From the NCBI RefSeq assembly GCF_023062595.1, contig NZ_JALLAN010000003.1, positions 270,346-334,345 on the forward strand: a stretch of 64,000 nt of DNA. Reading direction: 5' to 3'. Below are positions 1 through 64,000 of this stretch, piece after piece. This stretch comes from Arthrobacter rhizosphaerae (GTDB lineage: Bacteria; Actinomycetota; Actinomycetes; Actinomycetales; Micrococcaceae). The notes under the pieces are model-generated. The model saw only the letters and a program-made list of their open reading frames with translations. It was not told the origin of the DNA and made no database searches. The position numbers were made by a program, and so were the translations under genes. How positions within the stretch are numbered: the stretch's first letter is position 1; each line of letters begins with the position of its first letter.

Positions 1-177
1 CGTCCGGACTTCGGCGACGCCGTAGAAATCCCCGCCAACCATGTCCCGGTGTTCTGGGCTTGTGGGGTTACGCCCCAGGCTGCCGTGATGGAGTCCAGGC
101 CCGCCCTTGCGATCGGGCACGCCCCGGGGCACATGCTGATAACCGATGCCAGGGACAGCAGTTACCTGGTGCCGTAG
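1..177 (+). CDS. Putative hydro-lyase, DUF1445 / D-glutamate cyclase family (3' end only)
   Basis: Frame 1 is open from the window edge to a TAG at 175-177, giving the last 58 residues of a protein. It contains the stretch [12 protein letters not shown], which I recognise as a conserved segment of the DUF1445 (putative hydro-lyase, D-glutamate cyclase-like) family, followed by a C-terminus ending SSYLVP. The start lies outside the window. In actinobacteria this family often sits beside LamB/YcsF (pxpA) and 5-oxoprolinase genes, and such an operon is present at 8.5-12.7 kb. Here a GntR gene and a surface-protein gene lie in between. The family call is fairly safe; the exact substrate is unknown. 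Confidence 0.8.
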
Positions 178-265
178 CCTCTACAGTCGCCTGGCTTGTT
201 TACGGCGCCGCGGGTCCGTTTTCGGATCCGCGGCGCTTTTGCACGCGGCACTCTTCCGTGTGCTG

Positions 266-1054
266 CTAATCCTGCACTGCTCTGCCTGCGATGGCGAGGG
301 AGACCTGCCTGGGTAGACGCTGGGCCATCCCGGCAAGAATGCGATTCCCCCAGCCGGAGACGACGCTTGCGGGGGTAGCACGCCGATCGAGAGCTTGCAG
401 GGCCGTGTCGATGACCTCGCTGGCACTTTGCATCCGCCCGAAAGCTGCGGCTTGGCTCCCGAGTACGTCGAAGAACTCGGTGCGGGTGGCTCCCGGGCAG
501 AGCGCAAGCACCCGAAGGCCCGATCCCTTTGTCTCATGGGCCAATGCTTCCGTGAAGCTCAGGACAAAAGCCTTGGTCGCTCCATAAACGGCCATCCCAG
601 GGAGCGGCTGAAATGCTGCAGTGCTGGCCACATTAATGAGTGCGCCCTTTCCTCCTGAGAGCATCTCAGGAAGGAACACCCGAGTGGTCTCGACGAGGGA
701 TGCCACGTTCAGGGAGATCTCGGAGGCGATAACCGCGGGGTCTTCCTCTACCAATGGGCCGCGCGTGCCGAAGCCCGCGTTATTGATCAGGGTGTCAATG
801 CGGATGCCCCGTTCGGTGAGGTCGCCGTGAACTTCTGCTCCGGCTCCCGGAACGCTCAGATCCTTCGAGAGTGTAGTTACGGAAACGCCGTGGGCGTCGC
901 GCAGCTTCCGGGCCAGTTCCTCAAGCCTGTCGGCGCGCCGTGCGACCAGCACGAGGTTGGCCTGGCGCGCCGCAAATCGTTCGGCGAACTCGGAACCGAG
1001 TCCGGAGCTCGCTCCAGTGATGAGTGCTGTGGTTCCTGCGTAGGTCATGGTCAT
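266..1054 (-). CDS. Short-chain dehydrogenase/reductase (SDR)
   Basis: A 262-residue classical SDR, probably a cytoplasmic NAD(P)-dependent oxidoreductase. The Rossmann nucleotide motif GASSGLG lies at about residues 14-20, the structural NNAG motif follows at about 90, and the catalytic YGATK motif at about 160. The frame is open further upstream, but the extra 42 residues have no family character. The ATG at 1054 is preceded by AGGA seven bases upstream, so it is chosen as the start; a second ATG at 1048 is also possible. The gene is divergent from a TetR regulator at 1157, with a palindrome between them, so it is probably that repressor's target. The substrate cannot be told from sequence. 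Confidence 0.85.
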   Translation of the reverse strand: MTMTYAGTTALITGASSGLGSEFAERFAARQANLVLVARRADRLEELARKLRDAHGVSVTTLSKDLSVPGAGAEVHGDLTERGIRIDTLINNAGFGTRGPLVEEDPAVIASEISLNVASLVETTRVFLPEMLSGGKGALINVASTAAFQPLPGMAVYGATKAFVLSFTEALAHETKGSGLRVLALCPGATRTEFFDVLGSQAAAFGRMQSASEVIDTALQALDRRATPASVVSGWGNRILAGMAQRLPRQVSLAIAGRAVQD

Positions 1055-1120
1055 CTCGAAATCCTCACTGTCACTGCCACTTATGTAGCCAATGTCAACA
1101 TAGTAGGCAGTGTCACTAAA

Positions 1121-1135
1121 GTTGTCAATGACAAC
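1121..1135. promoter_or_regulatory. TetR-type operator palindrome between SDR and TetR genes
   Basis: GTTGTCAATGACAAC is a perfect 7-1-7 palindrome in the 100-base divergent promoter region. Additional half-site-like TGTCA words occur at about 1093 and 1111. A position just upstream of the tetR start and between divergent genes is typical for an autoregulated TetR operator; binding is inferred. Confidence 0.6.
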
Positions 1136-1156
1136 ATATCGCATATACTGGATCGC

Positions 1157-1777
1157 ATGACACACCAGCCCTACCACCACGGCAAGCTCCGCGAGGCGCT
1201 ACTCGCTCGCGCCAAGGAATTTATCGAAGATGCCGGGGTTGAGGGACTTTCCCTGCGGCAGCTCGCCCGTGACCTCGGTGTGAGCCATGCGGCGCCGGGA
1301 AAGCATTTCCGTGACAAACAGGCGCTTCTCGACGCCCTCGCCCTCGACGGCTTCCGTGAACTGAACGCCCGGATGACCGGAGCATCAGAAGCTGCCGGAG
1401 ACCATCGTTCACGTTTTGTCGGGATTGCGGCAACCTACGTGGACTTCGCAGTCTCCCACCCGGTCCTGCTGGCCGTGATGCACTCCACTAAGCACCATCC
1501 TGATGCCAGCGATGAACTGCGCAGCATCGGCGAAGAAGGCATGCGGATAGCCAGGGGGCTCTTCACAGAAGCCCAGGACGCCGGAGAGTTAGCGTCAGGC
1601 GACATAGAAAGGCTCGCGCTCGTATGCTTCGTGAGCCTCCATGGTGCTGCGCTCCTGGCCGCGGGCAACCTGCTCGATGGAGCATCCGCGGACGACTTGA
1701 CCATTGCTACAACCGACCTGTTGTGGGCAGGAATGGTCGCAGGCTTACCCGCATCCCCAGGGGTCGGCACTGTGTGA
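1157..1777 (+). CDS. TetR/AcrR family transcriptional regulator
   Basis: A 206-residue TetR-family repressor. The N-terminal helix-turn-helix (about residues 10-55) includes the recognisable LSLRQLARDLGVSHAAPGKHF segment, followed by a ligand-binding C-terminal domain of the type with WHG-like features (VCFVSLHGAALL). The open frame runs back to 827, but that extension overlaps the divergent SDR gene antisense and has no homology-like character, so the ATG at 1157 is used. It probably controls the divergent SDR gene through the palindrome at 1121-1135. The inducer is unknown. Confidence 0.85.
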   Translation: MTHQPYHHGKLREALLARAKEFIEDAGVEGLSLRQLARDLGVSHAAPGKHFRDKQALLDALALDGFRELNARMTGASEAAGDHRSRFVGIAATYVDFAVSHPVLLAVMHSTKHHPDASDELRSIGEEGMRIARGLFTEAQDAGELASGDIERLALVCFVSLHGAALLAAGNLLDGASADDLTIATTDLLWAGMVAGLPASPGVGTV

Positions 1778-1841
1778 GGTTACCGGGAAGAAGCTTCTGG
1801 ATAGAGTTCGCGCCAGCACGGCGGCGCTTTTGTACGTGCCC

Positions 1842-1880
1842 GGCAGTCAGCGCGGGCAGTCAGCGCGGGCAGTCAGCGCT
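1842..1880. repeat. Three tandem copies of a 13-bp unit
   Basis: The unit GGCAGTCAGCGCG occurs three times head to tail (the last copy ends in T instead of G), immediately downstream of the convergent stop codons of the TetR and GntR genes. A further partial copy (GTCAGCGCT) follows. A slippage-prone spacer is likely; no function is implied. Confidence 0.85.
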
Positions 1881-1884
1881 TCTG

Positions 1885-2580
1885 TCAGCGCTGCCGGTCA
1901 GATTGGGCGGCGCCGATGTGGGCCAGCAACTCATCCTCGGCAGCGTCAAGGTAACGTCGAAGCTCTGCGGCGGCTTCTTCCCGCTGGCCTGACCGGATTT
2001 GGGCAACCAGGGCGGCGTTGCGCTCCACATAGTGGCTGTGGAAATCCGGAGTGGTGGCCATTGCATGGAATACCAGGCGCATTTCGGCAAGGACCTTTTC
2101 CATGAGCTCATCCAACGAAACGCTGCCGGAGAGTGAGACCAAGGCCTTGTGCAGCTCCTGGTTCGCGTCCGCCATACCCTGGATTGATCCCGCAGCCAAC
2201 GCCTCACGAGCGTGAGAGATGATGGTATCGAGCCGGTCCAGCGTACCGTCCGGAATCTCACCCCACAGGACTGCTGCCGGCTCAATCAACCGCCGCACCC
2301 TGTAAATCTCGCGGACATCTTCAGCTCCCGGAGCTGCCACGTACACTCCCCTGTTAGGAATGCGCTGGACGACGGACTCTCCTGCAAGGACTGTGAAAGC
2401 CTCCCGCAGTGTGTTCCGGGAAACCCCTAGGGCCTCGGATAGCTTCTGCTCCGAGAGTTTGGTTCCCGGCGGGAGCTGCCCGGCGGAGATCCGCGCGCGA
2501 AGAACGGCCGCGACCCAGGCACCAGTGTGGGCATGGGTGGCGTGGCCGTTGTCGGCGATCCCTTGGAGTGCAGCGTTCAT
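1885..2580 (-). CDS. GntR family regulator, FadR/FCD subfamily
   Basis: A regulator of about 231 residues. The N-terminal winged helix includes LSEALGVSRNTLREAF (about residues 48-63), and an all-helical FCD effector domain follows (about 90-215) with the spaced acidic and His residues typical of metal/carboxylate binding. There are ATG codons at 2586 and 2580; GGGA lies 8 bases before the second and only 2 before the first, so 2580 is preferred. It lies next to the hydro-lyase gene and upstream of the 5-oxoprolinase operon, so it may control that pathway. A GATCCC/GGGATC inverted repeat just upstream could be its own operator. The target assignment is inference. Confidence 0.85.
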   Translation of the reverse strand: MNAALQGIADNGHATHAHTGAWVAAVLRARISAGQLPPGTKLSEQKLSEALGVSRNTLREAFTVLAGESVVQRIPNRGVYVAAPGAEDVREIYRVRRLIEPAAVLWGEIPDGTLDRLDTIISHAREALAAGSIQGMADANQELHKALVSLSGSVSLDELMEKVLAEMRLVFHAMATTPDFHSHYVERNAALVAQIRSGQREEAAAELRRYLDAAEDELLAHIGAAQSDRQR

Positions 2581-3041
2581 GGGCATGATCCCAATCTACC
2601 TAACAAGGCAGGGATCCCAGTCTTTCACTCGTAGAATTCGGCGTCGCAAAGGCACCAAGGATCAGTTCTGCGTGTAGGGAAAGGCGCCACAAGATAAAAG
2701 TAAGCACGCTTATGGAATGTTGAATTTACAAATTAAATACAAAAGTATGCGCTGACATCTCATCCGCCATCAGGAAATTTAAGCGACTGTTGATTACAGG
2801 CGAAGGGACCTCTATTTTTCAATAGTCCCTGCGCGAATGACACAAACTCGCCTGGATTGGCGCGCAATACTCATGTTCTCAGTACCTGTCCTAGGCAGTT
2901 TTCCCCCTGAAACCCTGCAAGTTTTGGACCTTCCGACGAGTCACCCCGCCGCCACGGCCGATAATACAGTACCGATAGTTTAATATCAAAAGGTTTGTTC
3001 AGTGCATTTATTAATTCGATTGTAATGGAAATATTACTCAC

Positions 3042-3069
3042 TTGACAAACGGATAGCAGCCCCTAACTA
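3042..3069 (+). promoter_or_regulatory. Candidate sigma-70-type promoter of the surface-protein gene
   Basis: A consensus -35 TTGACA at 3042-3047 is followed after 16 bases by TAACTA (3064-3069, extendable to TAACTAT). It would give a 5' leader of roughly 95 bases ahead of the TTG start at 3170. Confidence 0.5.
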
Positions 3070-3135
3070 TTTACGGTGGGGGAAGCATCAAGAGCACACT
3101 TGCAACTACGCGACCCGTACAACACGCGGGTCAAA

Positions 3136-3167
3136 GTCTGGCCCCGAACGATCTACAGGGGGTAGAC
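3136..3167 (+). promoter_or_regulatory. Leader hairpin that can mask the ribosome binding site
   Basis: GTCT (3136-3139) and CCCC (3142-3145) can pair with GGGG (3059-3062 of the AGGGGGT Shine-Dalgarno, within 3158-3162) and AGAC (3164-3167). The SD of the TTG-initiated gene would then be double-stranded. A second small hairpin (GACCCG / CGGGTC) precedes it at about 3111-3131. Translational control is inferred from pairing only. Confidence 0.4.
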
Positions 3168-3169
3168 CG

Positions 3170-6100
3170 TTGTATAAAAGACGCCCAAATGCCGATCCGG
3201 CAAAAACAAAAACCAAGCCAGTCCACGCTGTCAGACGAGGCGTAGGTTTACTTACAAGCGGCGCACTTATCGCCGGAATTCTCACAGTGGGGGGCATCGG
3301 CCTGAACGTGCCGGCTCCCGCTGCAGCTGCCGTCCCGCTCACGTGCGAGTCCGTCTACTCGATCCAGGGAACCGCCGAGCGCAACCTCTGGTTCGTGGAC
3401 ACTGCCACCGGTACCCAGAGCAGCGTCGGTTCATTCAACATCGGCGGAGCAACCGCCAACCTCAACGGACTCGGTATCGCCGCAGATGGCAGCGCGGCCT
3501 TCGGTGTACTTCCTGACAACACCGGAACCGGTCGCACAATCTACCGCCTCGACAGGTCAACGGAAGCCACAGTCGCACTGGGCGCCGGTGAGGCCGGAAC
3601 CCCGGTCACTCACGGTGCAATCGATCCCGCTACCGGATATTACTACTACGGCGGATTCAGCGGCAGCAGCATTCAAATCTACGGATTTAACACGACAACC
3701 AACACGTCGATTGGCCTCGTTGCCACTGGCGTCATTCCCAATGCCGGGGCTAACGGCGACTGGGCATTCGACCGTCAAGGTCGTCTTTACGTAGTTGGCG
3801 GTGGAACCGTTGAAAGCATTCTCACGGTCATCGACCAGCAACTTCCGACGTCGCCGGGTGCACCTATCACGGTCACCGGAAGCCAGATGGTTTCCATCGA
3901 GACCCCGCAGCCGGTCAACGGTATCGCTTTTGGCGGAGACGGAATGCTCTACCTGGGCAGTTCCAACACCTTGCGTCAGGTAGACCCCGTCACCGGCGCA
4001 GTCACCAGCACCCTGCCCTTCTCCGAAACCGGGTCCGTGGACCTCGCTTCCTGCTCCACACCCAACACCATCACGGTGCAAAAGGACTTTCCAGCAGGTC
4101 GTGTGGCGCCGACTGACCAGGTCATGGTCACTCTTGCCGGCGGCGGACTTCCTGCGGGAATTGACGGAACCACCGCAGGTACGGATGCAGGAATCCAGGA
4201 TGAGCCAGCCGAAATTGCAGGGCCCGTCTTTGGCCGTGCAGGCACCACTTACACCATTTCCGAGAGCGGTGCAGGTACCGTACCGAGCAGCCCGACGGCG
4301 TTCGGATACGCCTCAAGCTGGACTTGCCTGAATGAGAACACTGGCGGCACTATCGCCACCGGGCAAGGCACCTCCGGCGAATTCACCATGCCGGATGCCG
4401 GGTCAGCCGGCGTAGCCGTGGTCTGCACGTTCATCAACGCGGCGCAGATCACCGGCCTCACGTTGGACAAGCAGGCCGGCGCCGCCACAGGTAACACTGC
4501 CGGTTCCACGGTGACGTACACCTTCGATGTGACCAACACCGGAACGATACCGCTCGAGACCGTGACGGTGACTGACCCGTTGGTTGGCGCCGTGACATGC
4601 CCTCCCGGTCCGCTGGCGGTTGGCGCGATGACAACCTGTACAGCCGCCCCGTACACGCTTTCGCAGAATGACGTCAATGCCGGTGAGGTAGTGAACAACG
4701 CGTCCGCTAGCGGGACTGTAGCCGGGCTCCCACCGGCAACGGACGAAGACACCACCACCACCCTGATCGAACGTGCCCCGTCTCTCTCCCTGGAAAAAGA
4801 AGCAGGGACACCCACGGACGTCAACAACTCCGGAATCACCGACGCAGGGGACACTGTCCAGTACACGTTCAACGTCTCCAACGACGGAAATCTCCCGCTC
4901 ACAGGCCTGACGATTGCAGATGACCTGCTGTCCGGTCAGAATCCGGCAATTGCAATAACCTGCCTGGCAACCTCTCTGGCACCGGGAGGCTCCACCACCT
5001 GCGCCGCCAGCCAGCCTTACACCATCACGGCAGCTGACGAAACGGCCGGAGCCGTGGTGAACACTGCCACGGCGAATGCCGTCGGCCCGGACAACGCTCC
5101 TGTTGCTTCGGACCCTGACAGCACCCGGACGGAGGTCACGGCACAGCAGAACCTGCTCGTGCTCGAAAAGACGGCCGGTGCACCCGCCGACGTCAACTCT
5201 TCGGGGATCGCCGACGCCGGCGACACCATCCAGTACACCTTCCGGGTCACCAACAACGGAAACGTACCTGTGGCGGACCTGGTCATCGATGATGGACTGC
5301 TGGGTGGATTGGACCCGGCAATCACGGTGAACTGCGAGGAGACCACCCTGGCGCCGGGAGAGTCCACTGACTGCGCAGCAAGCGCTGTGTATGTGATCAC
5401 CGAAGCCGATGAGGCTGCTGGATCAGTGGACAACACCGCTACGGCTCAGGGCACCGACCCCGACGGCGATCCCGTCGAGTCCAACCCGGATGAGACCACC
5501 ACCGAGGTCATCGCCCCGCGCCCGGCGTTGAGCATCGAGAAGACCGCCGGAACCCCGGCGGACCTCAACAACTCAGGAATCACCGACGCTGGGGACACCA
5601 TCCAGTACACCTTCGTTGTCACCAACTCAGGCAACGTGACCATCCACGATGCCGCCGTCAATGATCCCCTGATCGGCAGTGTCACCTGCACCAGCACAAC
5701 ACTGCTTGCAGGGGCTTTCACTGAATGCGTCGCAGACGAGCTGTATGTAGTGACGGAGGACGACGAAGCCGCAGGTTCAGTTGACAACTCCGCCACGGCC
5801 ACCGGAATCGACCCCGATGACGCCCAGGTGAACTCGGAAGAGGACAGCACGTCCACTCCCGTGACGGTCCCGGCGCCTGGCCTGGCCATCGAAAAGACCG
5901 CCGAAGCCCCGGTGGATGTCAACAACTCGGGGATCACCGATGCCGGCGACACCATCCGGTACACCTTCACGGTCACCAACACTGGAAACGTTCCGGTCCG
6001 GGACGTCGGGGTCAATGACCCCTTGGTTGGCAACGTCACGTGCACGGTCATCACGCACACCTTTGCTGGCGGGGAAGTTGGCCCGCTTGCGGTCGGTGAC

Positions 6101-7834
6101 CCGATCACGCTGGGTGTGGGAGAAACGGCGGAATGCGTTGCTGACGCACTCTACGTAGTGACCGAAGCAAACGAAATCGCCGGGTCAGTGGATAACACCG
6201 CTACCAGCACTGGTACTGATCCCGACGGCGGCACCGTGACTTCCGTGCCGGATTCCACCACCACGGAAGTTACCCTGCCGAACCCGTCCCTCCTGATCGA
6301 GAAAACAGCAGGGGCTCCGACGGACGTCAACAACTCCGGCATCACCGACGCCGGGGACACCATCCAGTACACCTTCCGCGTTACCAATGACGGGAATGTT
6401 CCGGTGGGCTCCATCGCAGTGGTGGACCCGCTCGTCGGATCAGTCCTTTGCGGTGTGACGGCCTTGGCTCCGACAGCCTTCACCGACTGTGCAGCGGAAG
6501 CCGTTTACACCATCACCGCGGCAGATGAGACGGCGAACGTCGTCGCCAATACGGCGCGGGCAACGGGAACCGATCCGGATGATGTTCCGGTGGAATCGGA
6601 TCCGGATTCAACCAATACGCCTGTCACGGAACAGGCACCGGTGCTGACGCTGGAGAAAACAGCCGGAGACCCTGTCGACGTCAACAGCAATGACATCGTT
6701 GATGCCGGCGATACGATCCGGTTCACGTTCCTCGTGACCAACGACGGCAATGTTCCAGTCCGCGAGATCCAGGTAAACGACCCCCTAGCCGGGGCGGTTA
6801 CCTGCGAGGATGTTGAACTCGGGGTCGACGAGTCCACCGACTGCTCGGCCGATGAGTTGTATGTAATCACGCAGGCCGACGTAGACGCTGGCGAGGTTGT
6901 TAACGTTGCGACCGCAGCGGGAACCGACCCCGATGATGAGCCGACCGTGTCGAACGAGGATTCAACCACGACGACGGTTGCACGTTCCGCTGAACTGCAG
7001 ATCGAAAAGAACGCGGAACTGCTCGACGGTGACGCCAACAACATGGCCGACCTGAACGAGGAGATCAGCTACACCTTCACGGTGACCAACACCGGCAACG
7101 TGACCATCACGGATGTCCGGGTTGATGATCCCAAGGCTGGTGCTGTGACCTGTGCCGAGAGTGTCCTGGCTCCCGGAGCATCGACAACATGCGCTGCAGT
7201 TGAGGAGTACGTGGTTACCCAGGCCGATATTGATGCTGGCTCCGTTGATAACGTGGCCACCGCTGCAGGAACCCCGCCGGCGGGTATGGAGGAGCTGGTT
7301 TCGGATCCGGATACCACCTCCACTCCGGCGCACGTAGTTCAGGCCCTCAAGCTTGAGAAGGACAACGCGCTGCGCGACGGGGACGGCGACGGCGTGGCCG
7401 ATGCCGGGGAAGTCATCCAGTACACGTTCACGGCTACCAACACGGGCACGACTACGCTGACTGATCTTCAGGTTGATGATCCCCGGCTGACCGCCGCGGG
7501 CGTCACCGTCACCTGCCCTGCCACCACAGTGGTTCCTGGTGAGTCGATCATCTGCACCGCAGACTACACAGTGCAGGCAGCAGATGTGGCGTCCGGCAAT
7601 CCGATCGAGAATGTGGCCAGCGCCAAGGCCTTCGGTCTTGGTGGGGCTGCGCTCTCACCGGAGGATTCAACCGAAACGCCTGTCACCAAGAAGGATGCTG
7701 GTGCTCCGCTGGCCAACACCGGACGCTCCCTGGCTAACACCGGTGGGGTTGCCTTCATCGCAGCGGGCGTGGCCGGTGTGCTCCTGCTTGGAGGACTGGC
7801 TCTGACCCTGGTGTCCCGCCGCCGCAGGGCGTAG
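3170..7834 (+). CDS. Large DUF11/DUF7507-repeat cell-wall surface protein with LAXTG-type sorting signal
   Basis: A 1554-residue secreted, probably wall-anchored protein. It has a long Sec-type signal (basic N-terminus, hydrophobic core at about residues 27-48, APAAAA cleavage region). An N-terminal domain of about 270 residues resembles the DUF6923 / propeller-like SdrD-associated type, and a prealbumin-like segment follows (about 300-420). Then come nine beta-sandwich repeats of about 120 residues, each opening with a (L/I)EK(T/E)AG-like strand. Repeats 2-7 carry a DVNNSGITDAGD-type loop and repeats 8-9 a DGDGDGVADAGE-type loop, resembling EF-hand calcium loops. The C-terminus has LANTG twice (residues 1514 and 1521), a hydrophobic helix and SRRRRA. 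The start is TTG with AGGGGGT seven bases upstream. Ligand and role are unknown; adhesion or surface-layer function is plausible. A class E sortase at 30.8 kb could anchor it. Confidence 0.9.
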   Translation: MYKRRPNADPAKTKTKPVHAVRRGVGLLTSGALIAGILTVGGIGLNVPAPAAAAVPLTCESVYSIQGTAERNLWFVDTATGTQSSVGSFNIGGATANLNGLGIAADGSAAFGVLPDNTGTGRTIYRLDRSTEATVALGAGEAGTPVTHGAIDPATGYYYYGGFSGSSIQIYGFNTTTNTSIGLVATGVIPNAGANGDWAFDRQGRLYVVGGGTVESILTVIDQQLPTSPGAPITVTGSQMVSIETPQPVNGIAFGGDGMLYLGSSNTLRQVDPVTGAVTSTLPFSETGSVDLASCSTPNTITVQKDFPAGRVAPTDQVMVTLAGGGLPAGIDGTTAGTDAGIQDEPAEIAGPVFGRAGTTYTISESGAGTVPSSPTAFGYASSWTCLNENTGGTIATGQGTSGEFTMPDAGSAGVAVVCTFINAAQITGLTLDKQAGAATGNTAGSTVTYTFDVTNTGTIPLETVTVTDPLVGAVTCPPGPLAVGAMTTCTAAPYTLSQNDVNAGEVVNNASASGTVAGLPPATDEDTTTTLIERAPSLSLEKEAGTPTDVNNSGITDAGDTVQYTFNVSNDGNLPLTGLTIADDLLSGQNPAIAITCLATSLAPGGSTTCAASQPYTITAADETAGAVVNTATANAVGPDNAPVASDPDSTRTEVTAQQNLLVLEKTAGAPADVNSSGIADAGDTIQYTFRVTNNGNVPVADLVIDDGLLGGLDPAITVNCEETTLAPGESTDCAASAVYVITEADEAAGSVDNTATAQGTDPDGDPVESNPDETTTEVIAPRPALSIEKTAGTPADLNNSGITDAGDTIQYTFVVTNSGNVTIHDAAVNDPLIGSVTCTSTTLLAGAFTECVADELYVVTEDDEAAGSVDNSATATGIDPDDAQVNSEEDSTSTPVTVPAPGLAIEKTAEAPVDVNNSGITDAGDTIRYTFTVTNTGNVPVRDVGVNDPLVGNVTCTVITHTFAGGEVGPLAVGDPITLGVGETAECVADALYVVTEANEIAGSVDNTATSTGTDPDGGTVTSVPDSTTTEVTLPNPSLLIEKTAGAPTDVNNSGITDAGDTIQYTFRVTNDGNVPVGSIAVVDPLVGSVLCGVTALAPTAFTDCAAEAVYTITAADETANVVANTARATGTDPDDVPVESDPDSTNTPVTEQAPVLTLEKTAGDPVDVNSNDIVDAGDTIRFTFLVTNDGNVPVREIQVNDPLAGAVTCEDVELGVDESTDCSADELYVITQADVDAGEVVNVATAAGTDPDDEPTVSNEDSTTTTVARSAELQIEKNAELLDGDANNMADLNEEISYTFTVTNTGNVTITDVRVDDPKAGAVTCAESVLAPGASTTCAAVEEYVVTQADIDAGSVDNVATAAGTPPAGMEELVSDPDTTSTPAHVVQALKLEKDNALRDGDGDGVADAGEVIQYTFTATNTGTTTLTDLQVDDPRLTAAGVTVTCPATTVVPGESIICTADYTVQAADVASGNPIENVASAKAFGLGGAALSPEDSTETPVTKKDAGAPLANTGRSLANTGGVAFIAAGVAGVLLLGGLALTLVSRRRRA
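4450..7686 (+). repeat. Nine tandem DUF11-type coding repeats
   Basis: Nine diverged repeats of about 340-390 bp lie within the surface-protein gene. The best conserved core encodes NNSGITDAGDTIQYTF and recurs nearly unchanged in repeats 2, 4, 5 and 6. Repeat 5 is longer, with an insertion of about 16 residues after its CTV segment. The array could change length by homologous recombination and may be misassembled from short reads. Confidence 0.8.
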
Positions 7835-7841
7835 CGGGGAG

Positions 7842-7871
7842 CGGGTGCTACGGCCTTGGTCGTAGCACCCG
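7842..7871 (+). terminator. Hairpin after the surface-protein gene
   Basis: CGGGTGCTACG (7842-7852) and CGTAGCACCCG (7861-7871) form a perfect 11-bp stem eight bases after the stop codon. There is no T-run, so termination strength is uncertain. Confidence 0.55.
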
Positions 7872-7918
7872 TCCAAGACACGCAACCAGGAACGCTCGGA
7901 AAGGACTGCTACCCAAGT

Positions 7919-8001
7919 CTTCCCGGACCCGCTCCGGGAAACACAAAAGCGGCGATTGGATCATGTCCCCCCGGATAGCCCCAGTCGCCGCTTTCGTGTG
8001 T
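7919..8001. other. Two further stem-loops in the spacer, one very long
   Basis: A short hairpin, TTCCCGGA / TCCGGGAA, lies at 7920-7940. Next, the arm AAAGCGGCGATTGG (about 7946-7959) pairs with CCAGTCGCCGCTTT (about 7981-7994) with one G-U pair, and flanking ACAC / GTGTGT bases extend the stem to nearly 20 bp around a loop of about 21 bases. It may be a terminator or a remnant of a small element; no gene is present here. Confidence 0.5.
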
Positions 8002-8126
8002 CTGCCCCGAACCACCACCCAACAAGTCATGAAACAAAAATGCTTGCAGGATAGTAAGGATGCTGATTAACTCATGTCATGGGCCGATACCCGTCGGCAT
8101 TGCCATAATGAAAGGGAAGTGCAGTC

Positions 8127-8393
8127 ATGGGAATTCTCGGATTTCTCCTGCTCGGTCTCATTGCTGGAGCAATTGCTAAAGCCATCCTTCCGGGCCGGCA
8201 AGGCGGAGGATGGGTCGTCACACTCGTTTTGGGTGTTGTCGGAGCAATACTCGGCGGATGGATCGGTTCGCTGATTTTTGGTGGAGGTCTTGGTGAGTTC
8301 TTTGATCTCCGGACTTGGCTGTTGGCCATTCTCGGCGCCGTCATAGTTCTCGCTATCTACGGTGCGGTTGCCGGCCGCAGAAGCCGCGTCTGA
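8127..8393 (+). CDS. GlsB/YeaQ/YmgE family stress-response membrane protein
   Basis: An 88-residue, very hydrophobic protein with three predicted membrane helices (about residues 1-20, 27-50 and 62-82) rich in Gly. The start MGILGFLLLGLIAGAIAKAI and the motif PGRQGGGW match the transglycosylase-associated / GlsB (YeaQ, YmgE) family, usually about 80-90 residues and linked to general stress. An AAGGGAAG Shine-Dalgarno precedes the ATG. It is monocistronic, between hairpins on both sides. The molecular function of the family is not known; the older transglycosylase-associated label is not evidence of enzymatic activity. Confidence 0.9.
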   Translation: MGILGFLLLGLIAGAIAKAILPGRQGGGWVVTLVLGVVGAILGGWIGSLIFGGGLGEFFDLRTWLLAILGAVIVLAIYGAVAGRRSRV

Positions 8394-8445
8394 CTCGGGG
8401 GCCCACTGACTTATAAGAGCTTTCCTGGTCTGTGGGAATGGTCGA

Positions 8446-8477
8446 ACTGAAGGGCGGGCGAAAGCCCGCCCTTCAGT
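8446..8477. terminator. Perfect 14-bp bidirectional hairpin with GAAA loop
   Basis: A 14-base arm at 8446-8459 pairs perfectly with 8464-8477 around a GAAA tetraloop. It lies between the convergent glsB-like gene and the biotin carboxylase gene, so it probably ends transcription from both sides. Confidence 0.75.
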
Positions 8478-8515
8478 GCGTCTACCCACGCAACGCTTTA
8501 GCCGGTCTTCGAGCT

Positions 8516-10267
8516 TTAGCCGATCTTCGCGAGGACCTCTCCGCTCCCGACGGCGGTGCCCGCCTCCTGCGGGCCCCTCGCCACAATCCCCGCACGGTGG
8601 GCAACCACAGTGGTTTCCATTTTCATGGCCTCCAGAACTGCGACTGGCTGCCCGGCTTCCACTGCGTCACCAGACTCCACGAGCCACTTCACCAGTGAGC
8701 CGGACATCGGGGAAATGAGGCTGGCGTCGTCGGCTCCCGGGGAGCCGACGACGGAAGAACCCGCACCGGCCAGCCCAGCTGAACCTCCACCGCCGCTGAG
8801 AAGGGCCTCATAGAGCCGGGCGGGCAACCCAAGCTGCACTGCTTTGCCGTCCAACTCCACGGTGATGGTGCTGCGGGCGGCGTCCGGGGCGGTACGGGCG
8901 ATCTCGGGTGAGGCTGCGAGAGGTTCGGCGAATTCGTTTTCGATCCAGGTTGTGTGAACCCCCAGCCGCTCCTCCGCGATGAAATCGGGGTGACGTACCA
9001 CGGCGCGGTGGAACGGCAACACCGTTGGCAGCCCCTTGATCTGCATCTCATCGAGGGCTGCCCGTGCCCGTCGCAGTGCCTGGGGACGGTCCTCGCCGTA
9101 CACGATCAGTTTTGCCATCAGCGAGTCGTAGTCGCCGGGTACCACCGATCCGGAACGGACTCCGGTGTCAACGCGGATGCCGGGGCCGGTTGGTGGCTCG
9201 AAGATGTCCACGGTTCCTGGCCCGGGCAGGAAGCCTCGCGCGGGATCCTCAGCGTTAAGCCTGAACTCAAAGGCATGTCCGTGGGGTTCCGGATCCTCGG
9301 TGAAAGGCAGGACACCGCCTGAAGCTATACGGAATTGTTCGCGGACCAGGTCCACGCCCGAAGTTTCCTCCGTCACGGGGTGCTCCACTTGAAGCCGGGT
9401 GTTCACCTCCAGGAAGGATATGATGCCGTCCTTGCCCACGAGGTATTCGACCGTTCCGGCGCCGTGATAGTTTGCCTCCCTGCAGATTGCCTTTGCGGAG
9501 GCATGGATCTGGGCGCGCTGCTCCTCGGTAAGGAACGGGGCCGGGGCCTCCTCCACGAGCTTTTGGTTGCGGCGCTGCAGGGAGCAGTCACGCGTCCCGA
9601 GCACCACCACGTTGCCGTGGATGTCCGCCAGGACCTGGGCTTCAACGTGCCGCGGCTGGTCAAGGAACCGCTCCACGAAGCACTCCCCCCTGCCAAACGC
9701 CACCGTGGATTCACGAACGGCCGATTCGAAGGCGTCCTCAATGTCTTCGAGGCGCCTGGCTACCTTCAGGCCACGGCCGCCGCCGCCGAACGCTGCCTTG
9801 ATGGCCACCGGCAGACCATACTCCTGGGCGAACGCCAAAACCTCGCCGGCGTTGGCCACCGGACCGTCACTGCCGGGCACCAAGGGGGCTCCCGCCCGTA
9901 CAGCGATGTCGCGCGCCGTTACTTTGTTGCCCAATTCGCGGATGGACTGCGGTGTAGGACCAATCCACGTCAGCCCCGCATCCATCACGGCCTGCGCGAA
10001 GTCGGCATTCTCGGAAAGGAACCCGTAACCCGGGTGAACGGCGTCGGCCCCGGCGCGGCGCGCCACGCCAATCAGTTTGGCCATTTCCAGGTACGTCTCA
10101 GCTCCCGAGGACCCGCCAAGCGCGTAGGCCTCGTCCGCCAGGCGCACGTGGAGCGCATCGGCGTCGGGGTCTGAATAGACGGCGACGGACTGCAGGCCAG
10201 CATCGGAGCAGGCACGGGCAATGCGCACGGCAATCTCGCCACGGTTGGCGATCAGGACCTTTTTCAT
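8516..10267 (-). CDS. Biotin carboxylase with C-terminal biotin carrier domain (acyl-CoA carboxylase alpha type)
   Basis: 583 residues. The N-terminal biotin carboxylase part (about 1-445) starts [16 protein letters not shown] and includes an ATP-grasp domain with the glycine-rich GGGGRG loop and the [14 protein letters not shown] signature. A BCCP domain occupies about the last 70 residues, with the biotinylation motif EAMKMET (Lys549). It carboxylates biotin with ATP and bicarbonate. It overlaps the start of its upstream neighbour pxpBC by 4 bases, so it is translationally coupled in the 5-oxoproline operon. No carboxyltransferase beta gene is seen beside it. It may serve the LamB/YcsF pathway or supply another carboxyltransferase; which one is unclear. 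Confidence 0.92.
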
Positions 10268-11943
10268 GACGGAATTCCTTCGGAAATTGCGCCGCTTTCG
10301 GCGGGGACTTCATGGTGAAGCGGGACGGCTGGTGCCAAGGGTTCCAGCGTGGAGGGATCTACTGGGATAAAACGGACCCGGTGACCCGGCGGCAGCTGTG
10401 CCGCCGTCGGAAGGTCTTCGGGGACGACGACGGCGATCACGGGATAGCCGCCCGTTACGGGATGATCCGCGAGGAACAGAACAGGATTGCCGCTGGGCGG
10501 AACCTGAAGGGCTCCGGCCACGGCACCTTCGCTGGCCAACTCACCCTCTCGGCTGCGGGCCAGGGATTCACCTGTGCCCGCATTCGGAACAAGGCGGACG
10601 CCGATCCGGTTCGACTGCTCCGTCACGTGCCACTCCTGGCCTGAAAGAGTCCGCAGTGCCTCTTCCGTGAACCAGTCATCCCGTGGCCCTAAGGTGACCC
10701 GGAGGTCAGCGGTGCGTGACCCCAGCCGGAGGGTGGAGGTTTCCGGATGCCCCACAGGACGGACACCGTCCACGGGCGCCACGGGCAGCACGCTTCCGGC
10801 AGCCAGCGGCAGCGGACCGACCCCGGACATCGAGTCGGTGGAGCGGCTGCCGAGCACCGGCTGAACATCGACGCCACCCCGGACTGCCAGATAGCAGCGC
10901 AGTCCAGCCGAGGGAACACCGACGGTGAGGCTTTCGCCGTCGAGTAAAGCAAAAGGGGAGCTCCCGGTGGGGCGGCGTAAGGCGACACCATCCGGCGAAC
11001 GGATCTCGAGCGGGACCGCCGCTCCGGCCATCGCCAACACCTGGTCGCCCCTTGCCCTCACCGTGAGCCCGCCGAGGAGGTTCTCGACCACGGCGGCGCC
11101 GGGCTCGTTCCCCACCAGCCTGTTGGCCTGGCGGGCTGATTGCTGGTCGGCCGCCCCGGATGCCGAAACGCCCAGGTCGCCAAGTCCGGGCCTGCCCAGA
11201 TCCTGCAGTAATGACTGCAACCCCGGCGACTCCACAGCGAGGCCATTCACCAACTCATCGTTCTCGGCGGGGTTCTTTATCGCCGGGGTGCGGGAAGCGA
11301 CGGTCGGTGCCATACCCGTTTCGGCAGCTGCCACAGCCACATAACGGACCTTGTCGCCCGGTCGGATGAGGGCTGGTTGCTCCCGGCCGAGATCCCAGAG
11401 GACCGCGGACGTGCGGCCGATCAGCTGCCACCCGCCGGGCGATTGCCGTGGATACACGGCTGAGAACTCCCCGCCCAGAGCCACGGCCCCGGGGGGAACG
11501 GCTGTGCGGGGTGAAGTCCTGCGCGGGACATTGAGGCTGCTGTCCTCGCCCACGAGGTAGGTGAAGCCGGGGGCGAAGCCGCCGAATGCCGCGGTCCAGA
11601 CCTGGCTGGTGTGGGCGGTTATGACGCCGTCAACGCCGAGTCCGGTGAGCCTGCCCACCTCGGCGAGGTCTTCGCCGTCGTACACCACCTCAATGGTGAC
11701 TTCGCGTCCGCCTTCGTAGTGCAGTACGTCCACGTCAAAATCACCGACGACGGCGCGTGCTGCCAGGGCTTGGGGATGCGTTGCGAATTTCACCAGCACA
11801 GTGGCAGCGGCAGCGACGGCGTCGAGCTGGCCAGGGAACGGCTCAGCCTGCAGATGGTGATGGAAAGCAAGGACGGACGCGAGGTCCGTCAGTTCCACCA
11901 GCAACGCCCTCGGGCCGGCCCAGCGGATTCCGGTAATGCTCAT
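10264..11943 (-). CDS. pxpBC: Fused 5-oxoprolinase subunits B and C (carboxyltransferase/KipI-KipA type)
   Basis: 559 residues joining two families. Residues about 1-210 match PxpB (KipI-like, AHS1 domain), with the [13 protein letters not shown] segment. Residues about 230-545 match PxpC (KipA-like, AHS2 domain), with [22 protein letters not shown]. With PxpA this forms an ATP-dependent 5-oxoprolinase that opens 5-oxo-L-proline to glutamate. The two subunits are usually separate genes, but fusions are common in actinobacteria. It overlaps pxpA upstream and the biotin carboxylase downstream by 4 bases each. The older label allophanate hydrolase is unlikely, as no amidase domain is present. 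Confidence 0.9.
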
Positions 11944-12698
11944 GCAAAGCTCCGGACAGTGACGCCTGCGGCTTCCAGTCCGGCACGGACCGCCCCAGCC
12001 ATGGCTACGGCGCCTGCTGTGTCGCCGTGGACGCAGATGCTGTCGGCCTGAACCTCCAGGATGGAGCCGTCCCGCGCCACGATCTTGCCCTCGGTTGCGA
12101 GGCGGACCATGTTCCGGGTGATCTCGTCGTGGTCGTGCAGTACAGATCCTTCTTCCCGGCGGGACACCAGTGTGCCGTCCGGATTGTAGGCACGGTCGGC
12201 AAACGCCTCTGAAAGGGCTCGCAGGCCGCGTACTTCTGCCTTGCGCAAGGCCACCGAGCCGGGAAGCAGCAGCAGCGGCAGCCCTGGGCTGAACGCATGG
12301 ACTGCATCTACCACCGCTTGGGCGTGGACCTCGTGATGGACGATCGCGTTGTACAGGGCGCCATGGGGTTTGACGTACTTAACGTCGGAGCCTGCTGCCT
12401 TGGCGAGGGCCTGCAGGGCTCCGAGCTGGTAGAGGACGTCATCGGCGAGTTCCATGGCAGAGCAGTCCAGGAACCGACGGCCGAAGCCGGCCAGGTCGCG
12501 GTATCCCACGTGGGCTCCGATGGTGACACCCGCGGCAACGGCGTCCCGACAGGTCTGCGCAATGGTGCTGGGGTCACCGGCATGGAAGCCGCAGGCCACA
12601 TTGGCACTGGAAACATGGCGGAAAATGGCGGCGTCATCGCCCATGGTCCAGTTGCCGAAGGATTCTCCGACGTCGCTGTTCAGATCGATGAAAGGCAT
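11940..12698 (-). CDS. pxpA: 5-oxoprolinase subunit PxpA (LamB/YcsF family)
   Basis: 252 residues, the normal family length. The opening [11 protein letters not shown], then CGFHAGDP and KPHGALYN, are LamB/YcsF signatures. This subunit acts with PxpB and PxpC in ATP-dependent hydrolysis of 5-oxoproline, a damage product of glutamine/glutamate. It is the first gene of a three-gene operon whose genes overlap by 4 bases. A 17-bp palindrome 50 bases upstream (12749-12765) is a likely repressor site. Confidence 0.93.
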
Positions 12699-12748
12699 TG
12701 TGACCCTCGTCTCAGGTTGGCTACTTCACCATCATGCCTGATTTTCTC

Positions 12749-12765
12749 AGATTGTTCAACAATCT
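12749..12765 (-). promoter_or_regulatory. Operator-like palindrome upstream of pxpA
   Basis: AGATTGTTCAACAATCT is a perfect 8-1-8 palindrome 51-67 bases upstream of the pxpA start. Its TTGT/ACAA core resembles FadR/FCD-type GntR sites, making the GntR protein encoded at 1885-2580 a candidate regulator. The pairing is inference. Confidence 0.55.
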
Positions 12766-12803
12766 GTGTGAAGTCCGTGAAAACGTTGGATACTTACAAC
12801 CGT

Positions 12804-13196
12804 TCAGTCCTGGTGCAGCTGTACGTAGTTTCCACAGCCGTCGTCCAGCACAACCGAAATCCCGGTGGCGCCATCCGTCGGCTCAGACTGGAAAATTACG
12901 CCCTGCGCTGACAGGCGCTTGTATTCAGCCTGCACATCCGGCACCCCAAGGACTATGGCAGGCATCCCGGAATCGTGCAGGCCATTCATGTATGCAGCCC
13001 CAATGGGATTGTCGCTGGGTTCCAGCAGAAGGCCTACTCCTCCCATGCCGGAATCCCCGCTGCTGTCCGGATCCTTCACGATGTAGAGGTTGTATTCAGG
13101 AATGGCCATCATCGTTTCGAAACCCAGGATGCGGGTGTAAAACTCATGGGCCGCCGCCGGGTCCTTCACGTGGATGCTGCACATTTTCAGTCGCAT
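12804..13196 (-). CDS. VOC (glyoxalase/bleomycin resistance) family protein
   Basis: 130 residues, one VOC unit of two beta-alpha-beta-beta-beta modules, beginning MRLKMCSIHVKDPAAAHEFYT and ending GNYVQLHQD. The glyoxalase fold normally works as a dimer with a metal; candidate ligands are His9 and the Glu/Gln near the end of each module. The frame is open 50 residues further upstream, but that part crosses the divergent promoter, and the ATG at 13196 fits the family start. It could be a lyase, dioxygenase or a binding protein; the substrate is unknown. Confidence 0.8.
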   Translation of the reverse strand: MRLKMCSIHVKDPAAAHEFYTRILGFETMMAIPEYNLYIVKDPDSSGDSGMGGVGLLLEPSDNPIGAAYMNGLHDSGMPAIVLGVPDVQAEYKRLSAQGVIFQSEPTDGATGISVVLDDGCGNYVQLHQD

Positions 13197-13290
13197 GGTG
13201 CCAACGCTACGCCCGGTCCACGGGCCTGTGAACGCGGAGCAATGAAGGACCTGAGGAAATAATCGCGGACGCAGGTCAGTTGGCGTGTGC

Positions 13291-13932
13291 ATGACAACAA
13301 TAGGAATCATCGGTGCAGGACACATTGGAAGCCAAATCGCCCGCAAAGCTGTTGAGCTCGATTATGACGTAGTCATCAGCAACTCACGGGGACCTGAAAC
13401 CCTGGCGGAACTGGTCAACGAGCTGGGCCCCAGAGCCAAGGCCGCGACGCCCCAGGAGGCGGCTGCTGCAGGCGACTTCGCCGTCGTCACCGTCCCCCTG
13501 AAAAGCTACAAGGACATCCCGGCAGAACCGCTGGCGGGAAAAATCGTTGTGGACACCAACAACTACTACTTCGAGCGTGACGGCCGTATTCCGGCTTTGG
13601 ACAACGGGGAGGCAACCACATCAGGGCTCCTGCAGGAGCACCTGGCCGAATCCAAGGTAGCCAAGGGTTTCAACCACATCATGGCCAAGGACATCACCAC
13701 CACCGGCGCGCCATCCGGTGCCCCTGACAGGCGGGCACTCGCCACCTCCAGCGACTATCCGGAAGCCGTGGAACTGGTCAGCCGGCTCTACAACGAGTTT
13801 GGCTTCGACACCGTGAACATTGGCCCGCTGTCCGACAGCTGGCGGGTGGAGCGGGACCGGCCTGCTTACGTCGTGCGGCAGAACGCCGACGAACTTGCCG
13901 CGAACCTGGCCCGCGCTCCCCGCACCATCTAG
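13291..13932 (+). CDS. NADPH-dependent F420 reductase-like NAD(P)-binding protein
   Basis: 213 residues. The N-terminal Rossmann motif GIIGAGHIGSQIA (residues about 4-16) and the layout of the NADP oxidoreductase, coenzyme F420-dependent family are clear (VDTNNYYFERDGRIPALD, KGFNHIMAKDI). It probably reduces a flavin-like or small-molecule substrate with NADPH. The ATG at 13291 is preferred over the in-frame GTG at 13285 because it starts directly at the Rossmann strand. It is divergent from the VOC gene. Whether it uses F420 cannot be told. Confidence 0.82.
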   Translation: MTTIGIIGAGHIGSQIARKAVELDYDVVISNSRGPETLAELVNELGPRAKAATPQEAAAAGDFAVVTVPLKSYKDIPAEPLAGKIVVDTNNYYFERDGRIPALDNGEATTSGLLQEHLAESKVAKGFNHIMAKDITTTGAPSGAPDRRALATSSDYPEAVELVSRLYNEFGFDTVNIGPLSDSWRVERDRPAYVVRQNADELAANLARAPRTI

Positions 13933-14003
13933 GGAAGATTCATCTCATTCAAGGATTCCCGGAGTTGGGCATCGCGGCTGGAGCCGGGATGCCCAACCGG
14001 GAT

Positions 14004-14918
<915 letters not shown>

Positions 14919-14944
14919 TCAAACTGAATAGATAAGGAAATCCG

Positions 14945-15553
14945 GTGACAAAAGCGACTGCACCGCTGACGAAGGGCTCTTCCGGCTCAGCTGACGAAGA
15001 AGCCTTGCGGGAAGCTGCCCTTGAGGCGGCGGACCGTCTGTTCTATGCCAAAGGCGTCCAGGGCGTCGGGATGGATGAGCTCCGCACCGCGTCCGGGATA
15101 TCGCTCAAGCGGCTCTACCGGCTTTTTCCGTCAAAGGACGCGATCGTTGAACAGGTCCTGCTCGGCCGTCACCGCAAGTGGACGGAGGGGGTGGCAACAG
15201 CTGTAGCCCGCGAGACCCAACCCCGCGAGCGGCTCCTGGCCGTCTACGACTTCCTTGCCTCCTGGTTCACCGAGGAGGACTTTCGTGGATGTGCCTTCAT
15301 CAACTCCTTCGGAGAGCTCGGAGGCACGTCTCCCCGCGTGGCAGAAATCGTACGAAGCCACAAGGATGACTTCCAAAAGTATCTTTCAGGGCTCACGGCA
15401 GAGATCGGTGCGCCACCCTCTTTGGCGCCTCAGCTCGCCATCCTTGCCGAGGGGGCGCAGACCACAGCGGCGATCTCCGGCAGTGCCGAGCCGGCCAGGC
15501 AAGCCCGTGCGGCCGCCGAAGTACTGATCGACTCGGCACTGTCCCGTAGGTAG
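14945..15553 (+). CDS. TetR/AcrR family transcriptional regulator
   Basis: 202 residues, GTG start. The helix-turn-helix region around residues 25-70 includes KGVQGVGMDELRTASGISLKR, close to TetR members that sense small electrophiles or oxidants. The C-terminal domain contains the FRGCAFINSFGEL segment seen in TetR_C_11-like members. The divergent alpha/beta hydrolase and the twin operators at 14858-14909 make it a local repressor. Confidence 0.87.
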   Translation: MTKATAPLTKGSSGSADEEALREAALEAADRLFYAKGVQGVGMDELRTASGISLKRLYRLFPSKDAIVEQVLLGRHRKWTEGVATAVARETQPRERLLAVYDFLASWFTEEDFRGCAFINSFGELGGTSPRVAEIVRSHKDDFQKYLSGLTAEIGAPPSLAPQLAILAEGAQTTAAISGSAEPARQARAAAEVLIDSALSRR

Positions 15554-15576
15554 GACGCAGGCGGCACCGGCGGCGG

Positions 15577-17016
15577 CTATGCCGGAACGGTGATTTTCCC
15601 TGCAGCGAGCGGATACTCCCTGACCCCGGCTGCCTCCACAATCCGCGCAGCCGTCAACTGACCCATCCGGACGGCTCCGTCAACATGCTGGTAACCCTCC
15701 GCGGCAAGGTCGGAAGAAGACCAGAAGATCGGGCCGACGGGGGCATGCTGATCCTTGCCGTAGCGATGCAACCCGCCGAGGTCGTAGCTTGAGGCGTAAG
15801 CTCCCCGCGTCCACTCCTCGGAGCCCCAATCGGATTCGTAGTACACCTCCGGCTCAAGGGCCTCCTCACCCAGGAAGCCGGCAATAGATTCCAGAACTGC
15901 CCGACGGCGGTGGGATTCGCTAAGTTCAAAGACGGCGTCAGCTTTTTCATCGGAAATGAAGCCGACGAGCGTACCGCGGCTGTCTCCGTAGTTGGTGTTG
16001 TCGTAGACCTCCTGCACGAGCGAGCCCGCACTGAAGCATGTTCCGGACAACCCTTTATCCCGCCAGAACGGGGTCGAATACACCGCATGGACCTTGATGA
16101 CCAGGCCCAAAGACTGGTGCTGGTGCATCTGGTGCTGACGCCGGGGAAGCGGCGGATCAAAGGAGACGCGGGAGTAAAGGTTCGGCGGCACCGCCATAAT
16201 CACGAACCGTGCCCTTACCGTGGCACGCTCGGAAAGAACCGTAACGCGGGGGACGGAGCCGTTGCCTGCCGGCATCCCGGCAGCGCTGCCTTCCGCCCAG
16301 TTGATGGTCCGCACCGGACTGTTAAGTACGACGTCGTCGCCCAGTTCCGCTGCCTGCAACAGGGAGACCTGCTGCATTCCACCGACAACCCGCTTGTCGA
16401 GGATGAAGTCCTCGTCGGTCAGGTGACTGAAAGACCCGGCGGATGCTGCCATCAGGACAGCCTGGAGTGCTGAAAATGCGTGGGCAGGTTTCGTCAGCAT
16501 TCCACCCGCGATGAACAGCCCGATATTGTTGCAGGCCTCCTCGTCGGAAGAATGGCGGCGAAGCCAATGATGGAACGAGATGGTGTCCAGTTCCCGCGCC
16601 TTCGGATGCGCCCAGGGCTCTTTTGCTCCGATCTCTGCGGCGAGCCCGTCCAGCAGGGCAATCAGCTTGTCCATTTCCACTGCCGTTGCTTCGCCCACGG
16701 GAAACGAACCACCCGAGTACCGGTGGCGTTTACCGTCGGCGCCCACATAGATGGAATCGCCACTCCTGTAACGGGAATAGAGGGACAGGCCCAACTCGTC
16801 CAGCAGCCCCATAAGCGCCGACTGGTCCGGAGAAACCCATTGCCCGCCGATTTCCAGCATGGCCCCCTCAACTGTGTCGGTCCAGGTGCGGCCCCCCACG
16901 CGGTTCCTGGCTTCCAGCACAGCGACGGTGAGGCCGGCTTTTTTCAGTTCACGGGCCGCGGTGAGCCCCGATGGTCCAGCACCCACGACGACGACGTCGC
17001 GATCAAGTTCCAGCAT
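15577..17016 (-). CDS. FAD-dependent monoamine oxidase family protein
   Basis: 479 residues. The dinucleotide motif VVVVGAGPSGLTAARELKKAG at residues 8-28 and the RNRVGGRTWT motif define a flavin amine oxidase, followed by GGQWVSPDQ and, near the C-terminus, the FAD-contact segment DGAVRMGQ. Family members oxidise amines such as putrescine or tyramine to aldehydes with H2O2 release. Without a covalent-FAD Cys motif that I can identify, FAD is probably non-covalent. The gene is divergent from a TetR gene, with a 19-bp palindrome between them. Confidence 0.88.
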   Translation of the reverse strand: MLELDRDVVVVGAGPSGLTAARELKKAGLTVAVLEARNRVGGRTWTDTVEGAMLEIGGQWVSPDQSALMGLLDELGLSLYSRYRSGDSIYVGADGKRHRYSGGSFPVGEATAVEMDKLIALLDGLAAEIGAKEPWAHPKARELDTISFHHWLRRHSSDEEACNNIGLFIAGGMLTKPAHAFSALQAVLMAASAGSFSHLTDEDFILDKRVVGGMQQVSLLQAAELGDDVVLNSPVRTINWAEGSAAGMPAGNGSVPRVTVLSERATVRARFVIMAVPPNLYSRVSFDPPLPRRQHQMHQHQSLGLVIKVHAVYSTPFWRDKGLSGTCFSAGSLVQEVYDNTNYGDSRGTLVGFISDEKADAVFELSESHRRRAVLESIAGFLGEEALEPEVYYESDWGSEEWTRGAYASSYDLGGLHRYGKDQHAPVGPIFWSSSDLAAEGYQHVDGAVRMGQLTAARIVEAAGVREYPLAAGKITVPA

Positions 17017-17055
17017 GATGTCCCTTTCTATGGCCGCAAGGTGATGCGGGCCACT

Positions 17056-17074
17056 AAATGAATGCCATTCATTT
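17056..17074. promoter_or_regulatory. 19-bp operator palindrome between amine oxidase and TetR genes
   Basis: AAATGAATGCCATTCATTT is a perfect 9-1-9 palindrome, 40 bases upstream of the amine-oxidase start and 84 upstream of the tetR start. It is probably the binding site of the adjacent TetR. Confidence 0.7.
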
Positions 17075-17157
17075 ATACGAAACTATAGCGCGTTCCGCGG
17101 CGCCCCGGAAGGGAGCGGTGGAATAATGCTGGGAAACCCTCCTGAGAAAGGTCAGCA

Positions 17158-17847
17158 ATGCCGGCATCCACACGCGCCTCCGGAGAGGCTCCCCTCCGGG
17201 CAGTAGCGGAACGCCGCAGAGCCGGTCGCCCCTCGTCGGCCGTTCTGGACAAAGCAGGAATTACAGCCGCGGCGCTGAAGCTGATCGAGAAAAATGGCTA
17301 CGACGGCCTGACCATGGCAGCGCTGGCCCGTTCACTGAATGTTGCACCTTCCGCCCTTTATAACCACGTCACCTCCAAGGACGATGTCCTGCTGCTCGTG
17401 GAGGATCATCTTGCAGCCCTTGTGGATGTCTCATCCTTCGGCAGGGAACCATGGGAAGAGGCCGTGCGGCAGTGGGCATGGAGTTACCGTGATGTTTTCG
17501 CACAACACACACCCCTGATTCCCGTCATCGCAGTATTGCCGGTGACGGACGCCCCGCAGACCCTGGCCATGTACGAGACGGTAAGTGCAGGGTTCCGCAA
17601 TGCCGGCTTTCCACCGGAACAGATCATCCCGGCAATCGTGGCTTTGGAATCGTTCATCTTCGGCTCCGCCTACGACGTCACCGCCCCCGCGGACATCTTC
17701 GATCCCGGGGACATGGCCAGCCGCACCCCCAGCTTCACCGGCGCAGTGGAGAGCCTCGCCCGGTTGGGACATGACAAACCCGCCGATGTGGCCTTCACGC
17801 TGGGTCTCGACGCGCTGATTAGCGGATTTGGAGCCCTGCGTAGTTAA
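17158..17847 (+). CDS. TetR family regulator (tetracycline-repressor-like C-terminal domain)
   Basis: 229 residues. The HTH segment LTMAALARSLNVAPSALYNHVTSKDDVLLLV (about residues 51-81) is the classic TetR type. The C-terminal domain is of the TetR_C_1-like form, with repeated hydrophobic helices ending LGLDALISGFGAL. It is divergent from the amine oxidase and probably controls it in response to an amine or its aldehyde product, which is inference. Confidence 0.87.
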   Translation: MPASTRASGEAPLRAVAERRRAGRPSSAVLDKAGITAAALKLIEKNGYDGLTMAALARSLNVAPSALYNHVTSKDDVLLLVEDHLAALVDVSSFGREPWEEAVRQWAWSYRDVFAQHTPLIPVIAVLPVTDAPQTLAMYETVSAGFRNAGFPPEQIIPAIVALESFIFGSAYDVTAPADIFDPGDMASRTPSFTGAVESLARLGHDKPADVAFTLGLDALISGFGALRS

Positions 17848-17890
17848 ACACGACGCGAGTTCGGCGAATAGAAGAAAGAAACCCTGGAAA

Positions 17891-17925
17891 ACTTATAGTA
17901 CAAGCTCCATACTTGTATGATAAGT
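17891..17925 (+). promoter_or_regulatory. GntR operator upstream of the talarate dehydratase gene
   Basis: ACTTATAGTACAAG (17891-17904) and CTTGTATGATAAGT (17912-17925) form an inverted repeat matching at 12 of 14 positions. It lies 40 bases upstream of the start and is likely bound by the FadR-type regulator encoded two genes on. Confidence 0.6.
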
Positions 17926-17964
17926 TAGCTAATGCCGCCTGCCACTCAGCGCCAAGGGAGAACC

Positions 17965-19092
17965 ATGAGCAGCATCGATCTCATACGTCACGTCAAGCTT
18001 TCGACGGCCAGGCTGCCCCTGACGGTTCCGATCAGTGATGCCAAAGTATTTACCGGCAGGCAGAAGCCCATGACGGAAGTGGTTTTCCTCTTCGCCGAAC
18101 TGCTGACCGAACAGGGTCACACCGGCTTCGGCTTCAGCTACTCCAAGCGTGCCGGCGGACCCGCCCAGTATGCGCACGCCAAGGAAGTCGTGCAGGGAGT
18201 CATCGGCGAGGACCCCAATGACATCGGCAAGATCTATACAAAACTGCTCTGGGCAGGTGCTTCGGTGGGCCGCTCCGGAGTGGCCACTCAAGCACTGGCT
18301 GCTATCGACGTCGCACTCTATGACCTCAAGGCCAAGCGGGCAGGATTGCCGCTTGCCAAATTACTGGGCTCCTACCGTGACTCGGTGCGGACCTACAACA
18401 CGTCAGGCGGATTCCTCAACGCCACGCTGGATGAGGTCAAAGCGCGGGCAACCCGGTCCCTTGAGGAGGGAATCGGGGGCATCAAGATCAAGGTCGGACT
18501 CCCGGATTCTGCAGAGGACCTGCGCCGCGTTGCGGGAGTCCGCGAACACCTTGGCTGGGATGTGCCGCTGATGGTGGACGCCAACCAGCAATGGGACCGG
18601 GCGACCGCCCTGCGCATGGGCAGGCGGCTCGAGGAATTTGACCTGGTCTGGATCGAAGAGCCTCTTGATGCCTACGACTTCGACGGCCATGCCCATCTTG
18701 CCCAAGCCTTGGACACACCCATCGCCACAGGCGAAATGCTCGCCTCGGTGGCTGAACACAAAGCTTTGATGACAGCGAACGGCTGTGACATCATCCAACC
18801 CGATGCTCCCCGGGTAGGCGGCATCACCCAGTTCCTGCGCCTTGCCGCCCTGGCGGACGAACGCGGACTTGGACTTGCCCCGCATTTTGCCATGGAAATC
18901 CACCTCCATCTGGCTGCGGCCTATCCGACTGAGCCCTGGGTTGAACACTTCGACTGGCTGGATCCGCTCTTCAATGAACGGCTTGAAACCAAAAACGGCA
19001 GAATGCTGGTCCCGGACCGTCCTGGTCTTGGGGTGACTCTCAGCGATCAGGCACGCGCATGGACCACCGATTCGGTGGAAGTCGGCGCGTAA
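17965..19092 (+). CDS. L-talarate/galactarate dehydratase (enolase superfamily, mandelate racemase subgroup)
   Basis: 375 residues. Its sequence closely follows known talarate/galactarate dehydratases: YNTSGGFLNATLDEV, a KxK acid/base motif at Lys174-Lys176, metal ligands Asp205 (VDANQQWDR), Glu231 (WIEEPLDAYD) and Glu257 (ATGEML), and the catalytic His307 in APHFAMEIHLH. It would dehydrate an aldarate to a 2-keto-3-deoxy sugar acid in the cytoplasm. The ATG at 17965 is preferred because AGGGAG lies 6 bases upstream; an in-frame ATG at 17932 has no such site. It is followed after 10 bases by a GntR regulator. No aldarate transporter or aldolase is in the window. Confidence 0.88.
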   Translation: MSSIDLIRHVKLSTARLPLTVPISDAKVFTGRQKPMTEVVFLFAELLTEQGHTGFGFSYSKRAGGPAQYAHAKEVVQGVIGEDPNDIGKIYTKLLWAGASVGRSGVATQALAAIDVALYDLKAKRAGLPLAKLLGSYRDSVRTYNTSGGFLNATLDEVKARATRSLEEGIGGIKIKVGLPDSAEDLRRVAGVREHLGWDVPLMVDANQQWDRATALRMGRRLEEFDLVWIEEPLDAYDFDGHAHLAQALDTPIATGEMLASVAEHKALMTANGCDIIQPDAPRVGGITQFLRLAALADERGLGLAPHFAMEIHLHLAAAYPTEPWVEHFDWLDPLFNERLETKNGRMLVPDRPGLGVTLSDQARAWTTDSVEVGA

Positions 19093-19102
19093 TCTTGGGT
19101 TT

Positions 19103-19810
19103 ATGAGCCGAAACCTGACCGCCGACCTCGCAGCAGACCTGCGGAACCGCATTGTTGAAGGGACAATTCAGCCCGGAGATAAACTGCCGAGCGAAAACAC
19201 ACTGATTGGCGAATTCGGTGTGAGCAGGACGGTGGTCCGGTCCGCCCTGACCCGGCTCCAGGCTGAGGGACTGGTGGAGACTGAACGCGGGCGAGGCAGT
19301 TTTGTCCTCACGCCTCCGCAGGTCGGGCAGTCCGCTACGCCTGGAAGCCGCCCTGTTGCCACTTTGGAAGACCGGTTGCACCTGCTCGAGTTCCGAATGG
19401 GAGTAGAAGGTGAAAGCGCCGCTCTTGCAGCCAAGAACCGCTCAGAGCGCCAACTGAAGGCTGTTCAAGGTTCACTCGAAGAATTCATGTCCAATTCAGG
19501 CCACCCAGCGCATGCCATGAAATCCGACTACGGCTTCCATCGGGCCATTGCAGCGGCAACCGGCAATCCGTACTACTCCGAGTGCCTGGCCAACCTGGGC
19601 CAGACCATGATCACCATGCCGCGAACAAGGCTCGTCACTGGAGCCGAGGATTATGCCCGTGACCACTTCGAACAGGTGACAGAGGAGCACAGGTCCATCT
19701 ATGCGGCCATAGCGGAACAGGATGAGTCGGCCGCTGCGGCGGCGATGCGCAACCACCTGGTGAACTCGCGACGCCGGTTGATCGCCTCCCAACGAGGTGC
19801 CGCCAGCTGA
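19103..19810 (+). CDS. FadR/GntR family transcriptional regulator
   Basis: 235 residues. The winged-helix N-terminus has LPSENTLIGEFGVSRTVVRSALTRL (about residues 28-52), and an FCD domain follows with the typical His/Asp pattern (HRAIAAATGNPYY, EHRSIYAAI). It is co-directional with the dehydratase 10 bases upstream, and the inverted repeat at 17891-17925 is its likely site; the ligand is likely an aldarate or a breakdown product. Confidence 0.87.
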   Translation: MSRNLTADLAADLRNRIVEGTIQPGDKLPSENTLIGEFGVSRTVVRSALTRLQAEGLVETERGRGSFVLTPPQVGQSATPGSRPVATLEDRLHLLEFRMGVEGESAALAAKNRSERQLKAVQGSLEEFMSNSGHPAHAMKSDYGFHRAIAAATGNPYYSECLANLGQTMITMPRTRLVTGAEDYARDHFEQVTEEHRSIYAAIAEQDESAAAAAMRNHLVNSRRRLIASQRGAAS

Positions 19811-19848
19811 TTCCAAGTAAACCCAAGGCCAAAGCTGTATTAACGCAA

Positions 19849-19876
19849 AGAACCCCGGTCCTAAGACCGGGGTTCT
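19849..19876 (-). terminator. Strong hairpin between GntR and tRNA-Leu
   Basis: AGAACCCCGGTC and GACCGGGGTTCT form a perfect 12-bp stem with a CTAA loop. It lies just past the 3' end of tRNA-Leu and is followed on the minus strand by TTTG. It may also stop transcription from the GntR gene. Confidence 0.75.
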
Positions 19877-19884
19877 GATTTGCG

Positions 19885-19967
19885 TGCGCGAGGGGGGATT
19901 TGAACCCCCACGCCCTTTCGGACACTGGCACCTGAAGCCAGCGCGTCTGCCGTTCCGCCACTCGCGC
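19885..19967 (-). tRNA. tRNA-Leu (anticodon CAG)
   Basis: The minus strand folds as a class II tRNA. The acceptor GCGCGAG pairs with CTCGCGC, the anticodon stem CTGGC/GCCAG encloses loop TTCAGGT (anticodon CAG), a long variable arm follows, and the T-arm has GGTTCAAATCC. CCA is not encoded. Length is 83. Confidence 0.93.
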
Positions 19968-20333
19968 GCAACTTCTTTTAGCGGCTGACAGTCCAATATA
20001 AGGACCATCACCTGCGTAAAAGCAGCGAGATCAAGCATAACGGACAATCACGGTAAAACGCGAATCGCCCCCTCACCGCTCAGCGGGGCACTGTGCACCG
20101 GCACCGCCGTCGAACGTCCGGTGACGCGCTCCACAGGAGTCTCCCCGGGCGGCCGGCACGAACTATTCTGGCGGGGTAGGCGTTGTGCATTAAGGCCATT
20201 CACAGTAGTGCCCAGTAGTATCTGATGTAGGAGTGACTGTGCCCTGCACCGCCTCCCGGTATGAAATTGTGTGTTGTCAATTGTGTTCGAAGTGCGTGAG
20301 CTGCTTGGCAGCCGTCAGGAAAGGAGAGGGACC

Positions 20334-21080
20334 ATGGGATTGCTGGACAAAGTCGAGCGCGGCATCGAAAAGGCCGTCCGCGGTGTCTTCTCCACCGGTT
20401 CCCGGGCGCAAGTGGAGCCTGTGGAAATCGCGAGCCGCCTGCGCCGCGAAGTCGATCACAAGGCCATCACCATTGCCGCCGGACGTACGCTCGCCCCTAA
20501 CGTTTTCGACGTCAAGCTCAGCGACGAAGACTTCATCAGGGCACAGGAATGGGGTACTCCCCTCGCGGAGGAACTCTGTGACGTGGTCATAGCCCACGTT
20601 CGAAGCCAGGGTTATACGCTCCAGGGTCCGGTGCGGATCTCCTTCCAGCGCGACGACGTCCTGCGTGCGGGAGACTTCGAAATCGCCTCGAAGACAGAGA
20701 AATCCACAGGTACTCCCTCAGCCCCGCCCGCTCCGCGCAACAACCTTCCGGCAGCTCCAGCCCGGCAACCCGTAAGGATGCAGCCTGTCCTGGACATTGA
20801 CGGCCAGCGTTATTCACTCAACGCAGCATCGATCGTGCTGGGCCGTTCATCGGAAGCGGATATCCTCATCGACGACACCGGCGTTTCCCGCCGCCACCTG
20901 GAAGTCCGCACTACCAAGGGCATCACGGAAGCTGTGGACCTGGGGTCTACCAACGGCAGTTACGTCAATGGACACAAGGTGGCAGGTAGCGTGGAACTCA
21001 CCGACGGCTCAACCATCACGATGGGACGGACCAAAATTGTCTTTCGCCTCCTGCCCGCCAACACCGGTGGTCGCGCGTGA
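20334..21080 (+). CDS. fhaA: FhaA-type protein: DUF3662 plus FHA domain
   Basis: 248 residues. The N-terminal DUF3662/FhaA domain begins MGLLDKVERGIEKAVRGVFS (about 1-115), a Pro/Ala linker follows (about 125-155), and a C-terminal FHA domain (about 165-245) has GRSSEADILIDD, SRRHLE and LGSTNGSYVNG, which bind phosphothreonine. In mycobacteria FhaA regulates cell-wall lipid II flux through the phosphorylated pseudokinase of MviN/MurJ. AAGGAGAGGGACC precedes the ATG at 20334, which fixes the start. First gene of the fhaA-pknB operon. Confidence 0.93.
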   Translation: MGLLDKVERGIEKAVRGVFSTGSRAQVEPVEIASRLRREVDHKAITIAAGRTLAPNVFDVKLSDEDFIRAQEWGTPLAEELCDVVIAHVRSQGYTLQGPVRISFQRDDVLRAGDFEIASKTEKSTGTPSAPPAPRNNLPAAPARQPVRMQPVLDIDGQRYSLNAASIVLGRSSEADILIDDTGVSRRHLEVRTTKGITEAVDLGSTNGSYVNGHKVAGSVELTDGSTITMGRTKIVFRLLPANTGGRA

Positions 21081-21568
21081 ATGATGTTAGTGACCTGACC
21101 ATCACAGTCCTGCGTTTCGGCTTTCTTCTGCTGCTTTGGGTTCTGATCTTCAGCATTGTCGCTGCAATGCGCCGCGATCTTATGATCGGCAAGAAGGCCG
21201 CCACAGGTGTACCCACAGCTCGCCAGATGCGTCGAAATCCGAACCTGGCCGAAGCCACACCCCCACCTGTAAAGCAGCAGGCACGGCAACTGGTAGTCAC
21301 GGAGGGCCCACTCAAGGGCCGCACCATTCCTCTCGCTGCCAGCCCTATTTTGTTGGGGCGCGCACAGGAAGCAACGCTGGTTCTTGAGGATGACTACGCC
21401 TCCGGCCGGCATGCACGGCTGTTCCCGCAAGGCACCCGCTGGTTCATCGAGGACCTCGGCTCCACCAACGGTACGTATCTGGCAGACCAACAGCTCACCC
21501 GGGCACTTCCGGTTGAGATTGGCGTCCCCGTGAGAATCGGCAAGACGGTTATTGAATTGAGGCCATAA
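21077..21568 (+). CDS. fhaB: FhaB/FipA-type membrane-anchored FHA protein
   Basis: 163 residues, GTG start overlapping the fhaA stop by 4 bases. One N-terminal membrane helix (about residues 9-30, LRFGFLLLLWVLIFSIVAAM) is followed by a cytoplasmic tail and an FHA domain (about 80-160) with LGRAQEATLVLEDDYASGRHARL and LGSTNGTYL. It corresponds to mycobacterial FhaB/FipA, a phosphothreonine reader linked to the divisome. Second gene of the operon. Confidence 0.92.
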   Translation: MNDVSDLTITVLRFGFLLLLWVLIFSIVAAMRRDLMIGKKAATGVPTARQMRRNPNLAEATPPPVKQQARQLVVTEGPLKGRTIPLAASPILLGRAQEATLVLEDDYASGRHARLFPQGTRWFIEDLGSTNGTYLADQQLTRALPVEIGVPVRIGKTVIELRP

Positions 21569-21570
21569 CC

Positions 21571-23286
21571 ATGGCCGCCCCGGACGTTCCCGCAGAGAAA
21601 GCAGTTGCCTCGAAGCGGCCCCTCATCATGCGTTACGCAGCCCGCTCGCACGTCGGTCGGGTGCGGGCAAAAAACGATGATTCTGCCTATGTGGGCCGCC
21701 ATCTGGCTGTTGTGGCAGACGGAATGGGCGGCCACGCGGGAGGAGACGTAGCGTCTGCGGCTACCGTCCTGGACATGATCCACCTTGACCAGAACACTTA
21801 CGAGGACGACGCCACCACCGTCCTGGCGGATGAGATCCAGACGGCAAACTCCCTGCTCTCCGAACTCGTCCACATGAATCCAAAGCTGGCCGGTATGGGT
21901 ACCACCGTGACCGCTTTGCTGCTGGCGGAAGGCAAACTGCACTTCGCCCACATCGGTGATTCCCGTGCATACAGGCTCCGCGACGGTGTCTTCGAACAGG
22001 TCAGCGTCGACCACACTTTCGTTCAGCGGTTGATCGACGAGGGCCGGCTGAAGCCCGAAGAAGCGGAGACCCACCCCCATAAGAACGTCCTGATGCGGGT
22101 GCTGGGCGACGTTGACGCCAGTCCGGAACTCGATCTTGATGCCTTGGACGTCCAGCCGGGAGAACGTTGGCTGCTCTGTTCTGATGGACTGAACTACGTT
22201 GCCGGCCACGTTGTCGAACGGACCGTGCGCGAGACCAAAAGCCTCCGCGAATGCGCGGACAAGCTGGTTGATCTCACCCTTGAAGCAGGATCCCCGGACA
22301 ACGTCACTGTGGTGATGCTGGAAATAGCAGAGGAAACGCTCGACGACGTCAGCACGGCCGCCGTCGACATCGTCCCTTCCGGTGACGCCAAGGCGGGGAC
22401 CATCTCCGCCACCGTCGATGCTGCGCCGCCGTCCGCCGTCGGACCCGCACCCGCGAACCCGGGCTCCACCCGTGCCGTCCTCCCGGATCGCGACAGCACA
22501 GACGCCGGCACTCGTCCTCCAGGGGGAACAGCTCCTGGCCACGAACCGGCCGGCGACAGTCAGTCAGACGAGCCCGAGACCAACACTGATCCAAACCTCG
22601 GAGAGCACCTGTCAGCAGAGGTTCTTAAAGAAGAACTCGCCAGCAGGCCCCACGAACTCGTGGGAGCCGCTGCCACCGCAGCGGAGTCCGGATCCATTCC
22701 ATCCATCGCAGGGCGCACTGTTGCGCGCCGCGCCGCAACTGTGCTGACCCACAAATCCGACCAGGCGCGCGACGATTACGAGGATTACCGCTCGTCATAT
22801 CGGCCGCGGCGGTGGCTTAGCATGGCGGTTGCCGTGGTTGTCCTTGTATTACTGGGTGTTGGCCTCTGGCTCGGGTACGCCTGGACTCAAACCCGCTACT
22901 ACATCGGGGAGTACGACCAGCGCGTAGCCATCTACAACGGCGTCTCCCAGCGTCTGGGTCCCATCCAGCTCTCCACCCTCGAAGCGGTAACCGAGATCCC
23001 CATGTCTTCCCTGCCTGAATTTTCCCAACAGCGCGTCCGCCAGACCGTACCTGCGCGTGACCTCTACGATGCCCAGCGGATCGTGAAGAACCTGGAGGAA
23101 ACCGGAACCACGTCGCCGTCTGAACCATGCCCTACATCGTCAGCCGGCGCAGCGCCTTCAGGCAGTCCAGGTGCAACCGCCCCCGCCCCGAACCCCACCG
23201 CGTCGCCGGCACCCTCGCCGGCGCCGACCCAGTCCCCTTCTGTCTCGCCGGGACAGAACGCCCAGAACTGCCAGGTGGTGAAATGA
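21571..23286 (+). CDS. pstP: PstP: PP2C-type Ser/Thr protein phosphatase
   Basis: 571 residues. The N-terminal PP2C domain (about 20-255) has metal-binding motifs VVADGMGGHAGGD, HIGDSRAYRLRDG and GSPDNVTVV. A Pro/Ser/Asp-rich linker, a single membrane helix (about 413-433, WLSMAVAVVVLVLLGVGLWLG) and an extracellular segment ending in a Pro/Ser-rich tail follow. It is the housekeeping Mn-dependent phosphatase that reverses PknA/PknB. It starts two bases after fhaB and overlaps rodA by 4 bases. Confidence 0.94.
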   Translation: MAAPDVPAEKAVASKRPLIMRYAARSHVGRVRAKNDDSAYVGRHLAVVADGMGGHAGGDVASAATVLDMIHLDQNTYEDDATTVLADEIQTANSLLSELVHMNPKLAGMGTTVTALLLAEGKLHFAHIGDSRAYRLRDGVFEQVSVDHTFVQRLIDEGRLKPEEAETHPHKNVLMRVLGDVDASPELDLDALDVQPGERWLLCSDGLNYVAGHVVERTVRETKSLRECADKLVDLTLEAGSPDNVTVVMLEIAEETLDDVSTAAVDIVPSGDAKAGTISATVDAAPPSAVGPAPANPGSTRAVLPDRDSTDAGTRPPGGTAPGHEPAGDSQSDEPETNTDPNLGEHLSAEVLKEELASRPHELVGAAATAAESGSIPSIAGRTVARRAATVLTHKSDQARDDYEDYRSSYRPRRWLSMAVAVVVLVLLGVGLWLGYAWTQTRYYIGEYDQRVAIYNGVSQRLGPIQLSTLEAVTEIPMSSLPEFSQQRVRQTVPARDLYDAQRIVKNLEETGTTSPSEPCPTSSAGAAPSGSPGATAPAPNPTASPAPSPAPTQSPSVSPGQNAQNCQVVK

Positions 23287-24713
23287 CGAAAACAGATGGC
23301 GCTCCCAAGCCCCGCCGCAATATCGAACTTCTGCTATTGCTTCTGGCGTTGTCCGTGGGAATCGGCGCCAACGCACTGGTTGGCGTGGATCAGGAAAAGG
23401 CGTTCGACTCCGATTTCTGGTTCCAGTCCAGCCTGTTGGCAGTAGCAGCGCTGCTTTTTCATGTCGTTCTCCGTCTTCGTGCAAAGTATGCCGACCCGGT
23501 AATACTTCCGCTGGTGGTGGCGCTCAATGGCCTTGGCCTTGCGATGATTCATCGTCTGGACGGTCCGGATTCCGAGACCGGAAATGACCAACTCCGTTGG
23601 ACCCTGGTTGCCATGGCCGTCGCCGTCGCCGTTATCTGGTTCTTGAAGGATCACCGCATCCTGCGGCGCTTTACCTATATTTCCCTTGCGGTGAGCGCCT
23701 TGCTCCTTCTCCTTCCACTCATTCCTGGGATCTCGGCTGGTGAAATTCTGGGAGCCCGCGTGTGGATCCGGCTTGGTCCCTGGACATTCCAGCCTGGCGA
23801 AATTGCCAAAATAACCCTCGCCATATTCTTTGCCGGCTATCTTTCCTCCAACAGGGACCTCATCCTCCTGGCGGGCCGCAAAATCGGTCCCCTGCAGTTT
23901 CCTCGCTTCAAGGACATGGGGCCCATGATCACGGCCTGGCTGGTCAGTATCGGTGTGCTGATCTTCCAACGGGACCTCGGCTCGTCAGTGCTGTTCTTCG
24001 GGCTCTTTATCGTCATGATCTATGTGGCCACCAGCCGCGTCAGCTGGGTGGTCATTGGTGTAGGCCTCATCCTTGGCGGCGGGTTCGTTGCCTCCCGGGT
24101 GTTCTCCCACGTGGGGCTTCGCATTGACGGCTGGCTCAATGCCTTTACCCCAGAGGTGTACGACCGCCAATTTGGCGGAAGCCTCCAGATCGTCCAAGGA
24201 CTCTTCGGAATGGCGAGCGGTGGCTTGGTGGGCACCGGTCTGGGTCAAGGAAGCCCCAATACCGTTCCCTTTGCCAACAGCGACATGATCATCGCTTCAT
24301 TCGGTGAAGAACTCGGACTCATCGGCCTGTTCGCGATTGTTTTGATGTACCTGCTGCTCTTCACCCGCGGCTTCCGGGCTGCCTTGGGTACCCGCGACGC
24401 CTTCGGAAAGCTGCTGGCATGCGGCTTGTCCTTCGCAATTGCACTGCAGTGTTTCGTCGTTATCGGCGGCGTCACCAGGCTCATACCGCTGACCGGCTTG
24501 ACCACTCCGTTCCTCGCGGCGGGCGGATCCTCCCTGCTCGCGAACTGGATCATTGTGGGCCTGCTTCTGATGATTTCCCACACGGCACGAAGCCCTGTTG
24601 ACACCACGCCCCTTCCTCCGGGAACCGAAACCGACACCCGGCAGGCTGTCCCAGCCATCCCAGGGCAACCCGGGTCCCCCGCCCCCCCGGCGAACCACGC
24701 AAATCCGGACTGA
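23283..24713 (+). CDS. rodA: RodA/FtsW family SEDS peptidoglycan polymerase
   Basis: 476 residues with about ten to twelve membrane helices and SEDS motifs: GARVWIRLGPWTFQPGEIAKI and the late segment GGVTRLIPLTGLTTPFLAAGGSSLLANW. This is the membrane glycosyltransferase that polymerises lipid II with its partner PBP encoded next. The ATG at 23283 overlaps the pstP stop (ATGA), which settles the start; the frame is open upstream but in pstP's shadow. A Pro-rich cytoplasmic tail ends the protein. Confidence 0.93.
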   Translation: MTKTDGAPKPRRNIELLLLLLALSVGIGANALVGVDQEKAFDSDFWFQSSLLAVAALLFHVVLRLRAKYADPVILPLVVALNGLGLAMIHRLDGPDSETGNDQLRWTLVAMAVAVAVIWFLKDHRILRRFTYISLAVSALLLLLPLIPGISAGEILGARVWIRLGPWTFQPGEIAKITLAIFFAGYLSSNRDLILLAGRKIGPLQFPRFKDMGPMITAWLVSIGVLIFQRDLGSSVLFFGLFIVMIYVATSRVSWVVIGVGLILGGGFVASRVFSHVGLRIDGWLNAFTPEVYDRQFGGSLQIVQGLFGMASGGLVGTGLGQGSPNTVPFANSDMIIASFGEELGLIGLFAIVLMYLLLFTRGFRAALGTRDAFGKLLACGLSFAIALQCFVVIGGVTRLIPLTGLTTPFLAAGGSSLLANWIIVGLLLMISHTARSPVDTTPLPPGTETDTRQAVPAIPGQPGSPAPPANHANPD

Positions 24714-24740
24714 CTCCCAGACTGAGGCGGTGCAGCAACT

Positions 24741-26198
24741 GTGAACCAGGCCATTCGACACTCATGGATCGCCGCGGTGGCCATGTTTGCCCTCATTTTC
24801 GGCGCCATCAGCTATGTTCAGGTGGTCGGGGCCGAGGAACTCAAGGCAAACCCGCTGAACAGCCGGACGCTCTTGCAGAACTTCTGCAACGACCGCGGCG
24901 CCATCATTGTGGGCGGCACTCCCATCGCCCAGTCCGTTCCGGGTTCTGAAAGCTGCAAATTCCAGCGGACCTACACCCAGCCGGAACTTTACGCCGGAAT
25001 TACGGGCTTCTTCTCCAAGAACTTTGGAGTTACCGGGCTCGAAAAAGGCATGAACGAGCAGATGGAAGGCACTTCGGACCAGTTGTTCCTCGACAGGGTG
25101 GGCCAGCTGTTCCTGGGCAACCAGCCCAAGGGTGCCTCGGTAGAACTCACCCTTGACCCCGCGATCCAGAAACTTGCATACGACCTGATTCCGGATGGTC
25201 AGCGTGGCTCAATCGTGGTGACGAACCCGAAAACAGGGGGCATCATTGCCATGGTGTCCAAGCCCTCCTACGATCCGAACCTCGTCGCCACTCAGGATGA
25301 AGCTGCCGCTGAAGCCAACATCAACGAGCTCAATAAGGTCCCCGGGATCAACCTGAACCAGAATGTCAGTGGCCCCACGGGTGCCCTCCTGGCGCCTGGA
25401 TCGGTATTCAAGCTGGTCGATACAGCTGCTGCCCTCAGTTCCGGGAAGTACAACAAAGACAGCGTGCTCCCAAATCCCGCAGAGCTTTCGTTCCCCGGGA
25501 TCGAGTACCGGCTGCCCAACTACGCCGGCGGCAACTGCTACACGCAGGACACCGCAAGCTTCGCCTTCGCCCTGCAGCAGTCCTGCAACACTCCCTTTGC
25601 AAGCATTGCCCGAGATCTCGGCCGCGATGCCATCGCCCAACAGGCAGACAAATTTGGTTTCGGCCAGGAAATGGGCGATCAACTGAAACTCGACTACGAC
25701 ACCCGCGAATTTCCGGATGACTTGGACGCCCCCGGGCTGGCCCAGTCTGCCATCGGGCAACGGGATGTCCGGGCTACTCCGCTGCAGGTGGCGCTCATGA
25801 CTTCCGCCATTGCCAATGGTGGTGTTCAGATGAAGCCAAACCTCATCAAAACCCTCCGCGCCCCGGATCTCCGGATTATCGACGAGCCGAAACCCGAGGT
25901 CCTCCGGACCTCCACAACTCCGGAAATCTCACGCCAGATCACGGAGTGGATGACCAGTGTGGTCAGTAACGGCATCGCCAGGGGCGCCGCTGTTCCAGGC
26001 GTCCAGGTGGCAGGCAAGACCGGCACCGCGGAGCTCGGTACCGATGGCTTAAACAACTCATGGTTTACCGGGTTCGCCCCGGCCAATGACCCGCAGGTGG
26101 CAGTCACCATCGTCATGCAAGACGTAGACATCACCACCGGCGCACAGCTAACCAGTCCGAATGCAAAGAAGATTTTTGAGGCGGTGTTGAATAAGTGA
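24741..26198 (+). CDS. pbpA: PbpA: penicillin-binding protein 2 (transpeptidase)
   Basis: 485 residues, GTG start. One N-terminal membrane helix (about 9-30) is followed by a dimerisation region and a transpeptidase domain with all three catalytic motifs: SVFK at 221-224, SCN at 281-283 and KTG at 426-428. This is the class B PBP partner of the adjacent RodA and crosslinks peptidoglycan outside the membrane. It overlaps pknA by 4 bases (GTGA). Confidence 0.94.
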
Positions 26199-28006
26199 GG
26201 CCTACAACGGGAATCACCCTCGGCGGGCGGTTCCAGCTGACCACGCGTATTGCGATTGGCGGCATGGGAGAGGTCTGGAAAGCCAAAGACCTGATCCTTG
26301 GCCGCATCGTAGCCATCAAGGTGCTCAAGGAGGAATACACGGGGGACCCCGGGTTCCTGCAGCGGTTCCGCGCCGAGGCACGCCACACCGCCCTCCTGAA
26401 TCACGTCGGCATCGCCAACGTCTTTGACTACGGTGAGGAAGAAGGCTCCGCCTACCTTGTCATGGAACTGGTACCCGGCCAGCCCCTGAGCAGCATCATC
26501 GAACACGAGCAGGTGCTCTCACCCGACCGCACCTTGTCCATGATTGCCCAGACGGCCCGCGCTCTCGCCGTCGCCCATGACCAGGGCCTGGTGCACCGTG
26601 ATATCAAGCCGGGAAACCTGCTCATCACCCCGGAGGGCAGGGTCAAGGTTACTGACTTTGGCATAGCCCGCCTGGCCGATCAGGTGCCGCTCACGCAGAC
26701 AGGGCAGGTGATGGGCACGGCCCAGTACCTTGCTCCCGAGCAGGCCACCGGGCAGACAGCTACCGGCTCTTCCGACATTTACTCCCTGGGCGTGATCGGC
26801 TACGAGTGCCTGACGGGCCACCGGCCCTTCACCGGCGAGTCCCAGATTGCCATTGCCCTGGCCCAGGTGAACGATGCCCCGCCGCCCCTTCCTGAGACTC
26901 TGTCGACGCCGGTGCGGGCACTCCTGATGTCCATGCTTTCCAAGGACCCCAAGAACCGTCCTGCCAATGCCATCAAGCTGGCAGAGGCGGCGGAAGCAAT
27001 CCGTAATGGCGACATCGCGGCGGCTCACGCCGCGGTGCCCGGAATGCTGCTGTTCGAAGCAACAACCGGACCCATCACAGCCCCCGTGGACATTCCCACA
27101 GCACCCACCGGCGTCATCGGATCGAGCGCTGAACGGAACCGTTCGACGTCGACCTCCGCCTTGCCGGTTCTCGGCGCTGCTGCTGCCGGCGCAGCCGTAG
27201 GGGCCGCAGGCGCCAACGGGGAAGAAGGCGGAGCCCGGAATACCCTTTCACGCGCGAATGCCCTCGCCGCAGAGCGGACCTGGATCCAGGAGGAAGAGGA
27301 CTACGACGAGCCCGTAGATGAGCCTCAGCGCCGCGGCCGCAGCCCCTGGACGTGGCCTTTGATCGCACTCATTCTGTTGGTCCTTTTCGCGCTCATCGGA
27401 TTCATCCTGACGCAGTCCGGGCTCTTGTTCCCCCAACCGGCAGCAACCAGCCCTGCCCCTTCGGTCAGTGCCCCTACCAGCAGCACGCCCACGCCCACCC
27501 GGACATCGGCTTCACCGACGCCCACTCCCACGCCAACACCGACCCAGAGCACGCCTGCGGCCATCAACCTGATTCCGGACGCCTACAAGGGACGTCCGTA
27601 TGATGACGTCCGGGCAGAGCTGATCGGCCTCGGATTGACGGTCCAGGGTAACGAGGTCTTCAACAATGCAGCCCCGGGTACAGTGACGGACATCAATCCG
27701 TCGGGCCCCGTGCAGGCCGGCGAAACCATCACCGTGACTTATTCCAAGGGTCCGGAGATGCTTTCGGTTCCTGCCATCGGGGTCGGAAGCACCGAAGCCC
27801 AGGTCCAGCAGGCCATACAGGCTGCCGGTTTGCGCTGGGCAAAGGGTGATGACGTGACCGGATCTCCAACTCAACCTGCCGGAACCTTCGTCAGCTCCGA
27901 TCCTGAAGCCGGGATGAAGGTACCCGCCGGATCCGTGGTGACCTATCACCTTTCCAGGCCTTTGGGATTGGGATCTACTCCGACTACCAGCTCACCGGCT
28001 CCGTAG
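26195..28006 (+). CDS. pknA: Ser/Thr protein kinase PknA-like with two PASTA domains
   Basis: 603 residues. The kinase domain (about 12-270) has catalytic Lys42, HRD 134-136, DFG 154-156 and activation-loop threonines. A linker rich in Ala/Thr, a membrane helix (about 388-406), a Pro/Thr stalk and two extracellular PASTA domains (about 457-525 and 526-592) follow. Its place between pbpA and pknB marks it as the PknA orthologue. Mycobacterial PknA lacks PASTA repeats, so the ectodomain here is a difference. GTG start overlapping pbpA. Confidence 0.92.
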
Positions 28007-28019
28007 GCAGCGCAGAACC

Positions 28020-29957
28020 GTGTCAGACTCGCCCCGCATGCCGTCACACCGGGAGGATAGCCTCCCGGTGGATACCCAACGCGTCCTCAACGGTCGCTAC
28101 GAACTCGGCGAGCTGATCGGCCGGGGCGGCATGGCGGACGTCTATCGCGGGGTTGATACCCGCCTTGGGCGAACCGTTGCAGTCAAACTCTTGCGCCCTG
28201 ACCTGGCCAGGGATCCGCAGTTCCAGGCCCGTTTTAAGCGGGAGGCGCAGGCAGTCGCTGCCCTGAACCACTCTTCGATCGTTGCCATCTACGACACGGG
28301 CGAGCATGCTGTTCCGGGCGGCCCGGAGGACACCGTCAGGGTTCCATACATTGTTATGGAGTACGTCTCGGGCAAGACCATAAGGGATCTCATCCGTGCA
28401 GATGAAGTCACTATCGACCAGGCGATAGATTTCTCGTTGGGCGTTCTGTCGGCTCTTGAATACAGCCACAAAGCAGGAATCGTCCACCGTGACATCAAGC
28501 CTGCGAACGTCATGTTCTGCACCAACTCCAACTCAGTCAAAGTCATGGACTTCGGAATTGCCCGGGCCATGGCGGACTCATCAGCCACGATGACGCAAAC
28601 GCAGGCTGTCGTGGGAACAGCACAATATCTGTCACCGGAACAGGCACGTGGTGAAACCGTGGATGCGCGCAGCGACCTGTATTCAGCGGGCTGCCTTTTG
28701 TATGAAATGCTCGCCGGACGGCCCCCGTTCATTGGGGACAGTCCTGTGTCGGTCGCCTACCAGCACGTCCGGGAAATTCCCGAGCCTGTCAGCACCCTTA
28801 ATCCCGACGTCACTCCTGCCTTGGACACCGTTCTGGCCAAGGCGCTCCAAAAGAACCGCGCGGATCGCTTCCAGGATGCTGCTGCGTTCCGTCGGGCTTT
28901 GCGGGCTGCCCGCAATGGCGTGGCTGTGCCCGAACTCTTGGCAACTGAAGCACCGACTGATCCGAACCATACCGTCCCGCTGACGGAGCGGGCTGTTGAG
29001 ACTACAGCTTTATCGCTCACTGGCGCCAAGTTCCTCGACGAGTCGCCTCGCGGCAGGATCAGGCCTATGAGTGACACGTCCGGAGAAGACGGCGCCCTTT
29101 CGGTGAGCGCTGGCGGAGCCTACGATTCACCTGGCGCAGCGGAATTGCCGCTCAGCTTTGAACCGGAGCGCGAGCGTACACCGCGGCAGAGATCCCGCCG
29201 TCGGACGTGGATCGCCACTTTGGTCATCTTCACCTTGTTGGTGCTGGGAGGCGGTGGCGTGTGGGTCTACAGCATTGTTAACCAGCCCCCGCCTCCGGTG
29301 GCGCGGGTGGATATCCCGGCTGTGGCTTCGCTGACTGAGTCTGAAGCCCTGCAAAAGCTCTATGGGGCCGGCCTCAATCCGCAGATTAAGCGGCTCCAAC
29401 ACGACAACATTGCCAAGGGGGTCGCGATCGGAACAGTTCCTGCGGCCGGGACGTCCTTGGATCCGGATTCAGATGTCATCCTGAACATCTCCGAGGGTCC
29501 CAGCGCCGTAAAGATCCCTGAGGGTCTGGCCGGGAGAACTGAGGCTGCGGTACGGGATGTCCTCCGCCAATCCGGTCTGGTGGGGGCACCGGTAACCACC
29601 ATGGCCAACAGCGCCACTGTTCCAGCGGGCATCGTCATCACCACCAATCCTGCCCCGGGGCAAGTGGTGGCAGTAGGCAGCACGGTCGAGATCGTGGTCT
29701 CCACCGGGAAGGTTTCCATGCCGGAACTGCGGGGATTGCCCAAGGCAGAGGCAGAGGCTGCGCTGAAGAACCTCGGTCTGGTGATGGTGCTTCGGGAAGT
29801 CGAAAATACCCAGGTGGAACCCGGGCGGGTGACAGAGCAAAGCGACCCGCTGAATGCTCTCGTAGAACAGGGCAAGACCATAACCGTTACCGTGGCGAAG
29901 GCCGCGCCTCCGCCCACACCCAGCCCCACACCGACAGCCACGCCGTCCAAGAAGTAG
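28020..29957 (+). CDS. pknB: Ser/Thr protein kinase PknB with three PASTA domains
   Basis: 645 residues. The kinase domain (about 27-295) has Lys56, HRD 156-158, DFG 177-179 and activation-loop Thr residues at 190, 192 and 194. The juxtamembrane basic stretch RQRSRRRT leads into a membrane helix (397-419), then three PASTA units (from about 429, 496 and 565) and a Pro/Thr tail. This is the essential PASTA kinase that senses muropeptides/lipid II and controls cell-wall synthesis and division. GTG start 13 bases after pknA; last gene of the operon. Confidence 0.95.
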   Translation: MSDSPRMPSHREDSLPVDTQRVLNGRYELGELIGRGGMADVYRGVDTRLGRTVAVKLLRPDLARDPQFQARFKREAQAVAALNHSSIVAIYDTGEHAVPGGPEDTVRVPYIVMEYVSGKTIRDLIRADEVTIDQAIDFSLGVLSALEYSHKAGIVHRDIKPANVMFCTNSNSVKVMDFGIARAMADSSATMTQTQAVVGTAQYLSPEQARGETVDARSDLYSAGCLLYEMLAGRPPFIGDSPVSVAYQHVREIPEPVSTLNPDVTPALDTVLAKALQKNRADRFQDAAAFRRALRAARNGVAVPELLATEAPTDPNHTVPLTERAVETTALSLTGAKFLDESPRGRIRPMSDTSGEDGALSVSAGGAYDSPGAAELPLSFEPERERTPRQRSRRRTWIATLVIFTLLVLGGGGVWVYSIVNQPPPPVARVDIPAVASLTESEALQKLYGAGLNPQIKRLQHDNIAKGVAIGTVPAAGTSLDPDSDVILNISEGPSAVKIPEGLAGRTEAAVRDVLRQSGLVGAPVTTMANSATVPAGIVITTNPAPGQVVAVGSTVEIVVSTGKVSMPELRGLPKAEAEAALKNLGLVMVLREVENTQVEPGRVTEQSDPLNALVEQGKTITVTVAKAAPPPTPSPTPTATPSKK

Positions 29958-30034
29958 GACCGTGAGCAGGTGCTCCTGTCCTGCTGAAGAGCACGCTGAG
30001 TTGCTCAGGCCCCTGACAGTGAGGCCCGTAAGCC

Positions 30035-30676
30035 TCAGTGCTTGATGAGCGGGCTCAACTTCCCGGCACGTGCGGCAGCCCCGGTCATTCCCAGGGACTC
30101 CAGCCAGTTCCCCAGCATTTGGTACCCGCCCTCTGTCAGAACGGACTCAGGGTGGAACTGCACGCCGCTCAAAGGCGCGGTCCGGTGCCTAAGCCCCATG
30201 ATCACACCGGTGGCGGTTTCGGCAGTGATTTCCAGGACTTCCGGAATGGTCCCTCGAACCGCTGCCAGGGAGTGGTAGCGGGTTGCTGTGACAGGGGAGG
30301 GCAGGCCAAGAAACACGTCTGTCCCGTGGTGTTCAACCAGTGAGGTTTTTCCGTGCATCAGCTCGGGGGCATGGGTCACTGTTCCGCCGTACGCTTCGGC
30401 GAGGGCCTGATGTCCCAGACAAACCCCGAACATGGGTTTGCTCTGGTCTCCGCACCATTTGATCAGTTCGATGCAGACGCCTGCCTCAGCGGGGGTGCCC
30501 GGCCCGGGGGAGACGAGTACGCCGTCGCGGGTTTCAGCGAGCTCGATGGCCTCGGCGAGGGTGACGTCGTCGTTACGGACCACCGTGGTTTCCGCGCCCA
30601 GCTCCTGGAGATAACCAACCAGGGTGTAAACGAAGCTGTCGTAGTTGTCCACGACAAGGATTTTGGTTGTGCTCAT
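30035..30676 (-). CDS. Glutamine amidotransferase, aminodeoxychorismate/anthranilate synthase component II
   Basis: 213 residues, class I amidotransferase. The catalytic Cys is in FGVCLGHQ and the His-Glu pair in VQFHPESVLTEGG; it begins KILVVDNYDSFVYTLVGYLQELG. It supplies ammonia from glutamine to PabB or TrpE. The actinobacterial gene at this locus beside pknB and crgA is usually annotated trpG/pabA, and the two roles cannot be separated by sequence alone. ATG at 30676 overlaps the preceding small gene by 4 bases. Confidence 0.9.
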   Translation of the reverse strand: MSTTKILVVDNYDSFVYTLVGYLQELGAETTVVRNDDVTLAEAIELAETRDGVLVSPGPGTPAEAGVCIELIKWCGDQSKPMFGVCLGHQALAEAYGGTVTHAPELMHGKTSLVEHHGTDVFLGLPSPVTATRYHSLAAVRGTIPEVLEITAETATGVIMGLRHRTAPLSGVQFHPESVLTEGGYQMLGNWLESLGMTGAAARAGKLSPLIKH

Positions 30677-30843
30677 GGTTGGGTTACTGAACCAATCGTT
30701 GAGTCGGTGAACTGAGTGAACTGTGAGAGCCAGGGAAACAGGAACTGCACCATGAGGACCACTGCCGCGGCCGCCAGCACCAACGACGTCAGGATGCGCA
30801 GCCACAGGGGACCGGGAAGGTGACGGAATATCCAGCCGTACAT
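30673..30843 (-). CDS. Small conserved membrane protein upstream of pabA
   Basis: 56 residues, start at 30843: MYGWIFRHLPGPLWLRIL, then one membrane helix (about 17-40) and a short polar tail. It sits 2 bases after the sortase stop and overlaps the pabA start by ATGA, so it is translationally coupled to both. Short proteins of this type are common at this locus in actinobacteria; I do not know a function. Confidence 0.75.
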   Translation of the reverse strand: MYGWIFRHLPGPLWLRILTSLVLAAAAVVLMVQFLFPWLSQFTQFTDSTIGSVTQP

Positions 30844-30845
30844 AC

Positions 30846-31622
30846 TTAACCCTCCCCGCGGGCTTTGGCCACTTGCCTGGCAATTTCGGCCGGCGGTCCT
30901 GCCGAGGCAGGCTGCCATCGTTCGAGCACTGAGTACGCAATGATGCGCTCCTGTGCGCCGAAGCGCGGGTTGCAGCTGGTCATGGTCAGGAAGCTTTCAG
31001 TCGGGGTCGCCGCGGGCTGGGCCGGCACTGGCAGCAGCACGTCTGTGCTGGTGGGCAGTACCACCTGGTTGTTACGGAAAACGTAGACGTAGTATCCATC
31101 CTTGGTTTGGACGTAGATCTTGTCCCCGGGCACGAGGGTATGGATGTTATCCAGTACGGCGCCGTGGGTTTGCCGGTGGCCTGCCACAGCGAAGTTCCCC
31201 ACCGCTCCAGGCATGGACGTGTTCTTGTAGTGGCCCAGTCCCAGGGTATCCAGGACGTCAGTGGACGTACCCTGGGCGATGGGCCGCGTGTAGTCAGCTC
31301 CGAACCGGGGGACGTACATGATTCCAATTGTTCCGCCATGACTTGGAGGTTCTGAGACCACGGGCGGTCCATAGTCTGCCGGATTCGAGGGAGCGGCAGA
31401 TGGCGGTGCGAGAGGTCCCAGTTCCTGGACGAAGTTCTTTATGGCTTCACTCTGTTTGGCATCGGACTCAACGTTGGTCCACCATAATTGCCAAGCCACG
31501 AACAGCAGCAGAATGACCCCCGCCGTAATCAGCAGCTCACCCATGATCTGGACAGCGGTGCGGAGAACACCGGCGCGCGGCGGTGGCACAGCAACACGCG
31601 TCTCCTTCTCCTGCAGCAGCAC
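30846..31622 (-). CDS. Class E sortase
   Basis: 258 residues. One membrane helix (about 27-44) is followed by an extracellular sortase barrel with His149 (AVAGHRQTHG), Cys217 (FLTMTSCNPRFG) and Arg226 (AQERIIAY), the catalytic triad. The genomic place between crgA and pabA matches actinobacterial SrtE. Class E enzymes prefer LAXTG signals, and the surface protein at 3.2-7.8 kb ends in two LANTG motifs. Confidence 0.9.
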   Translation of the reverse strand: MLLQEKETRVAVPPPRAGVLRTAVQIMGELLITAGVILLLFVAWQLWWTNVESDAKQSEAIKNFVQELGPLAPPSAAPSNPADYGPPVVSEPPSHGGTIGIMYVPRFGADYTRPIAQGTSTDVLDTLGLGHYKNTSMPGAVGNFAVAGHRQTHGAVLDNIHTLVPGDKIYVQTKDGYYVYVFRNNQVVLPTSTDVLLPVPAQPAATPTESFLTMTSCNPRFGAQERIIAYSVLERWQPASAGPPAEIARQVAKARGEG

Positions 31623-31795
31623 TGATTCTCCCCTTCGGCGTGAGCGGCGGCACCGGCGCCGGCTGAATTACAGCTAGAATTGGCTGCTAGTAAGAATTCA
31701 GACGTGACCAAGAGGGCACTGACCGCCGGCGTTTCCTCATTGCAGGATACCAAGCCAGGGCCGCCACTCTTGATTCAGCCCGCCAAGGAGGACCC

Positions 31796-32047
31796 GTGCC
31801 CGAGTCGAAGCCACGCAAGAGGACTGCATCCGCGGCACAGCCGGCAGCAGCGCAGGCGTACAAGCCAAACCCTGTATGGTTCAAGCCCGTGATGTTCGGC
31901 CTGATGATCATCGGGCTGCTCTGGATCATCACTTACTACATCAGCGAAGGTGCTTTTCCTGTTCGCGAATGGGAGTCCTGGAACATTGTTGCGGGATTTG
32001 GCATCGCCATCCTCGGCTTCCTTATGACAACTCGCTGGCGTTCCTGA
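31796..32047 (+). CDS. crgA: Cell division protein CrgA
   Basis: 83 residues, GTG start with a strong AAGGAGGA Shine-Dalgarno. A basic cytoplasmic N-terminus (KPRKRTASAA) precedes two membrane helices (about 29-50 and 62-79), matching the WhiP/CrgA family that works with FtsZ, FtsI and other septal proteins. Divergent from the sortase gene, as in other actinobacteria. Confidence 0.92.
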   Translation: MPESKPRKRTASAAQPAAAQAYKPNPVWFKPVMFGLMIIGLLWIITYYISEGAFPVREWESWNIVAGFGIAILGFLMTTRWRS

Positions 32048-32094
32048 ATACCTGAGGTGTTCGTCCATTCCCTTTGGACAGTGAGAGCTGAAGC

Positions 32095-32700
32095 ATGACT
32101 GCTGAAGGCAACGGCACCATCGTCGGCGACGACGGACTGGCGAGACCCCCGTGGGCGGCTAATGACCCGCTGCTGCGCGAGTACTACGACACCGAATGGG
32201 GACTTCCCGTTCGTGATGAGCAGGGGCTGTATGAGCGCATCAGCCTTGAAGCCTTTCAGGCCGGACTCTCCTGGGCAACCATTCTGCGGAAACGTCCCGC
32301 ATTCCGTGCAGCTTTTCATAACTTCCACCCCGAGACTGTCGCTGCCTTTACCGAGGCAGACGTCGAACGGCTGCTGCTGGATTCCGGAATCGTCCGGAAC
32401 CGGCTCAAGATCCGTGCAGCCATTACGAATGCCCAGGCCACCATCGCATTGAGGCCCGACGGCGGCTTGGTGGACTTTGTGTGGGGGTTCAAACCTCCAA
32501 CCACACCCAGGCCGACGACGCTTGCGGAGACCGCCACTACGTCGCCTGAATCAATCGCCCTGTCCAAAGCTCTCCGCAAGCGCGGATTTGTGTTCGTTGG
32601 ACCAACCACCATGTACGCCCTGATGGAAGCCATCGGGATGATCGACACCCATCTTGTGGATAGCCATAGGAGAGGTTCGTCCGGCATCTGGAGTTCTTAG
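32095..32700 (+). CDS. DNA-3-methyladenine glycosylase I (Tag family), atypical
   Basis: 201 residues. Segments EYYDTEWGLPVRDEQGLYERISLEAFQAGLSWATILRKR and RKRGFVFVGPTTMYALMEAIGMIDTH match Tag, which excises 3-methyladenine from DNA. Compared with E. coli Tag as I remember it, the zinc ligands appear lost: the N-terminal Cys of the CGW motif is Pro, the YHDNEWG His is Tyr, and the C-terminal Cys is absent. It may fold without zinc. It lies 47 bases after crgA. Confidence 0.85.
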   Translation: MTAEGNGTIVGDDGLARPPWAANDPLLREYYDTEWGLPVRDEQGLYERISLEAFQAGLSWATILRKRPAFRAAFHNFHPETVAAFTEADVERLLLDSGIVRNRLKIRAAITNAQATIALRPDGGLVDFVWGFKPPTTPRPTTLAETATTSPESIALSKALRKRGFVFVGPTTMYALMEAIGMIDTHLVDSHRRGSSGIWSS

Positions 32701-32743
32701 CCTCTGCCCGAGTAAAGCCGCGGCACTTCGCCTGTGGGCAAAG

Positions 32744-33284
32744 TTATCCACAGTGTGCATAAGTTCCGGCCACCCTGGCGGCTTGGCCCCGGTAGAAGCC
32801 ACAACGCTGTAGTTCCGGCCAAATCACACTTTTGTAAGTTATTAACACTGTGGATCCACCTGTGGATATCCAAGGACCTACTGAAACTTTCCAACGGCGC
32901 GGGCTCCTGCACCTTCTTCTCCACAGACCTTCCACAAAGTTATCCACATTTGGGGATAACCTCTCCTGCTACCCGCTACTCACCTCTCATTTTCGTCCCA
33001 GTGGCAGGGAATACCGCCAATCCACAGACAGCCCGCGTTATTAACACCTGTGCATAATCCTGTGGATTTGAGCATCAAGGCACCCTTTGAGCGTTCACAA
33101 GGGAGCTTGGAAGTGGGAAAAGTTGTCCACTTAACAACAATCACGGTCTCCTTAGTTATCCACAGTTGGGGACAAAAGTGCCCGCCACTCGTGGAAAACC
33201 GCCAGCACTGGGCTTCTGTCCCGCCGAATGACCTGAACTACAGCCATGTAAGTTACTCACAATGTGGATAAGCCGTGTGGATAA
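32744..33284. other. Cluster of five perfect DnaA boxes outside the dnaA locus
   Basis: Perfect TTATCCACA occurs at 32744-32752, 32940-32948 and 33156-33164 (plus strand) and 33263-33271 and 33276-33284 (minus strand). Near matches include TGTGGATAT at 32861, TGGGGATAA at 32951, TGTGCATAA at 32754 and 33049, and TTGTCCACT at 33123. Two copies of GTTATTAACAC lie at 32838 and 33037. The 700-base spacer between convergent genes (tag and rhomboid) has no coding capacity. It looks like origin or DnaA-titration DNA. Confidence 0.75.
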
Positions 33285-33344
33285 AGTTCCATGGACCGAC
33301 GGCCCGCCTATTCCCGGGTCGCGTAGCCGCATAATCGGTGCCAC

Positions 33345-33375
33345 AAAAAACCCCGGTGGCCTCAGGCCACCGGGG
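33345..33375 (-). terminator. Intrinsic terminator of the rhomboid gene
   Basis: CCCCGGTGGCC (33351-33361) and GGCCACCGGGG (33365-33375) form an 11-bp stem with a TCA loop. On the minus strand the hairpin is followed by a run of six T (33345-33350). Confidence 0.88.
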
Positions 33376-33406
33376 GATAGGTGCAGGAAACAGGTACGCG
33401 GGGATC

Positions 33407-34288
33407 CTAAGCTGTTGCCACCCGGAACCAGGACAGGGCCACCAAAGCCACAAGCACCAGTACAAGACCGGCGGCCTGGAGAAGCCCCCGCCGCTTGCCC
33501 TTGGGCGCATAGGCAACAACTGCGGCACATGCGGCACCGGTGATGAGCCCGCCCAGGTGAGCCTCCCACGCGATGCCGGGGACAATGAATCCAATGACGC
33601 CGTTGATCGCGATCAGGACCCAGAGCTGCCGTGTATCACCGCCGCGGTGCCGTTGGACCACCAGCATGGCGCCGAAGAGTCCAAAGATGGCGCCCGAAGC
33701 ACCGACCACTCCAACAAGGCCCTGGCCTGGAAGCACAACGGGATTCAGCACCAGGTAGCCAACAGAGCCGCCTAGGGCGGAGAGGACGTAGATGGCCAGG
33801 AATCGGGCCCGGCCCAGCAGGGGTTCAAGGGCTTGGCCGAACATCCACAGCATGTACATGTTCAACACGATGTGCAGGATGAAGCCAGGGGAATGCAGGA
33901 AAGCGGCCGTCAGCATCCGCCACGGCTCGAAGGCCCCGTATTTGGGGCTGACAAAGACGTTGTTGTACGCGAACTGCTCGTAGACAAACTGGCCGGGAAT
34001 AACCCACTGCAGCACGTAGACCAGTGCACAGACGGCGATAATCGCGAACGTCACCAACGGCCGGCCCGTGGCAACGGCACCGCCGTAAACGGTCCTGACG
34101 CCCGGCGTCGCCCGTGCTGCTTCGTTGACGCAGTCAACGCATTGGAACCCGACGGCGGCCGCCCGCTGGCATTCCGGACACGCAGGCCGGCCGCAGCGCT
34201 GACACCTGACGTAAGAAGGCCTGTCCGGATGCCTGGGGCAAACCGGGATCTGTGCGGACGGCTCGGCCGCCGGTATTCCGTAACTCAT
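33407..34288 (-). CDS. Rhomboid family intramembrane serine protease with N-terminal zinc-binding segment
   Basis: 293 residues. The N-terminus has a Cys/His-rich segment (Cys17, His20, Cys29, Cys32, Cys37, Cys40, Cys50, Cys53), then six to seven membrane helices. Catalytic Ser198 is in GASGAIFG and His244 in WEAHLGGL. It would cleave membrane proteins within the bilayer. The start MSYGIPAAEPS at 34288 is chosen; the longer frame overlaps the cyclophilin gene upstream. Ten bases separate it from that gene, so both may share a promoter. Confidence 0.9.
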   Translation of the reverse strand: MSYGIPAAEPSAQIPVCPRHPDRPSYVRCQRCGRPACPECQRAAAVGFQCVDCVNEAARATPGVRTVYGGAVATGRPLVTFAIIAVCALVYVLQWVIPGQFVYEQFAYNNVFVSPKYGAFEPWRMLTAAFLHSPGFILHIVLNMYMLWMFGQALEPLLGRARFLAIYVLSALGGSVGYLVLNPVVLPGQGLVGVVGASGAIFGLFGAMLVVQRHRGGDTRQLWVLIAINGVIGFIVPGIAWEAHLGGLITGAACAAVVAYAPKGKRRGLLQAAGLVLVLVALVALSWFRVATA

Positions 34289-34298
34289 AGGAGCGGAA

Positions 34299-34844
34299 TC
34301 AGAGCTGTTCGATGTCGATGCTGTTGATGGTGACGTCCTCGACGGGACGATCGCCCATGCCGGTGCGGACACCCTCGATGGCGTCAACTACCTTCTTTGA
34401 TTCCTCGTCAGCCACTTCACCGAAGATGCTGTGCTTACCCTGCAGCCAGTCGGTGGGGATGGTGGTAATGAAGAACTGCGAGCCGTTGGTGCCCTTGCCC
34501 ATCTGGATTCCGGCGTTCGCCATGGCCAGCTTGTAGGGTTCGTTGAACGTCAGTTCGGGGTGGATTTCGTCGTCGAACTTGTATCCCGGTCCGCCAATGC
34601 CGCGTCCCAGGGGATCGCCGGCCTGAATCATGAAGTCCTTGATGATGCGGTGGAAGATGGTGCCGTTGTACAAGGGGGTACCTGTCTTGTCCTCACCGGT
34701 TTCGGGGTGGGTCCAGGCCTGCTCGCCCGTTGCCAGTCCGACGAAGTTCTTGACGGTCTTAGGGGCGTGGTTGCCGAAGAGGTTGACGACGATGTCGCCG
34801 AGGCTCGTGTGAATGGTTGCTTTTGCAGTTGCGATGGCAGTCAT
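34299..34844 (-). CDS. Cyclophilin-type peptidyl-prolyl cis-trans isomerase
   Basis: 181 residues. FHRIIKDFMIQAGDP, NGSQFFITT and HSIFGEV are cyclophilin active-site segments (Arg and Phe of the catalytic pocket are present, and Trp in TDWLQGKH). No signal peptide is seen, so a cytoplasmic folding helper. The ATG at 34844 is chosen because the family begins near this point. Corresponds in position to mycobacterial ppiA. Confidence 0.93.
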   Translation of the reverse strand: MTAIATAKATIHTSLGDIVVNLFGNHAPKTVKNFVGLATGEQAWTHPETGEDKTGTPLYNGTIFHRIIKDFMIQAGDPLGRGIGGPGYKFDDEIHPELTFNEPYKLAMANAGIQMGKGTNGSQFFITTIPTDWLQGKHSIFGEVADEESKKVVDAIEGVRTGMGDRPVEDVTINSIDIEQL

Positions 34845-34998
34845 AAGGCCATTGTTCCACGGTGGCTCCGGGCGCAAAGAGTCTGGACAGGAGTTCCGCG
34901 CTGGGTGAAATCCATCCGAATTGCCGCTGAAGAATAGCCGGTGAGGTTCAATCCACGTAGGCTAACGAAAGAACCGCCACATTAATCGGGAGGTAGTT

Positions 34999-35985
34999 GT
35001 GAAGAAATCGGATCGTATTGCCCGCGACGTGGAGCACTCAGTGAGCTCCGCAGTAGAGAATGCCAAGGACTGGGCCGGCCCCCGCGTGGAGGCTGCGGTG
35101 GACTGGGCAGTTCCCCGCCTGCAGCATGGCATTGACACCGCATCTCCCAAGATTCAGGAAGGGTTGAAATCAGCGGCCCATAACCTGGCCGACGGCGTTG
35201 CCACCGTCACCCCCCGTATCCAGGATGGCCTGGCCACCCTGGCCCCGAAGATCCATGACGTAGTAGAAGGCGCGACTCCGCGGCTTCACGAGGCTCTGGA
35301 TAAGGCCACCCCGGTTATTGCCAATGCCCGCGACCGCGTTGTGGTGGAATACCTGCCGCGTCTTTCAGACCAGATCGGCCAGGCATCGGAAGTGGTCCAT
35401 CGCACGTTGGAGAATGCCCCGGCACGCGTGGACGCAGTGGCACAGAAGCTCGGTGACGTGGGAATTGTCCACACCATCCAGGAGCAGGCACAGACCACCG
35501 GCCATCAACTGAAGGCCGCCGCTGCTGAAGCCACTCGCGCCGTCACGAAGGAAAAGGCTGCGGCGCCGAAGTCGAAGAACCGCGGCCTGCTGATCTTCGG
35601 AGTAATTGCTGCCGCCGTGGCAGCAGGTGTAGCAGCTTGGAAGGCCTCCAAGCCCGTGGAAGATCCCTGGAAGACGCCCACGCCTGTGGACACGACTCCG
35701 GTGACACCGGCCCCGGTTCCTGCGACCTCCGTCGGAGATGCCCTTGCCGACGGCAAGCATGCAGCAACCGGTGTGGTGGCAGATACGGGTGAGGATGTTG
35801 CGGACGCCGCTGACAAGGCAGCCGACTCCTCCAGTGACGTCGCCTCAGCTGCCGGTGACGCTGTCGAAGCTGCCAAGGACGCCGGTGCCAAGGTGGCCAC
35901 GGATGCCAAGACTGCTGTGAAAAACATCGCCGCCAGCCTGAACACCAACGGAACCAGTGAAGCGGAAAAGTCCACTGAGAAGTAA
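34999..35985 (+). CDS. Unknown membrane-anchored protein with amphipathic tandem repeats
   Basis: 328 residues, GTG start preceded by GGGAGGTAG. Residues about 15-140 hold imperfect repeats of 11-18 residues of the form TPRIQDGLATLAPKIHDVVEGA, predicted as long amphipathic helices like LEA or apolipoprotein repeats. One membrane helix follows (about 199-216, LLIFGVIAAAVAAGVAAW). A Pro/Thr linker with DPWKTP and an Ala/Asp/Lys-rich C-terminal helix (about 245-315) complete it. I do not recognise a named family. The DPW motif after a membrane helix recurs in actinobacterial envelope proteins. A role in membrane or envelope organisation is a guess. Confidence 0.8.
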   Translation: MKKSDRIARDVEHSVSSAVENAKDWAGPRVEAAVDWAVPRLQHGIDTASPKIQEGLKSAAHNLADGVATVTPRIQDGLATLAPKIHDVVEGATPRLHEALDKATPVIANARDRVVVEYLPRLSDQIGQASEVVHRTLENAPARVDAVAQKLGDVGIVHTIQEQAQTTGHQLKAAAAEATRAVTKEKAAAPKSKNRGLLIFGVIAAAVAAGVAAWKASKPVEDPWKTPTPVDTTPVTPAPVPATSVGDALADGKHAATGVVADTGEDVADAADKAADSSSDVASAAGDAVEAAKDAGAKVATDAKTAVKNIAASLNTNGTSEAEKSTEK

Positions 35986-36018
35986 CTGACGGCTGCCGCG
36001 AAAGCGGGTCGAAAATGG

Positions 36019-36048
36019 GGAAGGGCTCCGCCGAGGCGGGGCCCTTCC
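36019..36048 (+). terminator. GC-rich hairpin after the amphipathic-repeat gene
   Basis: GGAAGGGC (36019-36026) pairs with GCCCTTCC (36041-36048), with an inner CCGCC/GGCGG stem. No T-run follows, so it is a moderate terminator at best. Confidence 0.55.
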
Positions 36049-36109
36049 TGCACGTGGATACCGTGCAGTACCGGCTAAGGACAACCGTATCGGTGCTAAA
36101 TTTGGACTG

Positions 36110-36982
36110 ATGTCACCCGATAAAGCCCCCGAGGATTCCTCGAACGCTGACCCCCTGCCGAGCGTTTCCATTGTTATCCCGGCCTTCAACGAGGAGAGCG
36201 TCATACGGCAGTGCCTCATCGCGGCCGTATACCAATCTGTCCCGGCAGACGAAATCATCGTGGTGGACAACAAGTCCAAGGACCGCACGGCAAAGATCGT
36301 GCGTCAGATGCAGCTTGAATATCCAGAGAGCCCCATCATCCTTTTGAGCCAACACAAGGAACAAGGCCTTATCCCCACCAGGAACTTCGGTTTGGATCAC
36401 GCCCGGAGTGACATTCTGGGCCGTATTGATGCGGACTCGGTTCTCGAGCCTGACTGGGTGGAACAGGTCCAAAAGGCGTTCAAGGACCCCACCGTCCAGG
36501 CGGCGACCGGCCCTGTGGTCTACTACGACATGCCAATGCGGCGCTTCGGGCTCAAGGCTGATGACAAGATGCGCCAGCTCATGCTCAAGCTGGCCAAACA
36601 CCAGTACCACTTCCTCTTTGGTTCCAACATGGCTATGCGGCGCTCCGCGTGGGAAACCATTCGGGAAGAGACGTGCCGGGACGAAAAAGACGAGATGCAC
36701 GAGGACATCGACCTTTCGCTCCACCTGGCAGACCACGAACTCAAGGTTCAGTACTGGCCCCAGATGGTGTCCGGAATGTCGGCCCGGCGCTTAGAAGATT
36801 CGCCCCGGGACTACCGCTACTACGTAACTCGCTTTGACCGCACCTATAAAGCCCACAACGTGAAGAAAATGGCCCTAAAGGCTCCCATGGTGGTGTTCTT
36901 CTCGGTTTATTTCCCGGCCAAGCTGCTGCGGGCTATCCACACAGTGAATACTGCCCAGCCCAAGACCCGCGGGGGCCAATAG
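36110..36982 (+). CDS. Family 2 glycosyltransferase
   Basis: 290 residues. The GT-A fold start VSIVIPAFNEESVIRQCLIA (residues about 19-38), a VVDNKSKDRT sugar-nucleotide segment and a DxD motif in GRIDADSVLEPDW are clear, followed by an acidic EDIDLSL acceptor region. A hydrophobic stretch near the C-terminus (KAPMVVFFSVYFPAKLL) suggests membrane contact. The product is unknown; no polysaccharide cluster surrounds it. Confidence 0.88.
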   Translation: MSPDKAPEDSSNADPLPSVSIVIPAFNEESVIRQCLIAAVYQSVPADEIIVVDNKSKDRTAKIVRQMQLEYPESPIILLSQHKEQGLIPTRNFGLDHARSDILGRIDADSVLEPDWVEQVQKAFKDPTVQAATGPVVYYDMPMRRFGLKADDKMRQLMLKLAKHQYHFLFGSNMAMRRSAWETIREETCRDEKDEMHEDIDLSLHLADHELKVQYWPQMVSGMSARRLEDSPRDYRYYVTRFDRTYKAHNVKKMALKAPMVVFFSVYFPAKLLRAIHTVNTAQPKTRGGQ

Positions 36983-37003
36983 CTCTCCCGGGCATTCCCC
37001 GGA

Positions 37004-37912
37004 TCAGTCCGTACCAAGCTCCGCGAGCTGCGGGACTGCTTTCCGGGCCGAGCTGCGCTGACCGGCGACGACGACGGCGAGGCCCACCAGGATCAAAGCA
37101 AGGCCGGCGTAGGTTCCGGCCGGCAGCGTCTCAGCCAGGAACAAGGCTGCCAGCAAAGCTGCGCCCGGGATCTCGAGCAGGATGATCATGGATACCAATA
37201 GCGGACTCATCGTGGCCAGCAAATGGTTGAACGCCGTGTGCCCTACCAGTTGTGCACATACCGTGATGGCGGCTATACCCAACCAGCCGGCAGCTTCGAA
37301 CCCAATGAGGGGCTGGCCGGTGAACAATGCGAGCACGGCGACCAAGGCAGCACACATTCCATAGCAGAGCGTCGTGTACGAGCCCGTAGTCATGGTCTGC
37401 CGGGCCTTCCCTCCTGCAAGGGTGTAAAGGCCTGCCAGCGCACCTCCAGCGACTGCCAGCAAGTCTCCTGCCAGGGCCTCCGGTGAAGTTCCCATATCGA
37501 ATCCTGTGATCGCTACTACTCCGAGAAAGGCGACCGCCAACCCGGCCAGCACAGTCCAGCTGTGTCTGATTCCACGGAACAGCTGAAAGACTGCAATCCA
37601 GGCGGATTGCAGGCAGACGAGGGCTGTCGCGGCGGCCACCGATGTCAGTTGAAGGGAGGTAATGAAGCAGGCGAAGTGCAGGGCCAGCGCAACCGCGGCA
37701 ATAAGGCACCAGCGGAACTCGGACGCCCTGATTCGACCCAGCTCCCGCGGATCCCGGACCACTACCGGAGCCACCATAACAACAGCACCGATTGCATTAC
37801 GCCAGAAAGCTATAGCCAGGGCACTGACTGTTGTGGCACCAAGGGTTGCGGCTATGAGCGGCCCTGAGGAGGCTACGCCCAGCACCCCAAGAGCCGCAAT
37901 AAGAAAAGTCAC
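37004..37912 (-). CDS. EamA/DMT family transporter
   Basis: 302 residues with ten predicted membrane helices in two EamA halves (about 1-135 and 145-285). GTG start. FWRNAIGAVVMV in the first half and the SPLLVSMIILLEIPGAALLAALFLAE segment in the second are typical of drug/metabolite exporters. The substrate cannot be predicted. Convergent with the glycosyltransferase and upstream of tRNA-Ala. Confidence 0.88.
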   Translation of the reverse strand: MTFLIAALGVLGVASSGPLIAATLGATTVSALAIAFWRNAIGAVVMVAPVVVRDPRELGRIRASEFRWCLIAAVALALHFACFITSLQLTSVAAATALVCLQSAWIAVFQLFRGIRHSWTVLAGLAVAFLGVVAITGFDMGTSPEALAGDLLAVAGGALAGLYTLAGGKARQTMTTGSYTTLCYGMCAALVAVLALFTGQPLIGFEAAGWLGIAAITVCAQLVGHTAFNHLLATMSPLLVSMIILLEIPGAALLAALFLAETLPAGTYAGLALILVGLAVVVAGQRSSARKAVPQLAELGTD

Positions 37913-37954
37913 GTGCCCACTGTAGCCCGGCCAATCCTGGCGAACAGTTAAAGC

Positions 37955-37988
37955 AATGAGTCCCGGTCATTGCTGACCGGGACTCATT
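37955..37988 (-). terminator. Terminator of tRNA-Ala
   Basis: A perfect 15-bp stem (37955-37969 with 37974-37988) and a TTGC-type four-base loop lie immediately past the tRNA 3' end. Confidence 0.8.
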
Positions 37989-37992
37989 CTTA

Positions 37993-38068
37993 TGGTGGAG
38001 GCACGGGGACTCGAACCCCGAACCCCCTGCTTGCAAAGCAGGTGCGCTACCAATTGCGCCATGCCCCC
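37993..38068 (-). tRNA. tRNA-Ala (anticodon TGC)
   Basis: The minus strand begins GGGGGCATGGCGCAATTGG, has anticodon stem CCTGC/GCAGG with loop TTTGCAA (anticodon TGC) and T-arm GGTTCGAGTCC. CCA is encoded at 37993-37995. Length is 76. Confidence 0.95.
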
Positions 38069-38140
38069 ATAAGAAGCAACCCGTCAATCATACCCTAGTT
38101 CCAGGAAGCCTTTTGCCAGCTTCCAGACCGGGTGTCCTTG

Positions 38141-38257
38141 CTAGTCAACCGTATCGGTGGACTCGCTCCAGACTGTTTTCCGGGCTTCGGATTCCTGCAC
38201 TTTCCTGTAGAGCAGGACGCCTGCGATCGCCGCTGCAATAACCAGCAACTTCTTCAC
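38141..38257 (-). CDS. DLW-39 family small membrane protein
   Basis: 38 residues, GTG start, between tRNA-Ile and tRNA-Ala. The protein has a hydrophobic N-terminus (KKLLVIAAAIAGVLLYRKV) and a conserved tail VWSESTDTVD. This matches the DLW-39 family, a tiny actinobacterial protein known from exactly this tRNA context next to gyrA. Function is unknown; a single membrane helix with a cytoplasmic acidic tail is likely. Confidence 0.88.
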   Translation of the reverse strand: MKKLLVIAAAIAGVLLYRKVQESEARKTVWSESTDTVD

Positions 38258-38316
38258 ATGCACCCCGTTCCGACTCAGTTTTACCTGAATCTTTCCTTGA
38301 ACCTGTGCAGGTTCCG

Positions 38317-38390
38317 TGGGCGTACCAGGACTTGAACCTGGGACCTCTTCGTTATCAGCGAAGCGCTCTAACCGCCTGAGCTATACGCCC
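38317..38390 (-). tRNA. tRNA-Ile (anticodon GAT)
   Basis: The minus strand GGGCGTATAGCTCAGGCGG starts a standard fold. The acceptor GGGCGTA pairs with TACGCCC, the anticodon stem CTTCG/CGAAG encloses CTGATAA (anticodon GAT), and the T-arm is GGTTCAAGTCC. CCA is not encoded. Length is 74. Confidence 0.95.
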
Positions 38391-38399
38391 CGATGCCTC

Positions 38400-38440
38400 A
38401 TCGGGCCGAGATATGACTTTACAGCACATCCCGGCCCGAT
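38400..38440 (-). terminator. Possible hairpin between DUF3566 gene and tRNA-Ile
   Basis: ATCGGGCCG (38400-38408) can pair with CGGCCCGAT (38432-38440) around a 23-base loop. No T-run; weak evidence for a terminator or processing site. Confidence 0.35.
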
Positions 38441-38475
38441 CTCAAATCGAGGCTTTTGGGTGGAAAAGCAGCTGT

Positions 38476-39126
38476 TTAATCGTCCGTCAAAGTGACGCCG
38501 ATACCGCCCACCAAGGTGGCGGAAATGTTGTAGAGAACCGCTGACAACATGGAGAGGGCAGTCAGCAGGACCACATTCACGACGGCGATGATCGTCGCAA
38601 AAGACGCCACCTGCCCAAGGGATGCGACCTTCTTCAATTCGAATCCGCCGCCCTCGGAACCGGCCAGGGTACCCAGCAGACTGTCCACCTGATCAAAAAT
38701 TCCCGTCAGGTCAAGCACTGTCCACAAGACAATCGCCGCCACCACCGTGACGATACCCAAGGCCACGGACAGCAGGAAGGCCATCTTCAACACCGACCAG
38801 GGGTCAACCTTGCTGACGAGAAGCCGGGCCCGGCGGACCTTTGCCTTGGGGGCAGGTTTGATGAGTCCCGCCGTGCTTTGGCCGGACCGCTGGCCGGGCG
38901 CCGCCGGACGCTGACCCGCTGCAGGACGCTGACCGGGCGCTGTGGGGCGCTGACCCGGCGCAGCAGGACGCTGACCGGGAGCGGGAGGCCGCTGCGCCGG
39001 AGCACCTGGAGTGCTGGGTCGCTGCTGCGGACGCACTGGGGCATTCACCCGCGGAGCGGTCACCGGCTGACGGGCCCCGCCGGGAACGCCGCTGCTCGGA
39101 TTGGGATATGAGTCGGAATTACTCAC
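38476..39126 (-). CDS. DUF3566 transmembrane protein downstream of gyrA
   Basis: 216 residues, GTG start overlapping the gyrA stop by 4 bases. A Pro/Gln/Arg/Ala low-complexity cytoplasmic region (about residues 35-85, repeated PAAPGQRP units) is followed by two membrane helices (about 112-138 and 172-196) in the DUF3566 domain (about 95-215, [20 protein letters not shown]). The family is conserved next to gyrA in actinobacteria; function unknown, possibly division-related. Confidence 0.9.
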
Positions 39127-41867
39127 TCGTTACCTCCGGTAGTGTCTTCGTCCAGCACATCCTCGTCCGATTCAGCATCGGACGGCAGGGACAGTACTGA
39201 TTCTGCTTCTCCAGATCCCTCATGTGATCCGTTATCTTCAGCCAACGTTACGTCATCACTGGCTTTACCCTGACCTTCAGCCAGAGTTTCCTCCGAGCCG
39301 TCAGTGAGGCTTCCAGCTTCGCCGGCGTCCTCATCCAAGGCGCCGTCCTCGGCCTCAATGCCTCTCTCACTGTTCCTGGCAACCTCGATGATGCGGTCGT
39401 TCTTGTCAGGCTTAGCAAAGATCACGCCCATGGTGTCCCTGCCCTTAGCCGGGACGCCCGCAACGGAGGAGCGGACCACCTTGCCGCCCTCCATGACCAC
39501 CAGGACCTCATCCTCTTCCTGGACAATCAAGGCGCCTACAAGATCGCCTCGTCCTTCGGCGAGCTTCGCAACCTTGATGCCAAGGCCGCCGCGACCCTGA
39601 AGCCGGTACTCTTCCACGGCCGTGCGCTTGGCATAGCCACCGTCGGTAACGATGAATACGTAGGATCCTTCTGTGATGACGTTGGCCGCGAGGAGTTCAT
39701 CGTCCTCACGGAACTTCATGCCCGTAACGCCGGATGTGGCCCGGCCCATCGGCCTCAGGGCATCGTCGGTGGCTGTGAAGCGGATGGACTGGCCCTTACG
39801 CGAGACCAGCATCAGATCATCTGTTTCCGAAACCAACTGCGCCGATACCAACTCATCGCCGTCGCGCAGGTTGATGGCGATGACACCGGCGGAACGGTTG
39901 GTGTCGTAGTCCTCCAGCCGCGTCTTCTTCACGAGTCCTCGTTTGGTGGCCAGGACCAGGTAAGGCGAGTGCTGGTAGTCCTTGAGATCCAGAACCTGGG
40001 CAATGTGTTCGTCGGGCTGGAACGCCAACAGGTTGGCTACGTGCTGACCCTTGGCATCACGGCCGGCTTCAGCCAGCTCGTAGGCCTTGGCGCGATATAC
40101 GCGTCCCAGGTTGGTGAAGAACAAGAGCCAGTGGTGGGTTGTGGTGACGAAGAAGTGCTCCACGACGTCGTCGCCTCGCAATTGGGCACCCTTGATGCCC
40201 TTGCCGCCACGTTGCTGGGAGCGGTAGTTGTCGCTGCGGGTGCGCTTGACGTAGCCGCCTCGCGTGATGGTGACCACCATTTCCTCTTCCGGAATGAGGT
40301 CTTCCATCGACATGTCGCCGTCGAATCCCATCAGGATGTGGGTCCTGCGGTCGTCACCGTGTTTTGCTACGATCTCGGCCAGCTCGTTGCTGATGATCTC
40401 CCGCTGACGCTCCTCGGAGGCCAGGATGGAGTTGTACTCAGTGATGAGGGCTTCAAGCTCGGCATGACGGTCCTGGATCTTCTGGCGTTCCAGGGCTGCG
40501 AGACGGCGGAGCTGCATGTCCAGGATCGCGCGGGCCTGGAGTTCGTCGATGTCCAGCAACTGCATCAGCCCATCGCGGGCCGCTTCCGTTGTGTTGGAGG
40601 CACGGATCAGCGCGATGACTTCGTCCAGCATATCCAGTGCCTTCAGGAGTGCGCGGAGAATATGCGCTTCCTCTTCGGCCTTCCGCAGGCGGTAGCGGGT
40701 GCGGCGGGCGATGACATCGAGCTGATGGGTTACCCAGTGGCGGATAAAGGCATCAAGGCTCAGTGTCCGGGGCACGCCGTCCACGATGGCCAGCATGTTC
40801 GCGGAGAAGTTGTCCTGAAGCTGCGTGTGCTTGTAAAGGTTGTTCAGCACCACCTTCGGCACGGCGTCCCGCTTGAGCACAATAACCAGGCGCTGGCCCG
40901 TACGGCCCGAGGTTTCATCGCGGAGGTCAGCGATTCCCTGGATCTTGCCATCCTTGACCAGCTCAGCGATCTTGATGGCGAGGTTGTCCGGGTTGGCCTG
41001 GTAGGGCAGCTCGGTGACTACGAGGCAGGTTCGTCCCTGCAATTCCTCGACATTGACCACGGCACGCATCGTGATGGAACCGCGGCCGGTCCGGTAGGCG
41101 TCCTCAATGCCCCGGTGGCCCAGAATCTGGGCTCCGGTGGGGAAATCGGGGCCCTTGATGCGCAGCAGCAGCTCTTCGAGGAGTTCCTCGCGGCTGGCGG
41201 TGGGGTTGGCCAGGTACCACTGGACACCGTCAGCAACTTCGCGGAGGTTGTGCGGCGGAATGTTGGTAGCCATGCCGACGGCGATACCCGAGGAGCCGTT
41301 GACAAGCAGGTTGGGGAACCGCGCCGGCAGGATGGTTGGTTCCTGGTTCTTGCCATCGTAGTTGTCCTGGAAATCAACGGTTTCTTCGTCGATGTCCCGG
41401 ACCATTTCCATGGCCAAGGGCGCCATTTTGGTTTCCGTGTACCTGGGTGCAGCTGCGCCGTCGTTGCCCGGCGAACCGAAGTTGCCCTGGCCCAAGGCCA
41501 GCGGATACCGCATGGTCCAATCCTGGATAAGGCGAACGAGTGCGTCGTAAATAGCGGTGTCACCGTGCGGGTGGTACTGCCCCATCACTTCGCCGACCAC
41601 GCGGGCGCACTTGTTGAAGGAGCGGTCCGGGCGGTAGCCGCCGTCGAACATTGCGTACAGAACCCGGCGGTGGACGGGCTTGAGGCCATCCCTCACATCG
41701 GGGAGGGCGCGGCCAACAATGACGGCCATGGCGTAGTCCAGGTAAGACCGCTGCATTTCCGTCTGCAGGTCCACCTGCTCCACACGGTCGATCAGCACGT
41801 TGCCCTCAATGATGGGTTCCAGGGCGTCGCCGAACTCGCCGGGAACTTCAGGTGTTTCATCACTCAT
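39123..41867 (-). CDS. gyrA: DNA gyrase subunit A
   Basis: 914 residues. Active-site Tyr143 lies in [10 protein letters not shown]; the quinolone-determining region reads [12 protein letters not shown] (Thr104 and Asp108 at the sensitive positions). Six beta-pinwheel blades follow, with the GyrA box QRGGKGIKG. After about residue 835 the protein continues with an 80-residue strongly acidic Glu/Asp/Ser-rich tail ending DEDTTGGNE, longer than mycobacterial GyrA of about 840 residues. With GyrB it introduces negative supercoils. Starts 59 bases after gyrB. Confidence 0.97.
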
Positions 41868-41926
41868 GGTTCTTTAATTCCGTTTCAGGTATATGTCGGT
41901 TCAAGAATAATCAGGGCCTAAAAGGT

Positions 41927-44436
<2,510 letters not shown>

Positions 44437-45003
44437 TTAGCCGTAGGTATCGCGCGGGCCGCGTCCGTTCACTGTACGTCCGCCCTTGCGCCAGCTTGGC
44501 GCCGCCGGTCCAAGTACCTTGATGCTTGTCACCACTCCATCGCCCAGTTCGGTTCGGAACTTCTCCAGCAGGCTGAGGCTGAGCAGGCGGAGCTGGGTTG
44601 CCCAGGCCTTGGAATCACATCTGACGTGCAGCGTGGTGTCGGTGAAACTCTCGGGCGTGCAGTGTGCAGAAATTTCAGGGCCCACCAGGGTGGCCCACTC
44701 GGCCATGACCGAACCGACGGCCACGGGGGAAGTCCAGCCACGTTCGGCAACCAGCCGCCCCACCACTTTTCCCAGGCCCAAAGGGTCGCGGCCCGTTCCG
44801 TGGAACTGGGTGAACCCCCGGGTTCCCCGCTCGCTCCGCCCTGGCTTCTGCAGGTTGCCACCGGCGCGGGGAGCCGCGCGTCGGATTTCGCCGCGGGCAG
44901 CCGCGGCCTCCCTCATCCGGTTGAGTGCCACCTGGGCAGCATCGATTTCATCAGGGTCGCGGCCCGGTTGCAGGCCGCCGGCACTTTTGTCGTCCCTATT
45001 CAT
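44437..45003 (-). CDS. dciA: DciA family protein (DUF721), replicative helicase operator
   Basis: 188 residues. The C-terminal DUF721 domain (about 75-170) has LGKVVGRLVAERGW, WATLVGPEISAHCTPESF and LHVRCDSKAWATQLRLLS. The basic N-terminal half (RRAAPRAGG) is probably disordered. DciA recruits or loads the replicative helicase DnaB in bacteria that lack DnaC. It overlaps recF by 8 bases and sits in the dnaN-gnd-recF-dciA-gyrB block. Confidence 0.9.
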   Translation of the reverse strand: MNRDDKSAGGLQPGRDPDEIDAAQVALNRMREAAAARGEIRRAAPRAGGNLQKPGRSERGTRGFTQFHGTGRDPLGLGKVVGRLVAERGWTSPVAVGSVMAEWATLVGPEISAHCTPESFTDTTLHVRCDSKAWATQLRLLSLSLLEKFRTELGDGVVTSIKVLGPAAPSWRKGGRTVNGRGPRDTYG

Positions 45004-46192
45004 CGATTCCTCCTGGGATGACCTTCACCCGCCGCCCAGCCAACTCTTCCGGAATGTCAGCCTCGACGGCGGCCGTAACCAACACTTGTTCGGCACCGCT
45101 GACGATTGCAGCCAGTTTACGCCGACGCTGTACATCCAGCTCCGCAAAAACGTCATCGAGAATAAGGATGGGGGCAGACCCGCCCGTCCTGGTGTCGTCA
45201 AGCATCACGTAGTACGAAGCCAATCTCAGTGACAGGCACATGGACCAGGTTTCCCCGTGGGAGGCATATCCCTTCGCGGGCGCTTCCCCAAGAATCAGTT
45301 CCAGTTCGTCCCGATGTGGTCCAACGAGAGAGATTCCGCGTTCGAGTTCCCTTCGGCGGGAGGCGGCGAACGCCTGAACGTAGCGCTCTGTCAGTTCATC
45401 CACGGACAGTGTTCCAAGATCCTCAGCCGTTAGCCCGGGCACGGCAGGGTCAGTTCCCAAGACCGAGGTGGCGCCGTCGTCGTCCAACTGGTTAAGCAGT
45501 GTTGATCGGTACACGGCTCCCGCAGCTTTTGATCCGTCAGTCAGTTGTTCGTAGGCGTTCTTCAGATGCGGGCGGAGCCTGTCAACAAGTTCAAGCCTGG
45601 CATGCAGGAGTTCCGCGCCGGCCCGCGCCATGTGTTGATCCCAGACATCAAGTGTTGCTTCATGCCCTGCCGTGAACTTGCCTGTCCGGGCGGACTTCAG
45701 GAGGGCGTTGCGCTGTTTCAGCACACGGTCGTAGTCGCTGCGGGTTGCAGCGTGGCGAGGCATAAGGCTGACCAGAAGTTCATCGAGGAAGCGTCGGCGG
45801 TTTGAAGGGTCGCCTTTGACCAGTGCCAGATCTTCGGGAGCGAAGAGGACCGTCTGGCAGATTCCCAGCAGATCCCTGGAGCGTACCGGGTTGCTGCGGT
45901 TGATTCTTCCCCTGTTGGCCCGGCTGGCGTTAATCTCAAGTTCCAGGACCGTTGACTGGTCGCCCCGGACCAGCTTTGCCCGGATCAGGGCACGGTCTGC
46001 ACCGAAACGAAGCAGTGGACCATCCGAGCTCACCCGATGCGAGCTCAGCGTGGCAAGATAACCGATGGCTTCCATCAGATTCGTTTTTCCGATGCCGTTA
46101 GAACCCAACAGCACGGTGATCCCGGGGTCAAGAGTCAGGTCCACCTGGGCGTAGCTGCGGAAATCAGTCAGGGAAAGGTGCTGTAGGTACAC
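44996..46192 (-). CDS. recF: RecF, DNA replication and repair ATPase
   Basis: 398 residues, GTG start. Walker A GSNGIGKTN at about 30-38, the signature segment in SMCLSLRLASY and Walker B PILILDDVFAELD are present, along with the typical MYLQHLSLTDFRSYAQVDL opening. It loads RecA at gaps with RecO and RecR. A GTG with few spacer bases follows gnd; dciA overlaps its end. Confidence 0.95.
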   Translation of the reverse strand: MYLQHLSLTDFRSYAQVDLTLDPGITVLLGSNGIGKTNLMEAIGYLATLSSHRVSSDGPLLRFGADRALIRAKLVRGDQSTVLELEINASRANRGRINRSNPVRSRDLLGICQTVLFAPEDLALVKGDPSNRRRFLDELLVSLMPRHAATRSDYDRVLKQRNALLKSARTGKFTAGHEATLDVWDQHMARAGAELLHARLELVDRLRPHLKNAYEQLTDGSKAAGAVYRSTLLNQLDDDGATSVLGTDPAVPGLTAEDLGTLSVDELTERYVQAFAASRRRELERGISLVGPHRDELELILGEAPAKGYASHGETWSMCLSLRLASYYVMLDDTRTGGSAPILILDDVFAELDVQRRRKLAAIVSGAEQVLVTAAVEADIPEELAGRRVKVIPGGIDE

Positions 46193-46226
46193 GCTTTTCA
46201 GAATCCTCGGGGGTGGCGTGCCACCC

Positions 46227-47111
46227 TTATTTGGCCGGGCGGGTGGCGTGGCCGCCGAACTGTTGGCGCAGGGCGGAGACCATTTTCATGGCCGGCGAAT
46301 TGTCCTCCCGTGAGGAGAATCGCGCGAACAGGGCCGCCGTAATGGCGGGTGCCGGGACAGCGTTTGCAATCGCCTCTTCGACGGTCCAGCGTCCTTCCCC
46401 TGAATCCTCGACGTAGTCATCAATGGAGGCCAGGCCCGGATCTTCGTCCAGGGCTTTTACCATAAGGTCCAGGAGCCAGGAGCGCACTACTGTGCCTTTT
46501 TGCCAGGCGCGGAATGTGCCTGGCAAATCCGCGACGATGTCCTTGGCAGCGAGCAGTTCGTAGCCTTCGGCGTAAGCCTGCATCAGGCCGTACTCGATCC
46601 CGTTGTGCACCATCTTGGCGTAGTGCCCGGCTCCTACTCCGCCGACGTGGACGAAGCTGTCGGCGCGTTCGCCTTCGGGCCGCAGCGCATCAAAAACCGG
46701 CATGGCCCGCTCGATGTCGGCCGCCTCGCCGCCGGCCATCAGGCCGTAGCCGTTCTTCAGTCCCCACACGCCACCGGACACTCCGCAGTCAGCGAAGCGA
46801 ATGCTTTTTTCGGCAAGGGAGGCAGCATGCTTCTGATCTTCAGTGAAGCGGGAGTTTCCGCCGTCTATGATCAGGTCTCCTGCTTCCAGCTTGTCCCCAA
46901 GATCGCTGATTACCGAATCGGTGATCTCACCGGCCGGAACCATTACCCAGATAATCCTCGGTGCGGGTATGGCCGCGATGAGTTCGTCGACGGACGCTAC
47001 ATCCGTAATCTCGGGGTTTCGATCCAGACCGGTGACTTCGATGCCACCCTGACGAAGCCGTTCGCGCATGTTGAAACCCATTTTGCCAAGGCCGATTAGT
47101 CCGATGTGCAT
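46227..47111 (-). CDS. gnd: 6-phosphogluconate dehydrogenase (decarboxylating), short GndA type
   Basis: 294 residues, the short form. NAD-binding motif GLIGLGKMGFNM, IDGGNSRFTED substrate segment, GVSGGVWG and KMVHNGIEYG with the catalytic Lys. Its short length and motif suggest the NAD-preferring bacterial type, oxidising 6-phosphogluconate to ribulose 5-phosphate. It sits between dnaN and recF, as in Streptomyces and other actinobacteria. Confidence 0.93.
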   Translation of the reverse strand: MHIGLIGLGKMGFNMRERLRQGGIEVTGLDRNPEITDVASVDELIAAIPAPRIIWVMVPAGEITDSVISDLGDKLEAGDLIIDGGNSRFTEDQKHAASLAEKSIRFADCGVSGGVWGLKNGYGLMAGGEAADIERAMPVFDALRPEGERADSFVHVGGVGAGHYAKMVHNGIEYGLMQAYAEGYELLAAKDIVADLPGTFRAWQKGTVVRSWLLDLMVKALDEDPGLASIDDYVEDSGEGRWTVEEAIANAVPAPAITAALFARFSSREDNSPAMKMVSALRQQFGGHATRPAK

Positions 47112-47138
47112 GGGGAACCCTTTTCTGCGCTGCTGGTT

Positions 47139-48263
47139 CTAGTTGGGAAGGCGTACCGGCATCACGAGATACCGGTAGTCATCCTGGTCTTCGCCGTCGG
47201 CCTCGCGTTGAGCCGTGATCATGGCGGGCTTGGGAGCGGTGGTGAAGGAGAACCGGACATACGCGGTTTCTATAACACTGAGACCTTCCACCAAATAATG
47301 CGGGTTGAAGGCTACCGTAATGTCCTCACCGGTGAGCTGCGCTTCCAGCTCTTCTGAGGCCTGTGCATCTTCGCCGGTACCGGCGTCGAGGTTCAACAGC
47401 CCTTGACTGAAAGCAAGCCGCACCGGAGTGTTCCGCTCCGCCACGAGGGAGACACGACGGACCGCTTCAACAAGTTCTTGCGTCCGGACAGTGGCGTAGA
47501 TGGGCGTTGTATCGGGGAAAAGTGAACGGATCTTGGGGTAGTCACCATCTACGAGCAGAGACGTCGTGGTCCGTCCGCCACTTTCGAAACCGATAAGCCG
47601 GCTGTCGTCATCCGCCAGGGCAAGGTTGATGTCACCGCTTCCACCAAGGGTCTTGGCCACTTCGTTGAGGGTTTTGGCCTTGACCAATGCACTCGTGGAG
47701 ACGCCGGGCGTGACAGGCTTCCACGGTACTTCGCGCATGGCCAGACGGTAACGGTCAGTGGCAAGGAGAGTGATGAGGTCATCTTCGATTTCCATCCGAA
47801 CGCCAGTGAGGATGGGAAGGGTGTCATCCTTGCTCGCGGCGATAATCACCTGGGAAACCGCCTGGGCGAACGCATCTCCCGAGACCGTGCCGCTGATGGC
47901 CGGCAGGGCAGGGAGGGGCGGGTACTCTGCCTCGGGCATGGTGGCAAGGTGGAAACTGCTGCGACGGCAAGTGAGCGTGACCTTGTTGCCGTCGGTTTCG
48001 ATGTCCACTGGAGCGGACGGAAGGCTGCGGCAGATATCTGCCAGGAGCCGGCCGGACACCAGGATGGTTCCCTCGTCCGTGATGTCCGCGGCGATCTCAA
48101 GCCGGGCGGACGTTTCGTAATCGAAGCTGGACAGGCTGACAGTTCCGGCTTCGGCCTTGAGCAAAAGTCCGGAGAGTACCGGGACGGGCGGCCGCGGAGA
48201 CAACGACCGGGCTGTCCAGGTGACGGCTTCTGCCAGGACGTCCCGTTCGACTCTGAACTTCAC
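47139..48263 (-). CDS. dnaN: DNA polymerase III beta sliding clamp
   Basis: 374 residues, the standard length. It begins KFRVERDVLAEAVTWTARSLSPRPPVPVLSG and ends in the clamp C-terminal YLVMPVRLPN. The frame is open 44 residues further upstream, into oriC; the GTG at 48263 matches the family start. Three repeated clamp folds form the ring that tethers polymerase to DNA. Confidence 0.96.
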   Translation of the reverse strand: MKFRVERDVLAEAVTWTARSLSPRPPVPVLSGLLLKAEAGTVSLSSFDYETSARLEIAADITDEGTILVSGRLLADICRSLPSAPVDIETDGNKVTLTCRRSSFHLATMPEAEYPPLPALPAISGTVSGDAFAQAVSQVIIAASKDDTLPILTGVRMEIEDDLITLLATDRYRLAMREVPWKPVTPGVSTSALVKAKTLNEVAKTLGGSGDINLALADDDSRLIGFESGGRTTTSLLVDGDYPKIRSLFPDTTPIYATVRTQELVEAVRRVSLVAERNTPVRLAFSQGLLNLDAGTGEDAQASEELEAQLTGEDITVAFNPHYLVEGLSVIETAYVRFSFTTAPKPAMITAQREADGEDQDDYRYLVMPVRLPN

Positions 48264-48802
48264 GGAAGGGTGCCGCCTTTCATTGCTGCTGTCGTTTCTG
48301 ATCGGGGAGCTCCAGGCTGAAGGTCCCCCAAACCATGTGGCGCTCCACCGCCGGACCTGCATGGTTTTCACATGGGCCACCACAGAAAGTCCCAAGGATG
48401 GGAGCGCTGCTGACAGCTTAGCCCGAAGATCCGGGATTAACCCATCCCCGGTTGACGCGGTGGTGGTTCGAGCAAGGGGTTTGGCGTCGGGAAGGTCCAG
48501 GTCGGGAAATTGTTGTTTGAGGGAATTTCAATTTTTTGGGATTAGTAGTGTTAATAACTGCTGTGGAAACTGTGGATAACCCAATCCTGCGGTATGGTTC
48601 CGCGGTTCTTCCCTGTTCATGGATTGTGGGTGGAGCAGGTTTTAAACAGGGTGTGGATGGGGACAACTTTTTGGGCGGTTTCGCTGATCCACAGATGGCT
48701 TAAGGGTTTTAAGCCCATCGGACGGGGTTGTCCCCTTAACTATCCACAGGCTTATCCACATGCCCCTGTTAATAAGGTAGGGGCTGAGGGAATCGCTCCT
48801 GC
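48264..48802. other. oriC: dnaA-dnaN intergenic region
   Basis: 539 non-coding bases. Perfect DnaA boxes: TGTGGATAA at 48571-48579 and TTATCCACA at 48752-48760. Near matches: CTATCCACA at 48740-48748 and TGATCCACA at 48685-48693. AT-rich words GTGTTAATAAC (48548-48558) and TGTTAATAA (48767-48775) could mark unwinding elements. The dnaA-dnaN spacer is the established actinobacterial origin location; the gene strands diverge around here, consistent with bidirectional replication. Confidence 0.85.
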
Positions 48803-50224
48803 TCAGGAGTTGCGCTGCTGCTGCTTAATCCGGTTGGTCAGTTCTGTCACCTGGTTGTAGATCACACGTCGCTCGGCCATGAGTTCACGGATCTTACGAT
48901 CGGCGTGGATCACGGTGGTGTGGTCACGTCCGCCCAGTTCCTGCCCGATTTTTGGCAAGGACATGTCGGTAAGTTCGCGGCAGAGGTACATGGCGATCTG
49001 GCGGGCGGTCACCAAAGTGCGTGTCCGGGATTTGCTGCACAGTTCTTCCATGCTGAGCTTGAAGTAGTCAGCTGTCTGGGTCAGGATCTGGCCGGATGTA
49101 ATTTCCTGGGCGCCGTCGTCGGTGATCAGGTCTTTCAGCACCATTTCGGCCAGGCCTACGTCAACGGGCTGGCGGTTCAGGCTGGCGAACGCTGTGACGC
49201 GGATAAGGGCGCCCTCCAGCTCGCGGATGTTGCTTGAGATCTTGGAGGCGATGTACTCGAGGGCGTCGTCGGGCGCGGAAAGACCCTCGCTCAGTGCTTT
49301 CTTCCGGAGGATTGCAATGCGGGTCTCCAGTTCCGGCGGCTGGATATCCGTGAGGAGGCCCCACTCGAAGCGCGATTTCATCCGGTCCTCAAACCCTGCC
49401 AGCAGCTTGGGCGGCTGGTCTGAGGTGATGACAACCTGCTTGTTGTTGTTGTGCAGGGCATTGAACGTGTGGAAGAACTCTTCCAGCGTCCGGTCCTTCC
49501 CTGCCAGGAACTGAATGTCATCGATGAGCAGGACGTCGACATTCCGGTACGTGGTCTTGAAGCTTGTGCCCTCATCGTCGCGGATGGAGTTGATGAAGTC
49601 GTTGGTGAACTCCTCTGAGTTCACGTAACGGACGCGGATCCCGCTGTACAGGCGCCGTGCATAGTGACCGATCGCGTGGAGGAGGTGGGTTTTACCCAGA
49701 CCCGAATCGCCGTAGATGAACAACGGGTTGTAAGCCTTCGCCGGCGCTTCAGCTACCGCTACGGCGGCCGCGTGGGCGAAACGGTTGGAGGAACCGATCA
49801 CAAACGTGTCAAAGACATATTTCGGGTTCAGGCGGCCGAATTCATGCGAAGTGCTGGGCAACATGGGTTGCGGTTTAAGTTCCACGGCCGCATCGGCTGA
49901 GAGGGAAAGTTCGACGACGGGTTCCGGCTCCGTGTGAAGGGGAACCAAATCCGTGTCGACGTCGATCGCGCAGCGGATGTCGTCAGAGAAGACATTGCGG
50001 AGCGCGTCGTCGAGGGCGTCCTTGACCTGGGTCTGGAGTACCTCACGGGTGAGTTCATTGGGAACCGCAACCAGGAGGGTGGAGCCGATAAGCCCTTGTG
50101 CCTGGGCGAGGATAACGAAGCCACGTTGCCGGGGTGACACCCTGTGGTCCTGTTCCATGAGCGTGACTACCCGGCGCCAGGAACTTCCGACAGTATTCGC
50201 GTGGTTGGCTTCGTCTACTGTCAT
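48803..50224 (-). CDS. dnaA: Chromosomal replication initiator DnaA
   Basis: 473 residues. AAA+ domain with Walker [10 protein letters not shown] and Walker [10 protein letters not shown], and a C-terminal domain IV with the DNA-binding signature [16 protein letters not shown]. Domain II is short compared with Streptomyces DnaA. The ATG at 50224 has GAGGGAA upstream; a TTG at 50239 is also open but lacks a site. Flanked by DnaA boxes on both sides, allowing autoregulation. Confidence 0.96.
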
Positions 50225-50688
50225 CGATGGTTCCCTCAAACTTGCTTGCCTGCATTACCTGCAGCCACAAGCGTGAAACCAGGGTTCTGGTTCAGCTTCA
50301 TCCACAGGGTTATACACAGACCGTGGATAATCGGCTACTGGGCCACTCTAGGGGATGAAAAGGCCAGAAGATAGCTGGTAAGTGCCTTGTGGATAATTAC
50401 ACTGTTGTTGTTCGAAAAACACCCCTGTGACCCACTTCATCCACAGGCACAAACAAAGGGTTAACCACAGTTGGGGACAGCCTTGCTTGTACCTTCCGGT
50501 TTGACTGGGGGTGGCTTTTTGCCCTAACGTTGTGAAGTCCTTTGTGTCCGCTTTTTGACCTCATTGAACCTCCCGGCGCCATGCGCATCAGGAGCTGAGA
50601 GCAGCGGACATATACAAAACTTAGCGTCGGCCAGTTCTTCCCCTTTTTGATCGGGTGGGCGCACCTTTGATCCACTGGAGTAACTAAC
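50225..50688. promoter_or_regulatory. dnaA/rpmH divergent promoter region with DnaA boxes
   Basis: 464 non-coding bases. Perfect box TGTGGATAA at 50388-50396. Near matches: TCATCCACA at 50298-50306 and 50437-50445, TTATACACA at 50310-50318, the reverse of TTATCCACG at 50322-50330, and TTAACCACA at 50461-50469. It carries the promoters of dnaA (leftwards) and rpmH (rightwards) and may be part of the origin. Confidence 0.8.
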
Positions 50689-50826
50689 GTGAGCAAGCGG
50701 ACTTTTCAGCCGAATAACCGCCGTCGAGCCAAGAAGCACGGCTTCCGCCTTCGTATGCGTACCCGTGCCGGCCGCGCCATCCTGGCTGCCCGCCGTGGCA
50801 AGGGACGCATCGAACTGTCGGCCTAA
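50689..50826 (+). CDS. rpmH: 50S ribosomal protein L34
   Basis: 45 residues, GTG start, [44 protein letters not shown], the full L34 sequence pattern. GGAG lies nine bases before the start. First gene of the rpmH-rnpA-yidD-yidC block transcribed away from dnaA. Confidence 0.97.
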
Positions 50827-50866
50827 ATACTGACTCGTCGGTCAATATCCCTGTGCGAGTTTAAAG

Positions 50867-51277
50867 GTGCTGGCCACCCGGAACCGTCTGAGGACTTCAA
50901 CCGATTTTTCAAATACTGTACGTTCCGGCGCCCGCAATGGACGCCGGAACGTAGTGTTATATACGGTAGCTATTGCTGCCGACGAACCCAGCCGGTTCGG
51001 CTTCATCGTTTCTAAGAGTGTCGGGAACGCTGTGGTCAGGAACCTCGTTAAGAGGAGACTGAGAGAAGCGGCTGCTTTGTCGTTGCAGGAATATCCTGCC
51101 GGTTTCGCGATTGTGGTGAGGGCCCTGCCTGCATCCGCTAGCGCGAGCTGGGACCAGTTGTCGGCAGACTACAAGGCCGCTCTGGAATCAACCATGAAAC
51201 GGCTGGACGGCCGCCTTTCCCGGGCCGCATCAGCGGCTTCAACCGAGATTCAACAGGAAGGGACACCGCGTGCGTAA
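50867..51277 (+). CDS. rnpA: Ribonuclease P protein component
   Basis: 136 residues, GTG start. The RNR-type motif KSVGNAVVRNLVKRRLREAA is the RNase P signature, with an N-terminal LATRNRLRTSTDF. Binds the RNA subunit and helps process tRNA 5' ends. The last 8 bases overlap yidD. Confidence 0.95.
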   Translation: MLATRNRLRTSTDFSNTVRSGARNGRRNVVLYTVAIAADEPSRFGFIVSKSVGNAVVRNLVKRRLREAAALSLQEYPAGFAIVVRALPASASASWDQLSADYKAALESTMKRLDGRLSRAASAASTEIQQEGTPRA

Positions 51278-51665
51278 GCCTAGTGCCGCCGTCGTCCGTT
51301 CCTTCCCAGGCACAGCGCTGCCACTGGGCAGGTTCATCTGGGATCTGCCACGGAACGTCCTCATTGTTCTGCTCAAGACCTACCGCAAGGTGATTTCCCC
51401 CCTCTACGGCCAGGTCTGCCGATTTTTTCCTTCCTGCTCGGCCTACGCCCTCGAAGCAATCACCGTCCACGGCGCCGTCAAGGGTAGCTGGCTTGCTGTC
51501 CGCCGCCTTGCGCGCTGTCATCCATGGAATGCCGGTGGTGTGGACCATGTCCCCGCCGGTCACCGGGAATGGCCTGAAAACCAGACCCCCACAATTGTTG
51601 TGCTGAATAATCCGGACAAGTACCTGGCTGCTCAGACTGATGGAGAAGGCCGCGCTGCGGCCTGA
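51270..51665 (+). CDS. yidD: Membrane protein insertion efficiency factor YidD
   Basis: 131 residues. The core (about 28-100) has KTYRKVISPLYGQVCRFFPSCSAYALEAI and GSWLAVRRLARCHPWNAGGVDHVP, with the conserved Cys residues. N- and C-terminal tails are longer than in E. coli. It assists YidC, encoded next. Confidence 0.93.
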   Translation: MRKPSAAVVRSFPGTALPLGRFIWDLPRNVLIVLLKTYRKVISPLYGQVCRFFPSCSAYALEAITVHGAVKGSWLAVRRLARCHPWNAGGVDHVPAGHREWPENQTPTIVVLNNPDKYLAAQTDGEGRAAA

Positions 51666-51681
51666 CGAATAGGGATATCGT

Positions 51682-52656
51682 ATGGACTTCTTTGAAACAA
51701 TCATGTTTCCGTTCAAGTGGCTTGTGTCCATCATCATGGTGGGCTTCCATGAGGGCCTGAGCACCATTGGCATGCCCGCCGCCAACGGCTGGACCTGGAC
51801 GCTGTCCATCATCGGGCTGGTGCTGGTGATCCGTGCCGCTCTGATCCCTGTGTTCGTGAAGCAGATCAAGGCGCAGCGCGGCATGCAGCTCCTGCAGCCG
51901 GACCTGAAGAAGCTCCAGGACAAATACAAGGGCAAAACCGACCAGCTGTCCCGCCAGGCCATGGCGCAGGAGCAGATGGCCATGTACAAGAAGCACGGAA
52001 CCAACCCGTTCTCTGCCTGCCTGCCCATGCTGATCCAGATGCCGTTCTTCTTCGCCCTCTTCCAGGTGCTTTCCGGGATCAGCTCGAACGCTGTGTCCGG
52101 CAAAGGCATCGGGGCGATGAGCCACGAGCAGGTAGTGCAGTTCGACCAGTCGAGCATCTTCGGCGCTCCGCTGTCGGCCACGCTGCTTCATGGAACACCA
52201 CCCGGCGGCAACGTGGTGGCCGTGTGGATCCTCTCAATCGTGATGATTCTGGCCATGACGGCCTCGCAGTTCATCACGCAGAAGCAGATCATGGCCAAGA
52301 ACATGTCTGAAGAAGCCATGGCCAGCCCGTTCATGCGCCAGCAGAAGATGATGCTGTACATCCTGCCGATCGTCTTCGGCGTGGGCGGTATCAACTTCCC
52401 GATCGGTGTCCTTATCTACTGGACCACCACCAACCTCTGGACCATGGCCCAGCAGTTCTTTGTTATCCGTCGCATGCCGACGCCGGGTTCCCCTGCCGCC
52501 AAGGCCCTCGCCGAGCGCCGTGCCGCCAAGGGCCTGCCCGCCCTGCCCATCCTGGGCGGAAAAAAGGTCGAAGCCGAAGCCGCTGCCGCCGCTGCCGTTG
52601 TCGAAGCCAGGAGCCAGCGCGTCCAGCCACAACGTAAGAACAGGAAGAAGAAGTAA
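51682..52656 (+). CDS. yidC: Membrane protein insertase YidC
   Basis: 324 residues, the short Gram-positive type, with five membrane helices. Segments AQRGMQLLQPDLKKLQDKYKGKTD, MYKKHGTNPFSACLPMLIQMPFFFALFQVLSG and INFPIGVLIYWTTTNLWTMAQQFFV are diagnostic. The hydrophilic groove Arg is in IRAALIPVFVKQIK. Basic tail KNRKKK. Confidence 0.95.
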   Translation: MDFFETIMFPFKWLVSIIMVGFHEGLSTIGMPAANGWTWTLSIIGLVLVIRAALIPVFVKQIKAQRGMQLLQPDLKKLQDKYKGKTDQLSRQAMAQEQMAMYKKHGTNPFSACLPMLIQMPFFFALFQVLSGISSNAVSGKGIGAMSHEQVVQFDQSSIFGAPLSATLLHGTPPGGNVVAVWILSIVMILAMTASQFITQKQIMAKNMSEEAMASPFMRQQKMMLYILPIVFGVGGINFPIGVLIYWTTTNLWTMAQQFFVIRRMPTPGSPAAKALAERRAAKGLPALPILGGKKVEAEAAAAAAVVEARSQRVQPQRKNRKKK

Positions 52657-53223
52657 ATGTCTGTCGAAAGCACCGAACAATCCACGCCCGTTGAGGCTGT
52701 TGAAGACCAGGACGATGCGCAGAACGACGCCGGGAACCCGGACAAGGGGTCTTCGGCAACCCGTCTGGAAGAAGAAGGCGACGTCGCAGCCGACTACCTG
52801 GAAGAGCTGCTGGACATCGCGGACATCGACGGTGACATTGACATTGAAGTCCGTAATGGACGTACTTATATCTCCATCGTGGCTGAGGATGATTCACCTG
52901 GCCTGGAGAGCCTCGTAGGCCCTGACGGAGAGGTACTGGAAGCACTGCAGGAGCTGACGCGGCTTTCGGTTCTGTCCGCCACCGAAAACCGTTCGCGGCT
53001 CGTCCTTGATATCAACGGATATCGCCAGGAGCGTGCCGGCCACCTTCAGAAAATCGCTGAAGATGCCGTCGCGTCAGTCAAAGAATCCGGCAAGGCAGTG
53101 GCCCTGGAGCCGATGAGTGCCTATGAACGCAAGATCGTGCATGATGCAGTTGCCGATTTGGGACTCGTCAGCGAGTCCGAAGGTGAAGGCGCGGGCCGGC
53201 ACATCGTTGTGTCCGCCGACTAA
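52657..53223 (+). CDS. khpB: KhpB/Jag-type RNA-binding protein (KH and R3H domains)
   Basis: 188 residues. An acidic N-terminus (about 1-45), a KH-like domain (about 55-125, with LVGPDGEVLEALQELTRL) and an R3H domain (about 125-185, with MSAYERKIVHDAVADL) are seen. It lacks the N-terminal Jag domain of firmicutes. Binds RNA, with KhpA elsewhere. Starts directly after the yidC stop. Confidence 0.92.
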   Translation: MSVESTEQSTPVEAVEDQDDAQNDAGNPDKGSSATRLEEEGDVAADYLEELLDIADIDGDIDIEVRNGRTYISIVAEDDSPGLESLVGPDGEVLEALQELTRLSVLSATENRSRLVLDINGYRQERAGHLQKIAEDAVASVKESGKAVALEPMSAYERKIVHDAVADLGLVSESEGEGAGRHIVVSAD

Positions 53224-53242
53224 GACTTCCGGCTGACTCATC

Positions 53243-53893
53243 ATGGTTGAACTGACCGAAACTGAACTCAAGGCCGCCATCACAATCTTTGGCGACCGCC
53301 TGGAACTGGCCAAAAGATATGTGGAGCACCTCGCCACATCAGGTACCGAGCGTGGATTGATCGGTCCGCGTGAAGTGCCTCGCCTCTGGAGCCGTCACGT
53401 CCTGAACTGCGCCGTGATCGAAAGTGAAATTTCGCACGGCAGCCACGTTGCGGATGTTGGAAGCGGTGCCGGACTTCCGGGCCTGTGCCTTGCAATTGCC
53501 AGGCCGGATTTGGAGCTGACGCTCATCGAACCTCTTGAGCGGCGAGTGATCTGGCTGCAGGAAGTAGTGGATGATCTCGGTCTCGATAACGTCACCGTGA
53601 TGCGGACGCGGGCCGAACTGGCCGTAGGAATGGTGACCGCCGACGTCGTTACCGCCAGGGCGGTTTCCGCTCTTTCAAATTTGGCCGGCCTCACCATCCC
53701 GCTACTTGCAGGGCAGGGTGAAGTAGTGGCAATTAAGGGCAGAAGCGCCCACGAAGAAATTGATAAAGCCGCCAAGGTCATCCGAAAACTCGGAGGCGTT
53801 GAGACGTCTGTTGTAGTAGTTGGGCAGGAACTCCTGGAGGAGCCCACAACAGTGGTGCGAATCATTGTGAAGTCGGCTCAAAAGATCGCCTAG
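53243..53893 (+). CDS. rsmG: 16S rRNA (guanine527-N7)-methyltransferase RsmG
   Basis: 216 residues. SAM-binding motif VADVGSGAGLPGLCLAIARP and GRSAHEEI; RHVLNCAVIE precedes it. Methylates G527 of 16S rRNA. Known to lie just before parA in most bacteria. Confidence 0.95.
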   Translation: MVELTETELKAAITIFGDRLELAKRYVEHLATSGTERGLIGPREVPRLWSRHVLNCAVIESEISHGSHVADVGSGAGLPGLCLAIARPDLELTLIEPLERRVIWLQEVVDDLGLDNVTVMRTRAELAVGMVTADVVTARAVSALSNLAGLTIPLLAGQGEVVAIKGRSAHEEIDKAAKVIRKLGGVETSVVVVGQELLEEPTTVVRIIVKSAQKIA

Positions 53894-53979
53894 TCGCTGG
53901 CCATGCGCCATTCGTCTGGAGGGGTAAGCAGTTAGGCTAGTGAACGGCATGAAAAGCCGAATGAGAGTGAGAGTGTCAC

Positions 53980-55044
53980 ATGACGAGTAGCGAAGCCTCC
54001 ACGCAGCGGATTCCGCCGTTTGTGTCTTTGGGGTCAGCGCGTGCCATGGTGGCGCCTTCCACGACTCAGGCTTTGCCGCCGTTCCGCGCTGGCTCGATTT
54101 TCGGGGAAGCCAGCCTTGCAGTTTCACGTGAAACTATCTCTGGGGGGCTCAGCAACGTTATGGACACCATGGACGATTCCAGCCCCATCGCGAGGGACCT
54201 TGCCCACGAGAACAGACGCCGTGAACGGCTTCTGGGCCGTGAGCTTCCTAAACCTGACAAGACGCGAGTCTTCACCGTCTCGAATCAAAAGGGAGGCGTG
54301 GGTAAGACCACCACGACGGTTAACATTGCGGCCGCCCTTGCCGCGGCTGGACTCCAGGTGCTCGTCATTGACATTGATCCGCAGGGCAATGCGTCAACTG
54401 CCCTCGGCGTCGAACACCACGCGGACATCGACAGCATCTACGACGTCCTGATCAACGACATACCGTTGCATGAAGTTGTTGCGCCTTGCCCCGACGTCGA
54501 GAACCTGATCTGCGCTCCCGCCACCATCCACCTCGCCGGTGCAGAAATTGAGCTCGTCTCATTGGTTGCCAGAGAACAGAGACTCCGCAGGGCTATCGAT
54601 GTCTATGCCAAGGAGCGCGCCAAGAATGGCGAGGAACGCCTCGACTACATCTTCATCGACTGCCCACCCAGCCTTGGCCTCCTCACCGTCAACGCATTCT
54701 GCGCTGCGGATGAAGTTCTCATTCCCATCCAGTGTGAGTACTACGCACTGGAAGGTCTGAGCCAGCTGTTGAAGAACATCGAGATGATCCAGAAGCACCT
54801 GAACGCAGATCTCGAGGTGTCGACAATTCTCCTGACGATGTATGACGGGCGAACCAACCTGGCGGCCCAAGTGGCAGCCGAGGTTCGCCAGCACTTCCCG
54901 AAGCAAGTCCTGGGCGCTGTAGTTCCGCGCTCTGTCCGTATCTCGGAAGCGCCAAGCTACCAACAGACCGTGATGACGTATGACCCCTCCTCCAGCGGCG
55001 CACTTTCGTATTTGGAAGCTGCCGCCGAAATTGCTGAACGCTAG
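53980..55044 (+). CDS. parA: Chromosome partitioning ATPase ParA (Soj)
   Basis: 354 residues from ATG 53980. The deviant Walker A motif KGGVGKTT is at residues 104-111, with IDCPPSLG further on. The first 90 residues are an extension, and codons 48-52 read Val-Ser-Arg-Glu-Thr because a perfect parS (54121-54134) is in frame. An alternative ATG at 54160 would put that parS in the leader. Forms nucleoid-bound gradients that move ParB-parS complexes. Confidence 0.93.
54121..54134. other. parS site inside the parA 5' region
   Basis: GTTTCACGTGAAAC, a perfect 14-bp palindrome, codes VSRET in the ParA frame. ParB binding here could affect parA expression. Confidence 0.9.
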
Positions 55045-55109
55045 AATTTCAAGAATTGCACCAACCAGAGCCAGGACTGCCGGGCTCGTCCAATGGAGGG
55101 AATCATCCG

Positions 55110-56393
55110 ATGAGCGAAAAGAGACGCGGCCTGGGCCGTGGACTTGGAGCACTCATTCCAAGTTCCGCGCCGACTAACGTATCCGGCAACGGGTCACCGT
55201 CGCCGTCTCGGCCCGTGGATCTTTTCTTTCCTGAAGCACGCAAGACCCCCTCGGCGGTCCCTGCTCCCACAGAGGTTGATGCTGCCACCGTCCCAATCTC
55301 AGAGAAACCGGCAAAGCCCGCTGTAGGTGGAACAAAGAAGGCCGCCGGCCCGGAGACGAACGGGCCAACCAAGGCAGCAGCTTCTGGTACCCGGAAGAGC
55401 GCCGCAACTCCGAAAGCTACTCCGGCTACTGGAGCCCAGCCCAAAGGCGCGGACCATGACAGTGATGCCCGCGCAGATCAAACTTCCGGCTCAGATGCCA
55501 GTCCATCAGTTGCCTCGGGTGAAACTGCCAACTCGGATATCGGGGACGCCAGCCAAGACGTTGAGCTGGTGGAAGTCCCAGGTGTCCGTTTCGCGGAAAT
55601 TCCTGTTACGGACATTCATCCCAACCGGAAGCAGCCTCGTTCTATCTTCGATGAAGACGACATGGCTGAGCTCGTGCACTCTGTTCGCGAAATCGGTGTC
55701 CTCCAGCCAATTGTGGTGCGTACATCAACCGAAAAGGGTGGAGAACCTTACGAGCTCGTCATGGGTGAGCGTCGCTGGCGTGCAGTTCAGGCCGCAGGCC
55801 TGGCTACGATTCCTGCGATCGTCCGTGACACCACAGATGACGATCTTCTCAGGGACGCGCTGCTCGAGAACCTGCACCGAAGCCAGCTGAACCCTTTGGA
55901 GGAAGCTGCTGCTTATCAGCAGCTGCTCGAGGACTTTGGAACTACTCACGAGCAGTTGGCAGACCGCATCGGCCGTTCGCGCCCGCAGGTTTCCAATACG
56001 CTCAGATTGCTCAAGCTGCCGCCCTTGGTCCAGCGACGTGTTGCTGCCAGCGTAATATCGGCCGGCCATGCCCGGGCTCTACTCTCGCTGCCTGATGCCG
56101 CTGCTATGGAACGCCTTGCCCAGAAGATCGTGGCGGAGGGAATGTCAGTTCGTGCTACGGAGGAAGCAGTCACTCTCTATCAGGCGCCGGCTTCTCCCAC
56201 CAAGAACAACGTTCCACGCCCAGGGGCCAGGCACGAACGCTTGGATTATCTTGCATCGTCTCTTTCTGATCGCTTGGATACCAACGTCAAGATCTCCCTG
56301 GGTGCACGGAAGGGCCGTGTGAGCATCGAGTTTGCAAGCGTTGAAGATCTCAATCGCATTATGGAAGTTCTTGCTCCCAACTCAGACAACTGA
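55110..56393 (+). CDS. parB: Chromosome partitioning protein ParB (Spo0J)
   Basis: 427 residues, start fixed by GGAGGGA before ATG 55110. The N-terminal [17 protein letters not shown] is the ParA-contact peptide. A Pro/Ala/Lys-rich linker (about 20-160), the CTP-binding ParB/Srx domain ([26 protein letters not shown]), a helix-turn-helix for parS (about 280-320, [16 protein letters not shown]) and a C-terminal dimer domain follow. Confidence 0.95.
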
Positions 56394-56407
56394 GCCTTCT
56401 TCTTTGA

Positions 56408-56445
56408 GGGGCCTGTTTCACGTGAAACAGGCCCCTTTTTGTTTT
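56408..56445 (+). terminator. parB terminator containing a parS site
   Basis: The 14-bp parS at 56415-56428 is extended on both sides by GGGGCCT/AGGCCCC to a perfect 28-bp palindrome (56408-56435), followed by TTTTTGTTTT. The same sequence can be a ParB site in DNA and an intrinsic terminator in RNA. Confidence 0.9.
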
Positions 56446-57139
56446 ATGTCTGTGTTCTTCATGGTTGGCATAGCTTCGACTTGTTGTCGGTTCAAGGTTG
56501 GAGTGGGCACCCGCTTTTGTTTGCTGTCGCTGATTTCAAGTTTGAGTTGGGTGTCAGGATGCCCTTGCTGCCTTGGAAGTCGCAGCGCTGCTGAGCGCAA
56601 AAGTCTGAAAGCTCCACCCCAGTTAATGCTTCTGGGCTTCATGTGACGGCACCTGGTAGTGGTTACTGTTGGTCCCCAGACTCTTGCTGGCTTTCTTTTG
56701 GAGATACATGAGGCTCAATTTGTAGGCTTCCCCGTTGTCTTGAGGGCTATCCGTCGGTGCAATATCCGACTAGGAGCCAGTTGATCACGATGAGTTCCAG
56801 CCTGGCATACTGTTTGAGCAGCTAATGGCCAGGTATTTTGCCAGTCGATTTGGGCTGCCGTCTTGGACTCGGTTGCCCAATCAGAGTACTAGCCCCATCT
56901 TCTTTGGTAGCCGTCCCACTTCAACGTCATCTTGGAAACCACAAGTTCCGTGATCAAACGTCATCCTGGAATCAAGCGTTGTGTGCTTAGGCGTGATCTT
57001 GTAGATCTTTCACATGGAACGTGTGCTTCGGAGCCATACTGAAATACAGTGCTCTGTTCTTGTTTTGCCGTCCGTGCAAGCTGCCGGCCCGATTCTTCCG
57101 GGTTGAAGTGTACGAGTGGATACCACGCGGCTTTGTCCT

Positions 57140-57153
57140 GTTTCACGTGAAAC
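57140..57153. other. parS site
   Basis: Perfect GTTTCACGTGAAAC with T/A flanks (16-bp palindrome), 747 bases after the parB stop. Confidence 0.93.
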
Positions 57154-57592
57154 AACAACCCGTAGCGACCCCACTATTTCTGTAACTCAACTCGTCGCGA
57201 ATGGCAGTTCACGTTATTTGACCACCTGCGCACATTCTCGACGAACTGCAATCGAGCCGCGCGTCGGATCCCGAGGACCGTCTTGGATCGCTTCCGGTGG
57301 AACCCTTGCACCTCGGCCACTCAATCACTGCACGGAACCTGCACTCAAGGTGCCGCCGCAAGGCGAACCTCGCATGTGAAAATCAACAGGGAGTACGGGC
57401 GCGACGCTAGGTTCCCATGTCTTTCTGGCAAGTTCCCGATATTATTTGCGGACTTGGAGTCTATCTGTCATCTTGCCCCGACTTTTGCACTTGGTATCGG
57501 GTGGCCATGGCTCATGCGGCCGCTACCGAGCTCCGAGCCCTTTCAGCACTAAGCGGGCGAACCAATATTCAGTGAGGCGCAAAATAGTGACT

Positions 57593-57606
57593 GTTTCACG
57601 TGAAAC
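57593..57606. other. parS site
   Basis: Perfect core, extended to an 18-bp palindrome by CT/AG flanks. Confidence 0.93.
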
Positions 57607-58102
57607 AGCCGGTAGAGGCTGGCCCCGTTGGCCTTCTCTTCCTTCTAGCGGGCGTCGGTGAATCTTCGAAGCAGAGAGCCGTGCTGCGCCTTCCCCCGCC
57701 GTGCTGAGGCGTTGGTACCTGGACATCAAGAGGCTCTACCGGGCTGCAGGTCTACGGCTACTTGGCGCCTCAGCTGCCCTGTGGACGCACTCAGAAATTA
57801 GCGCAGTCGTACCCAGACCTATCCCCTGCTGTCTACTGAGCATCCACACCTGCCCGGGGTGCCATGAATTGTCGGATAGCAGGAGAATTGTCCTCGCTGG
57901 CCAGCTGTAAGGATTGTCCGGGCTCTACCGGCAACATCGAGCTTTGCAGATCGCCGCTATCGTTTATAGCGTCTTCAATGCCTATTCGAACGGTTGGCTT
58001 AATCCCTGACGATTGGACACTAAACATCTCCAGTCATACCTGGGCGTTCTGCCGACCCCTACTGGTGATGCCTAACAACCCCTGTGGTCATGACAGAGCA
58101 AT

Positions 58103-58116
58103 GTTTCACGTGAAAC
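58103..58116. other. parS site
   Basis: Perfect core, extended to an 18-bp palindrome by AT/AT flanks. Confidence 0.93.
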
Positions 58117-59130
58117 ATGATCGAGCCCGAACCCGCTCTTTTTGATCGCTGGGTTTAGAGGTGTTACCAAAAGCATCGTGTTGTCGTTCCGAAGGGGGAT
58201 CACAACAGCTCGGTAGTAACCCTGAGTCTTCAGGCAACCTGGGCAGCGGCCAAGGAACGCTGACCACGTTTCAAGGATGAATCAGAGGAGTTGTCGGATG
58301 GCGCGGGCATTACGATCATTCACACAGTCCCCTGTGCCCGGTGCCCTGGCAGCAAGGGATTAGGTGACAAGTCTATGGTGTGAGCCAGCAGGAGAGGATA
58401 CTGAGTGTTTTCTCCCCTGGCCCAGATGCTCCGCGGGAGCCAACCCTCGGGGTTGCCAATCCAGCGGACTCCGAGGCTTACTCGCGGCTTCTTAGGATTA
58501 GTCCTGATAGTTACCGTCTCTGCGTGCCCACGCAGACCCGGCCGTAGCCAGGCGGCGCTAGTAATAGTCCCCGTTAAGGTGACCGGGACAGAGCTGTCAC
58601 GAGGATCTTCCCTCCAGCCATGAAGACTACTTGAACGCTGTCAATAATCATTGAGGACACAGAGAGCTTTCACAGCGGCAAAGCTGACCCGGTCCCGGTC
58701 TGGAGGACTTGGTCGCTCCCCCGGGTGCGTGGCGGCAACGAATGCAAATGACCAATAGTGCCTCCCGCCAGAACAGCAAGTTGGTATGTGCCACCGTGGA
58801 GCGTCGTGCGCCAACCCCTACAGCCATGGCTTCTAACGACTACAAGAGTCGACTCAGTCCGATGGTGTACTGGGGCTTCGTTGTTGATCGTAAGCGACTA
58901 GGCCAGCGTCCCCTGTGGGATCGGACCACTGGGTCTGAATGTGGTGTGGCATCCACTTGAGGGTGGCGGATTCCGTGCTCCGAGATTCCTATCCTTGTAC
59001 ACGATGTCCACCTTGCACTTGGGGTGTGGGTTCAATCTTGCTGTTCTCTTCGTATGCTCAGCGGCTCAAAAATCATAACAGCTTGAACCTGGCCGAGCCG
59101 CTAGAGCGGGGTGTGCACAACTCAGATGCC

Positions 59131-59549
59131 GGTGGATATCGCGGTGGATATCCATGTGGATAACTTTGTGGACAAGGACGCAGTCCCGCCGTCTTGTACT
59201 CGTGGGTCCGTGCGTCACGACTGACACTGATGCGTCCTGCCTTCGGTACCGATTTCCGATTCCTGCGAATGTTTCACGTGAAACGACTCTGAAAACCTGG
59301 TCCACCAGTCATAGGATCCAGATACGAATGAAAAGACGCCTGAAAACGGTGGTTTCTCGCGTCTGCACGGTATGCCTCCTTGCCGATGAACCCATTCTGC
59401 TACCCGCAGCTGCTGCGCCGCACTTCGGGAACGCTACGGTGCTTTGAGAATCTGGAGTGGTGCGGACTAACCGAACGACATCATGCCCTGTGAATTTCCC
59501 CACTTCCACCTGTGGGTAACGCTGTGGATAACTTTTGGATGAACTGTGG
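59131..59549. other. Small DnaA-box group inside the parS region
   Basis: Perfect boxes (reverse orientation) TGTGGATAA at 59155-59163 and 59523-59531. Near matches: TGTGGACAA at 59167, TGTGGGTAA at 59511, and two GGTGGATAT words just before 59155 that repeat at 12-base spacing. The parS at 59271 lies between the two perfect boxes. Confidence 0.65.
59271..59284. other. parS site
   Basis: Perfect 14-bp core, lying between the DnaA boxes at 59155 and 59523. Confidence 0.93.
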
Positions 59550-60151
59550 AATACTCCAGTCCGTGAAGTGCCGACCGCTTCCCAATTTGACGTTTTGCCC
59601 TCTCGAGGAACGGCAAAAAATGTCGTCAAAAATTCCCTGCTGTCCGGTCAGAGTCAGAGTCCCTTGTGCTCGCCACAGTAAATATTGTCGTCGGTCATGA
59701 TGACTCAGCTCCTTGCAAGCAAGGAACAAGACTTGGCCTGGAACGCAGCGTCACTTTCCCTGGGCTCGTAAGAAACAGACGTGCTTGCGGTCGGGCATGC
59801 CGCCGACACCTGGAGTGCGCGTCAGTTGCTTCGCCAACCCCTACTATGAGGCTGCGATGAGCCGAGTTCTATTGCGGCTGTATGCACCTTGAGGAGTTAG
59901 GCAGGCAGCTCGGACTATCGCTGCCTAACTGCCGCCAACCCTGTGGTCTAGCTGAACCCAATGGCTCGCGCACCTAGCCCTATGGCGAGAGCAGCTGACT
60001 GTCAAATGATCGGAAGCAAGCAGATGGGTGGTTCCGACTCTCCTGGCCTGGGGGCTGTCGGGTGGTAGCCGGGGTCTGGGGATGATTGATGTGCTCTTCT
60101 TCTACCCTTCGCTTTTCCGCCGACGACGTCGGTTACGTCAGTCGACGTTCG

Positions 60152-60165
60152 GTTTCACGTGAAAC
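60152..60165. other. parS site
   Basis: Perfect 14-bp core; flanks G/A, so not extended. Confidence 0.93.
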
Positions 60166-60660
60166 ACTCTGGTCCAAGAGTCGTGGTTTCCTGGTGAGTC
60201 ATCATGGGTCAACTTCGTCGGACGGCTGCAGCGGAGCGCTACTCCCGTGAGATAGCAATCGTAGCCGTCGTTTGGCTAAGAGATGTCCACATCGGGTACG
60301 CCGCAAATACAGTATACCGGCGCCGCTGATTGTGTCTGGTCCGTTAATCACGCTCAACTGAACAACGTCGTTTGTGGAAGTTGTGAATGTACACCTGGCT
60401 GGGCTTGGGCATTCGGTGTCTGTCTCGTCCTCCCGGCTCCCCGAAGTATGGATGCTAATGGCGTTAGGCGTACCGAACTGATCACACCCGCTGCCGGTGT
60501 GATTCGATGATCGCCTTGAATGTCTTCTCGGCTGTTATGCCATCTGTTTCCGTGGTCGAGCGCCTTGGTTCCTGGCCAATGCTGATAACCACATTAATTG
60601 TGAACATGGACCCGAGGCTTGAATCAGGAAGTTCAGCCCGCGGAGGGTCGATCCTTCAAT

Positions 60661-60674
60661 GTTTCACGTGAAAC
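60661..60674. other. parS site (first of a close pair)
   Basis: Perfect core, 18-bp palindrome with AT/AT flanks; centre 58 bases from the next site. Confidence 0.93.
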
Positions 60675-60718
60675 ATGCTTAGCGCCTTTCCAAGGAGTGA
60701 TAGTCGGTTGCAGTTGAT

Positions 60719-60732
60719 GTTTCACGTGAAAC
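60719..60732. other. parS site (second of a close pair)
   Basis: Perfect core, 16-bp palindrome with T/A flanks. The pair spacing of 58 bases is far tighter than the 400-1200 bases between other sites. Confidence 0.93.
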
Positions 60733-61290
60733 ACTTCAGTTAGCGTATGAAGGCCAGTGGAGAAGATTCATAGCGAGCGATGCCGCTAAATGCGATGGAC
60801 TTAGCCGGGACGATTGCGATTACCCCGTCTATGGGTAACGGAGGCACCCCCGAAGGCCCACGAGGAGTTCATACACGAGAAGTGATTCCCTGGGACGTAT
60901 TCCCCTACTGCTGAAGTTTCTGTTAATAACTCCCGGACTCGAGTGAAGGGATGGAGCGCCACGGTTGCAAAGGAACCGAAAGTCTCATTTCTTGGTGGTT
61001 TCTACTCCCCGGCAAGGAGACTTAGTGCTTGAAAGCCACCTAGCCGGAAACCCCGTACGTCGAGATCATTCCCACAATCTCAAGTTCGATTGGGGATACA
61101 GTGAACCCGCCAATTAATCGTGTGACTCCCGACAATCCAGCGAATCTCTCTCTCGAACACCAAACACCGCTGGCCCAACAACCCGCCGGCATGGATTCAT
61201 TCCGTTACTGGGTGTCCAGCCTCTGGAGCCTAATCGGCCACAGTTGCCGATACGCGCAGAAGGTGGGGCGGTTGTTGCACTCAGAAGCGC

Positions 61291-61304
61291 GTTTCACGTG
61301 AAAC
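61291..61304. other. parS site
   Basis: Perfect 14-bp core; flanks C/C, so not extended. Confidence 0.93.
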
Positions 61305-61693
61305 CATCTCGTCCAGGTTTTCCGGTTGCACTCTGGAATGTGACCTGATCAGGTTTGGGTTCTGTATGTGAAACCTGGTTGCTGTTCGCCCTCGTTCGAA
61401 GGATTAGCGCAGCTCCATCGTGAAGTGGTCTGCAGTAGAAGTCGGAATTTTTGTGCGCGGCCAGAGCTCCAGCTTGGGAAGCGCACGTCAAGTGGCTCGA
61501 AGGGAGCCGTGGGATAGGAGCAAGGTGACTAGGCATGTAACTCCGTATGGCAACCTACCAAGTTGGCCAAGCGGCGCAGTGGTTAACTGTCCCCTGTTCC
61601 GCGCCAGACTCATCTCAGTTTTTCTGAAGTAAACAGATTAAGAGCTGTTCTCCTCGCAAGGCCAACGGATTCGGTTCAGAGAGGGAATCCAAT

Positions 61694-61707
61694 GTTTCAC
61701 GTGAAAC
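61694..61707. other. parS site
   Basis: Perfect 14-bp core; the last before the trxA terminator, 380 bases from the trxA stop. Confidence 0.93.
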
Positions 61708-61877
61708 GATGGATTGATGCCTTGCGGCTCGACAACGTGTCGCCGAAGTACAGCTATTACCTTGCAAACGGATGAAGGCTCAGTTGCCAGGGCCCAGAAG
61801 ACCCCGGATAGACGAAACAAGCTGAAGGCCCGGAAAACAGGGGCTCTTCCCCGGCAGAGTGTAGCCGATTCTATGAG

Positions 61878-61914
61878 GAACCTGGCTACTCGTGGTTGTC
61901 GAGACGCCAGGTTC
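61878..61914. other. Two-stage stem-loop, possible structured RNA
   Basis: GAACCTGGC (61878-61886) pairs with GCCAGGTTC (61906-61914); after a 2x2 internal loop, CTCG pairs with CGAG around a 7-base loop. No T-run follows. It could be part of a small RNA or a protein-binding hairpin. Confidence 0.4.
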
Positions 61915-62020
61915 TGTTCCCAAGAAAAGACACCAAAGCAACAACAGGAATCTGTTGAATATCAGAAGAAAACTCCCACGGGCCAACACGGGCGCTTGAT
62001 CGATGCTCCGTGGCAGGCAC

Positions 62021-62052
62021 AAAAAAAGCGGCCCCCATAAGGGGGCCGCTTT
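62021..62052 (-). terminator. Intrinsic terminator of trxA
   Basis: A 12-bp stem (AAAGCGGCCCCC with GGGGGCCGCTTT) around an ATAA loop is followed on the minus strand by a T-run (complement of 62021-62027). Confidence 0.92.
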
Positions 62053-62073
62053 CTGCCAACTCTGCTTTGTGGG

Positions 62074-62400
62074 TCAGGACAGGACGTCCGCAAATTCCTT
62101 CTCAAAGAACTGCTTCGGCCTGGCGCCGATAACGGTGCTCTTCACTTCGCCGTCCTGGAACAGGTAGACAGCGGGAATCGAGGTGATGCCGTATTCCGCG
62201 GCGATTGCGGGATTGTCATCCACGTTCACCTTGACGACTTCAACTTTTTCCCCGTACTGCACCGAGATCTCATCCAAGATGGGGCTCAGCTTACGGCAGG
62301 GGCCGCACCACTCTGCCCAGAAGTCGACAATAACCGGCTTTTCTGAGGCCAATACATCTGTGCCGAAACTGGAGTCTGTTACGTCTTTTGCGTTACTCAT
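62074..62400 (-). CDS. trxA: Thioredoxin
   Basis: 108 residues, with the redox motif WCGPC (Cys32 and Cys35) in DFWAEWCGPCRKLSP and the cis-Pro in TSIPAVYLF. Cytoplasmic dithiol donor, reduced by TrxB encoded just upstream (49-base gap). Ends before a strong terminator. Confidence 0.96.
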   Translation of the reverse strand: MSNAKDVTDSSFGTDVLASEKPVIVDFWAEWCGPCRKLSPILDEISVQYGEKVEVVKVNVDDNPAIAAEYGITSIPAVYLFQDGEVKSTVIGARPKQFFEKEFADVLS

Positions 62401-62449
62401 ACCTTGTCTTTCTCCCTAACTTGTAGCGGCGCCGTGAAACGTCTGAATC

Positions 62450-63406
62450 TCAGGCCTGGAAATCTGCGAGGTAGTGCTCAACATCAATTGCAGCAACACA
62501 GCCGGACCCCGAGGCTGTGATGGCCTGTCGGTAGGTCGGATCGACTACGTCGCCGGCTGCGAAAACACCCGGAATGCTGGTCTTGGAGCTGCGGCCCTCC
62601 ACGGCAATAGTGCCCTCGAGGGTCAGTTCCAAGGAGTCCTTGATGAGTTCTGTCCGGGGATCGTTACCGATAGCGACAAACACTCCAGTAACCGCCAGGT
62701 CCGACTCTGTTCCATCCACAAGATTCTTCAACTTCAGGCCGGTGACCTTCGCCTCGCCCACGATGTCCTGTACAGCTGAATTCCAGACAAAGCTGATCTT
62801 GTCGTGAGCGAGTGCCCGGTCGGCCATAATCTTGGATGCCTTCAGGGTGTCCCGCCGGTGGACGACTGTGACGGACTTCGCGAACTTCGTCAGGAAGAGT
62901 GCTTCTTCCATGGCAGAGTCACCGCCGCCGATGACCGCAATGTCCTGATCCTTGAAAAAGAAACCATCACAGGTTGCACACCAGCTGACACCGTGTCCGG
63001 AAAGCCGTTTTTCATTGGGAAGACCCAGTTCCCGGTATGCCGACCCGGTGGAAAGAATAATGGCCCGGGCGCGGAAGGTCTCCCCCGTGGCGATGGTCAC
63101 GGTCTTGATGTCGCCGTCGAGCGCCAATTCAGTAACGTCCTCAAACTGAATTTCCGTGCCAAACCTGGCAGCCTGCTTTTCGAAGTTCTCCATGAGGTCC
63201 GGGCCCATGATGCCTTCGGGAAAACCGGGATAATTTTCAACGTCAGTGGTATTCATCAACTCGCCACCAGCGGTGACGGATCCCGCCAAAAGCAACGGCT
63301 TCAGATTGGCACGTGCCGTATAGACCGCGGCGGTGTAACCAGCAGGGCCCGAGCCGACAATGATGACATCACGCACGTCTGACGTGGCGTTTTCTGCGTT
63401 GCTCAC
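62450..63406 (-). CDS. trxB: Thioredoxin-disulfide reductase
   Basis: 318 residues from GTG 63406. FAD motif VIIVGSGPAGYTAAVYTARA, redox-active CATC at Cys143-Cys146 (SWCATCDGFFF), NADPH motif IGGGDSAMEEA and the C-terminal FAD segment VFAAGDVVDPTYRQAITASGSGC. The frame is open 39 residues further, but this start fits the family. Transfers electrons from NADPH to TrxA. Confidence 0.95.
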   Translation of the reverse strand: MSNAENATSDVRDVIIVGSGPAGYTAAVYTARANLKPLLLAGSVTAGGELMNTTDVENYPGFPEGIMGPDLMENFEKQAARFGTEIQFEDVTELALDGDIKTVTIATGETFRARAIILSTGSAYRELGLPNEKRLSGHGVSWCATCDGFFFKDQDIAVIGGGDSAMEEALFLTKFAKSVTVVHRRDTLKASKIMADRALAHDKISFVWNSAVQDIVGEAKVTGLKLKNLVDGTESDLAVTGVFVAIGNDPRTELIKDSLELTLEGTIAVEGRSSKTSIPGVFAAGDVVDPTYRQAITASGSGCVAAIDVEHYLADFQA

Positions 63407-63640
63407 TGAACGGTGAACCTCTTCCTTAGTCGATGCGCCCGCCTTTATGGCCGGCCACATGGCACAACTCGATCTTCCTAATGAATATTCCGGGCACTCC
63501 CCATACCAGGGATAAGCCACCATTCAGGGTACCGTCCGGGTGGGCAAGGCGTTGATTCGTATTACCGGAATCGGCTGCTGACCGGGCGCGGCTAATGAAT
63601 CGCTGAAACGCGCTTGAACCAGGCTATTGGATAAAGCAGG

Positions 63641-64000
63641 CTATTGGACCTTGATTTCAGCGAGCCGGAGGCCGTAGCCGAAACGGGTTTTCGGCGCAGC
63701 GAGCTTGGGAAGGGTCTTGATAGACACAATCACGTACTGGGCGTTGACGGGTTCAGAGAGCGGGATGGTGAGGTCCGGCGAGGTGAAACTGTTCGTTCCT
63801 ACCTGCTTGGCCCCATCCAGGGAGGGACGGTCATTCGTGAATACACTGATGCTTCCGCCGGAGGCCCCCAGCTGGCTGAGCGTGATCGACGAAATCCGAG
63901 ACGGACTCTTCAATTTGGCAACCAGTGAAACGCCTTCCGTGGCCAAACCGCCCCAGTTGTCGGTGGCGAACTCCATGTCGGACCAGTAACTGGCCGCATT
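63641..64000 (-). CDS. C-terminal end of a protein with a discoidin (F5/8 type C)-like domain
   Basis: The last 119 residues of a gene running in from beyond 64000. The pattern (YWSDMEFATDNWGGLATEGVSLVAKLKSPSRISSITL ... SEPVNAQYVIVSIKTLP ... RLAEIKVQ) is that of a galactose-binding / discoidin-like beta-sandwich. In mycobacteria the gene just upstream of sigM-trxB is mviN/murJ, whose protein ends in such an extracellular domain after a pseudokinase, so this could be the same or a split-off partner. The identity needs the flanking sequence. Confidence 0.6.
   Translation of the reverse strand, partial: NAASYWSDMEFATDNWGGLATEGVSLVAKLKSPSRISSITLSQLGASGGSISVFTNDRPSLDGAKQVGTNSFTSPDLTIPLSEPVNAQYVIVSIKTLPKLAAPKTRFGYGLRLAEIKVQ

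Follow-up and report, generated by a model that had tools for sequence, protein, structure and literature searches.

The genes parA and parB of this Arthrobacter genome are followed by an interval, reaching to the convergent gene trxA, that is filled with parS sites and appears to contain no genes. The locus raises the question of whether such an interval is a dedicated centromere or ordinary spacer DNA. Centromeres of the ParABS type are characterized by the binding and spreading of ParB, and segregation is impaired when they are lost. We examined the interval in the window (the whole 64-kb stretch of DNA analysed) and in related genomes.

parS sites and gene content of the parB–trxA interval

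The perfect parS consensus, GTTTCACGTGAAAC, was found 11 times in the window, and allowing up to two mismatches added no further site, as against a mean of 0.21 at this tolerance in shuffled sequences. The genome's own assembly (5,022,511 bp in 48 contigs) contained the same 11 exact sites, which span 7.6 kb, and no other, while the reversed control gave 0 matches. As expected for a chromosomal ParABS centromere, the sites are thus above chance in number (11 versus 0.21 expected), adjoin parA and parB, and lie near dnaA. In agreement with the first-pass annotation, nine of them are in the parB–trxA gap (57140–61707), one is in the parB terminator (56415) and one in parA (54121; Table 1). The start-to-start distances among the nine are 453, 510, 1168, 881, 509, 58, 572 and 403 bp; the same annotation had put them at about 400–1200 bases (403–1168 as measured) apart from one 58-base pair. 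parS gaps are somewhat more even than uniform ones (CV 0.56 vs 0.81).

Table 1 Positions of genes, parS sites, DnaA-box clusters and hairpins around the parB–trxA gap (numbering of the window)
Feature	Position	Strand	Basis
parA	53980..55044	+	First listed start of ORF; Pfam AAA_31 9.1e-58
parS in parA	54121..54134		GTTTCACGTGAAAC match
parB	55110..56393	+	Pfam ParB_N, HTH_ParB, ParB_C
parS desert without genes, proposed centromere; parB and trxA convergent	56394..62076		ORFs, parS, cross-species comparison
parB terminator hairpin, inner stem = parS 56415–56428	56406..56437	+	Stem covariation, nine loci
parS	57140..57153		GTTTCACGTGAAAC match
parS	57593..57606		GTTTCACGTGAAAC match
parS	58103..58116		GTTTCACGTGAAAC match
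DnaA cluster A, four DnaA-box-like 9-mers, 12-bp pitch	59131..59175	-	Sequence; conserved genus-wide
Module parS	59271..59284		GTTTCACGTGAAAC match; 107 bp past exact box of cluster A
DnaA cluster B, TTACCCACA + TTATCCACA, 12-bp pitch	59511..59531	-	Box search
parS	60152..60165		GTTTCACGTGAAAC match
parS, first of doublet	60661..60674		GTTTCACGTGAAAC match; next parS 58 bp start to start
parS, second of doublet	60719..60732		GTTTCACGTGAAAC match
parS	61291..61304		GTTTCACGTGAAAC match
parS	61694..61707		GTTTCACGTGAAAC match
trxA terminator-like hairpin	62032..62044	-	Hairpin search
trxA, right edge of desert	62074..62400	-	ORF; Pfam Thioredoxin

The 5.7-kb gap had been described as lacking credible genes, and open reading frame shuffles as well as Pfam, Rfam and tRNA searches bore this out. 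The longest reading frame lying fully within it encodes 108 amino acids, a length reached or exceeded in 60 of 60 dinucleotide shuffles (mean 182), and only 2 frames of at least 100 amino acids were observed, compared with 7.2 expected from such shuffles. The six longest frames (108, 106, 97, 93, 89 and 87 amino acids) had zero Pfam matches at E 0.01; Rfam at the gathering score gave zero matches in 53–64 kb, and ARAGORN found no tRNA in 50–64 kb. We rejected coding content on the basis of Pfam, the shuffled-frame test and the alignment of close species (see below), RNA genes on the basis of Rfam and ARAGORN, and a plasmid origin because megablast against a plasmid collection returned zero matches. 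Sigma-70-like promoters numbered 1 between 56.3 and 62.5 kb, versus 3.4 expected. The GC content of the gap (54.7%) is about 4 points below that of the preceding 3 kb (58.3%), not about 10 points below neighbouring genes as had been claimed. The accompanying idea that spread ParB keeps transcription and genes out is unsupported. The deserts of two relatives (L003 and L184) contain insertion sequences with transposase genes, so genes are at least able to insert at such a place. The convergent flanking genes, each with a terminator-like hairpin, would provide a simpler cause of silence. Exclusion of transcription by ParB is thus an unproven cause of the missing genes.

Conservation of the interval among relatives

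A comparison of the parB–trxA interval across Arthrobacter genomes, proposed in the first-pass annotation, revealed that its length and parS content persist and its sequence does not. The gap measures 4.1–9.2 kb and carries 5–11 exact parS in 24 Arthrobacter-type loci, and 41 of 41 sampled genomes of the genus have 6–12 parS per genome. Of the genus-wide gap matches listed, none aligned outside the terminator parS and the DnaA clusters (see below), except for an 84-bp match to the genome itself, and we therefore used ten close species for the fine scale. Gap length in these species is steady at 5.0–5.7 kb despite many indels, and identity is 65.7%, versus 82.8% at four-fold degenerate positions in parB and trxA. 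Their alignment showed neither a conserved frame nor a long conserved stretch. Of the ten invariant runs of at least 11 bp, seven coincide with parS, two with DnaA-box clusters, and one lies near trxA. That parS sites make up most of these runs (seven of ten) despite a gap identity of 65.7% is what selection on ParABS sites predicts, and that nearly all invariant 11-mers are candidate ParB or DnaA sites favours the earlier claim of a dedicated centromere over parS scattered in genes. As judged by sequence comparison, Arthrobacter-like bacteria appear to have, as their centromere, a fast-changing region of about 5 kb that is free of genes and whose best-kept parts are putative ParB and DnaA sites.

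Two further features of the trxA side were observed. The invariant run there is a 13-mer for which we have no explanation so far. In A. koreensis L021, a peptidoglycan-amidase gene lies between the desert and trxA, where the window has no such gene.

A DnaA-box module around one parS

The region had been pictured as a block of parS only; the array is real, but two DnaA-box clusters within the gap had been overlooked. The 9-mers of cluster A start at 59131, 59143, 59155 and 59167, the third of them being the exact TTATCCACA, and the parS at 59271 is flanked by clusters A and B, about 10.5 kb from the dnaA–dnaN interval. All 48 exact boxes and 75 of 80 one-mismatch boxes in the gaps of 24 loci are on one strand. 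An exact minus-strand box was present in dnaA–dnaN in 23 of 23 loci, which backs the box sequence used.

The distance between boxes and parS is 92–122 bp in 19 of 24 loci, whereas in 20,000 random placements 1.97 loci on average, and never more than 8, fell in this range. In all ten close species, the starts of cluster A and parS are 117 bp apart; most other landmark distances have standard deviations of 7–82 bp. A–parS spacers of equal length have a median identity of 30%, near chance. With redundancy by spacer identity removed, 29 of 54 modules fall within 2 bp of the median spacing; the anchor-based spacing comprises 76 gaps, including five (161–164) that are probably mis-anchored yet counted. 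Inherited lengths may add to this constancy, since two other distances are also steady among the close species: parS to B measures 241–244 bp in all but one of the ten, where it is 265, and the parS doublet keeps a spacing of 63–64 bp. The A–parS spacing is near-fixed rather than absolute. The nearby parS is on the opposite side of cluster A in three of 24 loci (L002, L014 and L016), and L018 has none near.

The pairing pattern occurs in 155 of 206 genomes of the genus, with 0 for the reversed control among the matches listed, and its exact form is absent from 51. Outside the genus it was found in 5 genomes of a family sample (n = 395), and outside the family in 1 genome of an order sample (n = 248). 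Such DnaA clusters are lacking in 14 of 38 deserts longer than 3 kb; thus, a parS desert does not generally require the module. We consider it probable that the parB–trxA gap is a ParABS centromere into which an initiator-binding module is built, and the near-fixed distance between putative DnaA sites and parS suggests a coupling of replication with segregation at this place.

Known systems, alternatives and a possible link between initiation and segregation

The locus resembles other chromosomal ParABS centromeres in its exact parS consensus, its several sites near dnaA and its adjacent parA and parB, but differs in that all sites lie within 7.6 kb, nine of them in a gene-free block of conserved length (survey of 80 loci). 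The parS count may already be tabulated in the parS survey of Livny et al. from 2007. Published counts are 10 for C. glutamicum, 3 for M. smegmatis, 21 for S. coelicolor and 5 for C. crescentus (PMC7022226). The window has DnaA boxes adjoining parS, as would a Caulobacter-like DnaA-binding centromere. Mera et al. reportedly described DnaA binding to Caulobacter crescentus parS in 2014. Two papers likewise present this parS as bound by DnaA, which there enables segregation (PMC6399470, PMC6667618). The likeness lies in DnaA sites at the centromere, putative in Arthrobacter; the differences are the other phylum and the geometry conserved genus-wide in Arthrobacter. In titration of the rctA/parS2 type, bound initiator lowers initiation and ParB relieves this effect. 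At rctA/parS2 of Vibrio cholerae chromosome II, according to two sources, parS is located among initiator sites and ParB2 spreading affects initiator binding (PMC3688505, PMC6399470). Our parS is similarly embedded among putative initiator-binding sites, but V. cholerae uses RctB instead of DnaA, with different sites, on a secondary chromosome.

The best-surviving alternative, which we regard as unlikely, accepts the desert as a centromere but takes the DnaA boxes as merely a titration or DnaA-control site (datA/DARS-like) that lies by chance in DNA without genes close to oriC and whose enclosed parS has no special role. Such loci are characterized by an accessory-protein site and an influence on the DnaA nucleotide state; to our knowledge, parS is not among their parts, and we know of no accessory-partner motif of this type for the Arthrobacter clade. 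The datA and DARS loci of E. coli are noncoding DnaA-box clusters outside oriC (PMC4585315), and the clusters found here are also noncoding and away from oriC. Another noncoding box cluster at 32.65–33.3 kb of the window (with matches in 55 of 61 genomes of the genus), further clusters in dnaA–dnaN and upstream of dnaA, and the absence of parS from its usual side in 4 of 24 loci fit a control site, but the near-constant box-to-parS distance across equal-length spacers of 30% median identity does not.

Less likely still is decay, with the spacer being a remnant of former genes, its parS sites ordinary and its length without function. The fast evolution of the spacer, its insertion sequences in L003 and L184 and the amidase gene of A. 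koreensis L021 are compatible with decay, whereas the length kept by the ten close species despite indels and the steady parS count of the 41 sampled genomes argue against it. The one-strand box arrays, whose 12-bp pitch recurs in dnaA–dnaN and upstream of dnaA, might also indicate a second or bipartite replication origin, which we judge highly improbable. Beside the module boxes we found no AT-rich unwinding element, as the lowest 40-bp GC in the module (0.33–0.45, 23 loci) resembles the rest of the desert (means 0.37–0.47) and that of dnaA–dnaN is 0.28–0.38 (23 loci), although base composition tests unwinding only weakly. Least credible of all is that small genes or regulatory RNAs have gone unrecognised. 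Genes may lie outside known families, and the 13-mer near trxA is unexplained, but Rfam and, for the six longest frames, Pfam were negative, reading frames were not longer than in shuffles and close species share no long conserved stretch.

For the preferred reading, a centromere with an initiator-binding module, we infer binding by ParB and DnaA as follows. ParB-CTP clamps would load at about ten parS and slide along the spacer, which need only be DNA without genes or incoming transcription, and ParA and SMC would act next on the ParB partition complex. The composite module in the centre would consist of a 12-bp-pitch array with three to four DnaA boxes, a parS a near-fixed distance away and a second cluster, and here DnaA probably meets ParB loaded at the enclosed parS on the same DNA. 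Coupling could run in either direction: DnaA may gate the action of ParB or ParA at the centromere; alternatively, DnaA may be modulated at the module by ParB and ParA. A stereospecific switch is a tentative proposal, to which we give somewhat less than an even chance: a DnaA filament, nucleating on the array of 12-bp pitch and held at a near-fixed linear and rotational distance, would control ParB loading or release at parS, or be dismantled by ParB or ParA. A single cis element amid the fast-evolving, gene-free centromere would thereby tie initiation to segregation.

Among the open-access titles in the matches listed, none concerned an Arthrobacter chromosomal parS array or DnaA boxes within it. 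Few cis-acting handles exist for the unsettled question of how initiation and segregation are linked in bacteria; Caulobacter parS and V. cholerae rctA are those named in a review (PMC6399470). With this compact, near-fixed element, present in 155 of the 206 genomes of the genus, the link could be tested by shifting a single parS with respect to the DnaA array, and the region offers a clear example of a bacterial centromere in which sequence changes freely while length and predicted binding sites persist.

parS sites and the gene-free parB–trxA interval

A motif search of the window that permitted up to two mismatches found 11 perfect copies of GTTTCACGTGAAAC (parS) and no near-matches beyond them; the whole 5.02-Mb assembly contains the same 11 exact copies and no more. 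Most of them, nine in number, occupy the 5.7-kb gap that ORF calling delimits between parB (+) and trxA (−); of the remaining two, the parB terminator contains one and parA the other. The identities of parA, parB and trxA are backed by Pfam. The longest ORF in the gap has 108 codons for amino acids, and the gap ORFs were fewer and shorter than in dinucleotide shuffles. None of the six longest matched Pfam, and neither Rfam families nor tRNA genes were found in the gap. The parS array in DNA without credible genes, as described in the first-pass annotation, was confirmed, with one number corrected: GC, put there at about 10 points lower than in neighbouring genes, is 54.7% in the gap versus 58.3% in the preceding 3 kb. 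Its interpretation, a dedicated centromere whose lack of genes may reflect exclusion of transcription by spread ParB, was supported in part. An 84-base segment of the gap is identical to the final 84 bases of another contig of the assembly (C44), directly after tRNA-Gln and tRNA-Glu genes, and represents either a small duplication or an artefact of the contig end in assembly. Across 198 loci, a 29-base part of this segment was absent apart from copies of the gap region.

Coordinates of the features discussed (window positions unless a locus is named)
Feature	Position	Strand
parB–trxA gap	56394..62076	
parB terminator hairpin	56406-56437	
84-base match to contig C44	57041-57124	
Cluster A	59131..59175	-
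Module parS	59271..59284	
Cluster B	59511..59531	-
Box cluster near dnaA	32650-33330	
Amidase gene, A. koreensis (locus L021)	14972-16156	-

Conservation and possible silence of the gap

With ParB as query, 80 named loci were fetched for comparison, the nearest being those of Pseudarthrobacter, Paenarthrobacter and Arthrobacter, which suggests that the window is Arthrobacter-like. In 24 Arthrobacter-type loci, which include the window and one Sinomonas and were chosen for possessing DnaA-box clusters, the gap spans 4.1–9.2 kb with 5–11 exact parS (terminator site included). It measures 4.8 kb in both A. koreensis and A. gandavensis (six and five exact parS) and 3.9 kb in Glutamicibacter (four); two Psychromicrobium loci and 3 of 6 Rothia loci have 70–139 bp with one parS. 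No exact parS follows parB in nine Cellulomonas and two Kineococcus loci, where all sites, exact or with one mismatch, precede the parB end. All 41 sampled genus genomes carry 6–12 exact parS, and among the matches listed for the first of these genomes the sites cluster on a single contig per genome. In A. koreensis, a peptidoglycan-amidase gene (PG_binding_1/Amidase_3), absent from the window's interval, lies between the desert and trxA, a hint to the origin of the gene-free spacer.

Seventeen stretches were obtained from genus genomes, and an alignment was made of ten close species. The flanks are 93–100% identical per alignment window, save for the first half of the parB segment, which is variable (84%), and the gap 60–76% per 250-column window; overall, gap identity is 65.7% versus 82.8% at four-fold degenerate sites of the parB C-terminal part and trxA. 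Ten runs of at least 11 columns in the gap are invariant: seven are parS (two of just 12–13 bp, their final bases being variable), and the others are the cluster A sequence TGTGGATAACTTTGTGGATAG, the cluster B sequence TTGGGGATAAC and, close to trxA, a 13-mer.

Exclusion of transcription by ParB had been offered as a possible reason for gene absence. This was not supported; two deserts contain transposase genes: rve in locus L003, and an IS21-type pair (Mu-transpos_C_2/rve and IstB_IS21) in locus L184. A simpler reason for any silence is that the neighbours converge and have terminators. The parB terminator hairpin is a parS lengthened by arms, with the parS palindrome as inner stem, and the trxA side has a terminator-like hairpin too. 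A parS lies within 160 bp of parB in 12 of the 24 loci; excluding three without a long stem, the parS-based terminator is present in nine. In these nine, 98.3% of stem cells pair, 6 of 13 pairs are changed on both sides, above both controls, and the outer arms covary. ParB, if bound there, could influence termination.

Putative DnaA boxes at a nearly constant distance from parS

Of 206 genus genomes, 130 (the window's own among them) gave matches to the gap DNA; among the matches listed, positions correspond to the terminator parS, window 59110-59181 or the second cluster, the exception being the 84-bp match to the genome's other contig. Cluster A consists of four 9-mers akin to TTATCCACA on the minus strand at an exact 12-bp pitch. 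In the 24 gaps (132 kb in total), the minus strand holds 48/48 exact and 75/80 one-mismatch boxes, nearly all in two clusters 321–413 bp from each other (L003 was left out because its transposase gene separates them). Such clusters are absent from 14 other deserts longer than 3 kb. Exact minus-strand TTATCCACA occurs in dnaA–dnaN of all 23 readable loci, which supports it as the clade's putative DnaA box, and boxes also recur upstream of dnaA. The genome has 41 exact boxes, two in the gap and five at 32.7–33.3 kb, where a cluster of 11 boxes, each perfect or one mismatch away, lies between methyladenine-glycosylase and rhomboid genes (Pfam), 15 kb from dnaA; since this stretch was matched in 55 of 61 genus genomes, several conserved box clusters surround dnaA.

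Among the ten close species, landmark-to-landmark distances have standard deviations of 7–82 bp, but two hardly vary. Measured between starts, cluster A and parS are 117 bp apart in all ten, and a parS doublet is spaced by 63–64 bp, six helical turns, in all ten (loci L182–L192), its second copy degenerate by one or two bases in some. An exact box precedes the next parS by 92–122 bp in 19 of the 24 loci, against a mean of 1.97 and a maximum of 8 in 20,000 random placements. In L015, the box 108 bp away carries one mismatch; L002, L014 and L016 have the nearby parS on the opposite side of cluster A; L018 has none near. The pattern Box-N{92,122}-parS was found in 155 of 206 genus genomes, in five genomes of three other genera (family sample, n = 395) and in seven of an order sample (n = 248), one of them outside the family. 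Among 145 of the matches listed, 17 gaps measure 95–98 bp, 94 measure 104–109 and 23 measure 116–120; these three groups are separated by roughly one 12-bp pitch, which would follow from different boxes of one array being the perfect one. When distances are anchored on the whole array, 47 of 76 distinct modules fall within 2 bp of the median, as do 29 of 54 in a set made non-redundant by spacer identity; among 300 pairs of equal-length spacers, identity has a median of 30% and exceeds 70% in 9%. The geometry is strong, not absolute.

Proposed coupling of initiation and segregation

Inherited lengths may contribute to this geometry. The parS-to-cluster B distance is near-constant in the close species (241–244 in nine, 265 in the tenth), which makes inherited spacing more plausible and a stereospecific DnaA–parS switch linking initiation with segregation slightly less likely; from the sequence patterns, we propose such a switch tentatively and lean slightly away from it. 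The module is probably not a replication origin, since its GC content falls no lower than that of the desert around it, in contrast to dnaA–dnaN.

In ParABS systems, ParB-CTP loads at parS, slides and builds the partition complex. Here, ParB-CTP would most likely load at parS and slide along the gene-free spacer to form that complex, and the putative DnaA array, being next to the module parS, would set the initiator in the path of the ParB clamps. Initiator and centromere sites are united at two known loci: at Caulobacter parS, where DnaA enables segregation (PMC6399470), and at V. cholerae rctA/parS2, where ParB2 spreads across an inhibitory initiator site (PMC6399470, PMC3688505). In B. subtilis, DnaA is regulated by Soj (ParA), itself under Spo0J (ParB) control (PMC7022226). 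We found no description of a conserved DnaA–parS geometry among the open-access papers listed, and it is this geometry that gives the array its chief interest.
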